Assembly (NCBI RefSeq): GCF_007990505.1
Contig: NZ_AP019822.1
Location: 1,981,568-2,045,567 of the forward strand
Direction of reading: 5' to 3'
Length of the DNA stretch: 64,000 nucleotides
Source of the DNA: Pseudoleptotrichia goodfellowii
GTDB taxonomy: Bacteria > Fusobacteriota > Fusobacteriia > Fusobacteriales > Leptotrichiaceae
Within the stretch, counting starts at the first letter, position 1. The number at the start of each line of letters is the position of its first letter. The notes under the pieces were generated by a model. The model ran no database searches and was not told the origin of the DNA. It worked only from the letters and a program-made list of their open reading frames with translations. This document shows positions 1-64,000 of this stretch, one piece after another. A program made the translations under genes and the position numbers.

Positions 1-73
1 TAAATGCCAAATCATTTTTTGATTCAGCCCCTTCATATTTTATTTCTTTTATTTCAGGAAAAAACTCTTTCAT
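1..73 (-). CDS. xylA: Xylose isomerase, N-terminal fragment cut by the window edge
   Basis: Only the first 24 codons lie in the window, with the ATG at 73-71. The readable peptide starts MKEFFPEIKEIKYEG and continues ESKNDLAF, which resembles the amino terminus of bacterial xylose isomerases (aromatic-Pro-x-Ile, then EG.DSKNPLAF). An AAAGGAACGG ribosome site precedes the ATG. The enzyme converts D-xylose to D-xylulose in the cytoplasm. It lies 30 bp downstream of the xylose permease gene on the same strand, so it is probably the fourth gene of the xyl operon. The family call rests on a short peptide plus context. Confidence 0.7.
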   Translation of the reverse strand, partial: MKEFFPEIKEIKYEGAESKNDLAF

Positions 74-103
74 AAATTTATACCGTTCCTTTCGTTAGTA
101 ATT

Positions 104-1249
104 TTAATTTTTTTTATTTTTTTGTGACTGTACATCAAACAATACCGCAAATAACAATATTAATCCTTTTACTACATATTGCCATGACGGCTCTACGTTT
201 AACATGCTCATTCCGTTATCAAGACTCGCCATTATCAAAGCTCCCAATATAGCTCCGGTTACTTTTCCTTTTCCTCCTGACAGACTGGCTCCTCCTATTA
301 CACAGGCGGCTATTGTATCCAGTTCGGCATTTGTTCCCGCAGAAACCGAACCTGCTCCCAATCTTGACGTTAAAACAAGCCCTGCAATTGATACTAAAAA
401 TCCGTTTACTATATAAATAATCATTTTTATTTTTTTTGTATCTATTCCCGAATACTTGACTGCATTTATATTTCCTCCGATAGCATATACTATTCTTCCG
501 TAAGCTGTTTTATTGGATACAAATGAAAATACTGCAATTAAAAGACCCATTAGTAAAACAGGAGTCGGTATTCCTTCATAACTGTTTAAAATTATAACAC
601 CTAAAAACATTAATATTCCGCTTATTATTATCCCTGTCAAATCTTCTCTAAGTGTCGGAACTTCTATACCGTTTACAGTTTTCGCTTTTCTTTCGCTATA
701 TTTTGAATAAATCATATATCCTATATAAATAATCACGATTATATAGCTCAAACTTTTAGGAATATAGCTTTGCCCCAATATTTCAAATGATTTGCTTATA
801 GGAGAAATTGTTTTTCCGCCTGTTATTCCTATCAATACTCCTCTGAATACAAGCATTCCCGACAATGTAACTATAAACGAAGGAACACCTTTATTAGCTG
901 TCCAGTATCCATTCCATATTCCGAAAGCAAAACCCAGAATTAATGTTACAATTATTGTTAAAATAAAAGGCATTTTCAAATTAACATCCATAATTGCCGC
1001 TATCCCTCCGAGCAAAGCCATTTGTGAGCCTACGGACAAATCTATTTCTCCTGAAATAATTATAAATATCATTCCTATTGACAATATTCCCGTTATTGAC
1101 ATCTGTCTTAACAAATTTGATATATTTCTGGAATTTATAAAATTTCCCCCTGTTACAGATATAAATACTGCCCATATTACTAAAAGTGCTAAAAATATAA
1201 TAAATGTATTTGAATTTTTAGCTTTCTTTAATTTCGTTACCAAACTCAT
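104..1249 (-). CDS. xylH: Xylose-type sugar ABC transporter permease XylH
   Basis: This 381-residue integral membrane protein has about ten hydrophobic segments and belongs to the BPD_transp_2 (ribose/xylose/galactose permease) family. Family marks are the GEIDLSVGS segment near residue 67 and the cytoplasmic loop IAACVIGGASLSGGKG near residue 310, which contacts the ATPase. It forms the membrane channel for the sugar released by the XylF lipoprotein. Its ATG is preceded by GGAGGAG and lies inside the end of xylG (32 nt overlap), implying translational coupling. Xylose rather than ribose is favoured because xylA follows directly. Confidence 0.88.
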   Translation of the reverse strand: MSLVTKLKKAKNSNTFIIFLALLVIWAVFISVTGGNFINSRNISNLLRQMSITGILSIGMIFIIISGEIDLSVGSQMALLGGIAAIMDVNLKMPFILTIIVTLILGFAFGIWNGYWTANKGVPSFIVTLSGMLVFRGVLIGITGGKTISPISKSFEILGQSYIPKSLSYIIVIIYIGYMIYSKYSERKAKTVNGIEVPTLREDLTGIIISGILMFLGVIILNSYEGIPTPVLLMGLLIAVFSFVSNKTAYGRIVYAIGGNINAVKYSGIDTKKIKMIIYIVNGFLVSIAGLVLTSRLGAGSVSAGTNAELDTIAACVIGGASLSGGKGKVTGAILGALIMASLDNGMSMLNVEPSWQYVVKGLILLFAVLFDVQSQKNKKN

Positions 1250-2768
1250 TTTTATCTCCTCCGATAGCAGTTTCCATTATCATTTCCTGTGTAATATTTT
1301 TATTGATAAATTCTCCCTTTACTTCACCTTCATGCATTACGACAATTCTATCACTTATTCCCAATATTTCAGGCAATTCTGACGAAACCATTATTATGCT
1401 TATACCCTGTTCTGCAAGTTCGACTATGTTTTTATATATCTCATATTTCGCTCCTACATCTACACCTCTTGTAGGCTCATCGAGAATTATTATTTTCGGA
1501 TTAACCATTAAATTTTTAGCAAGTACTACTTTCTGCTGGTTTCCTCCGCTCAAATTTTTTATTTCGAGATCTGTTCCGGAAGTTTTTATTTTCAAGATTT
1601 CAATATATTTTTTCACGTCCTTATCTTCATTGTAAACATCTACGTAATTTAGTTTTTTCGTATAATTATCTAAATTTGATAAAGTCATATTTTTTTCAAC
1701 AGACATATCGGCTATTATTCCGTCTTTTTTTCTATCTTCAGGAACCATAGATATACCCATTTTCAAGGCTTCTTTAGTTGATTTTATATTTATTTTTTCA
1801 CCTTTGAAATAACACTCACCTTTCCGGTAACCTTCATAAGTACCGAAAATACTTGAAATCAACTCGGTTCTTCCTGAACCTATTAATCCCGATATACCGA
1901 GAATTTCTCCTTTTTTCAGTGTCAAATTTATATCTTTTACTTTTTGTTTTCCTGAATTGTCAAATACGTTATAATTTTTTATTTCAAAGATTACATCTCC
2001 GATTTTATTATTTTTTTCAGGATAGAAACTGCTTAATTCTCTTCCGACCATTGCTTTTACAATATCATTTTTAGTACATTCGGAAGTTTTTCTGCATTCT
2101 ATAAATTTTCCGTCTCTTATTACTGTTATTTCATCGGATATTTTCATCACTTCTTCAAGTTTATGACTTATATATATTGACGTTACGCCTTTTTCTTTGA
2201 GTTCTTTTATAATATTCAGCAATATATCGGTTTCTTTTTCCGTTAATGAAGCTGTAGGCTCATCAAATATAATCAGTTTTGATTTTTTTGACAGTGCTTT
2301 TGCTATTTCTACCAGCTGTTTATGTCCTATTCCCAATTCTTTTACTAATATATCGGGAGCTACATCCATTTTAAGCTCTTTCAATATATTTCCTGTTTCC
2401 TGATACATTTTATAATAATCCACAATTCCGTTTTTCGTTATAAAATTTCCGAGAAATATATTTTCCATAATAGAAAGTTCATCAACAAGATTAAGTTCCT
2501 GATGTATTATTGAGATCCCTTTTTCTTCGGAATCTTTTATACCTCTATTTTTCAAGATTATTCCGTCAAAATAAATTTCACCGTCATATGTTCCGTAAGG
2601 GTAAATTCCGCTTAATACTTTCATCAATGTCGATTTTCCGGCTCCATTTTCTCCGCAAAGAGCATGAACATGACCTTTTCTAACCTTTATAGCAATATCA
2701 TCCAGTGCCTTTACTCCCGAAAAATCTTTAGTTATATGCCTCATATCAAGAATTTCTCTGCTATCCAT
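1218..2768 (-). CDS. xylG: Xylose ABC transporter ATP-binding protein XylG (double ABC domain)
   Basis: This 516-residue protein has two fused ABC ATPase domains, as usual for sugar importers of the XylG/MglA/RbsA type. The first half has a canonical Walker A (GENGAGKS, residues 39-46) and Walker B (IIFDEPTASLT, near 167). The second half has a degenerate P-loop (GLIGSGRTEL), a good signature motif (LSGGNQQKV, near 405) and a Walker B followed by GVDVG. An asymmetric second site is normal in this family. It sits between xylF and xylH and energises uptake from the cytoplasmic face. The neighbouring xylA gives the sugar specificity; the protein alone cannot. Confidence 0.9.
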   Translation of the reverse strand: MDSREILDMRHITKDFSGVKALDDIAIKVRKGHVHALCGENGAGKSTLMKVLSGIYPYGTYDGEIYFDGIILKNRGIKDSEEKGISIIHQELNLVDELSIMENIFLGNFITKNGIVDYYKMYQETGNILKELKMDVAPDILVKELGIGHKQLVEIAKALSKKSKLIIFDEPTASLTEKETDILLNIIKELKEKGVTSIYISHKLEEVMKISDEITVIRDGKFIECRKTSECTKNDIVKAMVGRELSSFYPEKNNKIGDVIFEIKNYNVFDNSGKQKVKDINLTLKKGEILGISGLIGSGRTELISSIFGTYEGYRKGECYFKGEKINIKSTKEALKMGISMVPEDRKKDGIIADMSVEKNMTLSNLDNYTKKLNYVDVYNEDKDVKKYIEILKIKTSGTDLEIKNLSGGNQQKVVLAKNLMVNPKIIILDEPTRGVDVGAKYEIYKNIVELAEQGISIIMVSSELPEILGISDRIVVMHEGEVKGEFINKNITQEMIMETAIGGDKNEFGNEIKES

Positions 2769-2786
2769 TATTCGACCCCGCTAAAA

Positions 2787-3824
2787 TTATTTTCCGTAAA
2801 CATCACTTTCACTTTGGAATCCGTCTTTAATTACAGTTTCTTTTATATTTGCATTAGTTACTGAAATAGGATCCAATAAATAAGATTTTACATTTATTTT
2901 ACCGTTATTTACTTCTCCGTTTGACTCGATTGTTTCTCCGTTGCCCAATTTAATGGCTATTTCTGCGGCTTTTTCAGCAAGAGTTTTTATAGGTTTGTAA
3001 ACTGTCATAGTTTGTGTTCCTGCTACTATTCTTTTTATCGCAGCCAAATCGGCATCCTGTCCTGAAATAGGTACTTTCCCTGCAAGTCCCTGAGCATTTA
3101 AAGCCTGTATTGCTCCGCCTGCCGTACTGTCATTGGAAGCTACTACTGCAGTTATGTCATTATGATTGGCAGTCAAAGCATTTTCCATAATTTTCAATGC
3201 TTCTTCAGGAAGCCAGTCTTTTACCCATTGATCTCCTACTACTTTTATATCACCTTTATCAATAAGAGGTTTCAATACTTTCATTTGTCCTTCTCTGAAC
3301 ATTCTCGCATTGTTGTCTGTAGGCGAGCCTCCCATTAGGAAATAATTTCCTTTAGGTGCTTTTTCTACTATTATTTGAGCCTGAAGCTCTCCGACTTTTA
3401 CATTATCAAACGATATATAAAAATCTACATCGGAATCGGTAATAAGTCTGTCATAAGCCAACACTTTTACTCCCGCTTTATGAGCCTGATCAACTATCGG
3501 TGCCATAACCTGTCCGTTATTAGGAATTACAACCAGTACATCTATTCCTTGAGAAAGTAAATTTTCAGAATCTGTAAGCTGTTTTTGAGAATCTCCGTTT
3601 GCAGATATTACTACTACTTCCGCTCCAAGACTTTCAGCCATTTTTTTAAATAAATCTCTGTCCTTTTGCCATCTTTCCAATCTCAAATCATCAATGGACA
3701 TACCTATTTTTATTTTTTTCTTTTTAGCTCCGTCTGTTCCCGCTTTAGAATCTCCTCCGTTATTTCCTCCGCACGACACTAAAAACAAAGTAAATAATCC
3801 CATTAATAATAATATCTTTTTCAT
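2787..3824 (-). CDS. xylF: D-xylose-binding lipoprotein XylF
   Basis: This 345-residue periplasmic-binding protein of the Peripla_BP_4 (LacI/RbsB-like) fold begins with a lipoprotein signal ending LVSC (lipid Cys18) followed by a Gly/Asn/Asp-rich linker. The body starts KIKIGMSIDDLRLERWQKD, typical of xylose binders, and keeps NDSTAGGAIQAL and GQDADLAAIKRI. It captures the sugar outside the cytoplasmic membrane and delivers it to XylH. It is the first gene of the xyl operon, with a promoter at 3880-3907. Confidence 0.9.
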   Translation of the reverse strand: MKKILLLMGLFTLFLVSCGGNNGGDSKAGTDGAKKKKIKIGMSIDDLRLERWQKDRDLFKKMAESLGAEVVVISANGDSQKQLTDSENLLSQGIDVLVVIPNNGQVMAPIVDQAHKAGVKVLAYDRLITDSDVDFYISFDNVKVGELQAQIIVEKAPKGNYFLMGGSPTDNNARMFREGQMKVLKPLIDKGDIKVVGDQWVKDWLPEEALKIMENALTANHNDITAVVASNDSTAGGAIQALNAQGLAGKVPISGQDADLAAIKRIVAGTQTMTVYKPIKTLAEKAAEIAIKLGNGETIESNGEVNNGKINVKSYLLDPISVTNANIKETVIKDGFQSESDVYGK

Positions 3825-3879
3825 AATACTACCTCCGTTTTTTTATTTTTAAAATCATTTTAAAAACTATTTTCAATAT

Positions 3880-3907
3880 ATATTACCTTGATTTTTTCAT
3901 TTGTCAA
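3880..3907 (-). promoter_or_regulatory. Predicted promoter of the xyl operon
   Basis: On the minus strand a TTGACA -35 (3907-3902) is followed after 16 bp by a TAATAT -10 (3885-3880). The xylF start codon lies about 55 bp further on. This is a near-consensus sigma-70 promoter inferred from sequence alone. Confidence 0.6.
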
Positions 3908-3996
3908 CACATAAAACCAAATTTATTTTAATGAATTTATTTAATAATTATAGAATCAGAATATTTTATATAAAAATATTATTTTAATGAACTATC

Positions 3997-4023
3997 TTAT
4001 TAATAAATTTGATTTATTAATAA
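3997..4023. promoter_or_regulatory. 27-bp palindrome upstream of xylF, candidate operator
   Basis: Two 12-base arms (TTATTAATAAAT and its complement) flank a 3-base centre. The palindrome lies about 90 bp upstream of the xylF -35 and 40 bp beyond the proC terminator. It could bind a xylose regulator, but no regulator gene is present in the window and AT-rich palindromes also arise by chance. Confidence 0.35.
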
Positions 4024-4060
4024 ATATGCGACATTTCATACTATATTCAAATCTAATAAA

Positions 4061-4093
4061 AAATGAGAGCATTAATACAATCTGCTCTCATTT
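4061..4093 (-). terminator. Rho-independent terminator of the proC transcript
   Basis: AAATGAGAGCA (4061-4071) pairs perfectly with TGCTCTCATTT (4083-4093) across an 11-base loop. On the minus strand the hairpin is followed by a T-rich run, as expected for termination just after proC. Confidence 0.8.
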
Positions 4094-4132
4094 AAAATTA
4101 TTTCCGATTATTGAAATTCGGATTTGTTATTT

Positions 4133-4939
4133 TTATTTGTTATTGCCCATCTTTTTTGATTTTTCAGTGCATTTGCTCACAGCATTTATCAAGGTACCTC
4201 TGAAATTACCGTTTTCCAAAACTTTCAGAGCTTCTATAGTCGTTCCCCCGGGAGAAGTTACCTCATCCTTCAGGATTCCAGGATGTTTTCCTGTTTTGAG
4301 CATCATTTCTGCCGATCCTTTTATAGCCTGAGCTATTATTTTATATGTTTTTTCTCTCGGCATCCCTTCCAAAACTCCGCCGTCAGAAAGGGCTTCTGCA
4401 AACATATACACATATGCAGGGAGCGATCCGCTTATAGCAGTAAAGACGTGCATAAGTTTTTCTTCTATTTCGATATTTTCTCCAAAACTGTTCAGCAATC
4501 GGAATATCATTTCTTTTTCTTCGGAATTTATATTTTTATTAAATGCTATTGCAGTCATTCCTTCCATTACCTGTGCAGGTGTATTCGGCATAGTTCTCAC
4601 TATTTTTTTATCTTTTCCGATTATATTTTCCACATCACTGATACTCACTCCTGCAGCAATAGTCAATATTATTTTATCTTTTTTCATTTTATCTTTTATT
4701 TTTCCCAAAACACCACTGTAAACATCCGGCTTTACAGCTAAAATTATTATATCACTGTTTTCAACTATTTCAGTTTCATTCTGCAAAATGTTTATACTAT
4801 ACTTTTCGTATATTTTTTTAGCTTTTTCATCATTCAAATCAAATATATTTATTTCTTTTTCCGAAACAAATTTTGATACGACTAATCCGTTTATTATGGC
4901 ACTCCCCATGTTTCCTGTACCTATAAATCCTATTTTCAT
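4133..4939 (-). CDS. proC: Pyrroline-5-carboxylate reductase
   Basis: This 268-residue cytoplasmic enzyme makes the last step of proline synthesis, NAD(P)H-dependent reduction of pyrroline-5-carboxylate. The Rossmann motif GFIGTGNMGSA lies at residues 4-14. AVKPDVY, MPNTPAQV and the C-terminal dimerisation segment with TSPGGTTIEAL are all family hallmarks. Length is standard. It is the last gene of the minus-strand proline cluster, 61 bp after proA, and is closed by the hairpin at 4061-4093. Confidence 0.95.
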   Translation of the reverse strand: MKIGFIGTGNMGSAIINGLVVSKFVSEKEINIFDLNDEKAKKIYEKYSINILQNETEIVENSDIIILAVKPDVYSGVLGKIKDKMKKDKIILTIAAGVSISDVENIIGKDKKIVRTMPNTPAQVMEGMTAIAFNKNINSEEKEMIFRLLNSFGENIEIEEKLMHVFTAISGSLPAYVYMFAEALSDGGVLEGMPREKTYKIIAQAIKGSAEMMLKTGKHPGILKDEVTSPGGTTIEALKVLENGNFRGTLINAVSKCTEKSKKMGNNK

Positions 4940-5000
4940 TATTTCCCTTTCTATTTTACAAAAAAATTACTTCGTTTACAATCTTTCCAAAATCGACACT

Positions 5001-6257
5001 TTATTTTCTGATTTGACCATTTCCTCTTACGACATATTTTGTTGTTGTGAGTTCTCTCACTCCCATAGGTCCTCTTGCGTGAAGCTTTTGTGTGGAAATG
5101 CCTATTTCTCCTCCGAAGCCGAATTCTCCTCCATCGGAAAATCTTGTGGAAGCATTGAGATAAACCGCAGCCGAGTCCACTTCATTTAAAAATTTCTCGG
5201 CATTTTCTATGGATTCGGTTATTATCGAGTCCGAATGTTGTGTACTATGTTCATTTATATATTCTACAGCTTCATTTACATCATTTACTAATTTCAGCGA
5301 CATTATCATATCAAGATACTCCGCCCCGCAATCATCTTCGTTCGCAAGTTTTATTTCTGCTTTATTGCCTACGATATCAAGGGCCTCTTTACTGTATCTT
5401 AATTCTACTCCATCTTTTAAAAGCATTTCCGTTAAATCGGGCAGTATTTTCTCCGCAATATTTTTATGGATCAGCACCGTTTCTATTGAGTTACATGTAC
5501 TCGGTCTTTGAGTTTTTGCATTTTCAATAACAGACAAAGCAATATTAATTTTTGCACTTTCATCGACAAACACATGGCAAACTCCTGCTCCTGTTTCAAT
5601 TACAGGAATCGTTGCATTTTCGATGATAAACTTTTTCAGTCCCTTTCCTCCTCTGGGAATTAGAACATCTATATATTTGTTCATTTTAACCATACTGTTT
5701 ACAAGCTCTCTGTCGGTATCTTCTATCAGCTGAACTGAATTTTCAGGTAATCCCCCTTTTGTCCCGATTTCATTAAACAATCTGCTCAAGTAAATATTTG
5801 AATTTATAGCACTGGCAGACCCTCTTAAAATAACCGCATTGGAAGATTTTATCCCAAGTCCTGCCGAATCCACTGTTACATTGGGTCTTGATTCATATAT
5901 AATTCCCAGCACTCCTAAAGGCACTCTTTTTTTCTCAATAGTCATACCGTTTTTATGTTTCCAGCCTGTTACTATTTCTCCTACAGGATCTGTAAAAGCC
6001 GCTATTTCTCTTAAACTTTGAGCCATTGCTTCTATTCTTGCGTCAGTCAGTTCAAGCCTGTCAAGCAGAGCAAAAGAAAGCCTGTCTTTTTTCCCTTTTT
6101 CCAAGTCCCTTTTATTTGCTTTTTTTATTTTTTCTTTTTTATTAATCAATTCTTCGGCTATCATTGTTAAAGCCCTGTTTTTCGTTTCAGTATCCAAAAC
6201 CAAAAGCTTTTTTGAAGCCTCTTTGGCTTTTTTCCCCATTTCTTCTATATAATTCAC
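5001..6257 (-). CDS. proA: Glutamate-5-semialdehyde dehydrogenase (gamma-glutamyl phosphate reductase)
   Basis: This 418-residue enzyme of the aldehyde dehydrogenase superfamily reduces gamma-glutamyl phosphate to glutamate semialdehyde, the second step of proline synthesis. The catalytic cysteine lies in QRPSTCNSIETVL near residue 255. Other family segments are YESRPNVTVDSAGLG, LRGSASAINSN, IPRGGKGL and FGFGGEIGISTQKLHARGPMG near the C terminus. It is complete. Unusually, proB does not lie immediately upstream: two membrane-protein genes intervene. Confidence 0.95.
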   Translation of the reverse strand: MNYIEEMGKKAKEASKKLLVLDTETKNRALTMIAEELINKKEKIKKANKRDLEKGKKDRLSFALLDRLELTDARIEAMAQSLREIAAFTDPVGEIVTGWKHKNGMTIEKKRVPLGVLGIIYESRPNVTVDSAGLGIKSSNAVILRGSASAINSNIYLSRLFNEIGTKGGLPENSVQLIEDTDRELVNSMVKMNKYIDVLIPRGGKGLKKFIIENATIPVIETGAGVCHVFVDESAKINIALSVIENAKTQRPSTCNSIETVLIHKNIAEKILPDLTEMLLKDGVELRYSKEALDIVGNKAEIKLANEDDCGAEYLDMIMSLKLVNDVNEAVEYINEHSTQHSDSIITESIENAEKFLNEVDSAAVYLNASTRFSDGGEFGFGGEIGISTQKLHARGPMGVRELTTTKYVVRGNGQIRK

Positions 6258-6298
6258 ATTTTCTCCTTTCAGTCAGTTCAGCAGTCAGCTTTTTGTAA

Positions 6299-6889
6299 CT
6301 ATTGAAATTTACTTTTATTTCTTTTCTCTTTTTCTTCCTGTTCCTTTTTCTTCCTTATGAAAAATCCGACAATCGTACCTATAATTATACATATGACAAG
6401 ATACGTCAATCCGAGCCAGTAACTTATTAAAAATCCTCCGAACTCTGAATCATTAAAAATATTTCCCGCCACAAGCATAAAAAGTTCGGAAAACTTTCTG
6501 TCGGGATTTTGCTCCTGAAAAAATTTCGTTAAATTTAACACCTCGGACAAATATATTGACAGATAAGCAAAAACAAATACCGTTACTGTGCCGAAACCCG
6601 TTAATTCATAATTACTATCAGGACTGAACTTACTTTTCTGTGCTTTTCCCGTGTCAAAATTCTTATCCCAAATGTCTTCTTTATCGGATTTTGTTTCTCT
6701 TTTTAAATAATTTGCCCCCAGAACTCCCAACAAGGGTCCGGCCAAAGCAAATAAACATACATATAATGTCGCTCCGCCGTTTCGTGCTATCAAAAAAAGA
6801 ATAAATGTAGAAACTGTAAAACCTGCCATTCCTCCCAGCAGTGTTAACAGTTTATTTTCATCTTTTTTGAATGTCATAAATTTTTGCAT
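6299..6889 (-). CDS. Unknown membrane protein with four hydrophobic segments
   Basis: I do not recognise a family. The protein has hydrophobic segments near residues 18-38, 40-58, 98-115 and 150-175 and a highly charged C terminus (RKKKEQEEKEKRNK). The start is placed at 6889 (MQKFMTFKK) because AAGGAG lies 8 nt before it. An upstream in-frame ATG at 6949 would add 20 residues but has no good ribosome site. Length is then 196 residues. It lies between proB and proA on the same strand with a 41 bp gap to proA, so it is probably co-transcribed with the proline genes. Function unknown. Confidence 0.65.
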   Translation of the reverse strand: MQKFMTFKKDENKLLTLLGGMAGFTVSTFILFLIARNGGATLYVCLFALAGPLLGVLGANYLKRETKSDKEDIWDKNFDTGKAQKSKFSPDSNYELTGFGTVTVFVFAYLSIYLSEVLNLTKFFQEQNPDRKFSELFMLVAGNIFNDSEFGGFLISYWLGLTYLVICIIIGTIVGFFIRKKKEQEEKEKRNKSKFQ

Positions 6890-7010
6890 ATTTTTACTCC
6901 TTAAAACGTTCAGATGAGGGCTTATTGCCCTCATACTTCCGTTATCCATGCTCTTTCATAAACTATAAATTTATATGAATACTGTTTTTCTATTAAAAGC
7001 ACTATCCTGA

Positions 7011-7808
7011 TTAATTATTTCCCAGTTTGTCAATTATAGCTACCAGCAGATTCACTTTATGAATCAATGCTCTGCTCGGCAAAGCCAATATTGCTTTATC
7101 ATCCTTATCTTTTACAACGATTGTTCCTAAATTTGTCGTTATTTTATATTTATCCCATTCATAAACTTCATTATCAAAAACTATATTTTCTTTTGAAACT
7201 TTTATTTTCATAGCCTGATTCAATTTTTTCTCAATAAATTTTTTCTTGCCTAAAGCCGGTATCAGTTTTTTAGGATTATTAAACAGAAACTCGACAGTTC
7301 CTCCGTTTTCTATTTCCTTCATAGCTTTCGGATAATTTATTTTCACAAAATCTTCCTGAAACAAATCAAATCCTTTTTTCGGATATCCCATAGCTGATAT
7401 AAATTTCCATTTATTATCATTATTTTTATACCATATTGTAGTAAATCTATTCATCGCATAAAGAGCAGGATGTTGATTGGGTATAAAAAAATAATCAACT
7501 TTTTCATATAAAACTTTTTCTTTGTTTTTTCCCACTGTAAATCCGTCTTCATAATAATATATTTTCGGATACAATTTTATCATTATATAAGGTATTCCCA
7601 ATGCTATAAGTAAAAGCACCAAATCAAACCCTATAAGAAAAAACACTGAAGATATTCCGTTTCTTTCATATATTCTTTCAAAATTATTTATAAATTCTTT
7701 TGTCAACCCGAGCATAAAAAAGATAAATAATAAAAAGTTTAATATTGTCAGTGTTTTTGGGTAAAGTTTCATTCCTACCGTTTTTTTAGGTTTTCCATAA
7801 TTTTCCAT
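7011..7808 (-). CDS. Unknown membrane-anchored protein
   Basis: This 265-residue protein is of unrecognised family. Two hydrophobic helices near residues 20-40 and 57-80 are followed by a soluble domain of about 180 residues that looks like a beta-rich PH-like or YcxB-like fold (YYEDGFTVGKNKEKVLYEKVDYFFI), which is an impression and not a match. The start has a GGAG site (TAGGAGTGAG) upstream. It lies 41 bp downstream of proB and 60-120 bp before the next membrane-protein gene, on the same strand. A link to proline metabolism is possible but unsupported beyond position. Confidence 0.6.
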   Translation of the reverse strand: MENYGKPKKTVGMKLYPKTLTILNFLLFIFFMLGLTKEFINNFERIYERNGISSVFFLIGFDLVLLLIALGIPYIMIKLYPKIYYYEDGFTVGKNKEKVLYEKVDYFFIPNQHPALYAMNRFTTIWYKNNDNKWKFISAMGYPKKGFDLFQEDFVKINYPKAMKEIENGGTVEFLFNNPKKLIPALGKKKFIEKKLNQAMKIKVSKENIVFDNEVYEWDKYKITTNLGTIVVKDKDDKAILALPSRALIHKVNLLVAIIDKLGNN

Positions 7809-7849
7809 ATTTTCTCACTCCTATTATAAATTTTTATTGTAATATAATT

Positions 7850-8998
7850 TTACACTATTTTGTTTATTTTTGCAACATTGTCAATATGCACTGCTTCGTC
7901 GGCATATTTATGTCCTAATATGTTTTCTATATCTTCGCTGTGCTGCCCTTTTATCAGATTTATTTCTTCTGAAGAATAGTTCGAGATTCCCATTGCGATA
8001 ACTTCTTTTTTCATATTTTCTATTTTCACGACAGCACCTTTATTAAATGCTCCTTCTACCGACTTTATCCCTACAGGTAATAGGCTTTTTCCTTTATATA
8101 AAGCACTTTCCGCACCTTCATCTATTGTTAAAATCCCTTTTTTATTAGTCCCGTATGCAAGCCAGTATTTTTTCGAGCTTATTTTTTTATGTTTTTTCAC
8201 AAAAAGTGTTCCTACATTTTCTTTTTCCACTATTTTTGTTATATTTTGAGGATTTTCTCCGCTCGCAATTACAAGATGAGTACCTATTTTCGTAGCCATT
8301 TCGGCGGCGATTATTTTAGTAATCATTCCTCCCGTTCCGAATTTGGAGCCTTCTCCGCCTGCCATATTTTTAATATCCTCATTTATATCTCCGACTATTT
8401 CCATTAATGCCGCATCTCTGTACTTTTGAGGATTTTTATTGTAAAGTCCCTGAACATCCGACAGGATAATAAGTAAATCGGCATCTATAAGTCCCGCTAC
8501 CAGTGCTGAAAGAGTGTCATTATCTCCGACTTTTATTTCATCGGAAACAACGGCATCATTTTCGTTTATAACAGGGATTATTTTATTTTTCAGAAGTGTA
8601 TTGCACACATTTCTCGCATTGAGATATCTTCTTCTGTCTGAAAAATCCCCTTTTGTAAGCAAAAGCTGCCCTATCGTTTTATTATACTCATGAAAAAGCA
8701 TTTGATATAAATGAGTAAGTGCTACTTGCCCAACCGAGGCAAGTGTCTGTTTTTCATGCAACGTTTTAGGTCGCTCGGTCATATTGAGTTTCCCCATTCC
8801 TGCACCTATAGCTCCCGATGTTACAAGAACTATATCATAACCCTTGTCGGATAAATTGCTTAATTCCAAAACTATTTTTTTAATTTTTTCTACATTCAGA
8901 TTGCCGTCCTCTTTAGTCAAAGTCGACGTTCCTACTTTAACTACAACTTTTTGTATATTTTTTAAAATTTCTTCTCTTTTATTTTCTTTACTTTTCAT
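7850..8998 (-). CDS. proB: Glutamate 5-kinase with C-terminal PUA domain
   Basis: This 382-residue enzyme phosphorylates glutamate as the first and feedback-controlled step of proline synthesis. The amino-acid kinase domain opens with VVKVGTSTLT (residues 18-27), then SGAIGAGMG, the INENDAV glutamate-binding segment and KFGTGGMITKI. The last roughly 90 residues form a PUA domain (KGKSLLPVGIKSVEGAFNKG), as in E. coli ProB. Length is a little above the usual 370. It is separated from proA by two unknown membrane-protein genes. Confidence 0.95.
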   Translation of the reverse strand: MKSKENKREEILKNIQKVVVKVGTSTLTKEDGNLNVEKIKKIVLELSNLSDKGYDIVLVTSGAIGAGMGKLNMTERPKTLHEKQTLASVGQVALTHLYQMLFHEYNKTIGQLLLTKGDFSDRRRYLNARNVCNTLLKNKIIPVINENDAVVSDEIKVGDNDTLSALVAGLIDADLLIILSDVQGLYNKNPQKYRDAALMEIVGDINEDIKNMAGGEGSKFGTGGMITKIIAAEMATKIGTHLVIASGENPQNITKIVEKENVGTLFVKKHKKISSKKYWLAYGTNKKGILTIDEGAESALYKGKSLLPVGIKSVEGAFNKGAVVKIENMKKEVIAMGISNYSSEEINLIKGQHSEDIENILGHKYADEAVHIDNVAKINKIV

Positions 8999-9034
8999 AT
9001 TTTTCTTGCTTTCCTTACTTTTTATTTCTTAATT

Positions 9035-10486
9035 TTATTCAGTTTCAGGCACCCAAACCGATATTTTCCCTGCCTGAACTTTAAATGTACCGAATCCGTT
9101 CTCATCAATTACAACATTCTCAAAACCGCTTCCCGTAATCTCTTTCCAAGCCTGACCTGTACGATTTTGTCCCGCTTCTATGACTTTTTCTCCTTCTTCA
9201 TCACTGTTGGATAAAACGGCTATACATCCTGTATTTATATCATTTTCTCTTCCTGTTCTGTAAATTGCAATAACATTCGGAGAATCAAAATAGTTGACTT
9301 GAGAACCGTAGGCAAAGTTTCTTCTTGTATAAAGTAACTGATCTATTATCCATCTGTGTTCGCTTTCATTTCCTCCCACTCCGTAATAGTCACCGTAAAA
9401 CAGACACGGATATCCGTGTTCCGACAGTAATATTATCGCATAAGCATGAGGCTTGAACCAGCTTTCTATTTGAGATTCCAATGCACTTCCTTTTTGAGAG
9501 TCGTGATTATCCACAAAAGACACAGCCTGCATCGAATCCGACACCATTATAGTATTATCGAGAATTGTGTTCAAATCAAATTCTTTTGCTTTTATTGATG
9601 CTTCATGAAAATTAAAATGAAGTCCCACATCAAACAAATCGGTCTTGTATTCAAGACTTTCCAAGTATTCTTTTAACACTTCCAAGTCGTCTTTCCAATA
9701 TTCTCCTACCGAATAAAAATTTTCTCCGTATGCATTTCTTACTTCATTAAGGAATTCTTTTATAAATTCCTCGCTTATATGCTTTACGGCATCCATTCGG
9801 AAACCGTCAAGCTTGAGTTCGTTTACAACCCATTTTCCCCAGTTTATAACTTCTTTTTTCACTTCGGGGTGAGCATAATTAATGTCTGCATTCATCAAAT
9901 AATCATAATTTCCCATTTCCGAATCTACACTTTTTGCCCAGTCTTTATTTTCTCCGACTATTTTGTAAATGGCATTTTTTTTATTTTCATTATTAAAATC
10001 TACACCTGTAAAAAGATTGTAATTCCATTTGAAAGCAGAATATTTATCGTTTCTTCCGGGAAAAGTAAACTTTGTCCAGCCTTCGATTTCATAAGGCTCG
10101 GATACTTCTTCATTTCTGTTATCCGAAGCAACTTCCACAGCGAGAAATCTTTCAGTTTCGTCGGCTCCCGCTTTATGATTCAGAACAGCATCCAGATATA
10201 CATTAATACCGTATTTATGGAGTTCTTCTATGGCTTCTGTCAGTTCCTGCTTCGTCCCGTATTTTGTTCTCACAGTTCCTTTCTGATCGAACTCTCCCAG
10301 ATCCCATAAATCATAGGCTCCATATCCTACATCTACCGAAGAAGTCCCTTTATATGCCGGCGGTATCCATACTGCCGAAACTCCTATTTCACTCAAATGT
10401 TTTGCATCATTTTTCAGTCTTTCCCAATGTTTTCCGTCATCAGGTAAATTCCATTCAAAATATTGTATCATTACTCCGTTTTCCAT
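9035..10486 (-). CDS. Cytoplasmic alpha-amylase (GH13, subfamily 5 type)
   Basis: This 483-residue glycoside hydrolase starts MIQYFEWNLPDDGKHW, the form of the AmyS/MalS-like intracellular and Bacillus liquefying amylases. The (beta/alpha)8 catalytic regions are visible: DAVLNHKAGAD (region I), GFRMDAVKHI with the nucleophile Asp (region II), VGEYW with the acid/base Glu (region III) and FVDNHDSQ (region IV). No signal peptide is present, so it probably cleaves internal glycogen or imported maltodextrins. It is upstream of proB on the same strand (36 bp gap). Confidence 0.9.
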   Translation of the reverse strand: MENGVMIQYFEWNLPDDGKHWERLKNDAKHLSEIGVSAVWIPPAYKGTSSVDVGYGAYDLWDLGEFDQKGTVRTKYGTKQELTEAIEELHKYGINVYLDAVLNHKAGADETERFLAVEVASDNRNEEVSEPYEIEGWTKFTFPGRNDKYSAFKWNYNLFTGVDFNNENKKNAIYKIVGENKDWAKSVDSEMGNYDYLMNADINYAHPEVKKEVINWGKWVVNELKLDGFRMDAVKHISEEFIKEFLNEVRNAYGENFYSVGEYWKDDLEVLKEYLESLEYKTDLFDVGLHFNFHEASIKAKEFDLNTILDNTIMVSDSMQAVSFVDNHDSQKGSALESQIESWFKPHAYAIILLSEHGYPCLFYGDYYGVGGNESEHRWIIDQLLYTRRNFAYGSQVNYFDSPNVIAIYRTGRENDINTGCIAVLSNSDEEGEKVIEAGQNRTGQAWKEITGSGFENVVIDENGFGTFKVQAGKISVWVPETE

Positions 10487-10531
10487 ATATCCTCCTTAAT
10501 GAGTACGGCAATGAGTCCTCACAATAAACTC

Positions 10532-11275
10532 TCATAAAGTTATATTATTCTTATTTATATATTCTATAACTTCTTTCAAATCTTCTTCTGTATCCACACC
10601 TATTACTTCGGAAGTCGTTTCAAGCACTTTTATTTTATACCCGTTTTCTATAAATCTCAACTGCTCCAAAGACTCAATTTTTTCCAAAATTCCGCTTTTC
10701 AGATTTTTCAGTTCCTTTAAAAATTTTGAAGTATAACCGTAAATTCCTATATGTTTATAATATTTAAAATCTTTTATTTCATTTCTTTCATAAGGGATTA
10801 CCGATCTGCTGAAATATATCGCATTATCATTAAAATCTGTTATTACTTTTACAATATTCGGATTTTTTATCTCCTCTTTTTCTTTAAACTCTTTTTTCAA
10901 AGTTACTATTTCGGATTTTTCCTCTCTGTAATTATCGGCAATTAAATTAACAGACTTAATATCTATAAGAGGCTCATCTCCCTGTATGTTTATAACAAAA
11001 TCAAAATCACTGTATTCGGGATCATTTATAACTTCTATTATTCTTGATGTGCCGTTTTCATGTTCTGTCGATGTCATAACTGCATTCCCGCCGAAACTTT
11101 TTACCGCATTGAATATTCTCTCATCATCAGTTGCAACGACCAGTTTATCAATATCTGAATTTTCAGCCCTTTTATATACCCATTCTATCATAGGACTGCC
11201 GTTTATTTCTTTTAAAGGCTTCCCTTCAAATCTCGTAGACGCATATCTTGCAGGAATCACTCCAAGTATTTTCAT
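10532..11275 (-). CDS. kdsB: 3-deoxy-manno-octulosonate cytidylyltransferase
   Basis: This 247-residue enzyme activates Kdo as CMP-Kdo for lipopolysaccharide inner-core synthesis. It begins with the nucleotidyltransferase signature IPARYASTRFEGKPL (residues 6-20), then ATDDERI, STEHENGTSRI and NIQGDEPLI, all diagnostic of KdsB. It is complete and cytoplasmic. Its presence, with the LptD-like gene at 21,775-25,416, shows that the organism builds an LPS-bearing outer membrane. It is the most upstream gene of this minus-strand run; the opposite-strand cyclase fragment begins 171 bp away. Confidence 0.93.
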   Translation of the reverse strand: MKILGVIPARYASTRFEGKPLKEINGSPMIEWVYKRAENSDIDKLVVATDDERIFNAVKSFGGNAVMTSTEHENGTSRIIEVINDPEYSDFDFVINIQGDEPLIDIKSVNLIADNYREEKSEIVTLKKEFKEKEEIKNPNIVKVITDFNDNAIYFSRSVIPYERNEIKDFKYYKHIGIYGYTSKFLKELKNLKSGILEKIESLEQLRFIENGYKIKVLETTSEVIGVDTEEDLKEVIEYINKNNITL

Positions 11276-11446
11276 AATCTGTCTCCTCGGTTAAATTAAT
11301 TCTTTTTATAAATTATATCATTTATCCGATTATATTAAAATATATATTTTCAAAAATTTATTTTGTAAACATATCCGATATATATTTTATATTTTTATTT
11401 TAGTTACAAATGATATATTATAAAGTTGTAAATAAATTTATTTTAA

Positions 11447-11666
11447 ATGAAAGGTGTGATAAATGTGGAAAACAATTTATGGGAACTGCTGAAAGTTTTG
11501 AAAAATCACAAATGGGTTGATCTTACTCACGAAATTACAAATGACAGCCCTTATTGGCAAGGAATGCCTGAAGGAGTTCTGGAGCTTAATAATACTATTA
11601 TAGACTTTCCCGAAATGAATCTGAATATTCAGACGCATAAATTTCCGGGACAGTTCGGAACTCATA
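11447..11666 (+). pseudogene. Cyclase / kynurenine formamidase-like gene truncated by an insertion sequence
   Basis: The first about 73 codons encode an amino terminus of the cyclase family (PF04199): WVDLTHEITNDSPYWQGMP, followed by FPGQFGTHI, where intact members continue with a metal-binding GTHxDxPxHF motif. The reading frame is lost at the left end of the insertion sequence at 11,666; the last ten codons of the open frame (to 11,701) are IS sequence. No 3' part resumes after the IS at 13,398. A GTG at 11,465 with AAAGGTG upstream is an alternative start. The fragment lacks its active-site residues and is non-functional. Confidence 0.7.
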
Positions 11667-11741
11667 TCCTAAATTTCCGAAGAAATAAACATATGAAGTA
11701 GAAAAAAGATTAATTTTATTGCTTTTTTCTACATTTTTTTC

Positions 11742-11770
11742 TTGACTTTTTCTTTATTTCTATGTATAAT
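11742..11770 (+). promoter_or_regulatory. Transposase promoter overlapping an 18-bp perfect palindrome
   Basis: TTGACT (11742-11747), a 17 bp spacer and TATAAT (11765-11770) form a near-consensus promoter 20 bp before the transposase start. The -10 lies inside the perfect palindrome TATGTATAATTATACATA (11761-11778), so a dimeric repressor could bind there, or the palindrome may simply accompany the -10. Confidence 0.6.
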
Positions 11771-11790
11771 TATACATAGGTGATAATCTT

Positions 11791-13341
11791 ATGGCTTCTT
11801 TAGTTTTTCTATATAATAAAAAATACAATAAAACTTATGTTTATGAATCTATTAACTATTGGGATAAATCTGAAAAAAAATCTAAATCTAAAAGAAAATT
11901 AATCGGTATTAAGGACCCTCTTACTGGACAAATTGTACCTACTTCCACTCAAAAAAAGAAATTGGAAGAAAATAAAGCTCAAAATGATAAGCGTAAATTT
12001 TATGGTGCTAATCTGCTTTTAAATCTTATTGCTAAAAAATTGGGACTGACTTCTAATCTTAAAGAATGTTTTCCTGATTTGTACAAAGAAATTTTATCTG
12101 TTGCACAATATCTGATATTAGAAAAGATAGTCCTATATCAAGATATGAAAAATGGAGTAAAATTCATAAAACATTTAACAGAAGTGAACTAACTTCTCAA
12201 AGAATAAGTGAAATGTTTTCAGAAATAAATGAAAGCGGAAAAAACAATTTCTTTAAATTACAGGCTGAACAGTTGAAAGAAGATGAGTATTGGGCTTATG
12301 ATACAACAAGCATATCATCTTATTCAAAAGCTATTAATCAAATGAGATACGGATATAATAAGGAAAATGATACATTAGCACAAATCAATCTTGCAATTTT
12401 GTATGGAGAAAAGTCAAGATTGCCTTTTTACTATAGAGTTTTACCAGGAAACATTGTTGATGTGTCAACAGTTAGAAGATTAATAAAAGATGTTCAGTAT
12501 ATAGGAGTTAAGAAACCTAAATTAGTGATGGATAGAGGATTCTACAGTAAAACAATATAGATGAACTCATGAATAATAAATTTAAATTTATTGTAGGAAC
12601 AAAGTCATCATCAAAAATAATAAAAGAAAGAATAGAAAAAGTAAAAGATATTAAGAAATTTACTAATTATATAGCTGAATATAATATATATGGTAAAAAA
12701 GAAATACTTATGTGGGACGATACAGACAAGGAAAATAAGAAGTATCTTTACTTGTATGTGTTTTTTGATGATGAAAAAGCTTTAAAAGAAGATAAAGATT
12801 TTACAGAATACCTGATTAAATTAAAACAGATATAGAAAATAATGTAGAAAATGAAAAAGAGTCGAAGACTATAGGAAATATTTCGATATTAAAGTTGAAA
12901 AGAAAATATAATTGCTGTAGCAAAAGATGATATTATAGAAAAACATATGAAAAAATATGGTTATTTCAGTTTGATAAGTAATGAAAATCTTGAAGCAAGA
13001 GAAATATTAAGTATATATAGACAAAAGATGTAGCAGAGAAAGCATTTCATAATATAAAAGACCGACTTGATGCAAGAAGATTAAGAGTATCATCAAAACC
13101 TACAATGGATGGAAAAATATTTGTAACATTCGTGTCATTAGTAATGCTATCGTATATAAAAAATAAGATGAGTGAAAAAGAATTATATAAGAAATACACA
13201 ACACAGGAACTTCTTGATGAATTGGACTTGATAGAAAGTTATGAAAGAGGTAATGAAAAACTTAAATTGGGAGAAGTAACAAAGAAACAGAAAGAAATAT
13301 TTAAATATATGGATATTAAATTTCCTGAAGAATTATTATAG
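11791..13341 (+). pseudogene. IS1634-like DDE transposase, multiply frameshifted
   Basis: Pieces of one transposase of about 510 residues lie in three frames. The N-terminal piece (11,791 to about 12,135) has YESINYWDKSEKKSKSKRKL. After a shift near 12,135 the next piece carries the first catalytic Asp (YWAYDTTSISSYSKA) and the second (LVMDRGFYSK). A further shift near 12,545 leads into NNKFKFIVGTKSS. At least two more breaks lie between 12,835 and 13,030, before the segment with the third acidic residue (EKAFHNIKDRLDARR) and the C terminus ending at 13,341. It cannot make an intact protein without several frameshifts. Confidence 0.85.
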
Positions 13342-13459
13342 AAAAAGACTAATTCTATGTCCTTTTTTCATATGTATAATTCTTCGGAAATTTAGGATCA
13401 AATATAATATATAGAAGGTAATAATATATTTTGTATATGTTATAAACAAACAAAAAAAA

Positions 13460-13536
13460 TGGCGTCCCCGGATGGATTCGAACCAACGACCCTTTGGTTA
13501 ACAGCCAAATGCTCTAACCGACTGAGCTACGGAGAC
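13460..13536 (-). tRNA. tRNA-Asn (anticodon GTT)
   Basis: The minus strand folds as a 77-nt tRNA with encoded CCA. The acceptor stem GTCTCCG pairs with CGGGGAC, the D arm is AGCTCAGTCGGTTAGAGC, the anticodon loop CTGTTAA gives GTT, and the T arm is GTTGGTTCGAATCCATC. It lies 14 bp downstream of 5S rRNA and is followed by a run of eight T residues that may help end the rRNA transcript. Confidence 0.95.
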
Positions 13537-13550
13537 GCAAAAAAGAAAAA

Positions 13551-13666
13551 GTTTGGCGATTACCGATTTTCCCTAGAAGTAAATCTAAGTATTTTAGGCG
13601 TAAACAGACTTAACTGCCGGGTTCGAAATGTAACCGGGTGTATCCCTGTTGCTAAGATCACCAAAC
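13551..13666 (-). rRNA. rrf: 5S ribosomal RNA
   Basis: About 116 nt with complementary ends (GTTTGG at the 5' end, CCAAAC at the 3' end) and the conserved CACCCGGTTACATTTCGAAC and GTTAAGTCTG segments. It lies between 23S and tRNA-Asn. The exact ends are set by the terminal helix. Confidence 0.93.
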
Positions 13667-13712
13667 TGAATATAAAGACAATGAGAAATAAATAGTAGTA
13701 GTAAAAGAAGTT

Positions 13713-16632
<2,920 letters not shown>

Positions 16633-16679
16633 GTAACTCTTTTACCTACTATTCATTTCTCATTGTCTTTTTTCACTCT

Positions 16680-16754
16680 TGGTGGAGATAAGCGGGTTCG
16701 AACCGCTGACCTCTGCCTTGCAGGGCAGCGCTCTCCCAACTGAGCTATATCCCC
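16680..16754 (-). tRNA. tRNA-Ala (anticodon TGC) in the 16S-23S spacer
   Basis: 75 nt with encoded CCA. The acceptor GGGGATA pairs with TATCTCC, the anticodon loop CCTGCAA gives TGC, and the T loop is GGTTCGAACC. It is the usual second spacer tRNA, 23 bp after tRNA-Ile in the direction of transcription. Confidence 0.95.
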
Positions 16755-16777
16755 ATACAATCACCTTTAAAAAACCT

Positions 16778-16854
<77 letters not shown>

Positions 16855-16910
16855 TCAATCCCTTAAAGCTTTTAAACACAAGAAGAAGAAAGATGTTTTC
16901 TTTTCTCCTT

Positions 16911-18428
<1,518 letters not shown>

Positions 18429-18538
18429 ATCTCTATATTTCCTTTATTTCACCATTATTTCATCTTTTCACATCTTTGCTTCTTCTTCTCATGTTTTCAT
18501 TGTCCTCGCCAACTACACTCCCGTAATTGACAAAAATT

Positions 18539-18567
18539 ATATTACCAAATTTATTACCCTTTGTCAA
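18539..18567 (-). promoter_or_regulatory. rRNA operon promoter
   Basis: Minus-strand TTGACA (18,567-18,562), a 17 bp spacer and TAATAT (18,544-18,539) lie about 110 bp before the 16S 5' end. A T-rich tract (A-rich on the transcribed sense) upstream could act as an UP element. It is the best promoter between 16S and the next gene. Confidence 0.7.
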
Positions 18568-18642
18568 GCGGTTTTTTTACTTTTTTTATTTTTATTTTGT
18601 TTTTTCTTTCTATAACCTTTGTTTTAAAAGGCTTTGGTATAC

Positions 18643-19032
18643 TTAATTTTTTTTGATTATTTTTTTTATGTCAGGCGGAAAATAATTTGGTCCTTTTATT
18701 ACTTTTCCGTCTTCTCTGTAAATCGGATTACCGTTTTCGTCTAATTTACTTAAATTGCTTCTGTGAATTTCATCAAAAACTTCTTCTATTATATGCTGCA
18801 TTCCATGTTCTATTATTGTCCCGCAAAGTATGTACATCATATCTCCTAAGGCATCGGCGACTTCAACTATATCTCCGTTTTTTGCAGCTTCAAGATATTC
18901 CTCATTTTCTTCTTTCATTAATTCAAATCTCAAATTTTCTTTCCCGTTTTCCAACTTTCCTATAGGATTTTCAGAATTTCCTAACTTATAAATTCTGTGA
19001 AATTCTTCGACTGACTTTATCTGTTTTTTCAA
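18643..19032 (-). CDS. MazG-superfamily nucleotide pyrophosphohydrolase
   Basis: This 129-residue all-alpha protein has the metal-binding pattern of the MazG/HisE superfamily: EENEEYLEAA near residue 40 and EVADALGDMMY near 57, giving ExxE plus ExxD. Members hydrolyse nucleoside triphosphates or related compounds to monophosphate and PPi, often as house-cleaning enzymes. The C-terminal KGPNYFPPDIK tail is typical of the phosphoribosyl-ATP-pyrophosphohydrolase-like subgroup. Substrate unknown. It is the last gene of the thrS run, 18 bp after the Bax-inhibitor-like gene. Confidence 0.75.
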   Translation of the reverse strand: MKKQIKSVEEFHRIYKLGNSENPIGKLENGKENLRFELMKEENEEYLEAAKNGDIVEVADALGDMMYILCGTIIEHGMQHIIEEVFDEIHRSNLSKLDENGNPIYREDGKVIKGPNYFPPDIKKIIKKN

Positions 19033-19050
19033 TTTTTTCTCCTTGTGTAT

Positions 19051-19800
19051 TTATTTTCTTCTTCCCATTATTCTTAAAATATAGATAAATAAATTTATAA
19101 AATCAAGATATAAACTTAATGCTCCTGTTATTTCTATTCTTTCAAGAATTGAAGCATCTTCATAGACTGCATAAGAAATAATACTGTTTTTTATTCTGTT
19201 AATGTCATAAGCAATAAATATTATAAATATTATAACTCCCAATATGGACGAAATCCACATAAGCTGATCACTTGCCATAAACATATTAATTAACGACATT
19301 ATTATAAGTGCAATAAGTCCGACTTTTAATATTGTACCGTATTTTGATAAATCTTCTTTAGTAAAATAACCGTATAATCCCAATACTATAAATAATACTA
19401 AAGTTCCTATAAAAGCAAATATTAAACTGCCTTCAGTATAAATAATACCCAGTATAGAAAGGGTAAAACCGTTCAATGCAGAATATAGTATAAATACAAA
19501 TCTTAAAGTTCCCACTTTTGCTTTAAAACTGATTGCAGTAAAAGCAAAAACGAGTACAAGTTCTATAATTGTCGCAGGTATATATATACTATGTATAGTT
19601 TGAAAGCTCAAACTTCCTGTTAATAATGAATAAATAGTAATAAATCCTACAATTCCTGTTATAGCAAGTCCTATTATCATCCATCCTATACTTCCCAATA
19701 CTTTTGAAGCAACTAATTTCTCAAGTTTTTCATAAGTCATTTGAGAATTATTATTTCCGTATACTTCATTTTCAAAATCATCATAATTCATTTGAATCAC
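19051..19800 (-). CDS. Bax inhibitor-1 / YccA family membrane protein
   Basis: This 249-residue protein has seven transmembrane helices, in the BI-1-like (TMBIM, UPF0005) family. Helices run from about residue 38 onward. Family features include LGIIYTEGSLIFAFIGT, the GTLRFVF region and the C-terminal AYDINRIKN with conserved Asp, then SLYLDFINLFIYILR. Bacterial members act as pH-sensitive calcium leak channels or FtsH modulators; the role here is not known. It lies 21 bp downstream of thrS. Confidence 0.88.
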   Translation of the reverse strand: MIQMNYDDFENEVYGNNNSQMTYEKLEKLVASKVLGSIGWMIIGLAITGIVGFITIYSLLTGSLSFQTIHSIYIPATIIELVLVFAFTAISFKAKVGTLRFVFILYSALNGFTLSILGIIYTEGSLIFAFIGTLVLFIVLGLYGYFTKEDLSKYGTILKVGLIALIIMSLINMFMASDQLMWISSILGVIIFIIFIAYDINRIKNSIISYAVYEDASILERIEITGALSLYLDFINLFIYILRIMGRRK

Positions 19801-19821
19801 CTCTTAATTTTTATTTTTAAT

Positions 19822-21732
19822 TTAATTTTTAAACGGCACTTTCGACTCTTCAAGTAATACATTGATTATTTCTTTCACTGAAATATTTTGACTGTCCTGA
19901 GATCCGAATTTTCTTACATTTACTTCATTATTTTCAACTTCATTTTTACCTATTATCAGCTGCACAGGTATTTTCTGATCTCCGTTTGCTTCTCTTATTT
20001 TATATCCTATTTTTTCATCTCTTGTATCTATATCAACTCTGATTCCTGCCTCCTGAAGTTGTTCGTATAATTTTTCAGCAAAAGATACCTGTTCTTTGGA
20101 GATTGTCAGGATTCTTGCCTGAATCGGTGCAAGCCAAGTAGGAAATGCTCCTGCATAATGTTCTATCAATATTCCTATGAATCTTTCCATGCTTCCGTAC
20201 ATTGCTCTATGTATCATAACAGGCTCATGTTTCTCTCCGTCAGCTCCTATATAACTCATTTCAAATCTTGCAGGAAGATTGAAGTCAAGCTGTATTGTTC
20301 CGCACTGCCATATCCTTCCTATGGAATCTCTCATTTTAAAATCTATTTTAGGTCCGTAAAATGCTCCATCTCCGGGATTCAATTTATATTTTATTCCTTT
20401 TTTCTCAAGTGCAGATGCCAAATCAGCTTCGGCTACCGCCCATATCTCATCTGAACCTATAGCTTTTTCAGGCTTTGTGGAAAGTTCTATATTATAGTCG
20501 AAACCGAATAATGTATAAAACTTGTCATATAAATCTATTATTTCTATAATTTGTTCTTCTATCTGTTCCTTCGTACAGAATACGTGTGCATCATCCTGCG
20601 TAAACGCTCTTACTCTCATTAAACCATGCAAAGCCCCGCTAAACTCATGTCTGTGAACAAGTCCCATTTCTCCGTATTTTAAAGGCAGGTCTTTATAAGA
20701 GTGAAGATTATTTTTATAAGCGATTATAGATCCCGGGCAGTTCATAGGTTTTATAGCGTATACTTTTTCATCAATTTCCGAAGTATACATATTTTCTCTA
20801 TAATTAAACCAATGTCCTGAAATTTCCCATAATTCCTTATCAAGCATAACAGGAGTTCTTATTTCTTCGTATTTTCTTTTTTTATGCTCTTTTCTCCATA
20901 TTTCCTGTAATTTGTTCATAAGTTCCATACCTTTAGGCATAAAAAACGGAAAGCCCGGTCCGTGTTCATCAAGAAAGAATAAGTCCATTTGTTTACCTAA
21001 TTTTCTGTGATCTCTTCTTTCAGCTTCTTCAAGCATTGTCAAATAATCTTCAAGTTCTTTTTTGTTGCCGAACGCCACTCCGTAAATTCTTTGGAGCATT
21101 TTATTATCGGAATTTCCTCTCCAGTATGCTCCTGCAGTAGACATCAGTTTAAAAGCCTTCAAATATCCTGTAGACGGTATATGTGTTCCTCTGCATAAAT
21201 CTACAAATTCTCCCTGCTGATATATGCTGACTTTGTCTACTCCCAAGTCCTCTATTATTTCTACTTTATAATTTTCTCCCATTTCAGTAAACAGTTTTTT
21301 TGCATCTTCGGCACTCATTTCATTTCTTTTAAATTCATAATTTTCTTTTACAATTTTTTTCATTTCTTCTTCGATTTTTGCCAAATCTTCTTCAGTGAAA
21401 GGCTTTTCAGGATCAAAGTCATAAAAGAATCCGTTTTCAATAACAGGCCCTATAGTAACTTTCGTTCCGGGAAACAGTCTTTGAACAGCTTGTGCCATAA
21501 TATGTGCTGCACTGTGTCTGATTATTGCCACTCCTTCTTCACTTGTCGAAGTTACAATTTTTATACTCCCCGACTTTTCGATAAGATAAGACGGATCCAC
21601 CTGTACCCCGTCTATTATTGCTCCTACAGTTTCTTTCCCCAGACTAAGACTTATAGTTTTTGCAAATTCCGCAACAGTCATAGGTTGTTCGATTTTTCTG
21701 ACATTTCCGTCAGGTAATAACATTTCTAACAT
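19822..21732 (-). CDS. thrS: Threonine--tRNA ligase
   Basis: This 636-residue class II synthetase charges tRNA-Thr. Domains in order: TGS (1-62), the SAD editing domain with HSAAHIMAQ and the later CRGTHIPSTG, the catalytic core with the zinc-site Cys in NCPGSIIAYK, motif 2 (RHEFSGALHGLMRVRAFTQDDAH), motif 3 (GSMERFIGILIEHYAG) and the C-terminal anticodon-binding domain. It is full length. No T-box leader is possible in the 42 bp between this gene and lptD. Confidence 0.96.
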   Translation of the reverse strand: MLEMLLPDGNVRKIEQPMTVAEFAKTISLSLGKETVGAIIDGVQVDPSYLIEKSGSIKIVTSTSEEGVAIIRHSAAHIMAQAVQRLFPGTKVTIGPVIENGFFYDFDPEKPFTEEDLAKIEEEMKKIVKENYEFKRNEMSAEDAKKLFTEMGENYKVEIIEDLGVDKVSIYQQGEFVDLCRGTHIPSTGYLKAFKLMSTAGAYWRGNSDNKMLQRIYGVAFGNKKELEDYLTMLEEAERRDHRKLGKQMDLFFLDEHGPGFPFFMPKGMELMNKLQEIWRKEHKKRKYEEIRTPVMLDKELWEISGHWFNYRENMYTSEIDEKVYAIKPMNCPGSIIAYKNNLHSYKDLPLKYGEMGLVHRHEFSGALHGLMRVRAFTQDDAHVFCTKEQIEEQIIEIIDLYDKFYTLFGFDYNIELSTKPEKAIGSDEIWAVAEADLASALEKKGIKYKLNPGDGAFYGPKIDFKMRDSIGRIWQCGTIQLDFNLPARFEMSYIGADGEKHEPVMIHRAMYGSMERFIGILIEHYAGAFPTWLAPIQARILTISKEQVSFAEKLYEQLQEAGIRVDIDTRDEKIGYKIREANGDQKIPVQLIIGKNEVENNEVNVRKFGSQDSQNISVKEIINVLLEESKVPFKN

Positions 21733-21774
21733 TTTATATACTCCTTTATTTTATTAAATTCACAATTTTAAGTT

Positions 21775-24700
21775 TTAGAACCCTGCTCCGAAAGAAGCCG
21801 ATCCTTTAGTATAATTTAACTGAACATTTTTTTCAGGGAACGTTACAATTCCGAATTTTAAAGTTACAACAGGGTAATATCCAAGTTTTTTATTATTCGG
21901 TTTATCCCACTTCATGCCTGCCCCTATTTCCCATTCAAGATTTTCAAATCTATGGCTTATAGTTGCCATACCGAGAGTTATTTTATTAACTCTTCTTGCA
22001 GCAGATGAACTTTCAAATATTTCCGGATCCGAAGATTTAGGTGCTCCGTCCTGAACATATTGTACTTTTGCTCCTATCCACCAAGGTTTGTCAGGGTCCG
22101 GACCGAACATATATTTAGTTTCAAAATCATGTCTTCTAAAATTGTATTGGCTGTAACGGTTAGGATCGTTTCTGTAAATTCTGTCCGGTTTTTCCATTAC
22201 AAAAGCATATCTGACAAAGAATTTTTCCAAATATCCCGCCTCAACTTTGAAAGTAAGATCATTTAATCTGTTAAATCCTTTTAAATCAGTCTGTCGCATT
22301 GAATTTGATCCGTCTATTTCCATATCCAGACCTATTTGAAAATATTTTTTCATTTTTCTCAAATCCTGTAATTTCGAGTTAAAATCATTCAAATTAAATT
22401 TGTTCTGTTTATAAGTTTCCTCTTCAACGTAACTTTTGTATGCCTGTTCTTCTTCACTATTCAGAAATAATCTGTCGTCACTTTTAATTTCAACGTTATC
22501 AATAACATTTTTATTTGCATTTTCGACAGAAAAATCTTTCTGATTGGATTCCTTAACTATGTTTCCTTCGGAATCTCTTCCTTCGTATTTAGGTTTCACA
22601 TTATTTTCATATCTGTAAAGTAAACTGACAGTTGTATAATCACTTCCTGAAGAATATCTGTCATCGGAAATCGTAAGAGGTGTATTATTCAAATCTCTGT
22701 ATGTTTTTTTACCGAAGCCGTAACTCACTCTGAAATAATGGTCCGATTCAAATTTTTTATTTTTCATTTTCGATGTATCGTAAACAAATCCGATTTTATG
22801 AGTTTCTTTTTGCAGTTTTAAACCGGGTTCTCCGAAATTCGGACTTGTACCGAAAATATCATTGATTTTACTTTTTATATTTGTGTAGTCTATTCCCCAT
22901 TCGTTATAATTTATGGAGAACATTCTGTCCCTTACAGATTCTTTATTATCTTTACGGTTCCAGCCCATATCTTCATTATAAGGGAAATATTGTCTGTTTT
23001 TGTCCGTGTATTTATAAAGAAAACTGTTTCCCTCATCAGATAAATAACCATATTGAACTTCTCTGCTCAAACTTCTTTCAGATTTAAAATCTTCAAATTC
23101 GTATTCATCGTCACTTATAAAATCAAAACTTAAAAATCTTTTGTTGGCAATGTCAAATTTAAAATAGTTTCTGACATACTGACTTTTCAACCAATTTCCT
23201 GAAAAATGTCTATTATGAAAATTTGTGAAATTATAATTAAATGTCATATTTCCTAGATAAAAATTGAAATTATTATTTATTCCCAGTGTGTTAGTTGGAA
23301 TGTCAATTATATCGTTTCCGTTATACATTGCTCCGCTTGCATTTACTTTCTGCAAAGTAAAATTAGCTTCATTTGTCACTTTAATGTCATATTTATTATT
23401 AATTTTTGCCGTATTATCAAAAATCGTTGTAAACAGTTTTGTATTGAGGGTGCTTATATTCATCGACGGTCGTTGCTTTACTTCATTTCCTGCAGCATCT
23501 CTCAATATTTTATATCCGGTTTTTGAATCTGCGTCCTCTATTTTTCTGCCTTTAGAAAATTCCGGCACATACACTTCCGAATAATCTCTATTCTCAAAGC
23601 CGAAATTAAATGCCAAATAAGAATTTCTTATAGGTAATTCAATTTTATCATTACCTATATTAACTTTTTGAGAACGGTATTTTTCATAAATTATTTTTTT
23701 TGCTCTTTTTATTTTGTCAGTATCTTCATACACTTTGTAAATTCTGCTGTTATCATCAGTTGTTGAATCTAAAAACAGATTATTAAATGCCGGATTATCT
23801 CTTGTAAAATCATACTCATATTCTTTTTTCTTAATGTCCGAATGTTTTGTTTCTACACCGAAATAAAAATTATTGGTCAGATATTGTGATAAAGTTTTCG
23901 GCTTGTAGCCGAAAAATTCATTTTGTCTGAAAGGGTAATAATTTCCCAGTGTCAAAACAGCCTCTTTTCTGTGATCATAAGCTGTAGTCTGAACCCATCT
24001 TTTCGAGTCTTCAAGAGAAACATTATCAGCATCGTCTCTTTCTTTTAAATTAAGTATTTCCTGAAATTCATCCTTGTTAGAATCCAAATATTCAAACTTT
24101 ATTTTAGGCCCCTTAAAATCTATCGAATAATTCTTTTTATTTCTGAATGAATTCAAATCTCCGATATATCCTGGATTTATATCCGTAAATTTTTCATTAT
24201 CAATTTTTATAGCAACATCACTGTTTCCGTTTGTATATTTCAAAGTTTTGTACAAATCCACATCAGTTTTTCTCGGATCGATTTCATCTCTGTCAACTAT
24301 AAAATCGTTTATCTTTGTAAGTTCTCTCAATGCATCAGGATTTTGTGTCCAGTAATAATCAAGATTAAACTCTCCGTTTTGTCCCAATTCCTGATTTATC
24401 TTGAAATCATAAAATCCTATTTTTTTATAAGTATCCACGTAAGAAGTATAATCGTCTTTTAACAGAACTCCGTCAGCTGCTCTTACAAGATTCGTAGTTA
24501 TATTTTTATAATTGAAATTCCACAAACCGTATCCTAAATCATAAAATCTTCTTTCACTTTTTTCTTTTTTAGGAGTGTTGACTATATTATGATTCCATTC
24601 AAAATCCCACTCTCTTATGTGATTTCCTATAGGAACGACAAATCTTCTTACAAATACATTCCCTGAACTTCCGGGCCACAAAGTATAGTCATTGGAAACT

Positions 24701-25416
24701 TTTAATGCTAATTTTTTCTTTGCACTCAGCTCAAAATCTACAAATCCTTGAGCGTATTTACCTTTATCATAATCAAATCCCCAAATTCCGAAGAGTCCTC
24801 TTTCACTGTCAGAACCTATATACGGGAAAAGAGTCGCTCTTTGACTTTCAGGTTTTAACGAAGCAACATAGTAAGGGAATTTAAACCATGTTTTTCCTCC
24901 TGCTTCCACTCCGATTTTTTTTGCAACAATTTTTCTGTTAGGATAAATCAGAAGTTCTTCGGCATTCACTTTGTAATTCGGCTCTTCATACGGACTCGTT
25001 GTAAACCAACCGTTTTTTATAGTTATTTTATTAGTCTCACTTAATGTCTGTTCTCCTCCGAAACGCAATTTCAATTTCGTATCATAACTTTCAGAAGATA
25101 AAATTTTAGCTTTTTTTGTATCCATATCAAAAACAAGCTCATTTGCTTTTACAGTTTGTGTTCCTTGAGTAAAAACAACATTCCCGTATGCGAAAAGAAC
25201 ATTTTTGCCGCCTAATTTTTTTACACTGTCAGCCCTTATTGTAATATCTCCATATTTCAATATAACTCCGTCAGTAGCCTCAATAGCTTCTTTTTCTATA
25301 TCTATTATTGATTTTTCAGTTTCCATTTCTATCACTGTTTCTTCGGCACTTAAATTAGCTGAAAACAACAGACAGAAAAGGAAAAGAAACAATAATTTGT
25401 ATTTATTGTTTTTCAT
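21775..25416 (-). CDS. lptD: LPS-assembly protein LptD-like outer-membrane protein, unusually large
   Basis: This 1213-residue protein has a Sec signal peptide (cleavage about residue 24, after NLSA). Next comes an OstA-like beta-jellyroll region (about residues 50-150: VILKYGDITIRADSVKKL, VFTQGTQTVKANELVFDMDT), then a very long beta-barrel part rich in alternating aromatic strands and ending in Phe (SASFGAGF), as outer-membrane barrels do. LptD inserts lipopolysaccharide into the outer leaflet. E. coli LptD is about 780 residues, so this one has some 400 extra, and the usual conserved cysteines are absent. A minus-strand promoter lies at 25,456-25,484. Confidence 0.8.
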   Translation of the reverse strand: MKNNKYKLLFLFLFCLLFSANLSAEETVIEMETEKSIIDIEKEAIEATDGVILKYGDITIRADSVKKLGGKNVLFAYGNVVFTQGTQTVKANELVFDMDTKKAKILSSESYDTKLKLRFGGEQTLSETNKITIKNGWFTTSPYEEPNYKVNAEELLIYPNRKIVAKKIGVEAGGKTWFKFPYYVASLKPESQRATLFPYIGSDSERGLFGIWGFDYDKGKYAQGFVDFELSAKKKLALKVSNDYTLWPGSSGNVFVRRFVVPIGNHIREWDFEWNHNIVNTPKKEKSERRFYDLGYGLWNFNYKNITTNLVRAADGVLLKDDYTSYVDTYKKIGFYDFKINQELGQNGEFNLDYYWTQNPDALRELTKINDFIVDRDEIDPRKTDVDLYKTLKYTNGNSDVAIKIDNEKFTDINPGYIGDLNSFRNKKNYSIDFKGPKIKFEYLDSNKDEFQEILNLKERDDADNVSLEDSKRWVQTTAYDHRKEAVLTLGNYYPFRQNEFFGYKPKTLSQYLTNNFYFGVETKHSDIKKKEYEYDFTRDNPAFNNLFLDSTTDDNSRIYKVYEDTDKIKRAKKIIYEKYRSQKVNIGNDKIELPIRNSYLAFNFGFENRDYSEVYVPEFSKGRKIEDADSKTGYKILRDAAGNEVKQRPSMNISTLNTKLFTTIFDNTAKINNKYDIKVTNEANFTLQKVNASGAMYNGNDIIDIPTNTLGINNNFNFYLGNMTFNYNFTNFHNRHFSGNWLKSQYVRNYFKFDIANKRFLSFDFISDDEYEFEDFKSERSLSREVQYGYLSDEGNSFLYKYTDKNRQYFPYNEDMGWNRKDNKESVRDRMFSINYNEWGIDYTNIKSKINDIFGTSPNFGEPGLKLQKETHKIGFVYDTSKMKNKKFESDHYFRVSYGFGKKTYRDLNNTPLTISDDRYSSGSDYTTVSLLYRYENNVKPKYEGRDSEGNIVKESNQKDFSVENANKNVIDNVEIKSDDRLFLNSEEEQAYKSYVEEETYKQNKFNLNDFNSKLQDLRKMKKYFQIGLDMEIDGSNSMRQTDLKGFNRLNDLTFKVEAGYLEKFFVRYAFVMEKPDRIYRNDPNRYSQYNFRRHDFETKYMFGPDPDKPWWIGAKVQYVQDGAPKSSDPEIFESSSAARRVNKITLGMATISHRFENLEWEIGAGMKWDKPNNKKLGYYPVVTLKFGIVTFPEKNVQLNYTKGSASFGAGF

Positions 25417-25455
25417 ATTATCAACCTTTATTTTTAAAGTTTAATTTTGAAATAA

Positions 25456-25484
25456 ATTATACCACAAATTTGACATAATGACAA
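25456..25484 (-). promoter_or_regulatory. Predicted promoter of the lptD-like gene
   Basis: TTGTCA (25,484-25,479), a 17 bp spacer and TATAAT (25,461-25,456) lie 40 bp before the start codon, in the divergent region shared with the amidase gene. Confidence 0.6.
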
Positions 25485-25562
25485 ATTGACTAATCAATAT
25501 CTAATGTGATAAACTTAATTAACAAATGTATTTTTTAAAAAATTTACGAGAGGAGAAAAATT

Positions 25563-26279
25563 GTGTTTAAATATGTTTTAAAAATAACAACTTTAATATC
25601 AGTTTTTACAGTAGTATTTACTACATTCGGAGCGGAAGTTAAACCGGGACAGACTTTAATCTGTATTGATCCGGGACATCAGGGAAAAGGAAATAGAGGA
25701 CTTGAAGAAATAGCTCCCGGTTCTTCAAAGAAAAAAGTAAAAGTTGCCGACGGAACTGCCGGAGTTGCTACAAGAAAAAACGAATACGAACTTACGTTGG
25801 AAGTAGGACTTAAGTTAAGAGATGCTTTTAAAAGTAAAGGTTATAAAGTCCTTATGACAAGAGAAACTCATAATGTAAATATAAGCAATAAAGAAAGATC
25901 TCTTATGACTAATAAAGCCGGATGTGCAGCATATATAAGACTTCACGCCGACGGCTCTTCAAACAGAAACCTTACAGGTGTTTCAGTTTTGACTTCGTCA
26001 TCTAAAAATCCTTATACTCAAAAAGTTCAAAAAACAAGCGATAAACTTTCAAAAGACATTTTATCGGAATTTGTAAAAGCTACAGGTGCTAAAAACAGAG
26101 GAATTGCATATCGTGACGACTTGACAGGAACAAACTGGTCAACAGTGCCTAATACATTGATAGAAATGGGATTTATGTCAAATCCTGATGAGGACAGAAA
26201 AATGGCTTCAAAAGAATATCAGGAAAAAATGGTAAGAGGAATGGTAAACGGAATAGAAAAATATTTAAGAGAAAGATAA
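25563..26279 (+). CDS. N-acetylmuramoyl-L-alanine amidase (Amidase_3), secreted
   Basis: This 238-residue enzyme cleaves the amide between MurNAc and the peptide stem in the periplasm. A signal peptide (about residues 1-24, ending TTFGA) precedes the catalytic domain. Zinc ligands and the catalytic Glu are present: IDPGHQG, the Glu of RKNEYELTLEVG, IRLHADGS and LIEMGFMSNPDED. There are no extra SPOR, AMIN or LysM domains. The start is GTG at 25,563 with AGGAGA upstream. It is divergent from lptD and closed by the hairpin at 26,289-26,316. Confidence 0.92.
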   Translation: MFKYVLKITTLISVFTVVFTTFGAEVKPGQTLICIDPGHQGKGNRGLEEIAPGSSKKKVKVADGTAGVATRKNEYELTLEVGLKLRDAFKSKGYKVLMTRETHNVNISNKERSLMTNKAGCAAYIRLHADGSSNRNLTGVSVLTSSSKNPYTQKVQKTSDKLSKDILSEFVKATGAKNRGIAYRDDLTGTNWSTVPNTLIEMGFMSNPDEDRKMASKEYQEKMVRGMVNGIEKYLRER

Positions 26280-26288
26280 ATTTATAAA

Positions 26289-26316
26289 GGGTTCACAGAT
26301 ATATTCAAGTGAACCC
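26289..26316. terminator. Bidirectional terminator between the amidase and EVE genes
   Basis: GGGTTCAC (26,289-26,296) pairs perfectly with GTGAACCC (26,309-26,316) across a 12-base loop, between two convergent genes, with T-rich sequence on the plus side and A-rich on the other. Confidence 0.8.
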
Positions 26317-26327
26317 CTATATTTTAT

Positions 26328-26753
26328 TTATCCGACTTCTATAACACTATCACAGATAAAAAAACTGCAAATAAATTTGAAAAACTCTTCTGACACTTGA
26401 AAATGTCCATATCTTAACTGTTTTGAATATTTTAACCATTCGTGATGTTCTCTAAGTTCATTTATACTGCACTTTCCTTTTAATTTTAAAAATTTCACAT
26501 TTCTCCTGTAAGGAACAAAATTTTCACTCATTTGAAATTTATATATTCTCTCGTCTTTTATTTTTCCTATTGCAGTTATTTCCTGACATTTTATATCTGA
26601 ATCCATGCTTATTTTAGGACTGTAATAGATCAGATAATCGCCTTTTTTCATTCTTTTCAAAGGAACTGCTTTACCGTGACACACTTGACAAAACCCTCCT
26701 TCAACTCCTCTTAAAACATGTTCTTTTGATACTACACCTAACCAATATTTCAT
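26328..26753 (-). CDS. EVE-domain protein
   Basis: This 141-residue protein is of the EVE family (PF01878, UPF0310), a PUA/YTH-related fold. Marks are MKYWLGVVSKEHVLRGVEGGFCQVCHGKAVPLKRMKKGDYLIYYSP, read here in two parts, and the RRNVKFLKLKGKCSI segment. Related domains bind modified bases, and some occur with defence genes. The sequence does not reveal a ligand. It is 16 bp downstream of the SRPBCC gene and presumably shares its MarR-overlapped promoter. Confidence 0.85.
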   Translation of the reverse strand: MKYWLGVVSKEHVLRGVEGGFCQVCHGKAVPLKRMKKGDYLIYYSPKISMDSDIKCQEITAIGKIKDERIYKFQMSENFVPYRRNVKFLKLKGKCSINELREHHEWLKYSKQLRYGHFQVSEEFFKFICSFFICDSVIEVG

Positions 26754-26769
26754 TATTTTCTCCTATTTT

Positions 26770-27183
26770 TTATTTTTCTATTGCTTTTTTCAAAAGTAGC
26801 ATAGAATGGGGTACATCGGAAAATATTTGTTTTAAAAATTTTATATTTTCTTCATTTATTTCTTCACTTTCCAATCTTACCGTGTGTTTTATTTCTACGA
26901 ATCCACCCTTATCTTCAAAAATTTCATGCCCGAAATATATATCACCTAAAGGAGTTTCAGTTTTATCCCAAAATTCCGCATTTTCTTTTACCGAAGTTAA
27001 AATATATTTCATAGGTGGCATTTTTTCAAGTTCCATTATTCCCTCAGTTCCTGTCTGAAATTTTCCGTTTAAAGAAATATTTTTCAAATCTTCTTCCCAA
27101 ATATACCATTTTTCAATGTCGGAATAATATTTCCAAACTTCTTCTTTTTTTGCATTAACTTTAATTTTAAAGCTGAATTCCAT
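26770..27183 (-). CDS. SRPBCC (START/AHSA1-like) family protein
   Basis: This 137-residue protein has the helix-grip fold pattern: EFSFKIKVNAKKEEVWKYYSDIEKWYIWEEDL at the amino end (conserved W-x-Y, D/E-x-W), a central TGTEGIMELEKMPPMKYILTSV and a long C-terminal helix. Such proteins bind hydrophobic ligands in a deep pocket; the ligand here is unknown. Its promoter (27,216-27,244) contains a perfect 16-bp palindrome just upstream of a divergent MarR gene, so it is probably MarR-controlled. Confidence 0.75.
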   Translation of the reverse strand: MEFSFKIKVNAKKEEVWKYYSDIEKWYIWEEDLKNISLNGKFQTGTEGIMELEKMPPMKYILTSVKENAEFWDKTETPLGDIYFGHEIFEDKGGFVEIKHTVRLESEEINEENIKFLKQIFSDVPHSMLLLKKAIEK

Positions 27184-27211
27184 AACTTACCTCTTTTCAT
27201 ATTTTATATAT

Positions 27212-27227
27212 TATAAGTATACTTATA
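27212..27227. promoter_or_regulatory. Perfect palindrome TATAAGTATACTTATA, likely MarR operator
   Basis: The 16-bp perfect palindrome lies between the divergent SRPBCC and MarR-family genes and covers the -10 of the SRPBCC promoter. Position and symmetry are what a MarR dimer site would show. Confidence 0.6.
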
Positions 27228-27244
27228 TTTTTTTAAAAAGTCAA
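27216..27244 (-). promoter_or_regulatory. Promoter of the SRPBCC-EVE gene pair
   Basis: Minus-strand TTGACT (27,244-27,239), a 17 bp spacer and TATACT (27,221-27,216). The -10 lies inside the palindrome at 27,212-27,227, so a bound repressor would block polymerase. The SRPBCC start codon is 33 bp further on. Confidence 0.65.
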
Positions 27245-27317
27245 TATTTTTTATTCTATATCCTTGCTTTTCTGTGAAATTTTTTATAAAATAGAAAATA
27301 AAAAGGAAGTGATACAG

Positions 27318-27752
27318 TTGTTTCCCTCTAAGTATAAAAATGATTCGGAAGATTCTACAGGACTTTTATTTATGAGAACTTATAACAAATGGCATACAAT
27401 AATAAAAAATGAGCTGAAAAAACTGAATATAACTCATCCGCAGTTTGTAGTTTTAACATCGCTTTCTTATCTTTCTGAAAAAGAGAAAGAAGTTACTCAA
27501 ATTATGATTTCCAAAATTTCAGGAATAGATGTCATGACTATTTCACAAATACTGAATTTACTTGAGAAAAATGATTTTATAAAAAGAAAAGTTCACTGTA
27601 AAGATACAAGAGCAAAATCGGTTTTTTTAACTTTAAAAGGGAGAAAAACTGTGGAAAAGTCTGTTCCGATTGTTGAAAATATTGATGAAAAATTTTTCGG
27701 TGTTTTGAACACTGAAGAAAATATTTTTAAAAATTTTCTAAAAAAACTTTAA
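27318..27752 (+). CDS. MarR-family transcriptional regulator
   Basis: This 144-residue winged-helix regulator has an amino-terminal dimerisation helix (RTYNKWHTIIKNELKK), then HPQFVVLTSLSYL and a recognition region with VMTISQILNLLEKNDFIKRKVHCKDTRAKSVFLT, the usual MarR wing with an Asp-x-Arg. The start is taken as TTG at 27,318 because GGAAGTGAT precedes it. An in-frame ATG at 27,264 would add 18 residues but lacks a ribosome site and overlaps a possible promoter. It is divergent from the SRPBCC-EVE pair and probably controls that pair. The inducing signal is unknown. Confidence 0.85.
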   Translation: MFPSKYKNDSEDSTGLLFMRTYNKWHTIIKNELKKLNITHPQFVVLTSLSYLSEKEKEVTQIMISKISGIDVMTISQILNLLEKNDFIKRKVHCKDTRAKSVFLTLKGRKTVEKSVPIVENIDEKFFGVLNTEENIFKNFLKKL

Positions 27753-27763
27753 ATTTAGAAAGC

Positions 27764-27799
27764 CTGTCTTAAAAAAATTTTTTATTAGGACAGACTTTT
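27764..27799. terminator. Terminator between the MarR and aldo/keto reductase genes
   Basis: CTGTCTTAA (27,764-27,772) pairs with TTAGGACAG (27,785-27,793) with one G-T pair, followed on the plus strand by ACTTTTT. It lies between convergent genes. Confidence 0.7.
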
Positions 27800-27819
27800 T
27801 AATTTCTACAGTTAATATT

Positions 27820-28785
27820 TTACATGGAGCTTTCCCATTCTCCTTTTATCGTAACTCCCGTATCTGTTGCAACCCTGTCAAGTAATTCTATGTCTTCGGC
27901 ACTTAATTCTACATTTGCCGCCCTCGAAGCATCATCTACCTGTGCTACTTTCGTAACTCCTATTATAGGTATAGTTCCTTTCGCTATTGCCCAAGCCGTT
28001 GCAATTTCAGGCACTGTAGCCTGATATTTTCCTCCGAGAATTTTCATTTCATAAAATAACGGCTCTAATTTCCCTAATATTTCCGGCGGAAATGCTTCCC
28101 CTCTTCTCGTTCCCGAAGGTAACGGATTATCTTTAGTGTATTTTCCAGATAGTGCTCCCTGTTCAAGAACCATATAAGAAAATACGGCAATTTCATTTTC
28201 TTTACAATAATCCAGTATTCCTGAAGTCTCAACAGTTCTGTACAATAAACTGTAATGATTTTGTATTGCATGTAATTTATATCCCGATTCTTTCAGAATT
28301 TTATCGACATATTTAATTTGCTCTAAATTATGATTGGAGACTCCGACTTTTTTTACTTTTCCTGATTTCAGTAAATCAACTAATTTAGGAACCCATTTCT
28401 CCATATCTACCGTATTATGAAGCCAGTAAATATCAATAACTTCTTTGCCCAATCTTTTCAGACTTTCATTCAAAAATTCAAAAATTGCATCATTTCCTCT
28501 TCCTTCAGCAAGTTGCGGAGTAAATTTAGTCGAGATTATAGCATCTTTTCTGTCTTTTACAAATTCTCCCAAAATAGTCTCGGAAGCACCGCTTGCATAA
28601 ACTGTGGCTGTATCCCATAAAGTCAACCCCAATTCCATCGCTCTGTCAAATACAGGTTTCAGTTCTTCTTTCCCTAGCTGATTCCCAAAAATCGTATCTC
28701 CTCCTGCAATTCCTCCGAATCCCCATGACCATGTTCCTAATGCCACTTTCGGAACTTGCATTTCCTGAATATTCGTTTTTTTCAT
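27820..28785 (-). CDS. Aldo/keto reductase
   Basis: This 321-residue NADPH-dependent oxidoreductase has the (beta/alpha)8 AKR fold. The catalytic tetrad is visible: Asp and Tyr in LWDTATVYASGASE, Lys in AIISTKFTP and His in IYWLHNTVD. The cofactor segment GTIPIIGVTKVAQVDDA is near the C terminus. The KVALGTWSWGFGG start resembles YghZ/Tas-like AKRs. The physiological substrate cannot be deduced. It is a single gene with its own upstream region. Confidence 0.9.
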   Translation of the reverse strand: MKKTNIQEMQVPKVALGTWSWGFGGIAGGDTIFGNQLGKEELKPVFDRAMELGLTLWDTATVYASGASETILGEFVKDRKDAIISTKFTPQLAEGRGNDAIFEFLNESLKRLGKEVIDIYWLHNTVDMEKWVPKLVDLLKSGKVKKVGVSNHNLEQIKYVDKILKESGYKLHAIQNHYSLLYRTVETSGILDYCKENEIAVFSYMVLEQGALSGKYTKDNPLPSGTRRGEAFPPEILGKLEPLFYEMKILGGKYQATVPEIATAWAIAKGTIPIIGVTKVAQVDDASRAANVELSAEDIELLDRVATDTGVTIKGEWESSM

Positions 28786-28865
28786 TTTAAATCCATCTCC
28801 TCTATAGCCTAAATATCATATTTTTTACTATATACCTTTTTACTTTATTCATCCTTATATTTTTA

Positions 28866-28976
28866 TTAATTTAACTTTTCCAACCCTTTTTTTGCATCCA
28901 ATCTGCCGTTTATTAAAGCTTTTTCAAAACAAAAAGTCAAACAACTAAAAATTAATTTTCTAATCATTTGACTCAT
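28866..28976 (-). other. Possible 36-codon ORF immediately downstream of lysS
   Basis: An open frame starts 12 nt after the lysS stop, with AAAGGA just before the ATG, and encodes 36 residues ending KALINGRLDAKKGLEKLN. The C-terminal half looks protein-like, but the frame runs through the lysS terminator hairpin at 28,935-28,973. It may be a gene remnant or chance. Confidence 0.2.
28935..28973 (-). terminator. lysS terminator hairpin
   Basis: AGTCAAA (28,935-28,941) pairs with TTTGACT (28,967-28,973), and inner bases pair further. On the minus strand it is followed by TTTTTG, just downstream of lysS. Confidence 0.65.
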
Positions 28977-28988
28977 TGTCCTTTATTT

Positions 28989-30473
28989 TTATAATTCTAT
29001 ATCTTCTTTTCTCAATGTAGGGAATAGTATAACATCTCTTATAGATGCCGAATTTGTCATAAGCATTACAAGCCTGTCAATTCCTATTCCGAGACCTCCT
29101 GCAGGCGGCATTCCGTATTCCAATGCTCTAATATAATCCAAATCCATATTTTGAGCTTCGTCATCTCCCGCTTCTTTCATTTTTACCTGTTCTTCAAATC
29201 TTTCTTTCTGATCTCTCGGATCATTTAATTCCGAATAAGCATTGGCAAATTCTCTTCCTGATATAAACAATTCAAATCTGTCTACCCAGTCTGTTTCTCC
29301 TTTTTTATTTTTTGAAAGAGGAGAAATTTCTTTCGGATATTCTATAATAAAAGTAGGATTTATAAGTGTGGATTCTACTTTTTCCTCAAAAATAAGATTC
29401 AATATACCGTATTTTGTATATGTTCTGTCTTTTTCCAAAGGTATTTGTAACTCTTTTGCTTTGGCAACGGCATCTTCATCACTTGTAACAGTATCAAAGT
29501 CAAATCCTGTAACTTCTTTTACTATATCTTTCATTTTTACCCTTCTCCAAGGGCTTTTCATATTGATTTTTTTGCCTTCATATTCTATTTCATAAGTTCC
29601 GTGCAACTCAAAAGTCAATTTTGAAATTAAATCTTCAGTTATATTCATCATATCCACATAATCAGCATAAGCCTGATACAGTTCCATCATAGTAAATTCC
29701 GGATTGTGTTTGATTGATATTCCTTCATTTCTGAAACTTCTGTTTATTTCAAATACTTTTTCAAAGCCTCCTACAAGAAGTCTTTTTAAATAAAGTTCCG
29801 GAGCAACTCTTAAAAATAGCTCCATATCCAAAGCATTATGGTGAGTAGTAAAAGGTCTTGCCGTAGCTCCTCCTGCTATCGGGTGCATCATAGGAGTTTC
29901 TACTTCTGTAAATCCTTTTTCTTCCAAATATTTTCTGAAAAATCTCACAATTTGAAATCTCTTTTTCATCGTATCCATAACTTCACTGTTCATTACAAGA
30001 TCGACATATCTTTGTCTGTATCTTGTTTCAACATTTGTAAGCCCATGAAATTTTTCAGGAAGAGGTCTTATATTTTTCGACAAAACTTCAAAAGATTTTG
30101 CTCGCAGTGTCAATTCTCCTGTCTGCGTTCTAAATAAAGTCCCTTCTATTCCTATAAAATCTCCTAAACCTAACTTTTTATATATCTCGTACTGTTCTTC
30201 TCCTACTTCATCTTTTTTTACATAATACTGAAGTTTGCCTGTCGGATCCTGAATATGCCCGAATCCGTTTTTACCCATTCTTCTGAACGCCACTATTCTT
30301 CCTGCGGTTTTAAACGCTTTATCACTTGTTTCATCATATTGATTAACTTCTTCTATGTTGTTTATTTTTTCGTATTTTCTTCCATAAGGCTCAACACCTG
30401 CCTCTTTCAATTCTTCAACTTTTTTAAGTTTTTCGCTTATAATGTTACTTTCATTTGTTTGATTACTCATCAC
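28989..30473 (-). CDS. lysS: Lysine--tRNA ligase, class II
   Basis: This 494-residue synthetase charges tRNA-Lys. An OB-fold anticodon domain (about 55-165, [19 protein letters not shown]) precedes the class II core: motif 2 near [23 protein letters not shown] and motif 3 [27 protein letters not shown] at the C terminus. Full length. The start could be the first or second Met (30,473 or 30,470). It lies 13 bp downstream of a small gene on the same strand. Confidence 0.96.
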
Positions 30474-30486
30474 TTTTCCTTTCTTA

Positions 30487-30855
30487 TTAATTTAATTCTG
30501 TTATTTCCAATTTTATACTGTTAAAGATTTCGTTATTGTTAATTATATCATATTCAAGATATATTTTCTCATTTTCCATAATTATAATTTTTGTGAAAAT
30601 TTCGTATTTTCCTTTAAATTCTTTTGTAAAATAAGTAAAAAAAGTTTTTTTATTCTGTTTAAATATCTGTTTTGAGTTTATTTGCCCGTATCGGTATATT
30701 TCCACAAAATCGTCAAATTTTAAAATTTTACATTTTCCGTATTCATCTTCATAATGAATTTCTTTTTTATTTTCGGAATTTAAAAAATTTTTCACTTCAA
30801 AGTTCTGTTCATAATTTTGTCCGTATAAATCGGAACTTTTTATTTTTATTTTCAT
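30487..30855 (-). CDS. DUF1934 (YwiB-like) small beta-barrel protein, tentative
   Basis: This 122-residue protein starts [17 protein letters not shown] and continues as alternating short strands rich in Lys, Phe and Glu ([23 protein letters not shown], then TYFTKEFKG). This resembles the calycin-like DUF1934/YwiB proteins. The resemblance is by eye and could be wrong. No signal peptide or membrane helix. It sits between lysS and the acidic DUF1292-like gene, 11 bp from the latter, in one minus-strand run. Confidence 0.55.
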
Positions 30856-30866
30856 ACAAAAACTCT

Positions 30867-31277
30867 CTAATCAAGAAAATTGTCCAAAAACTCGTCAATA
30901 TCTTCTTCGTCTTCTTCAAAACTTCCTATTTCTTCCAAATCATCCATTTCATCTATACCGACATCATCCAGATCCGATAAATCCTCATCTTCTTTTACAA
31001 CTTTGTCGTATTCTCCGAAATCTTCATTCCAATACATATAATCTTTATCGGTTCCGTAATATTCTTCTTCCCAAATTTCTAAAACTTCATCTTCTTCGTC
31101 TTCATCTAAAATAACCAAATCTTCTTCATTTGTATCATACCAAAAGACTCTTTTAACTCCTGCTTCATTTTCGCAAATCAAATATTCCTTCTCTTTAACT
31201 GTAATATTTGCTAAACATGTAAAATACTCTATATCGTCGTCTATCAACTTCTCAAATTCTTCACCAACAGAGTACAT
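30867..31277 (-). CDS. Acidic DUF1292-like protein
   Basis: This 136-residue protein is very rich in Asp and Glu, especially over the last 60 residues (DEDEEDEVLEIWEEE, then LDDVGIDEMDDLEEIGSFEEDEEDID). The first half (YFTCLANITVKEKEYLICENE) has the alternating pattern of DUF1292 proteins, which are short acidic proteins common near alaS/yrzL in Firmicutes. Role unknown. It lies 15 bp downstream of rlmH. Confidence 0.6.
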   Translation of the reverse strand: MYSVGEEFEKLIDDDIEYFTCLANITVKEKEYLICENEAGVKRVFWYDTNEEDLVILDEDEEDEVLEIWEEEYYGTDKDYMYWNEDFGEYDKVVKEDEDLSDLDDVGIDEMDDLEEIGSFEEDEEDIDEFLDNFLD

Positions 31278-31292
31278 AAGATTCTCCCTCCA

Positions 31293-31763
31293 TTATTTAT
31301 GATATTTTATATTTTTGTTTATTGAAATCCATCTATATATCTGCTCAATCAATATTAATCTCATCAACTGATGCGGAAAAGTAAATGACGAAAAATTCAA
31401 TCTGAAATCAACAATTTCCCTCAATTTATCATTAGCCCCGTTTGAACCGCCTATTATAAAATTTATTTCACTATTTGTCAATGACAATTTTTCAATATTT
31501 CTTGCCATTTCTTCAGATGTTTTTGCTTTCCCCTTTAAATCAAGTAATATATTATAAGACTGATTTCTTTTATTAATTGTATCGATTATCCTGTCAGTTT
31601 CTTTCATAATTGCATTTTCTATTCCCTTATTATCATCTTCTTCAGCCAATTCAATTATATTCAAATTAACATATTTCGATAATCTTTTGGAAAATTCCGA
31701 AATGCCCTCTTTTATATAAGCATCTTTTATTTTACCGATACATATTATACTAATCTTTATCAT
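31293..31763 (-). CDS. rlmH: 23S rRNA (pseudouridine1915-N3)-methyltransferase RlmH
   Basis: This 156-residue SPOUT methyltransferase modifies pseudouridine 1915 in helix 69 of 23S rRNA. Family marks are ICIGKIKDAYIKEGISEFSKRL at the start, the knot segment NFIIGGSNGANDKL and the C-terminal FPHQLMRLILIEQIYRWISI ending NIKYHK. Length and ends match the family. It is the head of a short minus-strand run with the DUF1292-like gene. Confidence 0.95.
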   Translation of the reverse strand: MIKISIICIGKIKDAYIKEGISEFSKRLSKYVNLNIIELAEEDDNKGIENAIMKETDRIIDTINKRNQSYNILLDLKGKAKTSEEMARNIEKLSLTNSEINFIIGGSNGANDKLREIVDFRLNFSSFTFPHQLMRLILIEQIYRWISINKNIKYHK

Positions 31764-31875
31764 ATTTTTCCTTTATTGTCAATTATCTTTTTCAAGTATT
31801 TATTTTATTGACATCATTTTTTATTTTGTTACATACTTGTTACATTGCCATTAAAATAGAATATTTATAAAATTT

Positions 31876-33822
31876 TTATTTTTTCCTTCCGAACATCTTA
31901 TCCAAGTCGTCTTTTGTCAACTTTACTATAATAGGACGACCATGAGGACAAGTGTATTTTCCTACTTCGTGAAGCCTTCTCACCATATTCTGCATTTCGT
32001 TCATATTGAGTTTTTGACCTGCTTTTACTGCACCCTTACACGACATGGAAATAATAATATTCTCTCGCAAATCTTTTATTTCGCTCTCACTTTTCAAATC
32101 CGAAAGCAATTTCAAAAATACATTTTGTATACTGTCTCTAAAGTCAAACGCCGGAACCGCTCTGAACACTATCTCGTTATTGGAAAATTCGTCTATATCA
32201 AAACCGAATTCATTAAATACTTCAATATTATCAAAAATAAGACTTTTTTCAACTTCACTCACTTCCATTTTCTGAGGAAGTAACAAATGCTGAGATTTAT
32301 GCTCTTTACTCGAAAATTTTTCTTTCAATTCTTCATAAAGTATTCTCTCATGGATAATATGCTGATCGTAAATTTCCAATTCATTATTTTTTCTGACAAG
32401 AATATATGTATCGAAAATTTGTCCCAAAACATCATATGTAAATTGCTCCCCTGTATGCTTTTCAAATGTCCCGACTTTATAATCATTTCCTGTTTCACGT
32501 ATACTTTCCTCTTTTATTTCCAATTCTTCCTTTATCTTATCGGATTTTTCAAAAACTTTTTCATTTTTGTTCATTTCTTCAATTATATAATCATCTGTGT
32601 CATGCAATAACCTTGAACTTTCAATTTCTTTATTCTCTTTTATTTCGTTATTTTCTGCATTCGAGCCTATAATTTCTTCTAAAGTTCTTTCCTGAATTTT
32701 ATTCCCGGCTGAAAAATCTCCGTCATGAGTTTCAAAACTGAAAAATTTCTGACTTTCTCCTTTTATAACTTCATCCGAAAATAAATCTTTTATTTTTTCC
32801 TCTTTATTTTCAACATTTATACTTTTTTTCAATAAATCTATATTCGGCTGCCAGCCTTCTCTGTCGCTCTGATAAAAATATTCGTCTATTGCATCTTTTA
32901 TCTGTTTATAAACTATTTTATCATTGGAAAATTTTACAATTTTTTTTGACGGATGAACATTTACATCAATTTCTTTTGGGTCAATATCAAAAAATATAAT
33001 TACAAAAGGATATTTTCCTTTCATCAGTTTTGTATAATATCCGTCTATAACCGCTCTTTCTATTGTGTTGGACTTTACATATCTTTTATTTACATAAGTA
33101 AATATATAATCTTTACTGCTTCTCAATATTTCGACATTACCGAGATAACCGTATTCAAATTTTTTCAGATTTCTTAAAACCGATTTTCCGAAAAGCTCAA
33201 GTATTGCATTTTCTATTCCTTTTCCGCTTGTATTTATACTTTGTTTTCCGTCAAATTCCAATGTAAAAGCAACATCACTGTTAGCAAGTGCTTCTTTTAA
33301 TACAATATCCTTTATTTTGTTGTATTCTGTAGACTCTTTCCTCAAAAACTTCTTTCTCGCCGGAGTATTATAAAATAAGTCTCTTACTTCTATTTCAGTT
33401 CCTATATTTCTTGAAACTTCTTCAAATTTTCTGACTACTCCTCCATAACTTGCTATTTTATATCCTGTGGAGCTATTCTCCGAACGTGTTGTTATCGTAA
33501 GTTTGGATACTGCCGCAATAGATGCCAGTGCCTCTCCTCTAAATCCGTAAGTATTTAAATTAAATACATCATCTTTTGTTGAAATTTTTGAAGTAGCATG
33601 TCTTTCAATAGAAAGTAAAGTATCGTCTTTGTCCATTCCTATACCGTTATCATTTATTTTGACATCCATTCCGCCTTTAAAAACTTCTATTTTTATAATA
33701 GTAGCTTTCGCATCAAGAGAATTTTCTATCATTTCTTTTATCATTGATGCCGGATTTTCCACTACTTCTCCTGCCGCAATTATATTCGACACACTTTCAT
33801 CCAAAATTTTTATATATCCCAT
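31876..33822 (-). CDS. mutL: DNA mismatch repair endonuclease MutL
   Basis: This 648-residue protein has an amino-terminal GHKL ATPase (IAAGEVVENPASMIKEMIENS near residue 15, NDNGIGM, GFRGEALASIAAVSKL near 93) and a transducer domain up to about residue 330. A charged linker of about 120 residues leads to the C-terminal dimerisation/endonuclease domain. The nicking motif is present as YDQHIIHERILYEE (DQHxxxExxxxE, with Ile for the usual Ala) and the zinc-site motif CPHGRP is near residue 625. MutL therefore likely nicks DNA itself, as in organisms without MutH. The candidate RNA at 33,997-34,078 lies 175 bp upstream. Confidence 0.93.
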   Translation of the reverse strand: MGYIKILDESVSNIIAAGEVVENPASMIKEMIENSLDAKATIIKIEVFKGGMDVKINDNGIGMDKDDTLLSIERHATSKISTKDDVFNLNTYGFRGEALASIAAVSKLTITTRSENSSTGYKIASYGGVVRKFEEVSRNIGTEIEVRDLFYNTPARKKFLRKESTEYNKIKDIVLKEALANSDVAFTLEFDGKQSINTSGKGIENAILELFGKSVLRNLKKFEYGYLGNVEILRSSKDYIFTYVNKRYVKSNTIERAVIDGYYTKLMKGKYPFVIIFFDIDPKEIDVNVHPSKKIVKFSNDKIVYKQIKDAIDEYFYQSDREGWQPNIDLLKKSINVENKEEKIKDLFSDEVIKGESQKFFSFETHDGDFSAGNKIQERTLEEIIGSNAENNEIKENKEIESSRLLHDTDDYIIEEMNKNEKVFEKSDKIKEELEIKEESIRETGNDYKVGTFEKHTGEQFTYDVLGQIFDTYILVRKNNELEIYDQHIIHERILYEELKEKFSSKEHKSQHLLLPQKMEVSEVEKSLIFDNIEVFNEFGFDIDEFSNNEIVFRAVPAFDFRDSIQNVFLKLLSDLKSESEIKDLRENIIISMSCKGAVKAGQKLNMNEMQNMVRRLHEVGKYTCPHGRPIIVKLTKDDLDKMFGRKK

Positions 33823-33996
33823 TATATTGAACTGCTCCTTATATTTGTTTTTCTATTTTCACTTTGATTATACCTCAAAAATCTTTTTATTCATATATAA
33901 TTTTGCTTTTTCTTTCAATAATTTAAAATTTTTTAAGATATTCTATATTATCATCATTTACTGTATATAATTTCATTTAATCCGACTCATTCTTCT

Positions 33997-34078
33997 AAAA
34001 AAGCCGCCTTTTAGGCAGCTCAAATTTATAGTCTCTTCACTTAAAGGCGACGGAACACCTGAATTTAATCTTTTTCTT
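33997..34078 (-). ncRNA. Candidate small RNA or leader with own promoter and terminator
   Basis: A consensus promoter (34,085-34,113) predicts a start near 34,078 and a strong intrinsic terminator ends at about 33,997, giving a transcript of about 82 nt with no credible ORF. AGGTG can pair with CGCCT around a 6-base loop in the 5' half. The same GTCGCCT segment could also pair over 7 bases with AGGCGGC, the 3' arm of the terminator, so two alternative folds exist. It could be a free small RNA or an attenuator for mutL. I do not recognise a named family. Confidence 0.55.
34003..34020 (-). terminator. Terminator of the candidate small RNA
   Basis: On the minus strand AGCTGCCT pairs with AGGCGGCT across a short AAA loop (34,020-34,003), with one G-T pair, followed by six T residues. 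It is one of the strongest intrinsic terminators in the window. Confidence 0.8.
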
Positions 34079-34084
34079 ATTTAA

Positions 34085-34113
34085 AGTATAGTGGATTCTC
34101 TATTTTTTGTCAA
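34085..34113 (-). promoter_or_regulatory. Consensus promoter downstream of ribBA
   Basis: Minus-strand TTGACA (34,113-34,108), a 17 bp spacer and TATACT (34,090-34,085). It starts 13 bp past the ribBA stop codon, so it is not the ribBA promoter; it reads into the candidate RNA at 33,997-34,078. Confidence 0.7.
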
Positions 34114-34125
34114 GAGATAAATCTT

Positions 34126-35346
34126 TTATAATTCTTGAATAAAAATATGTCCCATTTTCTCTTTTTTTGTTTTCAAATATTTTTTATCAAATTCATTAAA
34201 TTTTATTTCGATTGCTTCCCTTGCTACAACCTTTATCCCGTATTTTTTCAATCCTTCTATTTTCAAAGGATTATTTGTTTTTAAGGATATCGACTTTACC
34301 TTGAGATCCTTTATTATTTGTGCTGCTACCGCGTAATCTCTTAAATCTTCCTGAAATCCCAACTGATGATTAGCCTCTACAGTATCATATCCTTCATCTT
34401 GCAATTTGTACGCTTTCAGTTTGTTGATTATTCCGATACCTCGTCCTTCCTGTCTTAAATAAATCAGCAATCCTTCTCCTTTTTCTTCTATTTCTTTTAA
34501 AGATCTGTGAAGCTGCTCCTGACAATCACAACGTTTGGAACCGAACACATCCCCGGTTAAACATTCAGAATGAAGTCTGACACTTACATTTTCCTTATTT
34601 CTTATATCTCCTTTAATAACTGCTATATACTCTTTATTTTCAATTTTATCACTATATCCGACAAAATCAAAATTTCCGAATTTTGTAAAAATGTTTACTT
34701 CTGCCTCTTTTTTTACTAATTTTTCGTTATTTTTTCTATACAATATTAAATCGTCTATTGTTATTATTTTCAGATTGTATTTTGTACAAAATTCAAATAA
34801 CTCGTCTCTTCTCGCCATAGTTCCGTCTTCATTTAAGATTTCCATTATTACACCTACTTCTGAAAATCCAGCTATTCTTGATAAATCCACAGCTGCTTCG
34901 GTATGTCCTTTTCTTTCCAACACTCCCTTTTCTTTAGCAATTAAAGGAAAAATATGCCCGGGTTTTCTGAAATCTTTTGCTTTTTTCTCCAAATTCCCCA
35001 AATCGGTAATTGTTTTCAATCTGTCTGCAACGGATATTCCTGTAACTGTTCCTTCATAAGCATCAACAGAAGTAGTAAAAGCTGTTTCATGATGATCAGT
35101 GTTTACTCTGTTCATAGGACCCAGCTCCAGTTCTTCCGCTCTTCTTCGGGATAAAGGAACGCACATCAATCCTCTTGCTTTATTTATCATAAAATTTATC
35201 ATCTTATAAGTAGCCGACTGAGCAGGCAAAAACAGATCTCCTTCATTTTCCCTGTCTTCGTCATCTACAATTACTATAACTTTCCCTTTCTTTATATCTT
35301 CCAATGCTTCTTCTATCGTGTTAAATTTACTGTCCATTTTTTTCAC
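34126..35346 (-). CDS. ribBA: Bifunctional DHBP synthase / GTP cyclohydrolase II
   Basis: This 406-residue fusion supplies both riboflavin precursors. The RibB half (about 1-205) makes dihydroxybutanone phosphate from ribulose 5-phosphate (DDEDRENEGDLFLPAQ, then NTDHHETAFTTSVD). The RibA half opens the GTP ring (HSECLTGDVFGSKRCDCQEQL with zinc cysteines, RQEGRGIGIINKLKAY). All motifs are intact. It is the last gene of the rib operon, 14 bp after ribE. Confidence 0.97.
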   Translation of the reverse strand: MKKMDSKFNTIEEALEDIKKGKVIVIVDDEDRENEGDLFLPAQSATYKMINFMINKARGLMCVPLSRRRAEELELGPMNRVNTDHHETAFTTSVDAYEGTVTGISVADRLKTITDLGNLEKKAKDFRKPGHIFPLIAKEKGVLERKGHTEAAVDLSRIAGFSEVGVIMEILNEDGTMARRDELFEFCTKYNLKIITIDDLILYRKNNEKLVKKEAEVNIFTKFGNFDFVGYSDKIENKEYIAVIKGDIRNKENVSVRLHSECLTGDVFGSKRCDCQEQLHRSLKEIEEKGEGLLIYLRQEGRGIGIINKLKAYKLQDEGYDTVEANHQLGFQEDLRDYAVAAQIIKDLKVKSISLKTNNPLKIEGLKKYGIKVVAREAIEIKFNEFDKKYLKTKKEKMGHIFIQEL

Positions 35347-35360
35347 CTCTTTTTGTTTTG

Positions 35361-36032
35361 TTAAAAACCGTTTTCTCTTAAAAATTCAGGTGTTATTTTC
35401 GATTTTCTATTTTGCTCTTTTTCATATTCAGAAAATTTCAAAATTTTTTCTACATATTTTCCAAATAAATCCGTTTCGACATTTACAAAATCTCCTGATT
35501 TTTTTCCTCCTAAAATAATATTTTTTATTGTATGAGGAATTAATGATACCGAAAACGTTCTTTTTTCATCATTTACATCTATTACTGTCAAACTTGCTCC
35601 GTCTATCGTTATTCTCCCTTTTTCTACAATATATTGCATGTATTTTTTATCTTTTTCTTCTAAATAAAATACATAAATTTTTGCTATCCCTTTAGAAATA
35701 ATTGATAAAATTTCAGCTTCACAGTCTACATCACCCATAACAAGATGTCCTCCAAGAAATGTGGATAATGTTACGGATTTTTCAAGATTTACTTTTTCTC
35801 CTGTTTTCAGTCTTTTCAGTCCGCTCCTTTTTATCGTCTCAAACATTACGTCAGCAGTAAAAGTATTTTTACTGAAAGAAGTTACTGTAAGACACACTCC
35901 GTTTACAGCTATACTGTCGCCTCTCTCAACTTTTTCAGCTACATTGTTTCCTTTTATCGTTATCTCCATTCCTAAAGGCTTTTTCAAAACATTAATAACT
36001 TCTCCCGGTCCTTCTATTAATCCTGTAAACAT
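35361..36032 (-). CDS. ribE: Riboflavin synthase alpha subunit
   Basis: This 223-residue enzyme has two homologous lumazine-binding beta-barrels: MFTGLIEGPGEV with SIAVNGVCLTVTSF in the first and GHLVMGDVDC with ITIDGASLTVIDV in the second. It dismutates two 6,7-dimethyl-8-ribityllumazine molecules to riboflavin. It is complete, between ribD and ribBA. The short tail after residue 200 (YEKEQNRKSKITPEFLRENG) is the family's usual C-terminal helix. Confidence 0.95.
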   Translation of the reverse strand: MFTGLIEGPGEVINVLKKPLGMEITIKGNNVAEKVERGDSIAVNGVCLTVTSFSKNTFTADVMFETIKRSGLKRLKTGEKVNLEKSVTLSTFLGGHLVMGDVDCEAEILSIISKGIAKIYVFYLEEKDKKYMQYIVEKGRITIDGASLTVIDVNDEKRTFSVSLIPHTIKNIILGGKKSGDFVNVETDLFGKYVEKILKFSEYEKEQNRKSKITPEFLRENGF

Positions 36033-36040
36033 ATTTTCTC

Positions 36041-37183
36041 CTAACTTTCATCATACTTTTTGAAATAAAACTCTACTCCTATATTATTATCATAGATATT
36101 ATATTTTATATTATTCAAAGTTATTGCTTCATCAGTATTTATTTTTGTAAATCCTGAAATGAATGATTTTGCTGTTTTGTCTCCAAATATTTTATTGGAA
36201 ATAAAAATTTCTCCTCCATCAATAACTTTTTCGGAAAAAGCCTTCGATATGAGTTTTTCTCCTCCTTCAAGCAATACCGAGTCGATTCCTTCTTTTCCTA
36301 TTTCCTCCAAAATATCCCTCATAAGAAAATTTTTTCCTTTTAAAAAAATAAATTTTAATTTTTTTCTCTCTTTAAATATTTTGACTTTATCACTATTCTT
36401 GTTTATAACAGAAGTAACAATTACAGTTTTCCCATCGCTGTTATTTTTTATAATATTGTAATCTTCAGTTATTCTTAAATTCGGATCGATTATTATTCTG
36501 AAAGGATCGACTCCGTTTTCTATTCTTGCCGTCAAACTCGGATTATCATATAAAACTGTATTTATCCCTACCATTATTCCCATAAATTTATTTCTGTAAT
36601 ATTGAACTTTTTCTCTTGCTTTTTCATTAGTTATCCATTTAGACTCACCGTTTGAAAGAGCTATTTTTCCGTCCAGAGTTATACCGCATTTTAAAAATAA
36701 ATAAGGAATTTTTGATTTTATATACTTAAAAAAGACTTGATTTAACTCATCACATTCTTTTTTCAAAACATTTTCGGTTACTTCTATCCCTGAATTTTTA
36801 AGCATTTCAATTCCTTTTCCTGCAACTTCTGGATTAGGGTCACCCGAACCTATAACACACCTTTTTATTCCTGCTTTTATAATCTTTTCAGCACAGGGAG
36901 GTGTTTTTCCGTAATGAGAACAAGGCTCCAGAGTTACATAGATAGTAGCACTTTCTGTCTCTTCTCCTGCATTTTCAATGGCATGAACTTCTGCGTGAGC
37001 TTCTCCGAACATTTTATGATAGCCCTCTCCTATAATTTTGCCGTCTTTCACTATAACAGCTCCTACCAGAGGATTGGGATTTACCCTCCCCAATCCTTTT
37101 TTTGCAAGTTCCAAAGCTATTTTCATATATTTGACATCTTCATTGTTAACATTATAGTCCTTTTCATTAATTTTTTTATTCAT
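36041..37183 (-). CDS. ribD: Bifunctional pyrimidine deaminase/reductase RibD
   Basis: This 380-residue enzyme performs steps two and three of riboflavin synthesis. The amino-terminal cytidine-deaminase-like domain has the zinc motif HAEVHAIENAG and PCSHYGKTPPCAEKI. The C-terminal reductase domain starts near residue 160 (LFLKCGITLDGKIALSNGESKWIT) and keeps the VLLEGGEKLISK segment. The amino end is about 20 residues longer than most (KKINEKDYNVNNED), so a later start is possible, although the neighbouring gene is 31 bp away. Confidence 0.95.
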   Translation of the reverse strand: MNKKINEKDYNVNNEDVKYMKIALELAKKGLGRVNPNPLVGAVIVKDGKIIGEGYHKMFGEAHAEVHAIENAGEETESATIYVTLEPCSHYGKTPPCAEKIIKAGIKRCVIGSGDPNPEVAGKGIEMLKNSGIEVTENVLKKECDELNQVFFKYIKSKIPYLFLKCGITLDGKIALSNGESKWITNEKAREKVQYYRNKFMGIMVGINTVLYDNPSLTARIENGVDPFRIIIDPNLRITEDYNIIKNNSDGKTVIVTSVINKNSDKVKIFKERKKLKFIFLKGKNFLMRDILEEIGKEGIDSVLLEGGEKLISKAFSEKVIDGGEIFISNKIFGDKTAKSFISGFTKINTDEAITLNNIKYNIYDNNIGVEFYFKKYDES

Positions 37184-37214
37184 AATCTTTTCTATCTTTC
37201 TATAATTTTAATTT

Positions 37215-37691
37215 TTATACTATTTCTTTCATCAGATTTGCCATTTCAATCGCTGCAAATGCCGCTTCCGAACCTTTATTTCCTGCCTTTGTTCCTGCTC
37301 TTTCTATTGCTTCCTCTATATTATTCGTAGTCAATACTCCGAATATAACAGGAATATCGTATTGTAAAGATAATTGAGCAACACCTTTGGATACCTCTGC
37401 ACAAACATAATCAAAATGAGGTGTAGATCCTTTTATTACCGCTCCGAGAGTTATTATTGCATCATATTTTTTTGCATTTATCATCTTTTTGACTATAAGA
37501 GGTATTTCAAATGCTCCCGGTACCCAAGCAATTTCGATACTTTCTTCAAGAACTTCATTTCTCTTAAGTACATCCGTTGCACCTTCGACTAATTTTGAAG
37601 TAATAAATTCGTTAAACCTTCCTGCTACAATACCGATTTTTAAATCTTTTCCATTAAACTTCCCTTCAAATTTTTTCATTTTTCCTCCCAA
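37215..37691 (-). CDS. ribH: 6,7-dimethyl-8-ribityllumazine synthase
   Basis: This 158-residue subunit of the icosahedral lumazine synthase condenses the RibD and RibB products. Motifs include [49 protein letters not shown] with the catalytic His, and [23 protein letters not shown]. It is the first gene of the rib operon, directly under the FMN riboswitch leader. The ATG at 37,691 has GGGAGG upstream; an in-frame ATG four codons later (MKKFEGK) is possible. Confidence 0.96.
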
Positions 37692-37723
37692 AATAATTTT
37701 ATTTAAAACAATTTTCAGGTAAT

Positions 37724-37748
37724 AAAAAACAGGATTAATTAAAATCCC
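37724..37748 (-). terminator. Expression-platform terminator of the FMN riboswitch leader
   Basis: On the minus strand GGGATT (37,748-37,743) pairs with AATCCT (37,736-37,731), followed by GTTTTTT, about 30 bp before ribH. A second hairpin with perfect 9-bp arms TTAATCAGG/CCTGATTAA lies at 37,802-37,841 and could take part in the switch. Confidence 0.5.
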
Positions 37749-37959
37749 GGGACTTTTAATAATATAATAACAGTTTTTTATTCAGAATTACTTTAACCAA
37801 TTTAATCAGGAAATTTTTTAAATAACAAACTGCCTGATTAATTATATATAATTCGGATATTTTTAATAATTCCTGCTTTTAATAAAAATTTCAACTCAAA
37901 AATGGGTTATTTATAAGCACGATTATTTCTAACAAAAATAACTATTATTTATATTCTAA

Positions 37960-38066
37960 CTTCTTCCATCTAGACTTTACTATCGGTACCGGAATTTAAC
38001 CGGTTCATGCTCATAAAAGCTCGCGGACTATACCGCCGGTCGGGAATTTCACCCTGCCCTGAAGTT
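37960..38066 (-). ncRNA. FMN riboswitch (RFN element)
   Basis: The minus strand carries the canonical RFN core. CTTCAGGGCAGGGTGAAATT opens at 38,066, then CCGACCGGCGGTA, the GAGC...GAGCATGAACCGGTT helix, AATTCCGGTACCGATAGTAAAG and the closing GGAAGAAG near 37,961, complementary to the opening strand. It binds FMN and shuts down the rib genes when FMN is plentiful. The leader from promoter to ribH is about 390 nt. Confidence 0.95.
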
Positions 38067-38084
38067 TAATTGTTTTATGACAAT

Positions 38085-38113
38085 ATTCTATAATATTTTT
38101 CGGATTTTGTCAA
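38085..38113 (-). promoter_or_regulatory. Promoter of the rib operon
   Basis: Minus-strand TTGACA (38,113-38,108), a 17 bp spacer and TAGAAT (38,090-38,085), placing the start about 12 nt before the riboswitch core. Confidence 0.7.
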
Positions 38114-38159
38114 AAAAATGTATATACAGGGACGGAGTAAAATTTTTAGGAGTAAAAAA

Positions 38160-39044
38160 TCATTGATAATATTCAAATTCCATAGGATCTAAAGGCTTTC
38201 CGTCAATCATTATCTCAAAATGCAAATGCGGTCCTGTAGACATTCCTGTGCTTCCTACGTTTCCGAGTATATACCCTTGTGAAACTATTTCTCCCTTTTC
38301 CACCGATATTTTACTTAAGTGAGCATATCTCGTTACAATACCTTTTTCCGAAGTAACTTCTACCATTTTTCCGTAATTTCCTTTTTCTCCTGAATAAGTG
38401 ACGATACCTTTTACAGCCGACCTCACTTCAGCTCCGAATTTTTCTCCGATATCTATTCCTCTGTGAAATTTTCTCTCTTTCAAAATAGGATGTATTCTTT
38501 CTCCGTATTTACTTGTTATATTTTGAGAGCCTACAGGCCAATAAAACTTTTCTGATATTCCCTGACTTTTAATATCTTCTCTTTCATAGTTATCAATCCT
38601 TGTATTATATTTTGTGTAATATATTGCCGAATTTCTATTTTCATTCTTTGCGTATGCTTTTCTCGCAGCACTCTCGTTTCTGATCGAGATAATATTTCTC
38701 TTTGCTTCTCTCTCGATTTTCTCTCCAATAGAAATCTTTAAATCTTTCTGTTCTGTTTCTTCTTGAATTTTATTATCTTTTAATTTTTCCGTTTCCTCAT
38801 GAAGTGAATTTTTCACATTTTCTCTTGTATTATTACTTTCCGTTTTATATACATTCTGCTTTTTTGAAGTTGCATAAATATTCTCTGTGTGACTTGTTTG
38901 AAATATAAAAACCATAAGAAACACGGCAATTAAGCCGATAAATACAATCGTGTTTTTATTTTCAATATTCTTAAATTTTTCTGAAAATTTTGACTTCTTA
39001 CAGAAATTTTCTTTATACCCCTCTATTTTCTTGATCAACCCCAT
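38160..39044 (-). CDS. M23 family (LytM-type) peptidoglycan endopeptidase, membrane anchored
   Basis: This 294-residue protein has one transmembrane helix near residues 33-50, a charged periplasmic linker to about residue 165, and a C-terminal LytM/M23 zinc peptidase domain. Metal-binding motifs are KFHRGIDIG (HxxxD) and GPHLHFEI (HxH), and the GSTGMSTGPHLHFE block is typical. It probably cuts peptide crosslinks or activates amidases. All zinc residues are present, so it is likely active rather than a degenerate activator. It lies upstream of the rib leader on the same strand with a separate transcript likely. Confidence 0.9.
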   Translation of the reverse strand: MGLIKKIEGYKENFCKKSKFSEKFKNIENKNTIVFIGLIAVFLMVFIFQTSHTENIYATSKKQNVYKTESNNTRENVKNSLHEETEKLKDNKIQEETEQKDLKISIGEKIEREAKRNIISIRNESAARKAYAKNENRNSAIYYTKYNTRIDNYEREDIKSQGISEKFYWPVGSQNITSKYGERIHPILKERKFHRGIDIGEKFGAEVRSAVKGIVTYSGEKGNYGKMVEVTSEKGIVTRYAHLSKISVEKGEIVSQGYILGNVGSTGMSTGPHLHFEIMIDGKPLDPMEFEYYQ

Positions 39045-39157
39045 ATTTTATTTCACCTTTACAAATGATTAATTTTAAATTAATTATATATTATTTTGGG
39101 GAATTTGTAAAGAGTTTTTTTTAAAGGATTTTTTATTACCATTTGCTTATCTTTGTT

Positions 39158-39259
39158 TAGAAATTATTTACTATATTTACACTACTCTCAAACAAAAATG
39201 TAGAGCTAACTATAATTTTATAAGTTTGAATACTATCTGAATTTACACTACTCTCAAAC
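39158..39259 (-). CRISPR. Minimal type II-like CRISPR: two repeats, one 30-nt spacer, no cas genes in the window
   Basis: Read on the minus strand, a 36-nt repeat (39,259-39,224) begins GTTTGAGAGTAGTGTAAAT and ends TCAAAC, giving 6-bp complementary ends. A 30-nt spacer (39,223-39,194) follows. A second repeat (39,193-39,158) keeps the first 19 bases exactly and has a diverged 3' half. The 66-bp period, the 36+30 geometry, the GTTTGAGAGT start common in type II repeats and decay confined to the last repeat all fit a CRISPR remnant. With only two copies, a chance or other direct repeat is not excluded. Confidence 0.6.
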
Positions 39260-39333
39260 CTATATTTTATTTTTTGCAACCCAAATTTTCATTTTTTTTA
39301 ATTACTATATTAACTGTTTTGTCCTCTAAAAAT

Positions 39334-39362
39334 TTGACATTCCCTCCCCAATCAATTATAAT
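39334..39362 (+). promoter_or_regulatory. Consensus promoter of the DIP1984-family gene
   Basis: TTGACA (39,334-39,339), a 17 bp spacer and TATAAT (39,357-39,362): a perfect consensus, followed by GGAGG and the ATG at 39,385. The predicted leader is about 16 nt. Confidence 0.75.
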
Positions 39363-39384
39363 AAAATAAAAACGGAGGTTTCAT

Positions 39385-39840
39385 ATGAAATTAGCTGAAG
39401 CTCTCATTTTAAGAGCGGATTTGCAGAAAAGAATAGAACAGTTGCGTATCAGACTCAATAACAATGCAAAAGTTCAGGAAAATGACACTCCTACAGAAAA
39501 TCCCGTAACACTGATTTCTGAACTCAACAGTTGCATTGACGAGCTGACTTCTCTTATAAAGAAAATCAATAAAACAAACTGTACTGCTACTTCAAACGGC
39601 GTAACTTTAGTCGATTTAATAGCGGAAAGAGATACTTTAACTCTAAAAGCCAATATTATGAGGACTTTTTTACAACAGGCAAGCCAAAAAGTAGAACTCT
39701 ATTCAAGTAAAGAAATTAAAATATTAAGTACCGTAGATGTACCCTCTTTACAAAAGGAAGTCGATAATTTATCCAAGAAAATCAGAGAAACGGATACAGC
39801 GTTGCAGCAGGCAAACTGGCTTACCGATTTAATAGAATAA
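39385..39840 (+). CDS. DIP1984 family protein
   Basis: This 151-residue helical protein starts MKLAEALILRADLQKRIEQL, continues RLNNNAKVQE, and has ELTSLIKKINKTNC in the middle, which is the conserved core of the DIP1984 (DUF6847) family. It is mostly amphipathic coiled-coil-like helices, without signal peptide or catalytic motif. The family is widespread; some members have been called septicolysin-like, but no function is established. It is expressed from the consensus promoter at 39,334-39,362 as a single gene. Confidence 0.8.
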   Translation: MKLAEALILRADLQKRIEQLRIRLNNNAKVQENDTPTENPVTLISELNSCIDELTSLIKKINKTNCTATSNGVTLVDLIAERDTLTLKANIMRTFLQQASQKVELYSSKEIKILSTVDVPSLQKEVDNLSKKIRETDTALQQANWLTDLIE

Positions 39841-40035
39841 TTTTTCTTTATAGAATATTTAGGTGTAGATTTATTAAAAGCGAGTACAACTTTTTCCCTG
39901 TCACGGAATATCGGGTAATTCGGAGGAGTTACAATCTTTTTTATTGTTATCCTCAGTATTGTTACACGAGTACAGTTATAGAGTAATGTTACTACCACGT
40001 ACTGTTTTAATAATATCGAGGGCGGGTTTCGGGAA
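39841..40035. other. Intergenic stretch richer in G and C than the surrounding spacers, nothing recognised
   Basis: About 195 bp between the DIP1984 gene and a terminator lacks the very AT-rich composition of other spacers here and contains several short G/C words (CCCTGTCACGG, CACGAGTACAG, CCACGTACTG). The minus strand has an open frame that overlaps the DIP1984 gene and does not look like a protein. No repeat, tRNA or RNA family was recognised. Confidence 0.3.
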
Positions 40036-40078
40036 AAAAAGATTTATCTCAAGTTTTTGTTTTGAAATAAATCTTTTT
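40036..40078. terminator. Bidirectional terminator
   Basis: AAAAAGATTTAT (40,036-40,047) and ATAAATCTTTTT (40,067-40,078) pair perfectly, with further TCAA/TTGA pairing inside. It lies between the convergent DIP1984 and 40,128-40,697 genes and carries T runs on both strands. Confidence 0.8.
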
Positions 40079-40127
40079 GTATTATTAAATTCTCTTCTTA
40101 AAATTTAGTTTTTATTTGCAACACTGT

Positions 40128-40697
40128 TTAATTATAGCAGCTTTCACAATGTTTAATAATACTGCCGTCCGTTTCATCTTCTATTCTCTGCACAGCACGC
40201 CGAACTTTAAAACTTGCAATAACTTTTTTTGGAATCTCTAATTCATCAAAATCTCTATTTAATATTTCAACTTTCCTATAAAAACCTATTTGATATTTTC
40301 CAGGTATATACTTGCTTCCCAAATTATATCTACATTCGCCTGTAATTTTTCCAAGTCTATATATCTTGCCAAACTTTATCCAAACAAAATCTTCTATTTT
40401 CATTCCTTCAATAAATATACTCTGAATATCTGTATTAAAATGTTTCAAATCATCATTTCTTTTTTCTAAATCTACTTCTTTATTAAGTTCTGCTCTTATT
40501 TTATTTACTATCTCTTCTACTTCGAAATCTTTCTCCTGTATATCTTTATCAAAACCCTCTTTTGAACTCCATCCTAATCCAATATAATTATTAAGAATAT
40601 CATCATTTAAAATTACTTCGGGATTTCTGTTATTTTCATTAAATAATATTTCCTGTTGTTTTTTCATATTTATACGCCAAATCTTATTTTTAGACAT
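40128..40697 (-). CDS. Unknown 189-residue protein
   Basis: No family recognised. It is soluble, without signal peptide. The middle has KIEDFVWIKFGKIYRLGKITGECRYN, a short beta-barrel-like stretch reminiscent of reader modules found at the front of some restriction and nuclease proteins; that is an impression only. It ends with two cysteines (KHCESCYN). An internal Met (MKKQQEIL, codon 11) is an alternative start. It lies 14 bp downstream of the membrane-protein gene at 40,712 on the same strand and is the last gene of a three-gene unit. Confidence 0.6.
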   Translation of the reverse strand: MSKNKIWRINMKKQQEILFNENNRNPEVILNDDILNNYIGLGWSSKEGFDKDIQEKDFEVEEIVNKIRAELNKEVDLEKRNDDLKHFNTDIQSIFIEGMKIEDFVWIKFGKIYRLGKITGECRYNLGSKYIPGKYQIGFYRKVEILNRDFDELEIPKKVIASFKVRRAVQRIEDETDGSIIKHCESCYN

Positions 40698-40711
40698 TTC
40701 ATTTCCTTTCT

Positions 40712-41467
40712 TTAATAATTTTTTAAATCGTGTATTTCAAACTTAAAATTTTGAAATAACTTCACAGCTTCATCAAGTGTATCGTTGGCAGATGATGATA
40801 TTTGATTTATCTCTTCTTTATCAGGCGTGCTATCTGTTAGTATTTTATACATTGCATCTGTAGCTTTTTGAAAATATACTATTCTTGTCTTTAAAACTTT
40901 TATTCCACTTGTAATTGTTTTTTTACATTTATTATCAAAATTTTCATCTCCTGTTATATTACAATTCAAATTTTGAAATTCTGAAAGTGTTTCCTGTGTA
41001 ATAGTAAGACTTTCCTTTCCTTTATAATAAAAATCATAAGGATCTACATTTGTCTTTGTACTTTCTAAATATTCTGCTAATACTTTATCTGCTTTATCCC
41101 ATGTTCTTACAATTTCATTAATTATTCTATTCTTTTCAGTCTCAACATTTTTTCGTATTTCCAAATTTCTTTTTTCTTCTTCAAGTTTGGCTTTTTCTTG
41201 AGATAATTTTTGTAGCTCTTCTGATTTTGCTATTTCATTATTTTTTGTTTCTTCTCTCTTTGAAACACTTGATTTATTTTCACTAAGAAAAATTGAACCG
41301 TAAAATAATATCATAGCAAATATATAAATACTTCCGTACATAATTTTTTTCTTTTTTTCCATTTTACTTTGATAAATTACAACAGGTACTAAAACATACC
41401 AAAATAACACAATTAATACTAATCCGGGTGTACTTTTATACCACGGATTTTTTTGTTTTTCTTCCAT
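40712..41467 (-). CDS. Unknown protein with two transmembrane helices and a coiled coil
   Basis: This 251-residue protein is of unknown family. Two hydrophobic helices (about residues 14-31 and 40-60) are followed by a strongly charged coiled coil (EELQKLSQEKAKLEEEKRNL, about 75-115) and a helical C-terminal domain with two cysteines (NLNCNITGDENFDNKCKK). This suggests a membrane-anchored protein with a long helical domain on one face. It is the middle gene of the 40,128-41,902 unit, 21 bp after the signal-peptide protein. Confidence 0.6.
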   Translation of the reverse strand: MEEKQKNPWYKSTPGLVLIVLFWYVLVPVVIYQSKMEKKKKIMYGSIYIFAMILFYGSIFLSENKSSVSKREETKNNEIAKSEELQKLSQEKAKLEEEKRNLEIRKNVETEKNRIINEIVRTWDKADKVLAEYLESTKTNVDPYDFYYKGKESLTITQETLSEFQNLNCNITGDENFDNKCKKTITSGIKVLKTRIVYFQKATDAMYKILTDSTPDKEEINQISSSANDTLDEAVKLFQNFKFEIHDLKNY

Positions 41468-41488
41468 AATCTCTCCTTATTTTTATTA

Positions 41489-41902
41489 TTAATCTAACAT
41501 AAGATGCTTATCTTGAGTATATCTGACTTTACTTATTCCTTTAAAAGTAACATACGGACTTCCTTTTCTTAAAAAAAGTGTATTTCCAAAAGGATCAGAA
41601 TTAAAAATTGCTGAAAATTCACTGTTACCGTTTCTAAAATAACCGCCATTCTTATTATTTAAACTCCATGATATATTATTCTTTCTAATTACATTAAAAT
41701 TTATATTTACTCCTATGTACCATCTTTTTTCAATATTACAATCAGTTTTAACTATGTTGGAGCTTGTTCTTCCGCTAAACATAAAAATAGTTAAGTACGG
41801 TTCAAAAGCTATTACATTTTTAGTATTCATATTTATAGTTACTTCACATGATAAACTTGGAACTGCAATTACTAACATTATTAATATTATTAATTTCTTC
41901 AT
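41489..41902 (-). CDS. Unknown small exported protein
   Basis: This 137-residue protein has a clear Sec signal peptide (MKKLIILIMLVIAVPSLSCE; the SLSC could alternatively be a lipobox, giving lipid Cys19). The mature part is predicted beta-rich with many Asn and aromatic residues. No family recognised. It is the first gene of the three-gene unit, preceded by a GGAGG site, and the three products may act together at the envelope; that is inference from operon structure only. Confidence 0.6.
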   Translation of the reverse strand: MKKLIILIMLVIAVPSLSCEVTINMNTKNVIAFEPYLTIFMFSGRTSSNIVKTDCNIEKRWYIGVNINFNVIRKNNISWSLNNKNGGYFRNGNSEFSAIFNSDPFGNTLFLRKGSPYVTFKGISKVRYTQDKHLMLD

Positions 41903-41991
41903 TTTTCCTCCTTTCTATATTTTCTTTTTATTTATTTACAATTTTTTTCTTTATTCTATATTTATTTACATTAATATTTTATCAAAAAAAA

Positions 41992-42021
41992 AAAAAATGC
42001 AATTAATTTTTTGCATTTTTT
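41992..42021 (-). terminator. Terminator downstream of the broken esterase gene
   Basis: AAAAAATGCAA (41,992-42,002) pairs with TTGCATTTTTT (42,011-42,021) over 11 bases. On the minus strand it is followed by a long T run. Confidence 0.75.
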
Positions 42022-42069
42022 AAAATAAAATATTTTATTTTATAAATTACTTATCTTATATTCTTATAC

Positions 42070-43621
42070 CTATCTAACAATCCCGTCTACCCAAGTAAAC
42101 AACTCATCCAAATCATAGTCTCCTGAATGTCCTGTAGCCCAAGGAGATGCAAAATCCACGTTTTTACCTGTATTCTCAAGTTTTAATGCCAATATAGCCG
42201 GAATAGCTAAAGAAGTATCTCTATCAATCGCACCGTGTCTTATTCTCCAGTATTTGGAAACAGTTGCACCTTTTGTGCCTATATAATACATAGGATTCAT
42301 CATCTTTATTATATTTTTTTCAGCCATTTGACCGTTTGTCGTGCTGTGTTCCAACATATATTTGGTAAAATGCTTATTATCCACAGTCTTATCTCCGAAA
42401 AGATTATTTTCTCCTGTAGACAAATCAACATTATCAAATGCTCCCGGAGTTTTCATTCTTCCCATATATTTCACATATTCGTCAAAATTCAAATCGACTA
42501 CTTTGTTATTTTTTATTGTAAGAAACTTAAATGTTGACAAATCTGTTCCTGCCTTTAAGGCTTTATTTGCAGAATCAATATAATATTTCTTTATCTGTTC
42601 TTTGAAACTTCCGTTCCCATTCTTGTCAAGTGTCAACAATTTTCCGCTTTTGTCTTTTAACTTTAAACTATTTAAATACTGAGGAAATAGGGCTTTAAGG
42701 TCTGCCGATCTTTTTATTTCGTCTTCGGTCAGTTTTCCTTCGACTTCTTTTCTCTGAACATTATAGTCCAGCATAGTTATATTTATTTTCTTATAATCGT
42801 TTACACCGTTAAATATCCATTCATATGCTTCATTGGCATTATCGAGATTGGTTATCGGACAATAAGCCGATACGGCAAAAATATCGTCTTTTGCTTCAGC
42901 CGCTCCCAACTCCTTTAAATAAGGCTCATAATCCTTACTGTTTCCTGTAGCTCCTAACAGTGCCGATAATGCTCCTCCCGCACTTGTCCCATTGGAAATA
43001 ATTCTGTCGGCATTACCGGGCATAGTCTTATCATTATAATGCAGATAACGGACTGCCGCTTTCAAGTCAATAATAGCTGCAGGTGCTTTTCCTGTATAAT
43101 TTCCCTGCTCGTCTTTCAGCGTTCTTCCTCTTGCTCCCGGTGCTGCAATTACATACCCCCTAAGCATTTTCTTTACCGCTTCTTTTATCCATCCCAACAG
43201 TTCCCGCAGCTCCCGGCATATATCCGCCGACACTGTTCGGAAAAAATATCGGTGCATTTTTCGCATTATATTTTCCTACAGATTTGTTGTTAAAATACTC
43301 CTCGGGTATATAAATATTTATAGTCTGATAATTTACATCCACAGGATTTTTTACATAAACTATATTTTCATATGCTCTGTATTCTATTGTTTTCCCGTTT
43401 ACTTCTGCTGTCTTTTTTGTATAATTTTGAGTATTAAAATTCAAATCATAACCTTTTTCAGTTTTATTACTCGGCTATATCTTTATTTCCTGTTTATTTG
43501 CAGAAACAGGTGTATTTTTATCAGTTTTATCTGTATTTACCTCTTTTGTTACAGCTCCTGTCGCAACTAACGAAAATATTCCGAACAAAAACAACATTAA
43601 TTTCAATTTTTTTCTTTTCAT
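42070..43621 (-). pseudogene. Tannase/feruloyl-esterase-like alpha/beta hydrolase, broken by a stop and a deletion/frameshift
   Basis: The gene begins at 43,621 (GGGAG site, signal peptide MKRKKLKLMLFLFGIF). It has an in-frame TAG after QEIKI (about 43,474), then continues in the same frame through YENIVYVKNPVDVNYQ and IYIPEEYF to GKENA, where the frame ends at 43,160. The rest, starting LRGYVIAAPGARGR, is in another frame to 42,070. About seven residues expected at the junction are missing, which suggests a small deletion. The nucleophile motif SNGTSAGGALSAL and later AYCPITNLDNA match the subtype B tannase-like esterases of fusobacteria. Not expected to be functional. Confidence 0.8.
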
Positions 43622-43704
43622 AATTAGTCTCCCATCTCTATTTTATAAATATATTTTATCATTGAAACCTTTAAATTTAGATATTTTCTTTCTTATTTTT
43701 CCGT

Positions 43705-44616
43705 TTATTCTTTTTGAAAAATAAACTGCAAATACTTTACAAAGACATAAATTACGGCAACTAATGCTATTATTTCAGTCAGATTGACAACTTTGGCAAG
43801 TACAGAAACATTTAGTCCGACCTTCTTGAATACACCTGTCATAAGTTTTAAGGCCAATCCGCTTATTACGAGAGGGAATGTAAATGCCGAGAAACTCGGA
43901 TAAAATTTCAATTTTAATAATTTCGGCATAGAAATAAGTACCATCACGTAAAATAAAGTTGTCAAGAAAATCAGCAAATTAAAGATAATAAAGTTTTTTT
44001 CAGGGAAATTGCTTATATATCCTGCAAGTAAAAGTGCCGCAGGTGCTGCAAAAACTGCAAAAGTAGGTGTTGCAGGTTCAGATATTTTCTTTACTTTCAA
44101 TACTCTGTATAATACTATCGGCAATAACACTATATATGTTACAAATCCGAACCAGAAAGCTGCTTTTCCGAACACAGGCATTTTATACCAAGGTGCAGTT
44201 ACACTCACTGTTACGATCCCTACATAAACAATAAACCATGTTGTAAAAACTGTTTCTATATTACGTTTCGGTATATATTTTACACTGAACTGGACAATCA
44301 GTAATACATGTATCAAAATTCCGATATACCAGAAAACAATCCCGACAGCTTTATTCGGCAAATATGCTGATAAAATAATTATAGCCATGGAATACGTAGC
44401 AAAACTTCCTGATATAACAGGATTTTCCATAACTTTTTTAAATCCTTCAAGATTCGATAATATTTTTATCGTAAGCAACAAAATTATAATAAATGCTATA
44501 ATCCCTAATAAATTTCTGGGAGTTTCTCCATAACTCTTTAACAAGTTTCCTAAAGCTGCCATTCCCAGTGCCAATCCTGAAATAGGTACAGGATATTTTT
44601 CCAAAAATTTTTTCAT
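43705..44616 (-). CDS. TDT (SLAC1/TehA) family transporter
   Basis: This 303-residue protein has about ten transmembrane helices. The family start is present as YPVPISGLALGMAALGNLL, and the later VFAAPAALLLAGYISNF and FPLVISGLALKL segments fit the tellurite-resistance/dicarboxylate transporter (TDT) group. Members conduct anions or export dicarboxylates or sulfite; the substrate cannot be set from sequence. It is a single minus-strand gene 83 bp downstream of the broken esterase gene, with AAAGGAG before its ATG. Confidence 0.85.
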   Translation of the reverse strand: MKKFLEKYPVPISGLALGMAALGNLLKSYGETPRNLLGIIAFIIILLLTIKILSNLEGFKKVMENPVISGSFATYSMAIIILSAYLPNKAVGIVFWYIGILIHVLLIVQFSVKYIPKRNIETVFTTWFIVYVGIVTVSVTAPWYKMPVFGKAAFWFGFVTYIVLLPIVLYRVLKVKKISEPATPTFAVFAAPAALLLAGYISNFPEKNFIIFNLLIFLTTLFYVMVLISMPKLLKLKFYPSFSAFTFPLVISGLALKLMTGVFKKVGLNVSVLAKVVNLTEIIALVAVIYVFVKYLQFIFQKE

Positions 44617-44803
44617 TTTAATTCTCCTTTAATCGTTTTGATTTTTACATACAATATTTATACATTATTTTTGACGATTTTAATATATCTTATTTTTAAA
44701 TACTGTATTCTTTTTTCTTATATTGATTTTTTTCCGATTCAGGATAAAATTTATTAGAGTAACTATTTTTTGGAGAAAAAACTGAAAACAGGAGGGAAAA
44801 ACA

Positions 44804-45295
44804 ATGGGAAAAATTGATACTAAAAATTATACAAAAGAAGAAATTATTGCAAAAGTCAAAGAAGAAGCCGAAGAACTTTATGAAAACGGTACTTTTTTCT
44901 GCAGTGAAGCTGTTATAACTGTTTTAAACAATTATTTAGGTCAGCCTTATCCGCCTGAAGTAGTTAAAATGGCAAGCGGATTTCCTATAGGAATGGGTAA
45001 AGCAGGCTGTTTATGCGGTGCCGTATCGGGAGGACAAATGGCTTTAGGTATTGTCTACGGCAGAACTCAAGGGGAAGCGATGCAGGAGAAAATGTTTGAA
45101 ATGTCCAAAAGCCTTCATGACTATATCATAAAGGAATACGGTTCATGCTGCTGTCGTGTTATGACAAGAAAATGGCGGGGAGACGATTTCAAAAGTCCTG
45201 AAAGAAAACGTCATTGTGTGGAAATTACAGGAAAAGTCGCAGAATGGATAGCAGAACAGCTTATTAATGATAATCAGATTGAAACTAAACATTAA
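44804..45295 (+). CDS. C_GCAxxG_C_C family redox protein
   Basis: This 163-residue protein follows the family's cysteine pattern: FFCSEAV (Cys33), GKAGCLCGAVSGGQMALG (Cys69, Cys71), then YGSCCCRV (Cys115-117) and RHCVEITG (Cys138). The family is thought to bind a metal or cluster or to act in redox reactions, but no biochemical role is settled. Here the second motif reads GCLCGAVSGG. An AGGAGG site precedes the ATG. Monocistronic, ending at a strong hairpin (45,303-45,349). Confidence 0.85.
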   Translation: MGKIDTKNYTKEEIIAKVKEEAEELYENGTFFCSEAVITVLNNYLGQPYPPEVVKMASGFPIGMGKAGCLCGAVSGGQMALGIVYGRTQGEAMQEKMFEMSKSLHDYIIKEYGSCCCRVMTRKWRGDDFKSPERKRHCVEITGKVAEWIAEQLINDNQIETKH

Positions 45296-45302
45296 TTTAA
45301 AC

Positions 45303-45349
45303 AAAAAGACTGTTTAGAGATAATAAATTTATCTAAAAGCAGTCTTTTT
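45303..45349. terminator. Bidirectional terminator
   Basis: AAAAAGACTG (45,303-45,312) pairs perfectly with CAGTCTTTTT (45,340-45,349), with inner AGATAA/TTATCT pairing, between convergent genes. Confidence 0.85.
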
Positions 45350-45368
45350 ATCGTGTTTTTATTTTCTG

Positions 45369-45689
45369 CTATTTTCCATTCCATATATATTCCTTCAAAT
45401 CTACACATCCGCTTTCTTCCACATAGACTTCTTCATTTTCCAAACGGATTTTCTGCTCTTCACTTCCGTTTTCTCCGAACGTTTTTGCCAACTCTCCGAA
45501 TCTGTTTACTACTCTATGACAAGGCACATCTTTATAAGGGCAACTGCTCATTGCATATCCTACCACTCTTGAAAGTCTCGGATTTCCTATCATAATCGCA
45601 ATCTGACCATATGTAGCAACTTTCCCGCAAGGTATTTTTCTTACAATTTTATATATTTCTTCAAATATATTATCTTTCTTGTTTTTCAT
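45369..45689 (-). CDS. MGMT family (methylated-DNA--protein-cysteine methyltransferase-like) protein
   Basis: This short 106-residue protein contains only the DNA-binding/active-site domain of the O6-alkylguanine transferase fold. The acceptor cysteine is present in the motif PCHRVV (Cys57), and IPCGKVATYGQIA is the helix-turn-helix region. The start is placed at 45,689 (MKNKKDN) because AAAGGA lies 9 nt before it; an ATG at 45,707 would overlap that site. It lacks the amino-terminal domain of Ogt/Ada, as do alkyltransferase-like proteins, but unlike those it retains the Cys. Confidence 0.82.
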   Translation of the reverse strand: MKNKKDNIFEEIYKIVRKIPCGKVATYGQIAIMIGNPRLSRVVGYAMSSCPYKDVPCHRVVNRFGELAKTFGENGSEEQKIRLENEEVYVEESGCVDLKEYIWNGK

Positions 45690-45809
45690 ATGCACATATC
45701 CTTTCATAATTGTAATCTTATTATATAATACGACTATTATTTTGTAAATTTCTTAATTAAATTTAATTTTTAAACAGTTTATAATTAATGAAAAATATCA
45801 AAATCAGGC

Positions 45810-45823
45810 TATAATATATTATA
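45810..45823. promoter_or_regulatory. Palindrome TATAATATATTATA before the first acid phosphatase gene
   Basis: A perfect 14-bp palindrome that includes a TATAAT -10 lies 24 bp before the start codon. The same palindrome stands at the same distance before the second copy of the gene (46,662-46,675), so it was either duplicated with the gene or kept by selection. Confidence 0.45.
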
Positions 45824-45846
45824 TACAAAATTTATTAGGAGGATCT

Positions 45847-46575
45847 ATGAAAAAATTATTATTAGTTTTGGCGATTTTATCATCAAGTACATTATTTGCT
45901 GCAGGACCTAAAGTACCTTATACTCATGAAGGATTTTACTCAACCGAGAATGTTCAGAAAGCCGTTCATTTTATATCTGTAGAAGATATTAAAAAGAGTC
46001 TGGAAGGAAAAGGACCTATTAATGTAAGTTTCGATATAGACGACACTCTTGTTCATTCAAGCGGTTATTTCATATACGGTCAATATCATTTTCAGATTCC
46101 GGGTGACGAAAGAGGAGAAAGAAGTTATTTAAAAAATCAGAAATTCTGGGATTATGTTGCTGAAAACGGCGATGAACATTCTATTCCGAAACAATCTGCA
46201 AAAGATCTTATAAAAATGCACTTGGAAAGAGGAGATCACGTTTTCTTTATAACAGGAAGAACCAAACATTCCAAAGACAAAAATTATACTTCCACAAAAC
46301 TTTCAAAAACATTACAGAGATTTTTCGATTTGCCGAAAGAAGTTTACGTAGAATATACTGCTGCTACTCCTACAGGAGGGTTCAAATACGATAAATCATT
46401 CTATATCAAAAAACATAATATATCTATTCACTACGGAGACAGTGATGACGATATTTTAGCTGCAAGAGAAGTAGGAATCAGAGGTATACGTGTAGAGAGA
46501 GCCTATAATTCCACAAATAGACAGAATCTTAACGGAGGATATGGAGAAGAAGTGTTAATTAACTCTGCATGGTAA
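45847..46575 (+). CDS. aphA: Class B (AphA-type) acid phosphatase, HAD family, copy 1
   Basis: This 242-residue periplasmic phosphatase has a signal peptide cleaved near residue 19 (LFAAG) and the HAD motifs of class B enzymes: FDIDDT with nucleophile Asp63 and Asp65, FFITGRT, and HYGDSDDDILAA. It releases phosphate from nucleotides and other organic phosphates. The VKKAVHFISVEDI-like opening (QKAVHFISVEDIKKSL) is diagnostic of AphA. A close paralogue follows 122 bp downstream on the same strand, with the same upstream region. Confidence 0.92.
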   Translation: MKKLLLVLAILSSSTLFAAGPKVPYTHEGFYSTENVQKAVHFISVEDIKKSLEGKGPINVSFDIDDTLVHSSGYFIYGQYHFQIPGDERGERSYLKNQKFWDYVAENGDEHSIPKQSAKDLIKMHLERGDHVFFITGRTKHSKDKNYTSTKLSKTLQRFFDLPKEVYVEYTAATPTGGFKYDKSFYIKKHNISIHYGDSDDDILAAREVGIRGIRVERAYNSTNRQNLNGGYGEEVLINSAW

Positions 46576-46661
46576 TTTATAAATAACAAAATTTTTATAT
46601 CATTTCGATAAAATTAATTATAAATTAATTTTAAAATAATAGTAATTTTTAAAAATCGGGT

Positions 46662-46675
46662 TATAATATATTATA
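46662..46675. promoter_or_regulatory. Palindrome TATAATATATTATA before the second acid phosphatase gene
   Basis: The same 14-bp palindrome as at 45,810-45,823, within a longer block of upstream similarity (ATATATTATATACAAA, then AGGAGGAT). It contains the probable -10 of this copy. Confidence 0.45.
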
Positions 46676-46697
46676 TACAAATTTTTTAGGAGGATTT

Positions 46698-47426
46698 ATG
46701 AAAAAATTATTATTAGCTTTGGCAATTTTGTCATCAAGCACATTATTTGCAGCAGGTCCTAAAGTACCTTATACTCATGAAGGATTTTACTCAACTGACA
46801 AAGTTCAGAAAGCTGTTCACTTTATATCTGTAGAAGATATTAAAAAAAGTTTGGAAGGAAAAGGGCCTATTAATGTAAGTTTTGATATTGATGATACATT
46901 ACTACACTCAAGCGGTTACTTCATTTACGGGCAACATTATTTCCAAATTCCGGGAGATAAAAGAGGGGCAATAAGCTACCTTTACAATCAAAAATTCTGG
47001 GATTATGTTGCTGAAAACGGTGATGAACATTCTATCCCTAAGCAGTCTGCAAAAGATCTTATAAAAATGCACTTGGAAAGAGGAGATAATGTATTCTTTA
47101 TAACAGGAAGAACTAAACATTCTAAAGATAAAAATTATACTTCCACAAAACTTTCAAAAACATTACAAAGATATTTTGATTTGCCGAAAGAAGTTTATGT
47201 AGAATATACAGCCGATACTCCTACAGGAGGATTCAAATACGATAAATCATTCTACATCAAAAAACATAATGTATCTATTCACTACGGAGACAGTGACGAT
47301 GATATTTTAGCTGCAAGAGAATTGGGAATTAGAGGAATCCGTGTTCAAAGAGCTTACAATTCGACTAACCCTCAAAAACTTAACGGAGGATACGGAGAAG
47401 AAGTATTAATTAACTCTGCATGGTAA
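46698..47426 (+). CDS. Class B (AphA-type) acid phosphatase, HAD family, copy 2
   Basis: The 242-residue protein is the same length as copy 1, with about 20 substitutions (roughly 92 percent identical). All catalytic residues are kept: FDIDDT, FFITGRTKHSKDKN, HYGDSDDDI. Differences cluster in surface segments such as DKRGAISYLYNQ versus DERGERSYLKNQ. The coding and upstream regions were duplicated together. Many third-position changes show that the duplication is not very recent. It ends at the hairpin at 47,442-47,493. Confidence 0.92.
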   Translation: MKKLLLALAILSSSTLFAAGPKVPYTHEGFYSTDKVQKAVHFISVEDIKKSLEGKGPINVSFDIDDTLLHSSGYFIYGQHYFQIPGDKRGAISYLYNQKFWDYVAENGDEHSIPKQSAKDLIKMHLERGDNVFFITGRTKHSKDKNYTSTKLSKTLQRYFDLPKEVYVEYTADTPTGGFKYDKSFYIKKHNVSIHYGDSDDDILAARELGIRGIRVQRAYNSTNPQKLNGGYGEEVLINSAW

Positions 47427-47441
47427 TATAAAACAAAAAAT

Positions 47442-47493
47442 AAAGAGCTTTTAAAAAATTTTGACAATTTAAGTCCATTTTTTCAAGCTCTTT
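47442..47493. terminator. Terminator after the acid phosphatase pair
   Basis: AAAGAGCTT (47,442-47,450) pairs with AAGCTCTTT (47,485-47,493), extended by A-rich/T-rich inner arms, and runs into TTTTATTTT. It lies between convergent genes. Confidence 0.8.
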
Positions 47494-47515
47494 TTTATTT
47501 TAAAAATTATATTTA

Positions 47516-48829
47516 TTAATTTTCGACTTTTCGCAATTTTACAAGTCCGAAACTTATAATAAAGAAAATTAAAGCAACTGAAACCCATCCCAAGTCAGCA
47601 CTTTGTAAGGGTAACTTCTGAGTAAATTCCGTCAGGATCGGTATTTTTATATTAATTTTTTCCAAAGTATTTATTATACTTATTATTACTGTAGGATACA
47701 CTGTAGCTCTATAAATTATTTTGTTACTTTTTATCTGTTTATCTAATAATGCCAGTATAATTAATACCAATGAAGCCGGATAAATCGCTAATAGCACGGG
47801 AATACTGTATTCCATTATTTTCTGAAATCCCAGATTTGCGAGAACATAACTCCAAAAGACCCAAATTGTTGCCCATACTTTATAAGGCACTTTTTTTATC
47901 AATGAGTTAAAATACTGACTTAAAGATATTGTCAAACCCACTCCGATATTAAGACAGGCTATTATAAACATAAACGCAAGTAATACTGCTCCAAAATTAC
48001 CGTATGAATATCTTATAGCTCGAGTCAATATCTCAGCTCCGTTTTTTGTTTGAGGAAACATTGATGCACTTGCGGCACCCACATGGGCAAGCATCATATA
48101 CACTGCAAAAAGCATAACTCCTGCTATTATTCCCGTTATTGCAACTGTTTTTGTCAATTTTTTATCTTCACTGCCGATTTTTGATTTTATTACATACACC
48201 ACTACAAGACCGTAATTAAGACCTGCTAAAGCGTCAAGAGTCAGATACCCGTCCAAAAATCCCTGTAATCCGAAATTTTTGGCATATAATTCTTCAGGCT
48301 GTATATATCCTCCCATAGGTTTGATAAAAGTACCTATAAAAAGCATAAAAACTAATACCAAAAACGCAGGAGAAGTTATTTTGCTTATTCTGTCAAGCAA
48401 CTTATGAGGACTTAAACTCAGCCAGTATACAATTCCAAAAAATACTGTTGTATAAATAAACAGCACAGGCTTTACTCCCATTCCTTCAGGCAAGTAAGGA
48501 CTTATAGCTATTTCAAAAGGCACAGTTCCGGCTCTGGGCATAGCAAGTGCAGGTCCTATTGCCAAATATACAGCTGTAGTAAAAATTATAGAAAATACGG
48601 GATCCACTCTATTTGAAAGTTTTTTAAGCCCGTCGGATTTAGCGACCGCTATTATTCCCAAAACAGGAAAAATTATCGCCGTTATACTGAAAAACAGCAT
48701 TACTGTAAACATGTTTGTTCCTGACTGTTTTCCTATAATTGGAGGAAATATAAGATTACCTGCTCCAAAAAATAAAGAAAATATCATTATTCCTATCATA
48801 ACCAATTCTTTTTTCTTTAATTTCTCCAT
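47516..48829 (-). CDS. brnQ: Branched-chain amino acid transport system II carrier protein
   Basis: This 437-residue protein of the LIVCS family has about twelve transmembrane helices. The family opening is clear: KELVMIGIMIFSLFFGAGNLIFPPIIGKQSG; later YLAIGPALAMPRAGTVPFE and FLDGYLTLDALAGLNYGLVVV match BrnQ. It imports leucine, isoleucine and valine with sodium or protons. Complete, monocistronic, convergent with the acid phosphatases. Confidence 0.93.
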   Translation of the reverse strand: MEKLKKKELVMIGIMIFSLFFGAGNLIFPPIIGKQSGTNMFTVMLFFSITAIIFPVLGIIAVAKSDGLKKLSNRVDPVFSIIFTTAVYLAIGPALAMPRAGTVPFEIAISPYLPEGMGVKPVLFIYTTVFFGIVYWLSLSPHKLLDRISKITSPAFLVLVFMLFIGTFIKPMGGYIQPEELYAKNFGLQGFLDGYLTLDALAGLNYGLVVVYVIKSKIGSEDKKLTKTVAITGIIAGVMLFAVYMMLAHVGAASASMFPQTKNGAEILTRAIRYSYGNFGAVLLAFMFIIACLNIGVGLTISLSQYFNSLIKKVPYKVWATIWVFWSYVLANLGFQKIMEYSIPVLLAIYPASLVLIILALLDKQIKSNKIIYRATVYPTVIISIINTLEKINIKIPILTEFTQKLPLQSADLGWVSVALIFFIISFGLVKLRKVEN

Positions 48830-48905
48830 ATTATTTACTTCCTTATTGTTTTTTTAAAAGTTTATTATCGTTTTTTGAAATGAATACAAATCAGTTTTTA
48901 TATGA

Positions 48906-48957
48906 AAATAAAGTTGTTCCGACCAAGCATTTTACTTACTCAAAAACAACTTTATTT
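48906..48957 (-). terminator. Hairpin downstream of rplQ, probable operon terminator
   Basis: AAATAAAGTTGTT (48,906-48,918) pairs perfectly over 13 bases with AACAACTTTATTT (48,945-48,957), 60-110 bp past the rplQ stop. The following minus-strand sequence has only a modest T content. Confidence 0.55.
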
Positions 48958-49019
48958 ATAAAGTATTCAAATATACAATCTGTAATTTGCTATTTTATCT
49001 TTAAAAAGCTTTTATTTAA

Positions 49020-49409
49020 TTACACTAATTCGATTATTGCCAATTCAGCAGAATCTCCTCTTCTTACATCGGTTTTAATTATTCTTGTATAACCACCGTT
49101 TCTATCCATATACTTAGGTGCTATTTCTTTGAAAACTTTAGCAACTGCTTCTTCATTTCTTAAAAATGAAAATGCCTGTCTTCTCAAATGGATAGCTTTT
49201 ACTCTTTCTTCTTTGTTTTCCAAGTCAAAATTATTATACTTTTTCCCTAATGTTATAACTTTTTCAACGAATTTTCTTAATTCTTTTGCTCTGGTAACAG
49301 TTGTTTCAATTCTTTCAGCCTTTACCAAAGAAATCGTCATATTTTTAAGCATAGCCAATCTATGATCACTTCTTCTACCTAATTTTCTATATGATTTATT
49401 ATGATTCAT
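49020..49409 (-). CDS. rplQ: 50S ribosomal protein L17
   Basis: This 129-residue protein starts [20 protein letters not shown], the invariant L17 opening, and has [16 protein letters not shown] and the C-terminal [24 protein letters not shown]. It is the last gene of the alpha operon, 33 bp after rpoA, as in most bacteria. Confidence 0.97.
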
Positions 49410-49442
49410 TTACTTTCTTCCCTCCTTGATACAATTTTTTTA

Positions 49443-50411
49443 TTAATTTCCGGCTTCTTCACTTAAATCGTAACCAAGCTCTTTCATTTTATCGATTATT
49501 TCATTTAGAGATTTTCTCCCTAAATTTTTAATTTTCAATAATTCTACATATGTCATTGAAGTTAAATCAGATATTGTATTTACTCCTGCTTTTTTCAAGC
49601 AGTTGTAAGATCTTACAGTAAAATCAAGTTCCTCAATTTTCATATCTTCTATATTGCTTTCAGTTTCAGAATTTAATGAAGAATTTTCATCTTCATTTCC
49701 TCTGAATTTACTCATGCTGTTTCCTATATTTGTAAAAGGTTTTACATGCAATATTAACAATTCGACAGCATAAGATAAAGCATCATGTATTTCAATACTT
49801 CCGTCAGTAGAAATTTCCAATATAAGTTTATCATAGTTTGTTACTCTTCCTACCATTGTATCTTCTACACTGTATGTAACCCTTTTAATAGGTGTATAAA
49901 TTGCATCTACTGCCAAATATCCTATAGGCCAACCTTCAGTATCTATCTCATCGGAAACTACAAATCCTTCTCCCGAATCAACTAAAAATTCCATATTAAT
50001 TTCTTTATCAGTTGTTACAGTTGCAATGACCTGTTCAGGATTAATAATTTTAATTCCAGGATCAGGCTTAATGTCCGCTGCAGTTATTACTTTAGGTCCC
50101 TTTACGGATAATACCATTTTTTTCTCTCCCGGTTCATCCAACTCGACAACTATTTCTTTTACATTTAATATTATGTCCGTAACAGCTTCTTTTACTCCGG
50201 GTATTGTAGAAAATTCATTTAATACACCGTCTATTCTAAGACCTTTTATAGCCGATCCCGGTATTGACGATAACAATATTCTTCTTAATGCATTTCCAAT
50301 AGTGTTTCCGTATCCTCTGTACAAAGGCTCTAACGTATATTTAGCTGTATATCTGCTCTCTTTCTCTTCTGTCAATTTTATATTTTTAGCTATTTTTTCA
50401 ATATTTAACAA
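49443..50411 (-). CDS. rpoA: DNA-directed RNA polymerase subunit alpha
   Basis: This 322-residue subunit nucleates RNA polymerase assembly. The amino-terminal dimerisation domain has FTLEPLYRGYGNTIGNALRR-type sequence (YTLEPLYRGYGNTIGNALRR here). A flexible linker (about 235-255, Asp/Glu/Asn-rich) leads to the C-terminal domain (VRSYNCLKKAGVNTISDLT, then KNLGRKSLNEI) that contacts UP elements and activators. It lies between rpsD and rplQ. Confidence 0.97.
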   Translation of the reverse strand: MLNIEKIAKNIKLTEEKESRYTAKYTLEPLYRGYGNTIGNALRRILLSSIPGSAIKGLRIDGVLNEFSTIPGVKEAVTDIILNVKEIVVELDEPGEKKMVLSVKGPKVITAADIKPDPGIKIINPEQVIATVTTDKEINMEFLVDSGEGFVVSDEIDTEGWPIGYLAVDAIYTPIKRVTYSVEDTMVGRVTNYDKLILEISTDGSIEIHDALSYAVELLILHVKPFTNIGNSMSKFRGNEDENSSLNSETESNIEDMKIEELDFTVRSYNCLKKAGVNTISDLTSMTYVELLKIKNLGRKSLNEIIDKMKELGYDLSEEAGN

Positions 50412-50444
50412 GCTAAATCAACTCCTTGGATTATTAGATTATTA

Positions 50445-51032
50445 TTATCTGGAGTAAAACTCGATAATCATTGCTTCATTAATTTCAAAGTCAACTGAGT
50501 CTCTTCCAGGATTTTCCAATACTTTAGCTGTCAATGCAGCTTCGTCAAGTTCCAACCATCCCGGAACAGTTTTTTGCCCTACTGATTCCTTAATTAAAGC
50601 CAACTCTCTTGAATTTTCTTTTATAGAAATTACATCTCCCTGTTTTACTCTGTATGATGCGATGTTCACTCTTTTCCCATTTATTAATATATGACCATGA
50701 CTTACTATTTGTCTAGCCTGTCTTCTTGTTGCACCGAATCCTAATCTGTAAACAACATTATCTAATCTTCTTTCTAAATATTGAAGTAATAATTCCCCTG
50801 TTACTCCTTCTTTTCTAGTTGCTTCTTCATATAATTTATAGAATTGTTTTTCCATTACTCCGTACACAAATCTGGCTTTTTGTTTTTCTCTCATTTGTGT
50901 TCCGTATTCAGTTAATTTTCTATTTGCATTCGGTCTTATATTTCTGTTTGACTTTTTATTTACGCCTAAAACACTTGGATCCAAACCAAGATTTCTACAT
51001 TTTTTTAACACCGGCTGTCTATCTCTTGCCAT
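50445..51032 (-). CDS. rpsD: 30S ribosomal protein S4
   Basis: This 195-residue primary 16S-binding protein has an S4 RNA-binding domain (RRLDNVVYRLGFGATRRQARQIVSHGHILING, read in parts). The amino end is the short cysteine-poor form (MARDRQPVLKKCRNLGLDPSVL). In many bacteria S4 represses the alpha operon by binding its own mRNA. It lies 28 bp downstream of rpsK. Confidence 0.97.
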   Translation of the reverse strand: MARDRQPVLKKCRNLGLDPSVLGVNKKSNRNIRPNANRKLTEYGTQMREKQKARFVYGVMEKQFYKLYEEATRKEGVTGELLLQYLERRLDNVVYRLGFGATRRQARQIVSHGHILINGKRVNIASYRVKQGDVISIKENSRELALIKESVGQKTVPGWLELDEAALTAKVLENPGRDSVDFEINEAMIIEFYSR

Positions 51033-51060
51033 TTATCTATTTCCTCCTTATTTAATAAAT

Positions 51061-51450
51061 TTACGGTCTTCTCTTTTTCGGCGGTCTTGCACCGTTATGA
51101 GGTACCGGAGTTATATCAACTATTCTTGTTACTTCCAAGCCGGTAGCCTGTATCGATCTTATAGAAGCTTCTCTTCCCGATCCCGGTCCTTTTATTTTAA
51201 TTTCTATTTGTTTCATTCCGTTTTCAATAGCCACTTGTGCTGCCTGTTCAGCTGCTATTTGTGCTGCAAACGGAGTTCCTTTTTTAGTTCCTTTGAACCC
51301 TGAAGTTCCTCCCGATTTCCAGATTACGACCTTACCTTCAGAATCTGTAATAGTTACAACAGTATTGTTGAAAGTAGAATGTATATATGCTATCCCGTTA
51401 GGAATATTTTTTAATTTTTTCTTTTTTGAAACTGCTGGTTTTTTAGCCAC
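51061..51450 (-). CDS. rpsK: 30S ribosomal protein S11
   Basis: This 129-residue protein of the small-subunit platform has [33 protein letters not shown] and the conserved end [21 protein letters not shown]. It is complete and in the standard position between rpsM and rpsD. Confidence 0.97.
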
Positions 51451-51472
51451 TTATGGTTTCCTCCTTAACTTA

Positions 51473-51838
51473 TTATTTTTTCTTAGCTATCGCCATTTTT
51501 ACAGGCCCTTTTCTAGTTCTCGCATTTGTTTTAGTTTTTTGTCCTCTTACAGGCAACCCGTTTCTGTGTCTTAATCCTCTGTAACTCTTAATATCAAGTA
51601 ATCTTTTAATATTAAGTCTGATTTCTTTTCTAAGTTCCCCTTCGATTTTGTATTCTTCAACTATAGTTCTGATTTTACCTACTTGTTCTTCAGTTAAATC
51701 TTTTACTTTGATGTCTTTGTCAACACCTGCTTTTTCTAAAATCTCGTTTGAAGTACTTCTACCGATTCCAAAAATATAAGTTAATGAAATTTCCACTCTT
51801 TTATTTCTTGGAATGTCAACTCCCGCTATTCTAGCCAA
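51473..51838 (-). CDS. rpsM: 30S ribosomal protein S13
   Basis: This 121-residue head protein contacts the 50S subunit. It starts [17 protein letters not shown] and has [14 protein letters not shown] and [20 protein letters not shown], ending in a basic tail (KMAIAKKK). It is 22 bp upstream of rpsK. Confidence 0.97.
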
Positions 51839-52012
51839 ATCTTTTCCTCCTTGTTTTTGATATTTTTTAAACCTTCTTCAATATGCCCTCACATAATAAA
51901 ATATAAGGAATAAGCCCTACAGCCAAACATATCTTTACAATTTTTATTATTTATATCTGTTATTTCGTATATAATTAAATAAAAATTTTTTCAAGATTGC
52001 TTTTTTGTTATC

Positions 52013-52126
52013 TTATCCTTGTATTTGCTTATGTTTAGGGTTTTCGCATATTATTCTTACTTTTCCGTGACGTTTGATAACTTTACATTTGTCACAAATA
52101 GGTTTTATTGAAGCTTTCACTTTCAT
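52013..52126 (-). CDS. rpmJ: 50S ribosomal protein L36
   Basis: This 37-codon gene is too short for usual ORF thresholds. The protein reads [20 protein letters not shown], then [17 protein letters not shown]: the complete L36 with the zinc ligands Cys11, Cys14, Cys27 and His32, so it is the zinc-binding C+ form. A GGAGGG site precedes the ATG. It lies between infA and rpsM, its standard place, with 174 bp before rpsM. Confidence 0.97.
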
Positions 52127-52146
52127 TAAAAACCCTCCTTCCTAAA

Positions 52147-52365
52147 CTATTTTTTCCTATATACAATTCTGCCTCTTGACAAATCATACGGAGATACTTC
52201 AACCGTTACTTTGTCGCCTGGCAAGATTTTTATATAGTTCATTCTCATTTTACCTGAGATATGCCCTAAAACTTCATGCCCGTTTTCAAGTCTTACTTGA
52301 AACATCGCATTAGGCAAGGCTTCTAAAATTTCGCCTTCCAATTCCAGAACATCTTGTTTTGCCAT
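52147..52365 (-). CDS. infA: Translation initiation factor IF-1
   Basis: This 72-residue OB-fold protein starts [20 protein letters not shown] and has [21 protein letters not shown] and the end [15 protein letters not shown]. The start at 52,365 is chosen because the family begins with MAK and AGGTG precedes it; an upstream ATG at 52,389 lies inside the promoter -10 region. It is the first gene of the alpha operon here. Confidence 0.97.
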
Positions 52366-52388
52366 AAAAATCACCTCGGATCCTTTCA

Positions 52389-52417
52389 ATTATATCAAAA
52401 AATAAAAAAAATGTCCA
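52389..52417 (-). promoter_or_regulatory. Promoter of the infA-rplQ operon
   Basis: Minus-strand TGGACA (52,417-52,412), a 17 bp spacer and TATAAT (52,394-52,389), 24 bp before the infA ATG. It gives this ribosomal operon its own start, independent of adk-map. Confidence 0.7.
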
Positions 52418-52511
52418 GTATTTTTGAACTGATTTTTATATAATTTGATTAATTATTTTTTTGTTTTTTAAAATACCCTTTTGGATTTTCGTTGGTATTA
52501 TACTTTATTTT

Positions 52512-53258
52512 TTATAATTTGTCTATTGTTTTATTTTTTTCTATCTCTATTTCAAAATCTGCCATACTATAATCAAAAATTTTATATACTTTAGGATTTA
52601 AAGAGGACAATTTTTTCAAAGACACTGACTTAAACTTATCATTTTCACTTAATTTTATTATTTTATCACACTGAAAATTTTTAATTTCACTGTTTTTAAA
52701 ATCATATCCTATTGTAAACCATTGACCGTATGCGGAAGTTATTTTAAAAAACTGAATAAAATATGCTTTTTCAGCCTTTTCTTCTTTATATAAAATTTTA
52801 CACACTTTTTCTTTTATGGCAAACTTCAATATATCCTTCAGATAAGGACTTTCTTTATAATGAACAGAAGATTCAAAACTGAGAACCGTTTCCATTTTAC
52901 TTATTTCTTCTATCTGTTTTCGGGGTAGACAGGCTTTAAATTTTTCTTTCAGTTTTTCAATATCCAAATGAAAAGGTGTCGTTTTATAACCTTTCAATGT
53001 AATCATTGTAAAATACAGTGCATACATTTCATCAATATTGAACATAACCGGAGAAAGCAGCTTATTTTTAAGAATCCCGTATTTACCGTTTCTTCCTGTA
53101 GTAGAATAAACAGGCATACCTATCTCTTCAAGTGAACGGATATCCCTTAATGCTGTATTTCTTGAGATACTGTATTTCTGCATAATATCTTTTAAGTTAA
53201 AAAACTCTTTATCATTAAGGTACATTATCATATCATTTATTCTTTCGGACTTATTCAT
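52512..53258 (-). CDS. YafY-type HTH/WYL-domain transcriptional regulator
   Basis: This 248-residue regulator has an amino-terminal winged helix of the HTH_11 type (LKDIMQKYSISRNTALRDIRSLEEIGMPV, with the recognition helix SRNTALRDI) and a C-terminal WYL-like domain (about 140-215) in which the usual WYL triplet is replaced (GQWFTIGYDF). Such regulators often sense a nucleotide or other small ligand. It is divergent from the pyridoxamine-oxidase-like gene at 53,356 and probably controls that plus-strand three-gene run. Confidence 0.82.
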   Translation of the reverse strand: MNKSERINDMIMYLNDKEFFNLKDIMQKYSISRNTALRDIRSLEEIGMPVYSTTGRNGKYGILKNKLLSPVMFNIDEMYALYFTMITLKGYKTTPFHLDIEKLKEKFKACLPRKQIEEISKMETVLSFESSVHYKESPYLKDILKFAIKEKVCKILYKEEKAEKAYFIQFFKITSAYGQWFTIGYDFKNSEIKNFQCDKIIKLSENDKFKSVSLKKLSSLNPKVYKIFDYSMADFEIEIEKNKTIDKL

Positions 53259-53355
53259 TTTTCTCCTAAATTTTTATTTTAATAGTACCATATTTTGAGA
53301 CTGTTTTATAGTATAATATTTTCAGAAAATAATTTTAAAGGAGATGAATTTAAAA

Positions 53356-53778
53356 ATGGATGTAAAAGATAAATTTAGGGAATTAATGAAAGTAAGTAAT
53401 GACATTGCACTGGCTTCTTCGAGCTCGGATAATCAGCCTAACGTGAGAATTGTAAGATTTTATTATGACGAGAAGGATAACCTTTTATATTTTCTGACTC
53501 TAAAAAACAGTCAAAAAACATCGGAATTTGAAGAAAATAACAAAGTAGCTTTTACTACTGTTCCTAAAAACAGTTTGCAGCATGTTAAAGCTAAAGGAAT
53601 TGTTACAAAAAGCAAGAAATCCGTTCAGGATTTAAAAGAGACTTTTATTGAAAAAATACCTTCAATAAAAATGAATATTGAGCAGGGAGAAGCTTTTATG
53701 GACTTATATGAAATATCTTTTTCAAAAGTAACTGTCACTTTAGACCAAAAACATGTTGAAAATATAGAAATTATATAA
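53356..53778 (+). CDS. Pyridoxamine 5'-phosphate oxidase family (split-barrel flavin-binding) protein
   Basis: This 140-residue protein begins MDVKDKFRELMKVSNDIALAS and has NVRIVRFYYDEKDNLLYFLTLKNSQKTSEFEENNKVAFTTVP, read in parts, which is the FMN-binding split-barrel of general stress protein 26/PNPOx-like proteins. The start at 53,356 fits the GGAG site; an ATG at 53,344 sits directly on that site. It probably binds FMN; substrate unknown. It is the first of three plus-strand genes divergent from the WYL regulator. Confidence 0.78.
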   Translation: MDVKDKFRELMKVSNDIALASSSSDNQPNVRIVRFYYDEKDNLLYFLTLKNSQKTSEFEENNKVAFTTVPKNSLQHVKAKGIVTKSKKSVQDLKETFIEKIPSIKMNIEQGEAFMDLYEISFSKVTVTLDQKHVENIEII

Positions 53779-53801
53779 ATATTTAAGCCACAGGAGGAAT
53801 T

Positions 53802-54758
53802 ATGAAAAAAATATTAATATTATTATTTACTGCTATTATCACAATAATAAGTGCAGAAGACAATAAAACTCTCGAAGTAAAACTGACAAAACCGTCCATA
53901 AAAATGCTGTCGGGAATAACTTATTCTCAAGGTACAAACTCTACAGGAATCGGGACTTTCAAACTTGAAATGGATATACTGAAACCGAGAGCAAAACAGA
54001 CTAAACCTTTACCTTTAGTCGTTTTTATAACAGGAGGAGGTTTTATAGGGGCTCCTAAAGAGAACTATATTCAGCAAAGATTGGCAATAGCCGAAGCAGG
54101 ATATATAGTTGCAAGTATAGAATACAGAGCTGCTCCCAACGGAGTTTTTCCCGAACCTTTAGAAGATGTAAAATCTGCAATAAGATACTTAAAAGCCAAT
54201 GCCGATAAATACGGAATAGATAAAACCAGAGTTGCTGTAATGGGAGATTCTGCAGGTGGATATTTGGCAGCACTTACAGGAACTACAAATACTATGAAAC
54301 AGTTTGATAAAGGAGATAATCTGAATGAAAACAGCAATATTCTTGCAGTTGCAGATCTTTACGGAGCTTCCGATTTGACTAAAATCGGTGCGGATTTTTC
54401 TGAAAAAGTAAAAGAAGCCCATAACTCTCCTGCTATTCCTGAAGCATTGTTAATTAACGGGCTCCCTCTTTATAATGTCGGCGGTTCGGTCAACAGCCGA
54501 CCTGAAAAAGCAAAGGCTGCCAACCCTATAAATTATATTTCTAAAAATACTCCTCCGTTTCTGCTTATGTATGGAGATAAAGATAATCTGGTTTCTCCGA
54601 GTCAAACTGAAATTCTGTATAAAGCATTAAAGGAAAAAGGAGTTCCTGTTACAAAATATGTTGTGAAAAATGCAGGTCACGGAGATGAATATTGGACACA
54701 ACCTGAAATAATTGAAATTATAATAAACTTTTTTGATAAAAATTTAAAAAATAAATAA
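53802..54758 (+). CDS. Secreted alpha/beta hydrolase, hormone-sensitive-lipase/BD-FAE-like esterase
   Basis: This 318-residue protein has a signal peptide (MKKILILLFTAIITIISA, cleaved near residue 18). The oxyanion motif is ITGGGFIGAPKENY in place of HGGG. The nucleophile elbow is MGDSAGGYLAAL, the acid YGDKDNLVSPSQ and the histidine KNAGHGDEYW: a complete Ser-Asp-His triad. The target ester is unknown. It lies 23 bp downstream of the PNPOx-like gene and 17 bp before a second one, a likely operon. Confidence 0.88.
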   Translation: MKKILILLFTAIITIISAEDNKTLEVKLTKPSIKMLSGITYSQGTNSTGIGTFKLEMDILKPRAKQTKPLPLVVFITGGGFIGAPKENYIQQRLAIAEAGYIVASIEYRAAPNGVFPEPLEDVKSAIRYLKANADKYGIDKTRVAVMGDSAGGYLAALTGTTNTMKQFDKGDNLNENSNILAVADLYGASDLTKIGADFSEKVKEAHNSPAIPEALLINGLPLYNVGGSVNSRPEKAKAANPINYISKNTPPFLLMYGDKDNLVSPSQTEILYKALKEKGVPVTKYVVKNAGHGDEYWTQPEIIEIIINFFDKNLKNK

Positions 54759-54775
54759 AATACAGGAGGTCTGGC

Positions 54776-55150
54776 ATGTTTAATGAAAAATTTTTTGAAG
54801 TTCTGAAACATGACGGTGTTGTTTCAATAGTAACCTGGGGAAATGAAGAGCCGAACATTACTAACACTTGGAATTCCTATCTTCAAATAAAAGACGGAAA
54901 TAGAATACTTATTCCTGTCGCAGGATTTACAAGGGCTGAAAAAGACATTAATGTAAATAATAAAGTTAAAGTCACTTTAGGCAGTAAGGAAGTTATGGGA
55001 AATAACAATTATCAGGGAACAGGATTTGCACTTGAAGGAACAGGAAAATTTTTAACTTTGGGTGAGGATTTTGATTTTATGATTGGGAAATTTCCTTTTT
55101 TAACAAGAGTTTTTGAAATAACTGTAACTTCTGCTAAGCAGTTGTTGTAA
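54776..55150 (+). CDS. Second pyridoxamine 5'-phosphate oxidase family protein
   Basis: This 124-residue split-barrel protein has MFNEKFFEVLKHDGVVSIVTWGNEEPNITNTWNSYL (in parts), then RILIPVAGFTRAEKDI and KVKVTLGSKEVMG, typical of small FMN-binding oxidases that act on or shelter flavin. It is not closely similar to the PNPOx-like protein at 53,356, so it is not a recent duplicate. AGGAGG precedes the start. Last gene of the three-gene run. Confidence 0.78.
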   Translation: MFNEKFFEVLKHDGVVSIVTWGNEEPNITNTWNSYLQIKDGNRILIPVAGFTRAEKDINVNNKVKVTLGSKEVMGNNNYQGTGFALEGTGKFLTLGEDFDFMIGKFPFLTRVFEITVTSAKQLL

Positions 55151-55194
55151 AGAAAATTTCACACTAAAACTGAATTTCTATTGTCTTTACTGTA

Positions 55195-55319
55195 TCTGAC
55201 TAAAATTTTACTTCAAGAAATACAAATCGAAACTTTATAAAAACAGCTGTTTGAGCATAGTGAGTCTTTTACTTTTATATTAAAGTGATTTATTTCAATT
55301 TAGTAAAATTTTAGTCGGA
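55195..55319. repeat. Long inverted repeat around an 89-bp centre, possible MITE or structured RNA
   Basis: TCTGACTAAAATTTTACT (55,195-55,212) and AGTAAAATTTTAGTCGGA (55,302-55,319) are complementary at 17 of 18 positions. The centre holds the palindrome AAACAGCTGTTT (55,241-55,252) followed by GAGCATAGTGAGT. The block fills the gap between two convergent genes. It resembles a small dispersed intergenic repeat; no second copy is visible in this window. Confidence 0.5.
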
Positions 55320-55356
55320 TATTTTTTGCTATTTTTTAAAAAAGTAAAGAAAATTT

Positions 55357-55719
55357 TCAAATAAACAACGAAACTATTGCCACTACTCCCGGCAATCCCT
55401 GCAGCAAAAATATTTTCGGGGAAACTGTTATCGCTCCGTATATTGCTGCACATATAACACATAGCAGAAAAAACAGGACTATTTCAATTTGAAATATACC
55501 TGTTTCCAAAAGGCTCCAAACGAGTCCCATTGCTAAAAACCCGTTATAAAGCCCTTGATTCATCATCATTTTTTTAACTCTTTCGTCTTTCAAAAAGTCG
55601 ACTTCCAAATTAAAACTTTTTTGTGCCGACCGACTTTCATTAAAATACATTTCAAGCACCATTATATACAAATGCTCAAAAGCTACTAATAATACAAGAA
55701 TCTTTGTTAAACCGCTCAA
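55357..55719 (-). CDS. DUF1304 family membrane protein
   Basis: This 120-residue protein has four transmembrane helices. The family core is present: VAFEHLYIMVLEMYFNE near residue 13, KMMMNQGLYNGFLAMGL near 50 and the C-terminal LLQGLPGVVAIVSLF. Function unknown. It is 19 bp downstream of map on the same strand, so probably the last gene of the adk-map transcript. Confidence 0.85.
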   Translation of the reverse strand: MSGLTKILVLLVAFEHLYIMVLEMYFNESRSAQKSFNLEVDFLKDERVKKMMMNQGLYNGFLAMGLVWSLLETGIFQIEIVLFFLLCVICAAIYGAITVSPKIFLLQGLPGVVAIVSLFI

Positions 55720-55738
55720 TTTTCTCCTCCTTATGTTC

Positions 55739-56512
55739 CTAATCTTTCACACTTAATATAAGAGGTTTCCCGTCAACTATCGCCACACTGTGTTCAAAAT
55801 GTGCCGAACGTGAGCCATCTTTAGTTTTTACAGTCCACATATCTTTCATTATTTTGACAGGATACTTTCCTACATTTACCATAGGCTCTATTGCGATAAC
55901 CATTCCGTCTTCTATTTTTGCTCCCGTTCCCGGCTTACCGTAATTGGGAACCATAGGATCTTCGTGCATTTCTTTCCCTACACCATGTCCCGCAAAATCT
56001 CTGACTAAAGAAAAGCCGAAGCTTTCCACATATTCCTGAATTGCGTGACTCACATCTCCTATTCTGTTTCCTTCTTTGGCATAAGTTATACCCAAATCTC
56101 TTGATTTTTCAGTAACTTCAAGTAATTTTTTCGACTCCTCGTCTATTTCCCCCACAGCATAAGTAATCGCTGCATCTCCGAAATATCCGTCCAGCACCGT
56201 AACAGTGTCTACACTTACAATGTCTCCCTCTTTCAAAATTATCTTTTTATCAGGAATACCGTGTACAACAGTGTCATTTACGGAAATACATGTAGATGCA
56301 GGATAAGGCGGATAAGGTCTGCCTATATCATAATCTTTCGTCCCCGGTATTGCTCCCTGAGATTTTATATAATCTTCGGATATTTGATCCAATTCATGTG
56401 TGCTTATTCCGGCTTTTATATATTTCGGCAATATATCTTCAAAAAGTCTTGCGATTATTTCATTTGCCTTTTTTATTTTTTTTATTTCGTCCAATGTTTT
56501 ATAAATTATCAT
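55739..56512 (-). CDS. map: Type I methionine aminopeptidase
   Basis: This 257-residue enzyme removes the initiator methionine from new proteins. Metal ligands of the pita-bread fold are visible: Asp in SVDTVTVLDGYFGDAAIT (two), His in AGHGVGKEMHEDP, Glu in IAIEPMVNVG and Glu in HFEHSVAIV. The substrate His lies in TVVHGIPD. It follows adk by 20 bp. The infA operon, its usual neighbour, is 3.3 kb further on. Confidence 0.96.
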   Translation of the reverse strand: MIIYKTLDEIKKIKKANEIIARLFEDILPKYIKAGISTHELDQISEDYIKSQGAIPGTKDYDIGRPYPPYPASTCISVNDTVVHGIPDKKIILKEGDIVSVDTVTVLDGYFGDAAITYAVGEIDEESKKLLEVTEKSRDLGITYAKEGNRIGDVSHAIQEYVESFGFSLVRDFAGHGVGKEMHEDPMVPNYGKPGTGAKIEDGMVIAIEPMVNVGKYPVKIMKDMWTVKTKDGSRSAHFEHSVAIVDGKPLILSVKD

Positions 56513-56532
56513 TTTATTTGCTTCTTTCTATT

Positions 56533-57162
56533 TTATTTTTCCAATATGTCAATTATGTCTTTTGTAATTTCTTCCAGTTTTTTCGCTCCGTCTACAGAAT
56601 ATACTTTATTTTGCTTTTTATAATATTCAAGTACGGGAGCTGTCTGTTTATTGTAAACTTCAAGTCTTTTCATTACAGTTTCTTTATTATCGTCTGCTCT
56701 CTGTTCCAAATCTTCTTCTTTTTCATCAACAGGCGGATTGTATTTAATATGATAGATTTTTCCTGTTTTTTTGGAAACTCTTCTTCCTGTGATTCTTTCT
56801 ATAATCTCGTCATCACTCACATCAAGAGCTATTACTTTTTCTATCTTCTTATTAAATTTTTCAAGTATTTTGTCCAATGCCTCCGCTTGAGCCACAGTTC
56901 GTGGAAAACCGTCAAGTATAAATCCTTTTTTACAGTCCGCTTCCTGTAATCTCGCTTCTACAAGCCCGTTTACTATATCATCGGACACAAGATTTCCACC
57001 GTCCATAAGTTTTTTAGCTTCCAATCCTAACGGAGTTTTCTTTGCAATAGCTTCTCTTAAAATATCTCCTGTAGAAATTTGAGGTATTTCATATTTTTTT
57101 ATCAATTCTTTCGCCTGAGTACCTTTTCCCGCTCCCGGAGCTCCAAATAATACTATATTCAT
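56533..57162 (-). CDS. adk: Adenylate kinase
   Basis: This 209-residue kinase equilibrates ATP + AMP with 2 ADP. The P-loop is GAPGAGKGTQA (residues 7-17), followed by ISTGDILREAI and the FILDGFPRTVAQAEAL AMP-site segment. The lid is the long form without zinc cysteines (SKKTGKIYHIKYNPP). It is complete, upstream of map. Confidence 0.97.
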   Translation of the reverse strand: MNIVLFGAPGAGKGTQAKELIKKYEIPQISTGDILREAIAKKTPLGLEAKKLMDGGNLVSDDIVNGLVEARLQEADCKKGFILDGFPRTVAQAEALDKILEKFNKKIEKVIALDVSDDEIIERITGRRVSKKTGKIYHIKYNPPVDEKEEDLEQRADDNKETVMKRLEVYNKQTAPVLEYYKKQNKVYSVDGAKKLEEITKDIIDILEK

Positions 57163-57312
57163 AATTTTAATTTACACGAATCCAGATAAATCGTGTACTC
57201 CTTTCTATATATGTTTTAAATTTATTTTATCACATTTCCAAATAAATTTGAATATTCTAAATCTTTTCATTGAAACATTTCTTTCGATTTACTTTATTTT
57301 CTTCTTTAAAAA

Positions 57313-57981
57313 TTATTCTTTCATTCCTGTTATTACTTTACACAACTTCTTTTCCTCGGGTTTTCCATATAATTTTAAGGGTATAACCATAGGAGGAACT
57401 CCGTTATCAAGTTTTATTAACATATATGAGCAGCTAACTGCATTTATACCTATTCTTTGATTATCCTGATTTACTAAAGTGTAATCTTCTTCCCAATTTC
57501 CACTTAATTTCCCTACTTTTTTATTTTCTATGGCTTTCCATATATTTATTTCCTTTAATAACCATTTTTTTATTTCTTTGCTATTATCGATTTTTTCCCC
57601 CTTAACATAAAAAATTTCAGTATTCTTTATTATTTTTTCCGTTTCAGTAACTGCTCTTATTTTTCTCGGAATTTCTAAGGATAAAAATACAAAATATGTC
57701 GCCAATATTACAAATAATGTAGATATTATTTTTTCTGCTATGAAACTTTTTTTAATCCAGCTTTCCTCTTTTTTTTCAATATTTTTCTTCGCCATTCTTT
57801 TTAATCTAATTTCTACAAATGCTTTATATAACCAGTATCCCAGTATAGAAAGCTGAATAGGCAAAGTTATTAAAAAATTTCTAATCAGCAACGGAACACA
57901 AAATAAAACTATACTTAAAATTTTTTCTATTCTTTTTTTCATTCTTTCTTTTTTCAGCTTTTCTTCATCATATTCGTACAT
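57313..57981 (-). CDS. Unknown membrane protein
   Basis: No family recognised for this 222-residue protein. It has a very charged amino end (YEYDEEKLKKERMKKRIEK), hydrophobic helices near residues 21-50 and 86-105, and a C-terminal domain of about 110 residues with two cysteines (VSCSYMLI, KKLCKVI) that is probably on one side of the membrane. It lies 150 bp upstream of adk on the same strand, where secY is often found in other bacteria, but it is not SecY. Confidence 0.6.
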   Translation of the reverse strand: MYEYDEEKLKKERMKKRIEKILSIVLFCVPLLIRNFLITLPIQLSILGYWLYKAFVEIRLKRMAKKNIEKKEESWIKKSFIAEKIISTLFVILATYFVFLSLEIPRKIRAVTETEKIIKNTEIFYVKGEKIDNSKEIKKWLLKEINIWKAIENKKVGKLSGNWEEDYTLVNQDNQRIGINAVSCSYMLIKLDNGVPPMVIPLKLYGKPEEKKLCKVITGMKE

Positions 57982-58123
57982 TATTTATCCCCTTTTCTAC
58001 AATAATATTTATTTTACCATATTTCAAAATTTTTACAATCTGAAATTTCTCCAAACTATTGTCTTTTTATCCTGAAAGTGTTATTATTTTAATATAATCA
58101 AATGTAAAAGGAGAAAGTTAATT

Positions 58124-59083
58124 ATGCTGTATCCGTTAAAATTTAAAAAAGTATTTATCGAAAAAGTCTGGGGAGGACGTGAATTTGAAACAAAACTGGA
58201 TATGAAACTTCCCGAAAACAGAAAAATAGGAGAATCCTGGGAAATATCCGCTCATCCCAACGGAATGAGTATCGTTGAAAACGGAGAACTTGCAGGTAAA
58301 ACTTTACAGGAAGTTTACGATGAGTATAAAGAAAAACTTGTAGGAAATAAAGTTTACAATGAATACAAAGACAGATTTCCTTTACTTATTAAATATCTTG
58401 ATGTAAATGACAGACTGTCCATACAGGTTCATCCCGATGATGAAACGGCTTTGAAAAATCATAACGAATTGGGAAAAAGTGAATCGTGGTATATTATGGA
58501 AGCAAGTCCCGATGCTGTTCTTATAATGGGAATGAAACCGGGAATTACGAAAGAACAGTTTTTAACAAAAGCCGAAAATAATGATTTTGAAGGATTATTT
58601 GAAGAAAAGACAGTTAAAAAAGGAGATTTCATTGATATTGTGCCGGGAACGGTACACGCTTCACTGAAAGGAAGTGTGCTTTTTGCAGAAATACAGGAAA
58701 ATTCGGATATTACTTACAGAATTTATGATTTTGACAGAACAGAAAACGGTGTAAAAAGAAAACTGCACATTAAAGAGTCTGCAGATACTATAGATTTTGA
58801 TAAAAAAGTAGATATTGTAAATACCGACTTCAAAGAAAATGAAACAAGGAAAAATTTAATCAGAAAAAAATATTATTCTATTGATAAAATAAAAATAAGC
58901 AATACTTTTGATGACAAAAATGATGAAAGTATGATTATTTACTCTATTTTAGAAGGAAAAGGTACGATAACGCAGAAAGATTACTCATTGAAAATTCAAA
59001 AAGGAGAATCGGTACTTGTTCCTCCTCGTATGAATGTAACATTAAAAGGAAACTTTGAAATATTAAGAACCATTATCGAATAA
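58124..59083 (+). CDS. manA: Mannose-6-phosphate isomerase, class I (short type)
   Basis: This 319-residue cupin enzyme interconverts mannose 6-phosphate and fructose 6-phosphate. Zinc-site residues lie in LSIQVHPDDETAL, ESWYIMEA and GTVHASLKGSVL. The opening FKKVFIEKVWGGREFE and GESWEISAHPNGMS are those of Bacillus-type short ManA. It is complete. The next gene, a C-S lyase, follows by 24 bp, so the two are probably co-transcribed although their functions differ. Confidence 0.95.
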   Translation: MLYPLKFKKVFIEKVWGGREFETKLDMKLPENRKIGESWEISAHPNGMSIVENGELAGKTLQEVYDEYKEKLVGNKVYNEYKDRFPLLIKYLDVNDRLSIQVHPDDETALKNHNELGKSESWYIMEASPDAVLIMGMKPGITKEQFLTKAENNDFEGLFEEKTVKKGDFIDIVPGTVHASLKGSVLFAEIQENSDITYRIYDFDRTENGVKRKLHIKESADTIDFDKKVDIVNTDFKENETRKNLIRKKYYSIDKIKISNTFDDKNDESMIIYSILEGKGTITQKDYSLKIQKGESVLVPPRMNVTLKGNFEILRTIIE

Positions 59084-59107
59084 ATTGAAATATGAAAGGA
59101 AAAAGCC

Positions 59108-60280
59108 ATGAAATATAATTTTGATGAAATAATCGACAGAAAAAACAATCATTCTACAAAGTATAACGAACTTATGAAAAAATTCGGCACAGAAGATGTT
59201 ATTCCTCTGTGGATTGCCGACATGGATTTCAGAACCGCAGAACCCGTAGTAAAAGCTCTGAAAGAAAAAGCCGAACATGGACTTTTCGGCTATGTTTACA
59301 GACCTGATGAATATTTTGAAGCATTTATAAACTGGCAAAAAAGACATCATAACTGGAATGTAGATAAAGAACTTCTGAGTTTCAGCATAGGTGTCGTTCC
59401 TGCTCTTGCAGCTCTCGTTAAACAGTTTTCCGAAAAAGGTGACAAAATACTTATTCAAACTCCCGTTTATTCGGAATTTTACGATATTAATCACGATAAT
59501 GAAAGAGTTGTCATCGAAAATAAGTTTATTGAAAAAGACGGCGAATATTCTTTGGATTTGAAAGACTTTGAAAACAAACTGAAAGAACAGCCTAAACTTT
59601 TCATTTGCTGCAATCCCCAAAATCCCATCGGTCGTGTATGGAGCTACGACGAATTGAAAGCTATGGGAGATTTATGTGTTAAATACAATGTTCCCGTTAT
59701 TTCCGACGAAATTCATGCGGATCTTACTTTGTGGGACAATAAACACATTCCTTTTGCAAGTGTTTCAAGGGAAATTGCAGGAAACACTATTACATGCACA
59801 GCTACAGGAAAAGCCTTTAATCTCGCGGGATTACAATGTGCAACTGTAATCTTTAATAATCTACAGGAGAAAAATAAATTCGATAGATTTTGGAAAGACC
59901 TTGAAGTCCACAGAAACAATCCTTTCAATCTTGTAGCTACTATTGCTGCATACAACGAAGGAGAAGAATATCTTGAACAGCTGAAAAAATACCTTGAAGA
60001 CAATATCATGTTTGCTCATGATTATTTTGAGAAAAATATTCCTCAAATAAAACCGAATATTCCTCAGGCTACTTATTTAATATGGCTCGATTGCAGAAAT
60101 TTAGGATTAAAACAGGAAGATCTTGAAGAATTTATGCTGAAAAAAGCTAAACTCGGACTTAATTCGGGAAGAGCTTTCCAAAAAGACCTGGAAGGATTTA
60201 TGCGACTGAATGCCGCATGTCCGAGATCCGTTCTGGAAAAAGCACTGGATCAGTTGAAAAAAGCTATAGAAGAATTATAA
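59108..60280 (+). CDS. MalY/PatB family PLP-dependent cystathionine beta-lyase
   Basis: This 390-residue fold-type I enzyme has the MalY/PatB hallmarks: ADMDFRTAEPVVKAL near residue 38, CNPQNPIGRVWS, ISDEIHADLTL and the PLP lysine in TATGKAFNLAGLQC. It cleaves C-S bonds of cystathionine or cysteine, giving homocysteine or sulfide, pyruvate and ammonia. Sulfide production from cysteine is a known fusobacterial trait. It could also act as an aminotransferase. Ends at the hairpin at 60,327-60,370. Confidence 0.92.
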   Translation: MKYNFDEIIDRKNNHSTKYNELMKKFGTEDVIPLWIADMDFRTAEPVVKALKEKAEHGLFGYVYRPDEYFEAFINWQKRHHNWNVDKELLSFSIGVVPALAALVKQFSEKGDKILIQTPVYSEFYDINHDNERVVIENKFIEKDGEYSLDLKDFENKLKEQPKLFICCNPQNPIGRVWSYDELKAMGDLCVKYNVPVISDEIHADLTLWDNKHIPFASVSREIAGNTITCTATGKAFNLAGLQCATVIFNNLQEKNKFDRFWKDLEVHRNNPFNLVATIAAYNEGEEYLEQLKKYLEDNIMFAHDYFEKNIPQIKPNIPQATYLIWLDCRNLGLKQEDLEEFMLKKAKLGLNSGRAFQKDLEGFMRLNAACPRSVLEKALDQLKKAIEEL

Positions 60281-60326
60281 TAACTGTTATTCGACTTTTA
60301 TCCTGTCTATATTAACCTGATACTTT

Positions 60327-60370
60327 TTACCCGTAATTTATATAACGAAGTTGAGTATAATTGCGGGTAA
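60327..60370 (+). terminator. Terminator after the C-S lyase gene
   Basis: TTACCCGTAATTTATA (60,327-60,342) pairs with TATAATTGCGGGTAA (60,356-60,370) with one G-T pair and a bulge, followed by TTTTTAATATATTTT. Confidence 0.8.
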
Positions 60371-60452
60371 TTTTTAATATATTTTACATAAAGAACATTA
60401 TTTTCCAATTACGTATTTCTGTAATTAAAAGTTTAAAACAATTCGTTCTTTA

Positions 60453-60481
60453 TTGACAAAATAAAACAAAAAAGATATTAT
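60453..60481 (+). promoter_or_regulatory. Promoter of the luciferase-like monooxygenase gene
   Basis: TTGACA (60,453-60,458), a 17 bp spacer and TATTAT (60,476-60,481), with AAGGAGG and the ATG at 60,518 following. Confidence 0.7.
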
Positions 60482-60517
60482 ATTTGTATATAAAATTATA
60501 TTTTAAGGAGGAATAAA

Positions 60518-61522
60518 ATGTCTGAAAACAAAAATATAAAACTGTCTGTACTTAATCTTATTCCTAAATTTGAGGGAGATACTGATATTCAGGCTATACA
60601 GAGAGCCGTAGATTTGATAAAAATCGTCGAAAAATTGGGATATTATCGTTATTGGGTAGCGGAACATCATAATTTTAAAGGCGTTCTAAGTTCCGCAACT
60701 GCAATTATTATCCAACATTTACTCGCAAATTCGGAAAAAATAAGAGTAGGGGCAGGAGGCGTTATGCTGCCTAATCACACACCTTTACAAGTAGCTGAAA
60801 CATACGGTACTTTAGCGACTCTTTATTCTGACAGAGTGGATTTGGGATTGGGAAGAGCTCCCGGAACCGATTCCGATACTGCTGCACTCATTTACAGAGT
60901 TCAATACGTACGGACTGCTAAGTTTATAGAAGCTATTGGAGATTTACAAAGATTTATGGGAGCTGAAGCAGAGCAAAGCATAGTATCCGCTTATCCCGGG
61001 ATAAATACAAATGTGCCGATTTATATTCTCGGAAGCTCTGTAAATTCAGCTCACGTAGCAGGAGAACTCGGATTGCCTTATTCATTTGCAGGGCATTTTT
61101 CTCCCGATGCTGCGGAAGAAGCTATTCAGATATACAGAAATACTTTCGTGCCGTCAAAATATTTAAAAGAACCTTATGTGATTTTGGGACTTCTTGTACA
61201 CGGAGCAGATTCCGATGAAGAAGCCGAAAGACTTTACACGGCAACTCAGCAAGGAATGCTCAAAATAATAAGAGGAGAAAAAGGTCTTTATCCTTTGCCC
61301 GACGAAAACTTTTCCGATAAACTGACTTCAGCCGAAAAGATTATTTTACAGTCAAAAATGGGTATAAACCTTATGGGAACAAAAGGAACCATGAAGAAAA
61401 AATGGGATGAAATAAAAAGAAAATATAACCCTGACGAAATAATGGCAGTCAGCTATATGTCCGAAATTGAGCAACTCAGAACTTCTTATGAAATTTTGGC
61501 TCAAGTTGTAAAAGAAAAATAG
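60518..61522 (+). CDS. LLM class flavin-dependent oxidoreductase
   Basis: This 334-residue luciferase-like monooxygenase (TIM barrel) is of the group whose members begin LSVLNLIPKFEGDT and carry YWVAEHHNFKGVLSSAT, RVGAGGVMLPNHTPLQVAE and DLGLGRAPGTDSDTA. These use reduced FMN and oxygen; the substrate is unknown, and in a mostly anaerobic organism it may serve oxygen or redox tolerance. Transcribed alone from a consensus promoter. Confidence 0.93.
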   Translation: MSENKNIKLSVLNLIPKFEGDTDIQAIQRAVDLIKIVEKLGYYRYWVAEHHNFKGVLSSATAIIIQHLLANSEKIRVGAGGVMLPNHTPLQVAETYGTLATLYSDRVDLGLGRAPGTDSDTAALIYRVQYVRTAKFIEAIGDLQRFMGAEAEQSIVSAYPGINTNVPIYILGSSVNSAHVAGELGLPYSFAGHFSPDAAEEAIQIYRNTFVPSKYLKEPYVILGLLVHGADSDEEAERLYTATQQGMLKIIRGEKGLYPLPDENFSDKLTSAEKIILQSKMGINLMGTKGTMKKKWDEIKRKYNPDEIMAVSYMSEIEQLRTSYEILAQVVKEK

Positions 61523-61655
61523 AAAAATAATTTTTTTATAAATATGATAAAATTATAAAAATAAATTATAATAATTTATTATATTTTTGTTTTTTATGAT
61601 ATATAATTTCTTCACAGGGTAAGGAAAAAGAAATTCAAATTCACAGGAGGAAATT

Positions 61656-62774
61656 ATGAAACATCGAAGTTTACTATTGCTGTTTGCCGTATCTGCGACA
61701 CTTTTTTCTGCAGCTATGGTAATGAAAAACAGCACTGTATCAAAATCCGTGAAAAATACGGAAACAAAAAATATGAATAAAAAGGACGGAATGATGATGG
61801 ACGACAAAAAAATGACAAATAACGATGCAAAAGAAGATATTAGAGAAATATATCTCGCAGGAGGCTGCTTCTGGGGAATAGAAGCTTACATGGAAAGAAT
61901 ATACGGTGTAAAAGATGCCACTTCCGGCTATGCCAACGGAAAAACTACTGAAACTAATTATCAAATGATACATGGTACAGACCATGCCGAAACTGTACAC
62001 GTAAAATATGATGCGAATAAAATTTCTCTTGAAAAATTATTGAAATATTATTTTCAGGTTATAGATCCTACAAGCATAAATAAACAGGGAAATGACAGAG
62101 GAAGACAATACAGAACAGGTATTTATTACACAAATGTTAAGGATAAAGCAGCCATTGTAAAAGAAATTCAGGAACAGCAACGTAAATATTCAGATAAAAT
62201 TCAGGTTGAAGTGGAGCCTTTAAGAAATTATATATTAGCCGAAGAATATCATCAGGACTATTTGAAAAAAAATCCTAACGGATACTGTCATATAGACTTG
62301 GAACAGGCAAATAAAATTATTATAGATCCTAATGACTATCCGAAGCCGAGCGATAAAGAATTACAGGCAAAATTAACTCCGTTACAATACAGTGTTACTC
62401 AAAAGAAAAATACCGAACACTCTTTCAGCAACGAATACTGGGATAATCATGAAGCCGGATTATACGTGGACATAACTACAGGCGAACCGCTATTTTCCTC
62501 GAAGGATAAATATGACTCAGGTTGCGGATGGCCGAGCTTTACAAAGCCTATCGTGAAAGAAGTTGTCACTTATGCCGAAGACACAAGTTTCAATATGGTA
62601 AGAACCGAAGTTTTAAGCAGAAGCGGAAAAGCACACTTGGGACACGTCTTCAACGACGGACCTAAGGACAAAGGCGGGCTGAGATACTGTATAAACAGTG
62701 CATCCATAAAATTCATACCTTTAAAAAATATGGAAAAAGAAGGTTACGGATATTTGATTAACTTAGTTAAATAA
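61656..62774 (+). CDS. msrAB: Fused peptide methionine sulfoxide reductase MsrA/MsrB, exported
   Basis: This 372-residue bifunctional enzyme has an amino-terminal hydrophobic signal or anchor (residues 4-22) and a Lys/Met/Asp-rich linker. The MsrA domain has the nucleophile Cys71 in [13 protein letters not shown] and ends near 215. The MsrB domain starts near residue 240 ([20 protein letters not shown]) and has its catalytic Cys near 347 in [12 protein letters not shown]. It reduces both sulfoxide epimers of oxidised methionine in envelope proteins. First gene of the msrAB-ccdA-thioredoxin-response regulator run; AGGAGG precedes the ATG. Confidence 0.95.
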
Positions 62775-62810
62775 AAAACAGATTATTTTATACAAGGAGC
62801 TTTAAAAAAT

Positions 62811-63455
62811 ATGTTTGGACAACAATTATTAATAGGAAGTGTGTTTCTGGCGGGACTTGCTTCATTCTTCTCGCCTTGTATCTTTCCTATTGTTCCCATA
62901 TATTTGGGAATTTTAAGTAAAGGAAAAAGGACAGTGATAAATACATTTTTATTTATATTAGGACTGTCTCTCACATTTGTAAGTTTAGGATTCAGTTTCG
63001 GTTTTCTCGGAAATATTTTTTTCAATGATACTATAAGAATTGTAGCGGGAATAATTGTTATAATCTTAGGATTACATCAAACAGGAATATTCAAATTTAA
63101 ACAATTGGAAAAAACAAAGTTAGTAGAAATTAATACTGAAGGAAAGAGTTCATCATTGGAAGCATTAATATTAGGATTGACTTTCAGTTTAGGTTGGACT
63201 CCATGTGTAGGACCTATCTTAGCCTCAGTACTTGCTCTTTCGGGAGATAAAGGTTCGGCAATATACGGAGGAATGATGATGTTTATTTATGTTATCGGTC
63301 TTGCAACACCATTTATACTATTTTCATTTTTTTCCAAAGAATTATTAAAAAGAACGAAATCTTTAAATAAACACTTAGATAAATTTAAAATCATTGGCGG
63401 AATACTTATTATTTTAATGGGAATTTTACTTATATCTAACAGATTTTATTTATAA
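62811..63455 (+). CDS. ccdA: CcdA-type thiol-disulfide membrane electron carrier
   Basis: This 214-residue protein has six transmembrane helices and the two essential cysteines: Cys23 in SFFSPCIFPIVP and Cys132 in GWTPCVGPILAS. It moves reducing power from cytoplasmic thioredoxin across the membrane to periplasmic thiol proteins. Between msrAB (36 bp) and the thioredoxin-like gene (32 bp), it most likely supplies electrons for MsrAB rather than cytochrome maturation; no cytochrome genes are nearby. Confidence 0.92.
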   Translation: MFGQQLLIGSVFLAGLASFFSPCIFPIVPIYLGILSKGKRTVINTFLFILGLSLTFVSLGFSFGFLGNIFFNDTIRIVAGIIVIILGLHQTGIFKFKQLEKTKLVEINTEGKSSSLEALILGLTFSLGWTPCVGPILASVLALSGDKGSAIYGGMMMFIYVIGLATPFILFSFFSKELLKRTKSLNKHLDKFKIIGGILIILMGILLISNRFYL

Positions 63456-63487
63456 TATGATATAATTATAGAAAGGAACAAAATTTT

Positions 63488-63961
63488 ATGAAAAAGATTA
63501 CTGCATTACTATTAATGATATTGGGCTACAATATTTTAGCTGCCGGAGGTGCTTCATTGAACGGAATTCAATTAAAAGATTTAAACAACAATACTGTTTC
63601 ACTTAGTAAATATAAAGGAAAAAAAGTTTACATAAAAATGTGGGCTTCATGGTGCCCTATATGTCTTTCTGGATTACAGGAAATAAATACTTTAAGCGGA
63701 GAAAAAAATAAAAATTTTGAAGTTGTGACAATAGTTTCTCCGGGACAAAGAGGAGAAAAACCGAAAGATAAATTTATACAATGGTATAAAGGATTAAATT
63801 ACAAAAATATTACAGTATTGATAGATGAAAAAGGAGAAGTTCTTAAAAAGGCTCAAGTTAGAGGTTACCCTTCAAATATAATTCTTGATGCTAACGGAAA
63901 TATTTCCAAAGTATTACCGGGACACTTAAATATAGGACAGATAAAAGGAGCTGTAAATTAA
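63488..63961 (+). CDS. Exported TlpA-like thioredoxin-fold protein
   Basis: This 157-residue protein has a signal peptide (MKKITALLLMILGYNILA) and a TlpA/redoxin-type fold. The active site is WASWCPICL (Cys56, Cys59) and the cis-Pro loop is RGYPSNIILD. It probably shuttles electrons from CcdA to the MsrAB domains in the periplasm. Its stop codon overlaps the region of the next ATG (gap 0), so it is translationally coupled to the response-regulator gene. Confidence 0.9.
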   Translation: MKKITALLLMILGYNILAAGGASLNGIQLKDLNNNTVSLSKYKGKKVYIKMWASWCPICLSGLQEINTLSGEKNKNFEVVTIVSPGQRGEKPKDKFIQWYKGLNYKNITVLIDEKGEVLKKAQVRGYPSNIILDANGNISKVLPGHLNIGQIKGAVN

Positions 63962-64000
63962 ATGTATTCTATTTTAATAGTTGACGATGAACCTATAATA
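63962..64000 (+). CDS. Response regulator, N-terminal fragment cut by the window edge
   Basis: The first 13 codons read MYSILIVDDEPII, the start of a receiver domain with the acidic pair (Asp-Asp-Glu) that binds magnesium. It begins directly after the thioredoxin-like stop. In Fusobacterium nucleatum a two-component system (ModRS) is known to sit with msrAB, so this is probably the regulator of the same module. Output domain not visible. Confidence 0.75.
   Translation, partial: MYSILIVDDEPII

Follow-up and report, generated by a model that had tools for sequence, protein, structure and literature searches.

What is the small noncoding transcription unit that lies between ribBA and mutL in Pseudoleptotrichia goodfellowii, and does it govern mutL? 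We studied it within a 64,000-nt window of NZ_AP019822.1, that is, the whole stretch of DNA analyzed, whose coordinates are used throughout. The ribBA-mutL gap spans 303 bp (33823-34125), and the promoter, the noncoding interval of about 82 nt and the terminator that an earlier note had described in it were all borne out, on the minus strand from 34113 to 33997:

34085..34113, minus: predicted sigma-70-type promoter TTGACA-17-TATACT (-35 at 34113-34108, -10 at 34090-34085; consensus at 11/12 positions)
33997..34078, minus: putative solitary ToxI transcript of ~82 nt (promoter-to-terminator span, the 5′ end deduced from the promoter)
33997..34020, minus: intrinsic terminator, G+C-rich hairpin AGCUGCCUAAAAGGCGGCUUUUUU followed by a T run (-11.5 kcal/mol)

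A 2-kb scan gave 10 promoter-like sites, with 9.3 expected by chance, and this promoter was far better than the rest. The hairpin at 34020-33997 was not in the list returned by an automatic terminator scan, and an ORF check of the interval revealed no gene of useful length between promoter and terminator.

The interval contains a single ToxI repeat

Using BLASTN before any model was built, we found that the stretch 34025-34060 matches Leptotrichia repeats with E values of 1.5e-7 and 2e-6. The search of the interval against relatives otherwise yielded mostly chance matches to A+T-rich DNA, the only real ones being those in Leptotrichia, over query positions 43-98. The homologous Leptotrichia repeats occur in 2-3 tandem copies, with a promoter before and a terminator after them, directly upstream of intact ToxN/AbiQ genes. 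At locus L010 of genome G025, BLASTN revealed three tandem 39-nt units between promoter and terminator and then an ORF identified as ToxN by Pfam (PF13958, 6e-34), PADLOC (AbiQ, 1e-38) and the PDB entries 2xd0 (ToxN) and 4glk (AbiQ); therefore, the repeats upstream of it are ToxI, the RNA antitoxin. The AGGTG and CCTTTAAGTG blocks also occur in the repeats on a plasmid of P. atrosepticum whose toxin is annotated as ToxN/AbiQ. The corresponding features of the P. goodfellowii locus are as follows:

34025..34060, minus: single ToxI repeat AGGUGUUCCGUCGCCUUUAAGUGAAGAGACUAUAAA
34045..34060, minus: stem S1, AGGUG (34060-34056) with CGCCU (34049-34045), five pairs including one U-G
34032..34055, minus: pseudoknot stem S2, UUCC (34055-34052) with GAGA (34035-34032), middle pair C x A
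34061..34066, minus: putative ToxN cleavage site, the A-rich edge AAAUUC on the upstream side of the repeat
34027-34022, minus: edge-like AAAUUU on the downstream side of the repeat

A covariance model trained on 13 sequences scored this repeat at 58.8 bits (E 1.4e-11), which is a match to a member of its own training set. Across 13 distinct repeats, 95% of the cells in S1 were paired and a double change, A-U to G-C, was seen there; S2 covaried through C-G to G-C double changes. The three-pair core of S2 was present in 24/24 repeats of intact loci but not in the P. goodfellowii repeat, where C x A stands at the middle position of the usual register and shifted or bulged three-pair registers are possible. 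Judged from its sequence, S2 of this repeat is probably weakened. ToxN cut sites are known to be A-rich (PMC8860590), and an edge of the AAAUUC type also separates the repeats in loci L077 and L079.

The P. goodfellowii locus has no tandem array but one repeat, versus the 2-3 in intact loci of the class; because the repeat is single, we refer to a ToxI relic rather than to a complete ToxI. No Rfam family attained its gathering score in the region, and relaxed thresholds did not give a usable family either, which is no argument against ToxI because the intact array of L010 was also without a usable match. The sub-threshold candidates AaHKsRNA82 and PyrG_leader were rejected, their matches resting on the terminator hairpin.

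Downstream of the terminator, toxN survives as two terminal remnants

Two short coding remnants were located downstream of the terminator:

33923..33976, minus: toxN 5′ remnant, MKLYTVNDDNIEYLKKF then stop
33868..33930, minus: toxN 3′ remnant, frame different from that of the 5′ remnant, NFKLLKEKAKLYMNKKIFEV then stop

The former resembles the first 17 residues of ToxN (MKLYEISDSYLDYLKSF in L077), and the latter resembles the ToxN C-terminal region (NFELLEEKAKLYLHNK in L010). Neither score was attained in 3,000 dinucleotide shuffles (0/3000 for each remnant) or elsewhere in the window. Each remnant is short and weak in tblastn (E 0.016 and 0.004, respectively); what argues for a toxN origin is that both occur, arranged and positioned as expected. 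Each end retains about 17 codons, ~35 in total, mutually out of frame, with the deletion junction placed within 33923-33930, and the rest of toxN looks to have been lost through an internal deletion. Because only these out-of-frame ends remain, the locus was not classed as a working ToxIN.

The ToxIN order of promoter, antitoxin repeat and terminator is preserved. Intact toxIN loci have a promoter at the equivalent position, and the terminator at 33997-34020 occupies the place of their toxI/toxN terminator. For the AAATTC repeat edge as well as for the N-terminal remnant, the closest counterparts are those of the L077/L079 subgroup. The earlier note was thus right about the transcription unit in the gap, and the small noncoding RNA it proposed is supported as a ToxI-family member with its own promoter and terminator; it had overlooked the ToxI homology and the toxN remnants. 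A TATAAT at 33867-33872 (minus) overlaps the stop codon of the 3′ remnant ~45 bp upstream of mutL, and it is possible that this is a mutL -10 element contributed by the remnant.

Toxin-less ToxI loci recur in the Leptotrichiaceae

In the two congeneric genomes, G001 and G002, ribBA also adjoins mutL, and the gap sequence is unrelated: ToxI is absent from it, and an alignment of the three gaps revealed no common element. ToxN was not found anywhere in G001 (only 82% complete) or G002. Since both lack ToxI in the gap and lack ToxN, the locus appears to have been gained in the P. goodfellowii lineage, although an alternative history, loss of toxIN in both congeners, is conceivable.

The covariance model was run over 100 relatives, including 33 Leptotrichiaceae genomes. 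Besides the P. goodfellowii locus, seven more had ToxI without an adjoining intact toxN (in G004, G013 [L009], G024, G026, G028 [contig 7], G030 and G031); a weak match in G032 (C1:121214, E 0.001) lies outside these seven. A pattern scan of contigs gave two Leptotrichia ToxI loci as well as two coincidental matches in other sequence (Sedimentisphaerales and Oceanospirillaceae).

Fragments of toxN were found at 5/7 of the further loci. The toxN C-terminus (LLLEEKAKLYEK or close to it) is kept in G004, G030, G031 and G024, joined immediately after the terminator, and these four may represent one shared ancestral deletion; G028 keeps the N-terminus, and L009 has no trace of toxN. The P. goodfellowii locus, G028 and G026 look like independent events. 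The G026 locus has lost its terminator and toxN and retained two repeats with intact S2, and at that of G024 the promoter is gone, as is part of the repeat. In G004 and in G028, two repeat types look to have fused to form the repeat.

Toxin-less and intact loci were compared in repeat number and S2 integrity. All 9 intact loci of the class have 2-3 repeats, whereas a single repeat was found at six of the seven readable toxin-less loci, the P. goodfellowii locus included (Fisher p 0.0009), and a broken S2 core occurred at 4/7 readable toxin-less loci versus 0/9 intact ones (p 0.019), both values treating as independent loci that are not fully so. Among the six readable single-repeat toxin-less loci, the S2 middle pair is broken in four (P. 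goodfellowii, G004, G028 and G030). Two loci weaken the proposition that toxin loss inevitably follows from having a single repeat: L043 of the Fusobacteriaceae, where an open toxN frame is preceded by one clear repeat, and that of G026, with two repeats and no toxN.

Decay of toxN is wider than deletion, because pseudogenes with internal stops occur in relatives (G066:C26:34116-34607 and G021:C1:1271473-1271963). Open frames of ~580 aa in G036, G042, G043, G060 and other Fusobacteriaceae gave weak matches to the ToxN profile (PF13958), with E values of ~1e-4 to 1e-2, below the cut-off.

A probable degenerate toxIN locus with a solitary ToxI

The ToxI homology and its covariation, the toxN remnants, the absence in two congeners and the recurrence of toxin-less loci, all computed here, indicated that the ribBA-mutL unit is very probably a degenerate toxIN (ToxN/AbiQ, type III toxin-antitoxin) locus, its toxin gene reduced to the two ends and a solitary ToxI left. 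It is neither a mutL attenuator nor a new kind of RNA. Three points sit less easily with this origin, namely, the single repeat where intact loci of the class have 2-3, the lack of an Rfam match (which the intact L010 array shares) and the intact promoter and terminator, which a purely neutral relic would not require.

In characterized ToxIN systems, ToxN cuts the repeat RNA at A-rich junctions, each monomer is a pseudoknot seated between ToxN molecules with their active sites blocked, and the terminator holds the toxin level under that of the antitoxin (PMC5086642, PMC8860590). We infer a corresponding history, from ancestral processing to present transcription, in the following order. A toxIN locus looks to have entered the ribBA-mutL gap in the P. 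goodfellowii lineage. Its ToxI RNA would have been made in excess and cut by ToxN to single repeats, which would have sat between ToxN molecules and blocked their RNase sites, while the terminator would have kept toxN expression low. An internal deletion in toxN may then have left only the two ends, together with the promoter, one pseudoknot-type repeat and the terminator. The ~82-nt RNA is probably still made today, with no cognate toxin adjoining; with one repeat, an apparently weakened S2 and no toxin, it is most likely functionless, and as an antitoxin it is probably weakened. Given such an origin, we regard a relic without present function as the likely state of the solitary ToxI, because its S2 helix is probably weakened and erosion has gone further at sister loci.

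With the same origin, the RNA could instead have been retained as a solitary antitoxin that neutralizes ToxN brought in by phages or plasmids, or a resident ToxN; it would then be a decoy against addiction or abortive infection, much as pseudo-ToxI of phage PhiTE is, and we consider this unlikely. The P. goodfellowii genome has four intact toxN genes (G000:C1:473087, 513294, 1118281 and 1420770; L068-L071). The one at G000:C1:513294 is accompanied by two repeats of the same class as the ribBA-mutL repeat, and the other three by antitoxin RNAs of other sequence classes. Fusobacterium phage phiFN37 (L149, OR492271.1) carries an intact toxIN of the same class, with two AGGTG-class repeats, between head/tail genes, and an IMG/VR contig (L147) has a closely similar copy. 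The same-class toxIN loci in the genome and on phage speak for retention, as do the ability of a phage ToxI-like sequence to defeat ToxIN (PMC3475682) and the intact promoter, S1, repeat edges and terminator. Against retention, S2 is probably weakened here and at three other single-repeat loci, the promoter is gone at one sister locus and the terminator at another, and the ToxN-contacting tail of the repeat is unlike that of the resident ToxI. One repeat is also fewer than the 2.5 reported as needed for ToxI-Pa or the 1.8 for antiQ (PMC5086642), a requirement that is not universal because at L043 an open toxN frame follows one clear repeat.

An extension to the family, that single-repeat ToxI forms a recurring retained class in Leptotrichiaceae, seems to us a rather doubtful conjecture. 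Such RNAs could act as decoys for ToxN of phages or plasmids, or they could be what a purge left behind, with array contraction leaving ToxN uninhibited and deletion of toxN then being selected.

In terms of a degenerate toxIN locus, an unexplained intergenic unit becomes a readable event, in which a type III toxin-antitoxin locus was acquired and its toxin later lost; the interest is that toxin-less ToxI recurs within one bacterial family. The series from intact loci, through loci with the toxin cut away and one repeat, to one with the promoter lost reads as a natural record of locus death. It makes two questions testable: does a lone ToxI repeat still block ToxN, and does array contraction precede or follow toxin loss?

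A leader role for mutL is not supported

The earlier note had also offered the unit as a leader or attenuator that sets read-through into mutL, 174 bp downstream, by means of two mutually exclusive folds. The alternative pairing does exist: GUCGCCUUU can pair either with AGGUG or with AAAGGCGGC of the terminator, the latter as a 9-bp helix (duplex -14.5 kcal/mol) matched by only 2/2000 shuffles. The two states are not balanced, however. In the minimum-energy fold of 33997-34079 (-19.7 kcal/mol), the AGGUG/CGCCU hairpin and the terminator are both kept, whereas the best fold containing the alternative helix reached -14.2, which is 5.5 kcal/mol worse, and a strong helix of this type is missing from the homologues (only -4 to -7 there). 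Thus, the anatomy of the unit was confirmed and the two-state switch was not; the folding energy of the whole interval was unremarkable (z -1.66). Moreover, the element is not conserved as a leader of mutL, since G001 and G002 have ribBA-mutL in the identical gene order without it. Such a lack of conservation in close relatives was a refuting condition that the note itself had set, and for the leader reading it holds. An ordinary toxI/toxN locus accounts for the terminator and the sequence after it. These results leave the leader reading highly improbable.

An unrelated trans-acting small RNA would fit a short structured RNA with a stand-alone promoter and terminator, but it can hardly be upheld, since homology, position and the toxN remnants downstream point to a specific origin, a stand-alone gene is unconserved at this position, and the sub-threshold Rfam matches depend on the terminator hairpin.

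Comparison with known systems

The P. goodfellowii locus resembles ToxI of ToxIN and antiQ of AbiQ in its repeat blocks, S1/S2 layout, promoter-terminator arrangement and toxN sequence directly downstream, and it differs from them in having one repeat, a probably weakened S2 and toxN as two short pieces. HMP2_14852, a predicted structured RNA of 38 bp upstream of ToxN in Leptotrichia, was proposed to be ToxI (PMC8040213). Matched by description and not by sequence, it is probably of the same RNA class as the P. goodfellowii repeat, with genus and proposed identity alike; it differs in lying upstream of ToxN, and the portion of PMC8040213 consulted does not mention toxin-less copies. Pseudo-ToxI of phage PhiTE is likewise a toxin-less ToxI-like sequence with few repeats (1.5 in the wild type) (PMC3475682), but it is phage borne and expandable rather than a relic flanked by pieces of toxN. 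Orphan type II antitoxins, for which anti-addiction is discussed (PMC7354431), are similarly retained once the toxin is lost; they are proteins, whereas the P. goodfellowii element is RNA. In the literature that we searched, solitary type III antitoxin RNAs were not the subject of any paper, which does not prove that there is none.

Two further RNA elements were observed in the window, both on the minus strand: an FMN riboswitch (37954-38070) upstream of the rib gene cluster whose last gene is ribBA, and an S4-Fusobacteriales ribosomal protein leader (Rfam RF03133) at 51874-51940.
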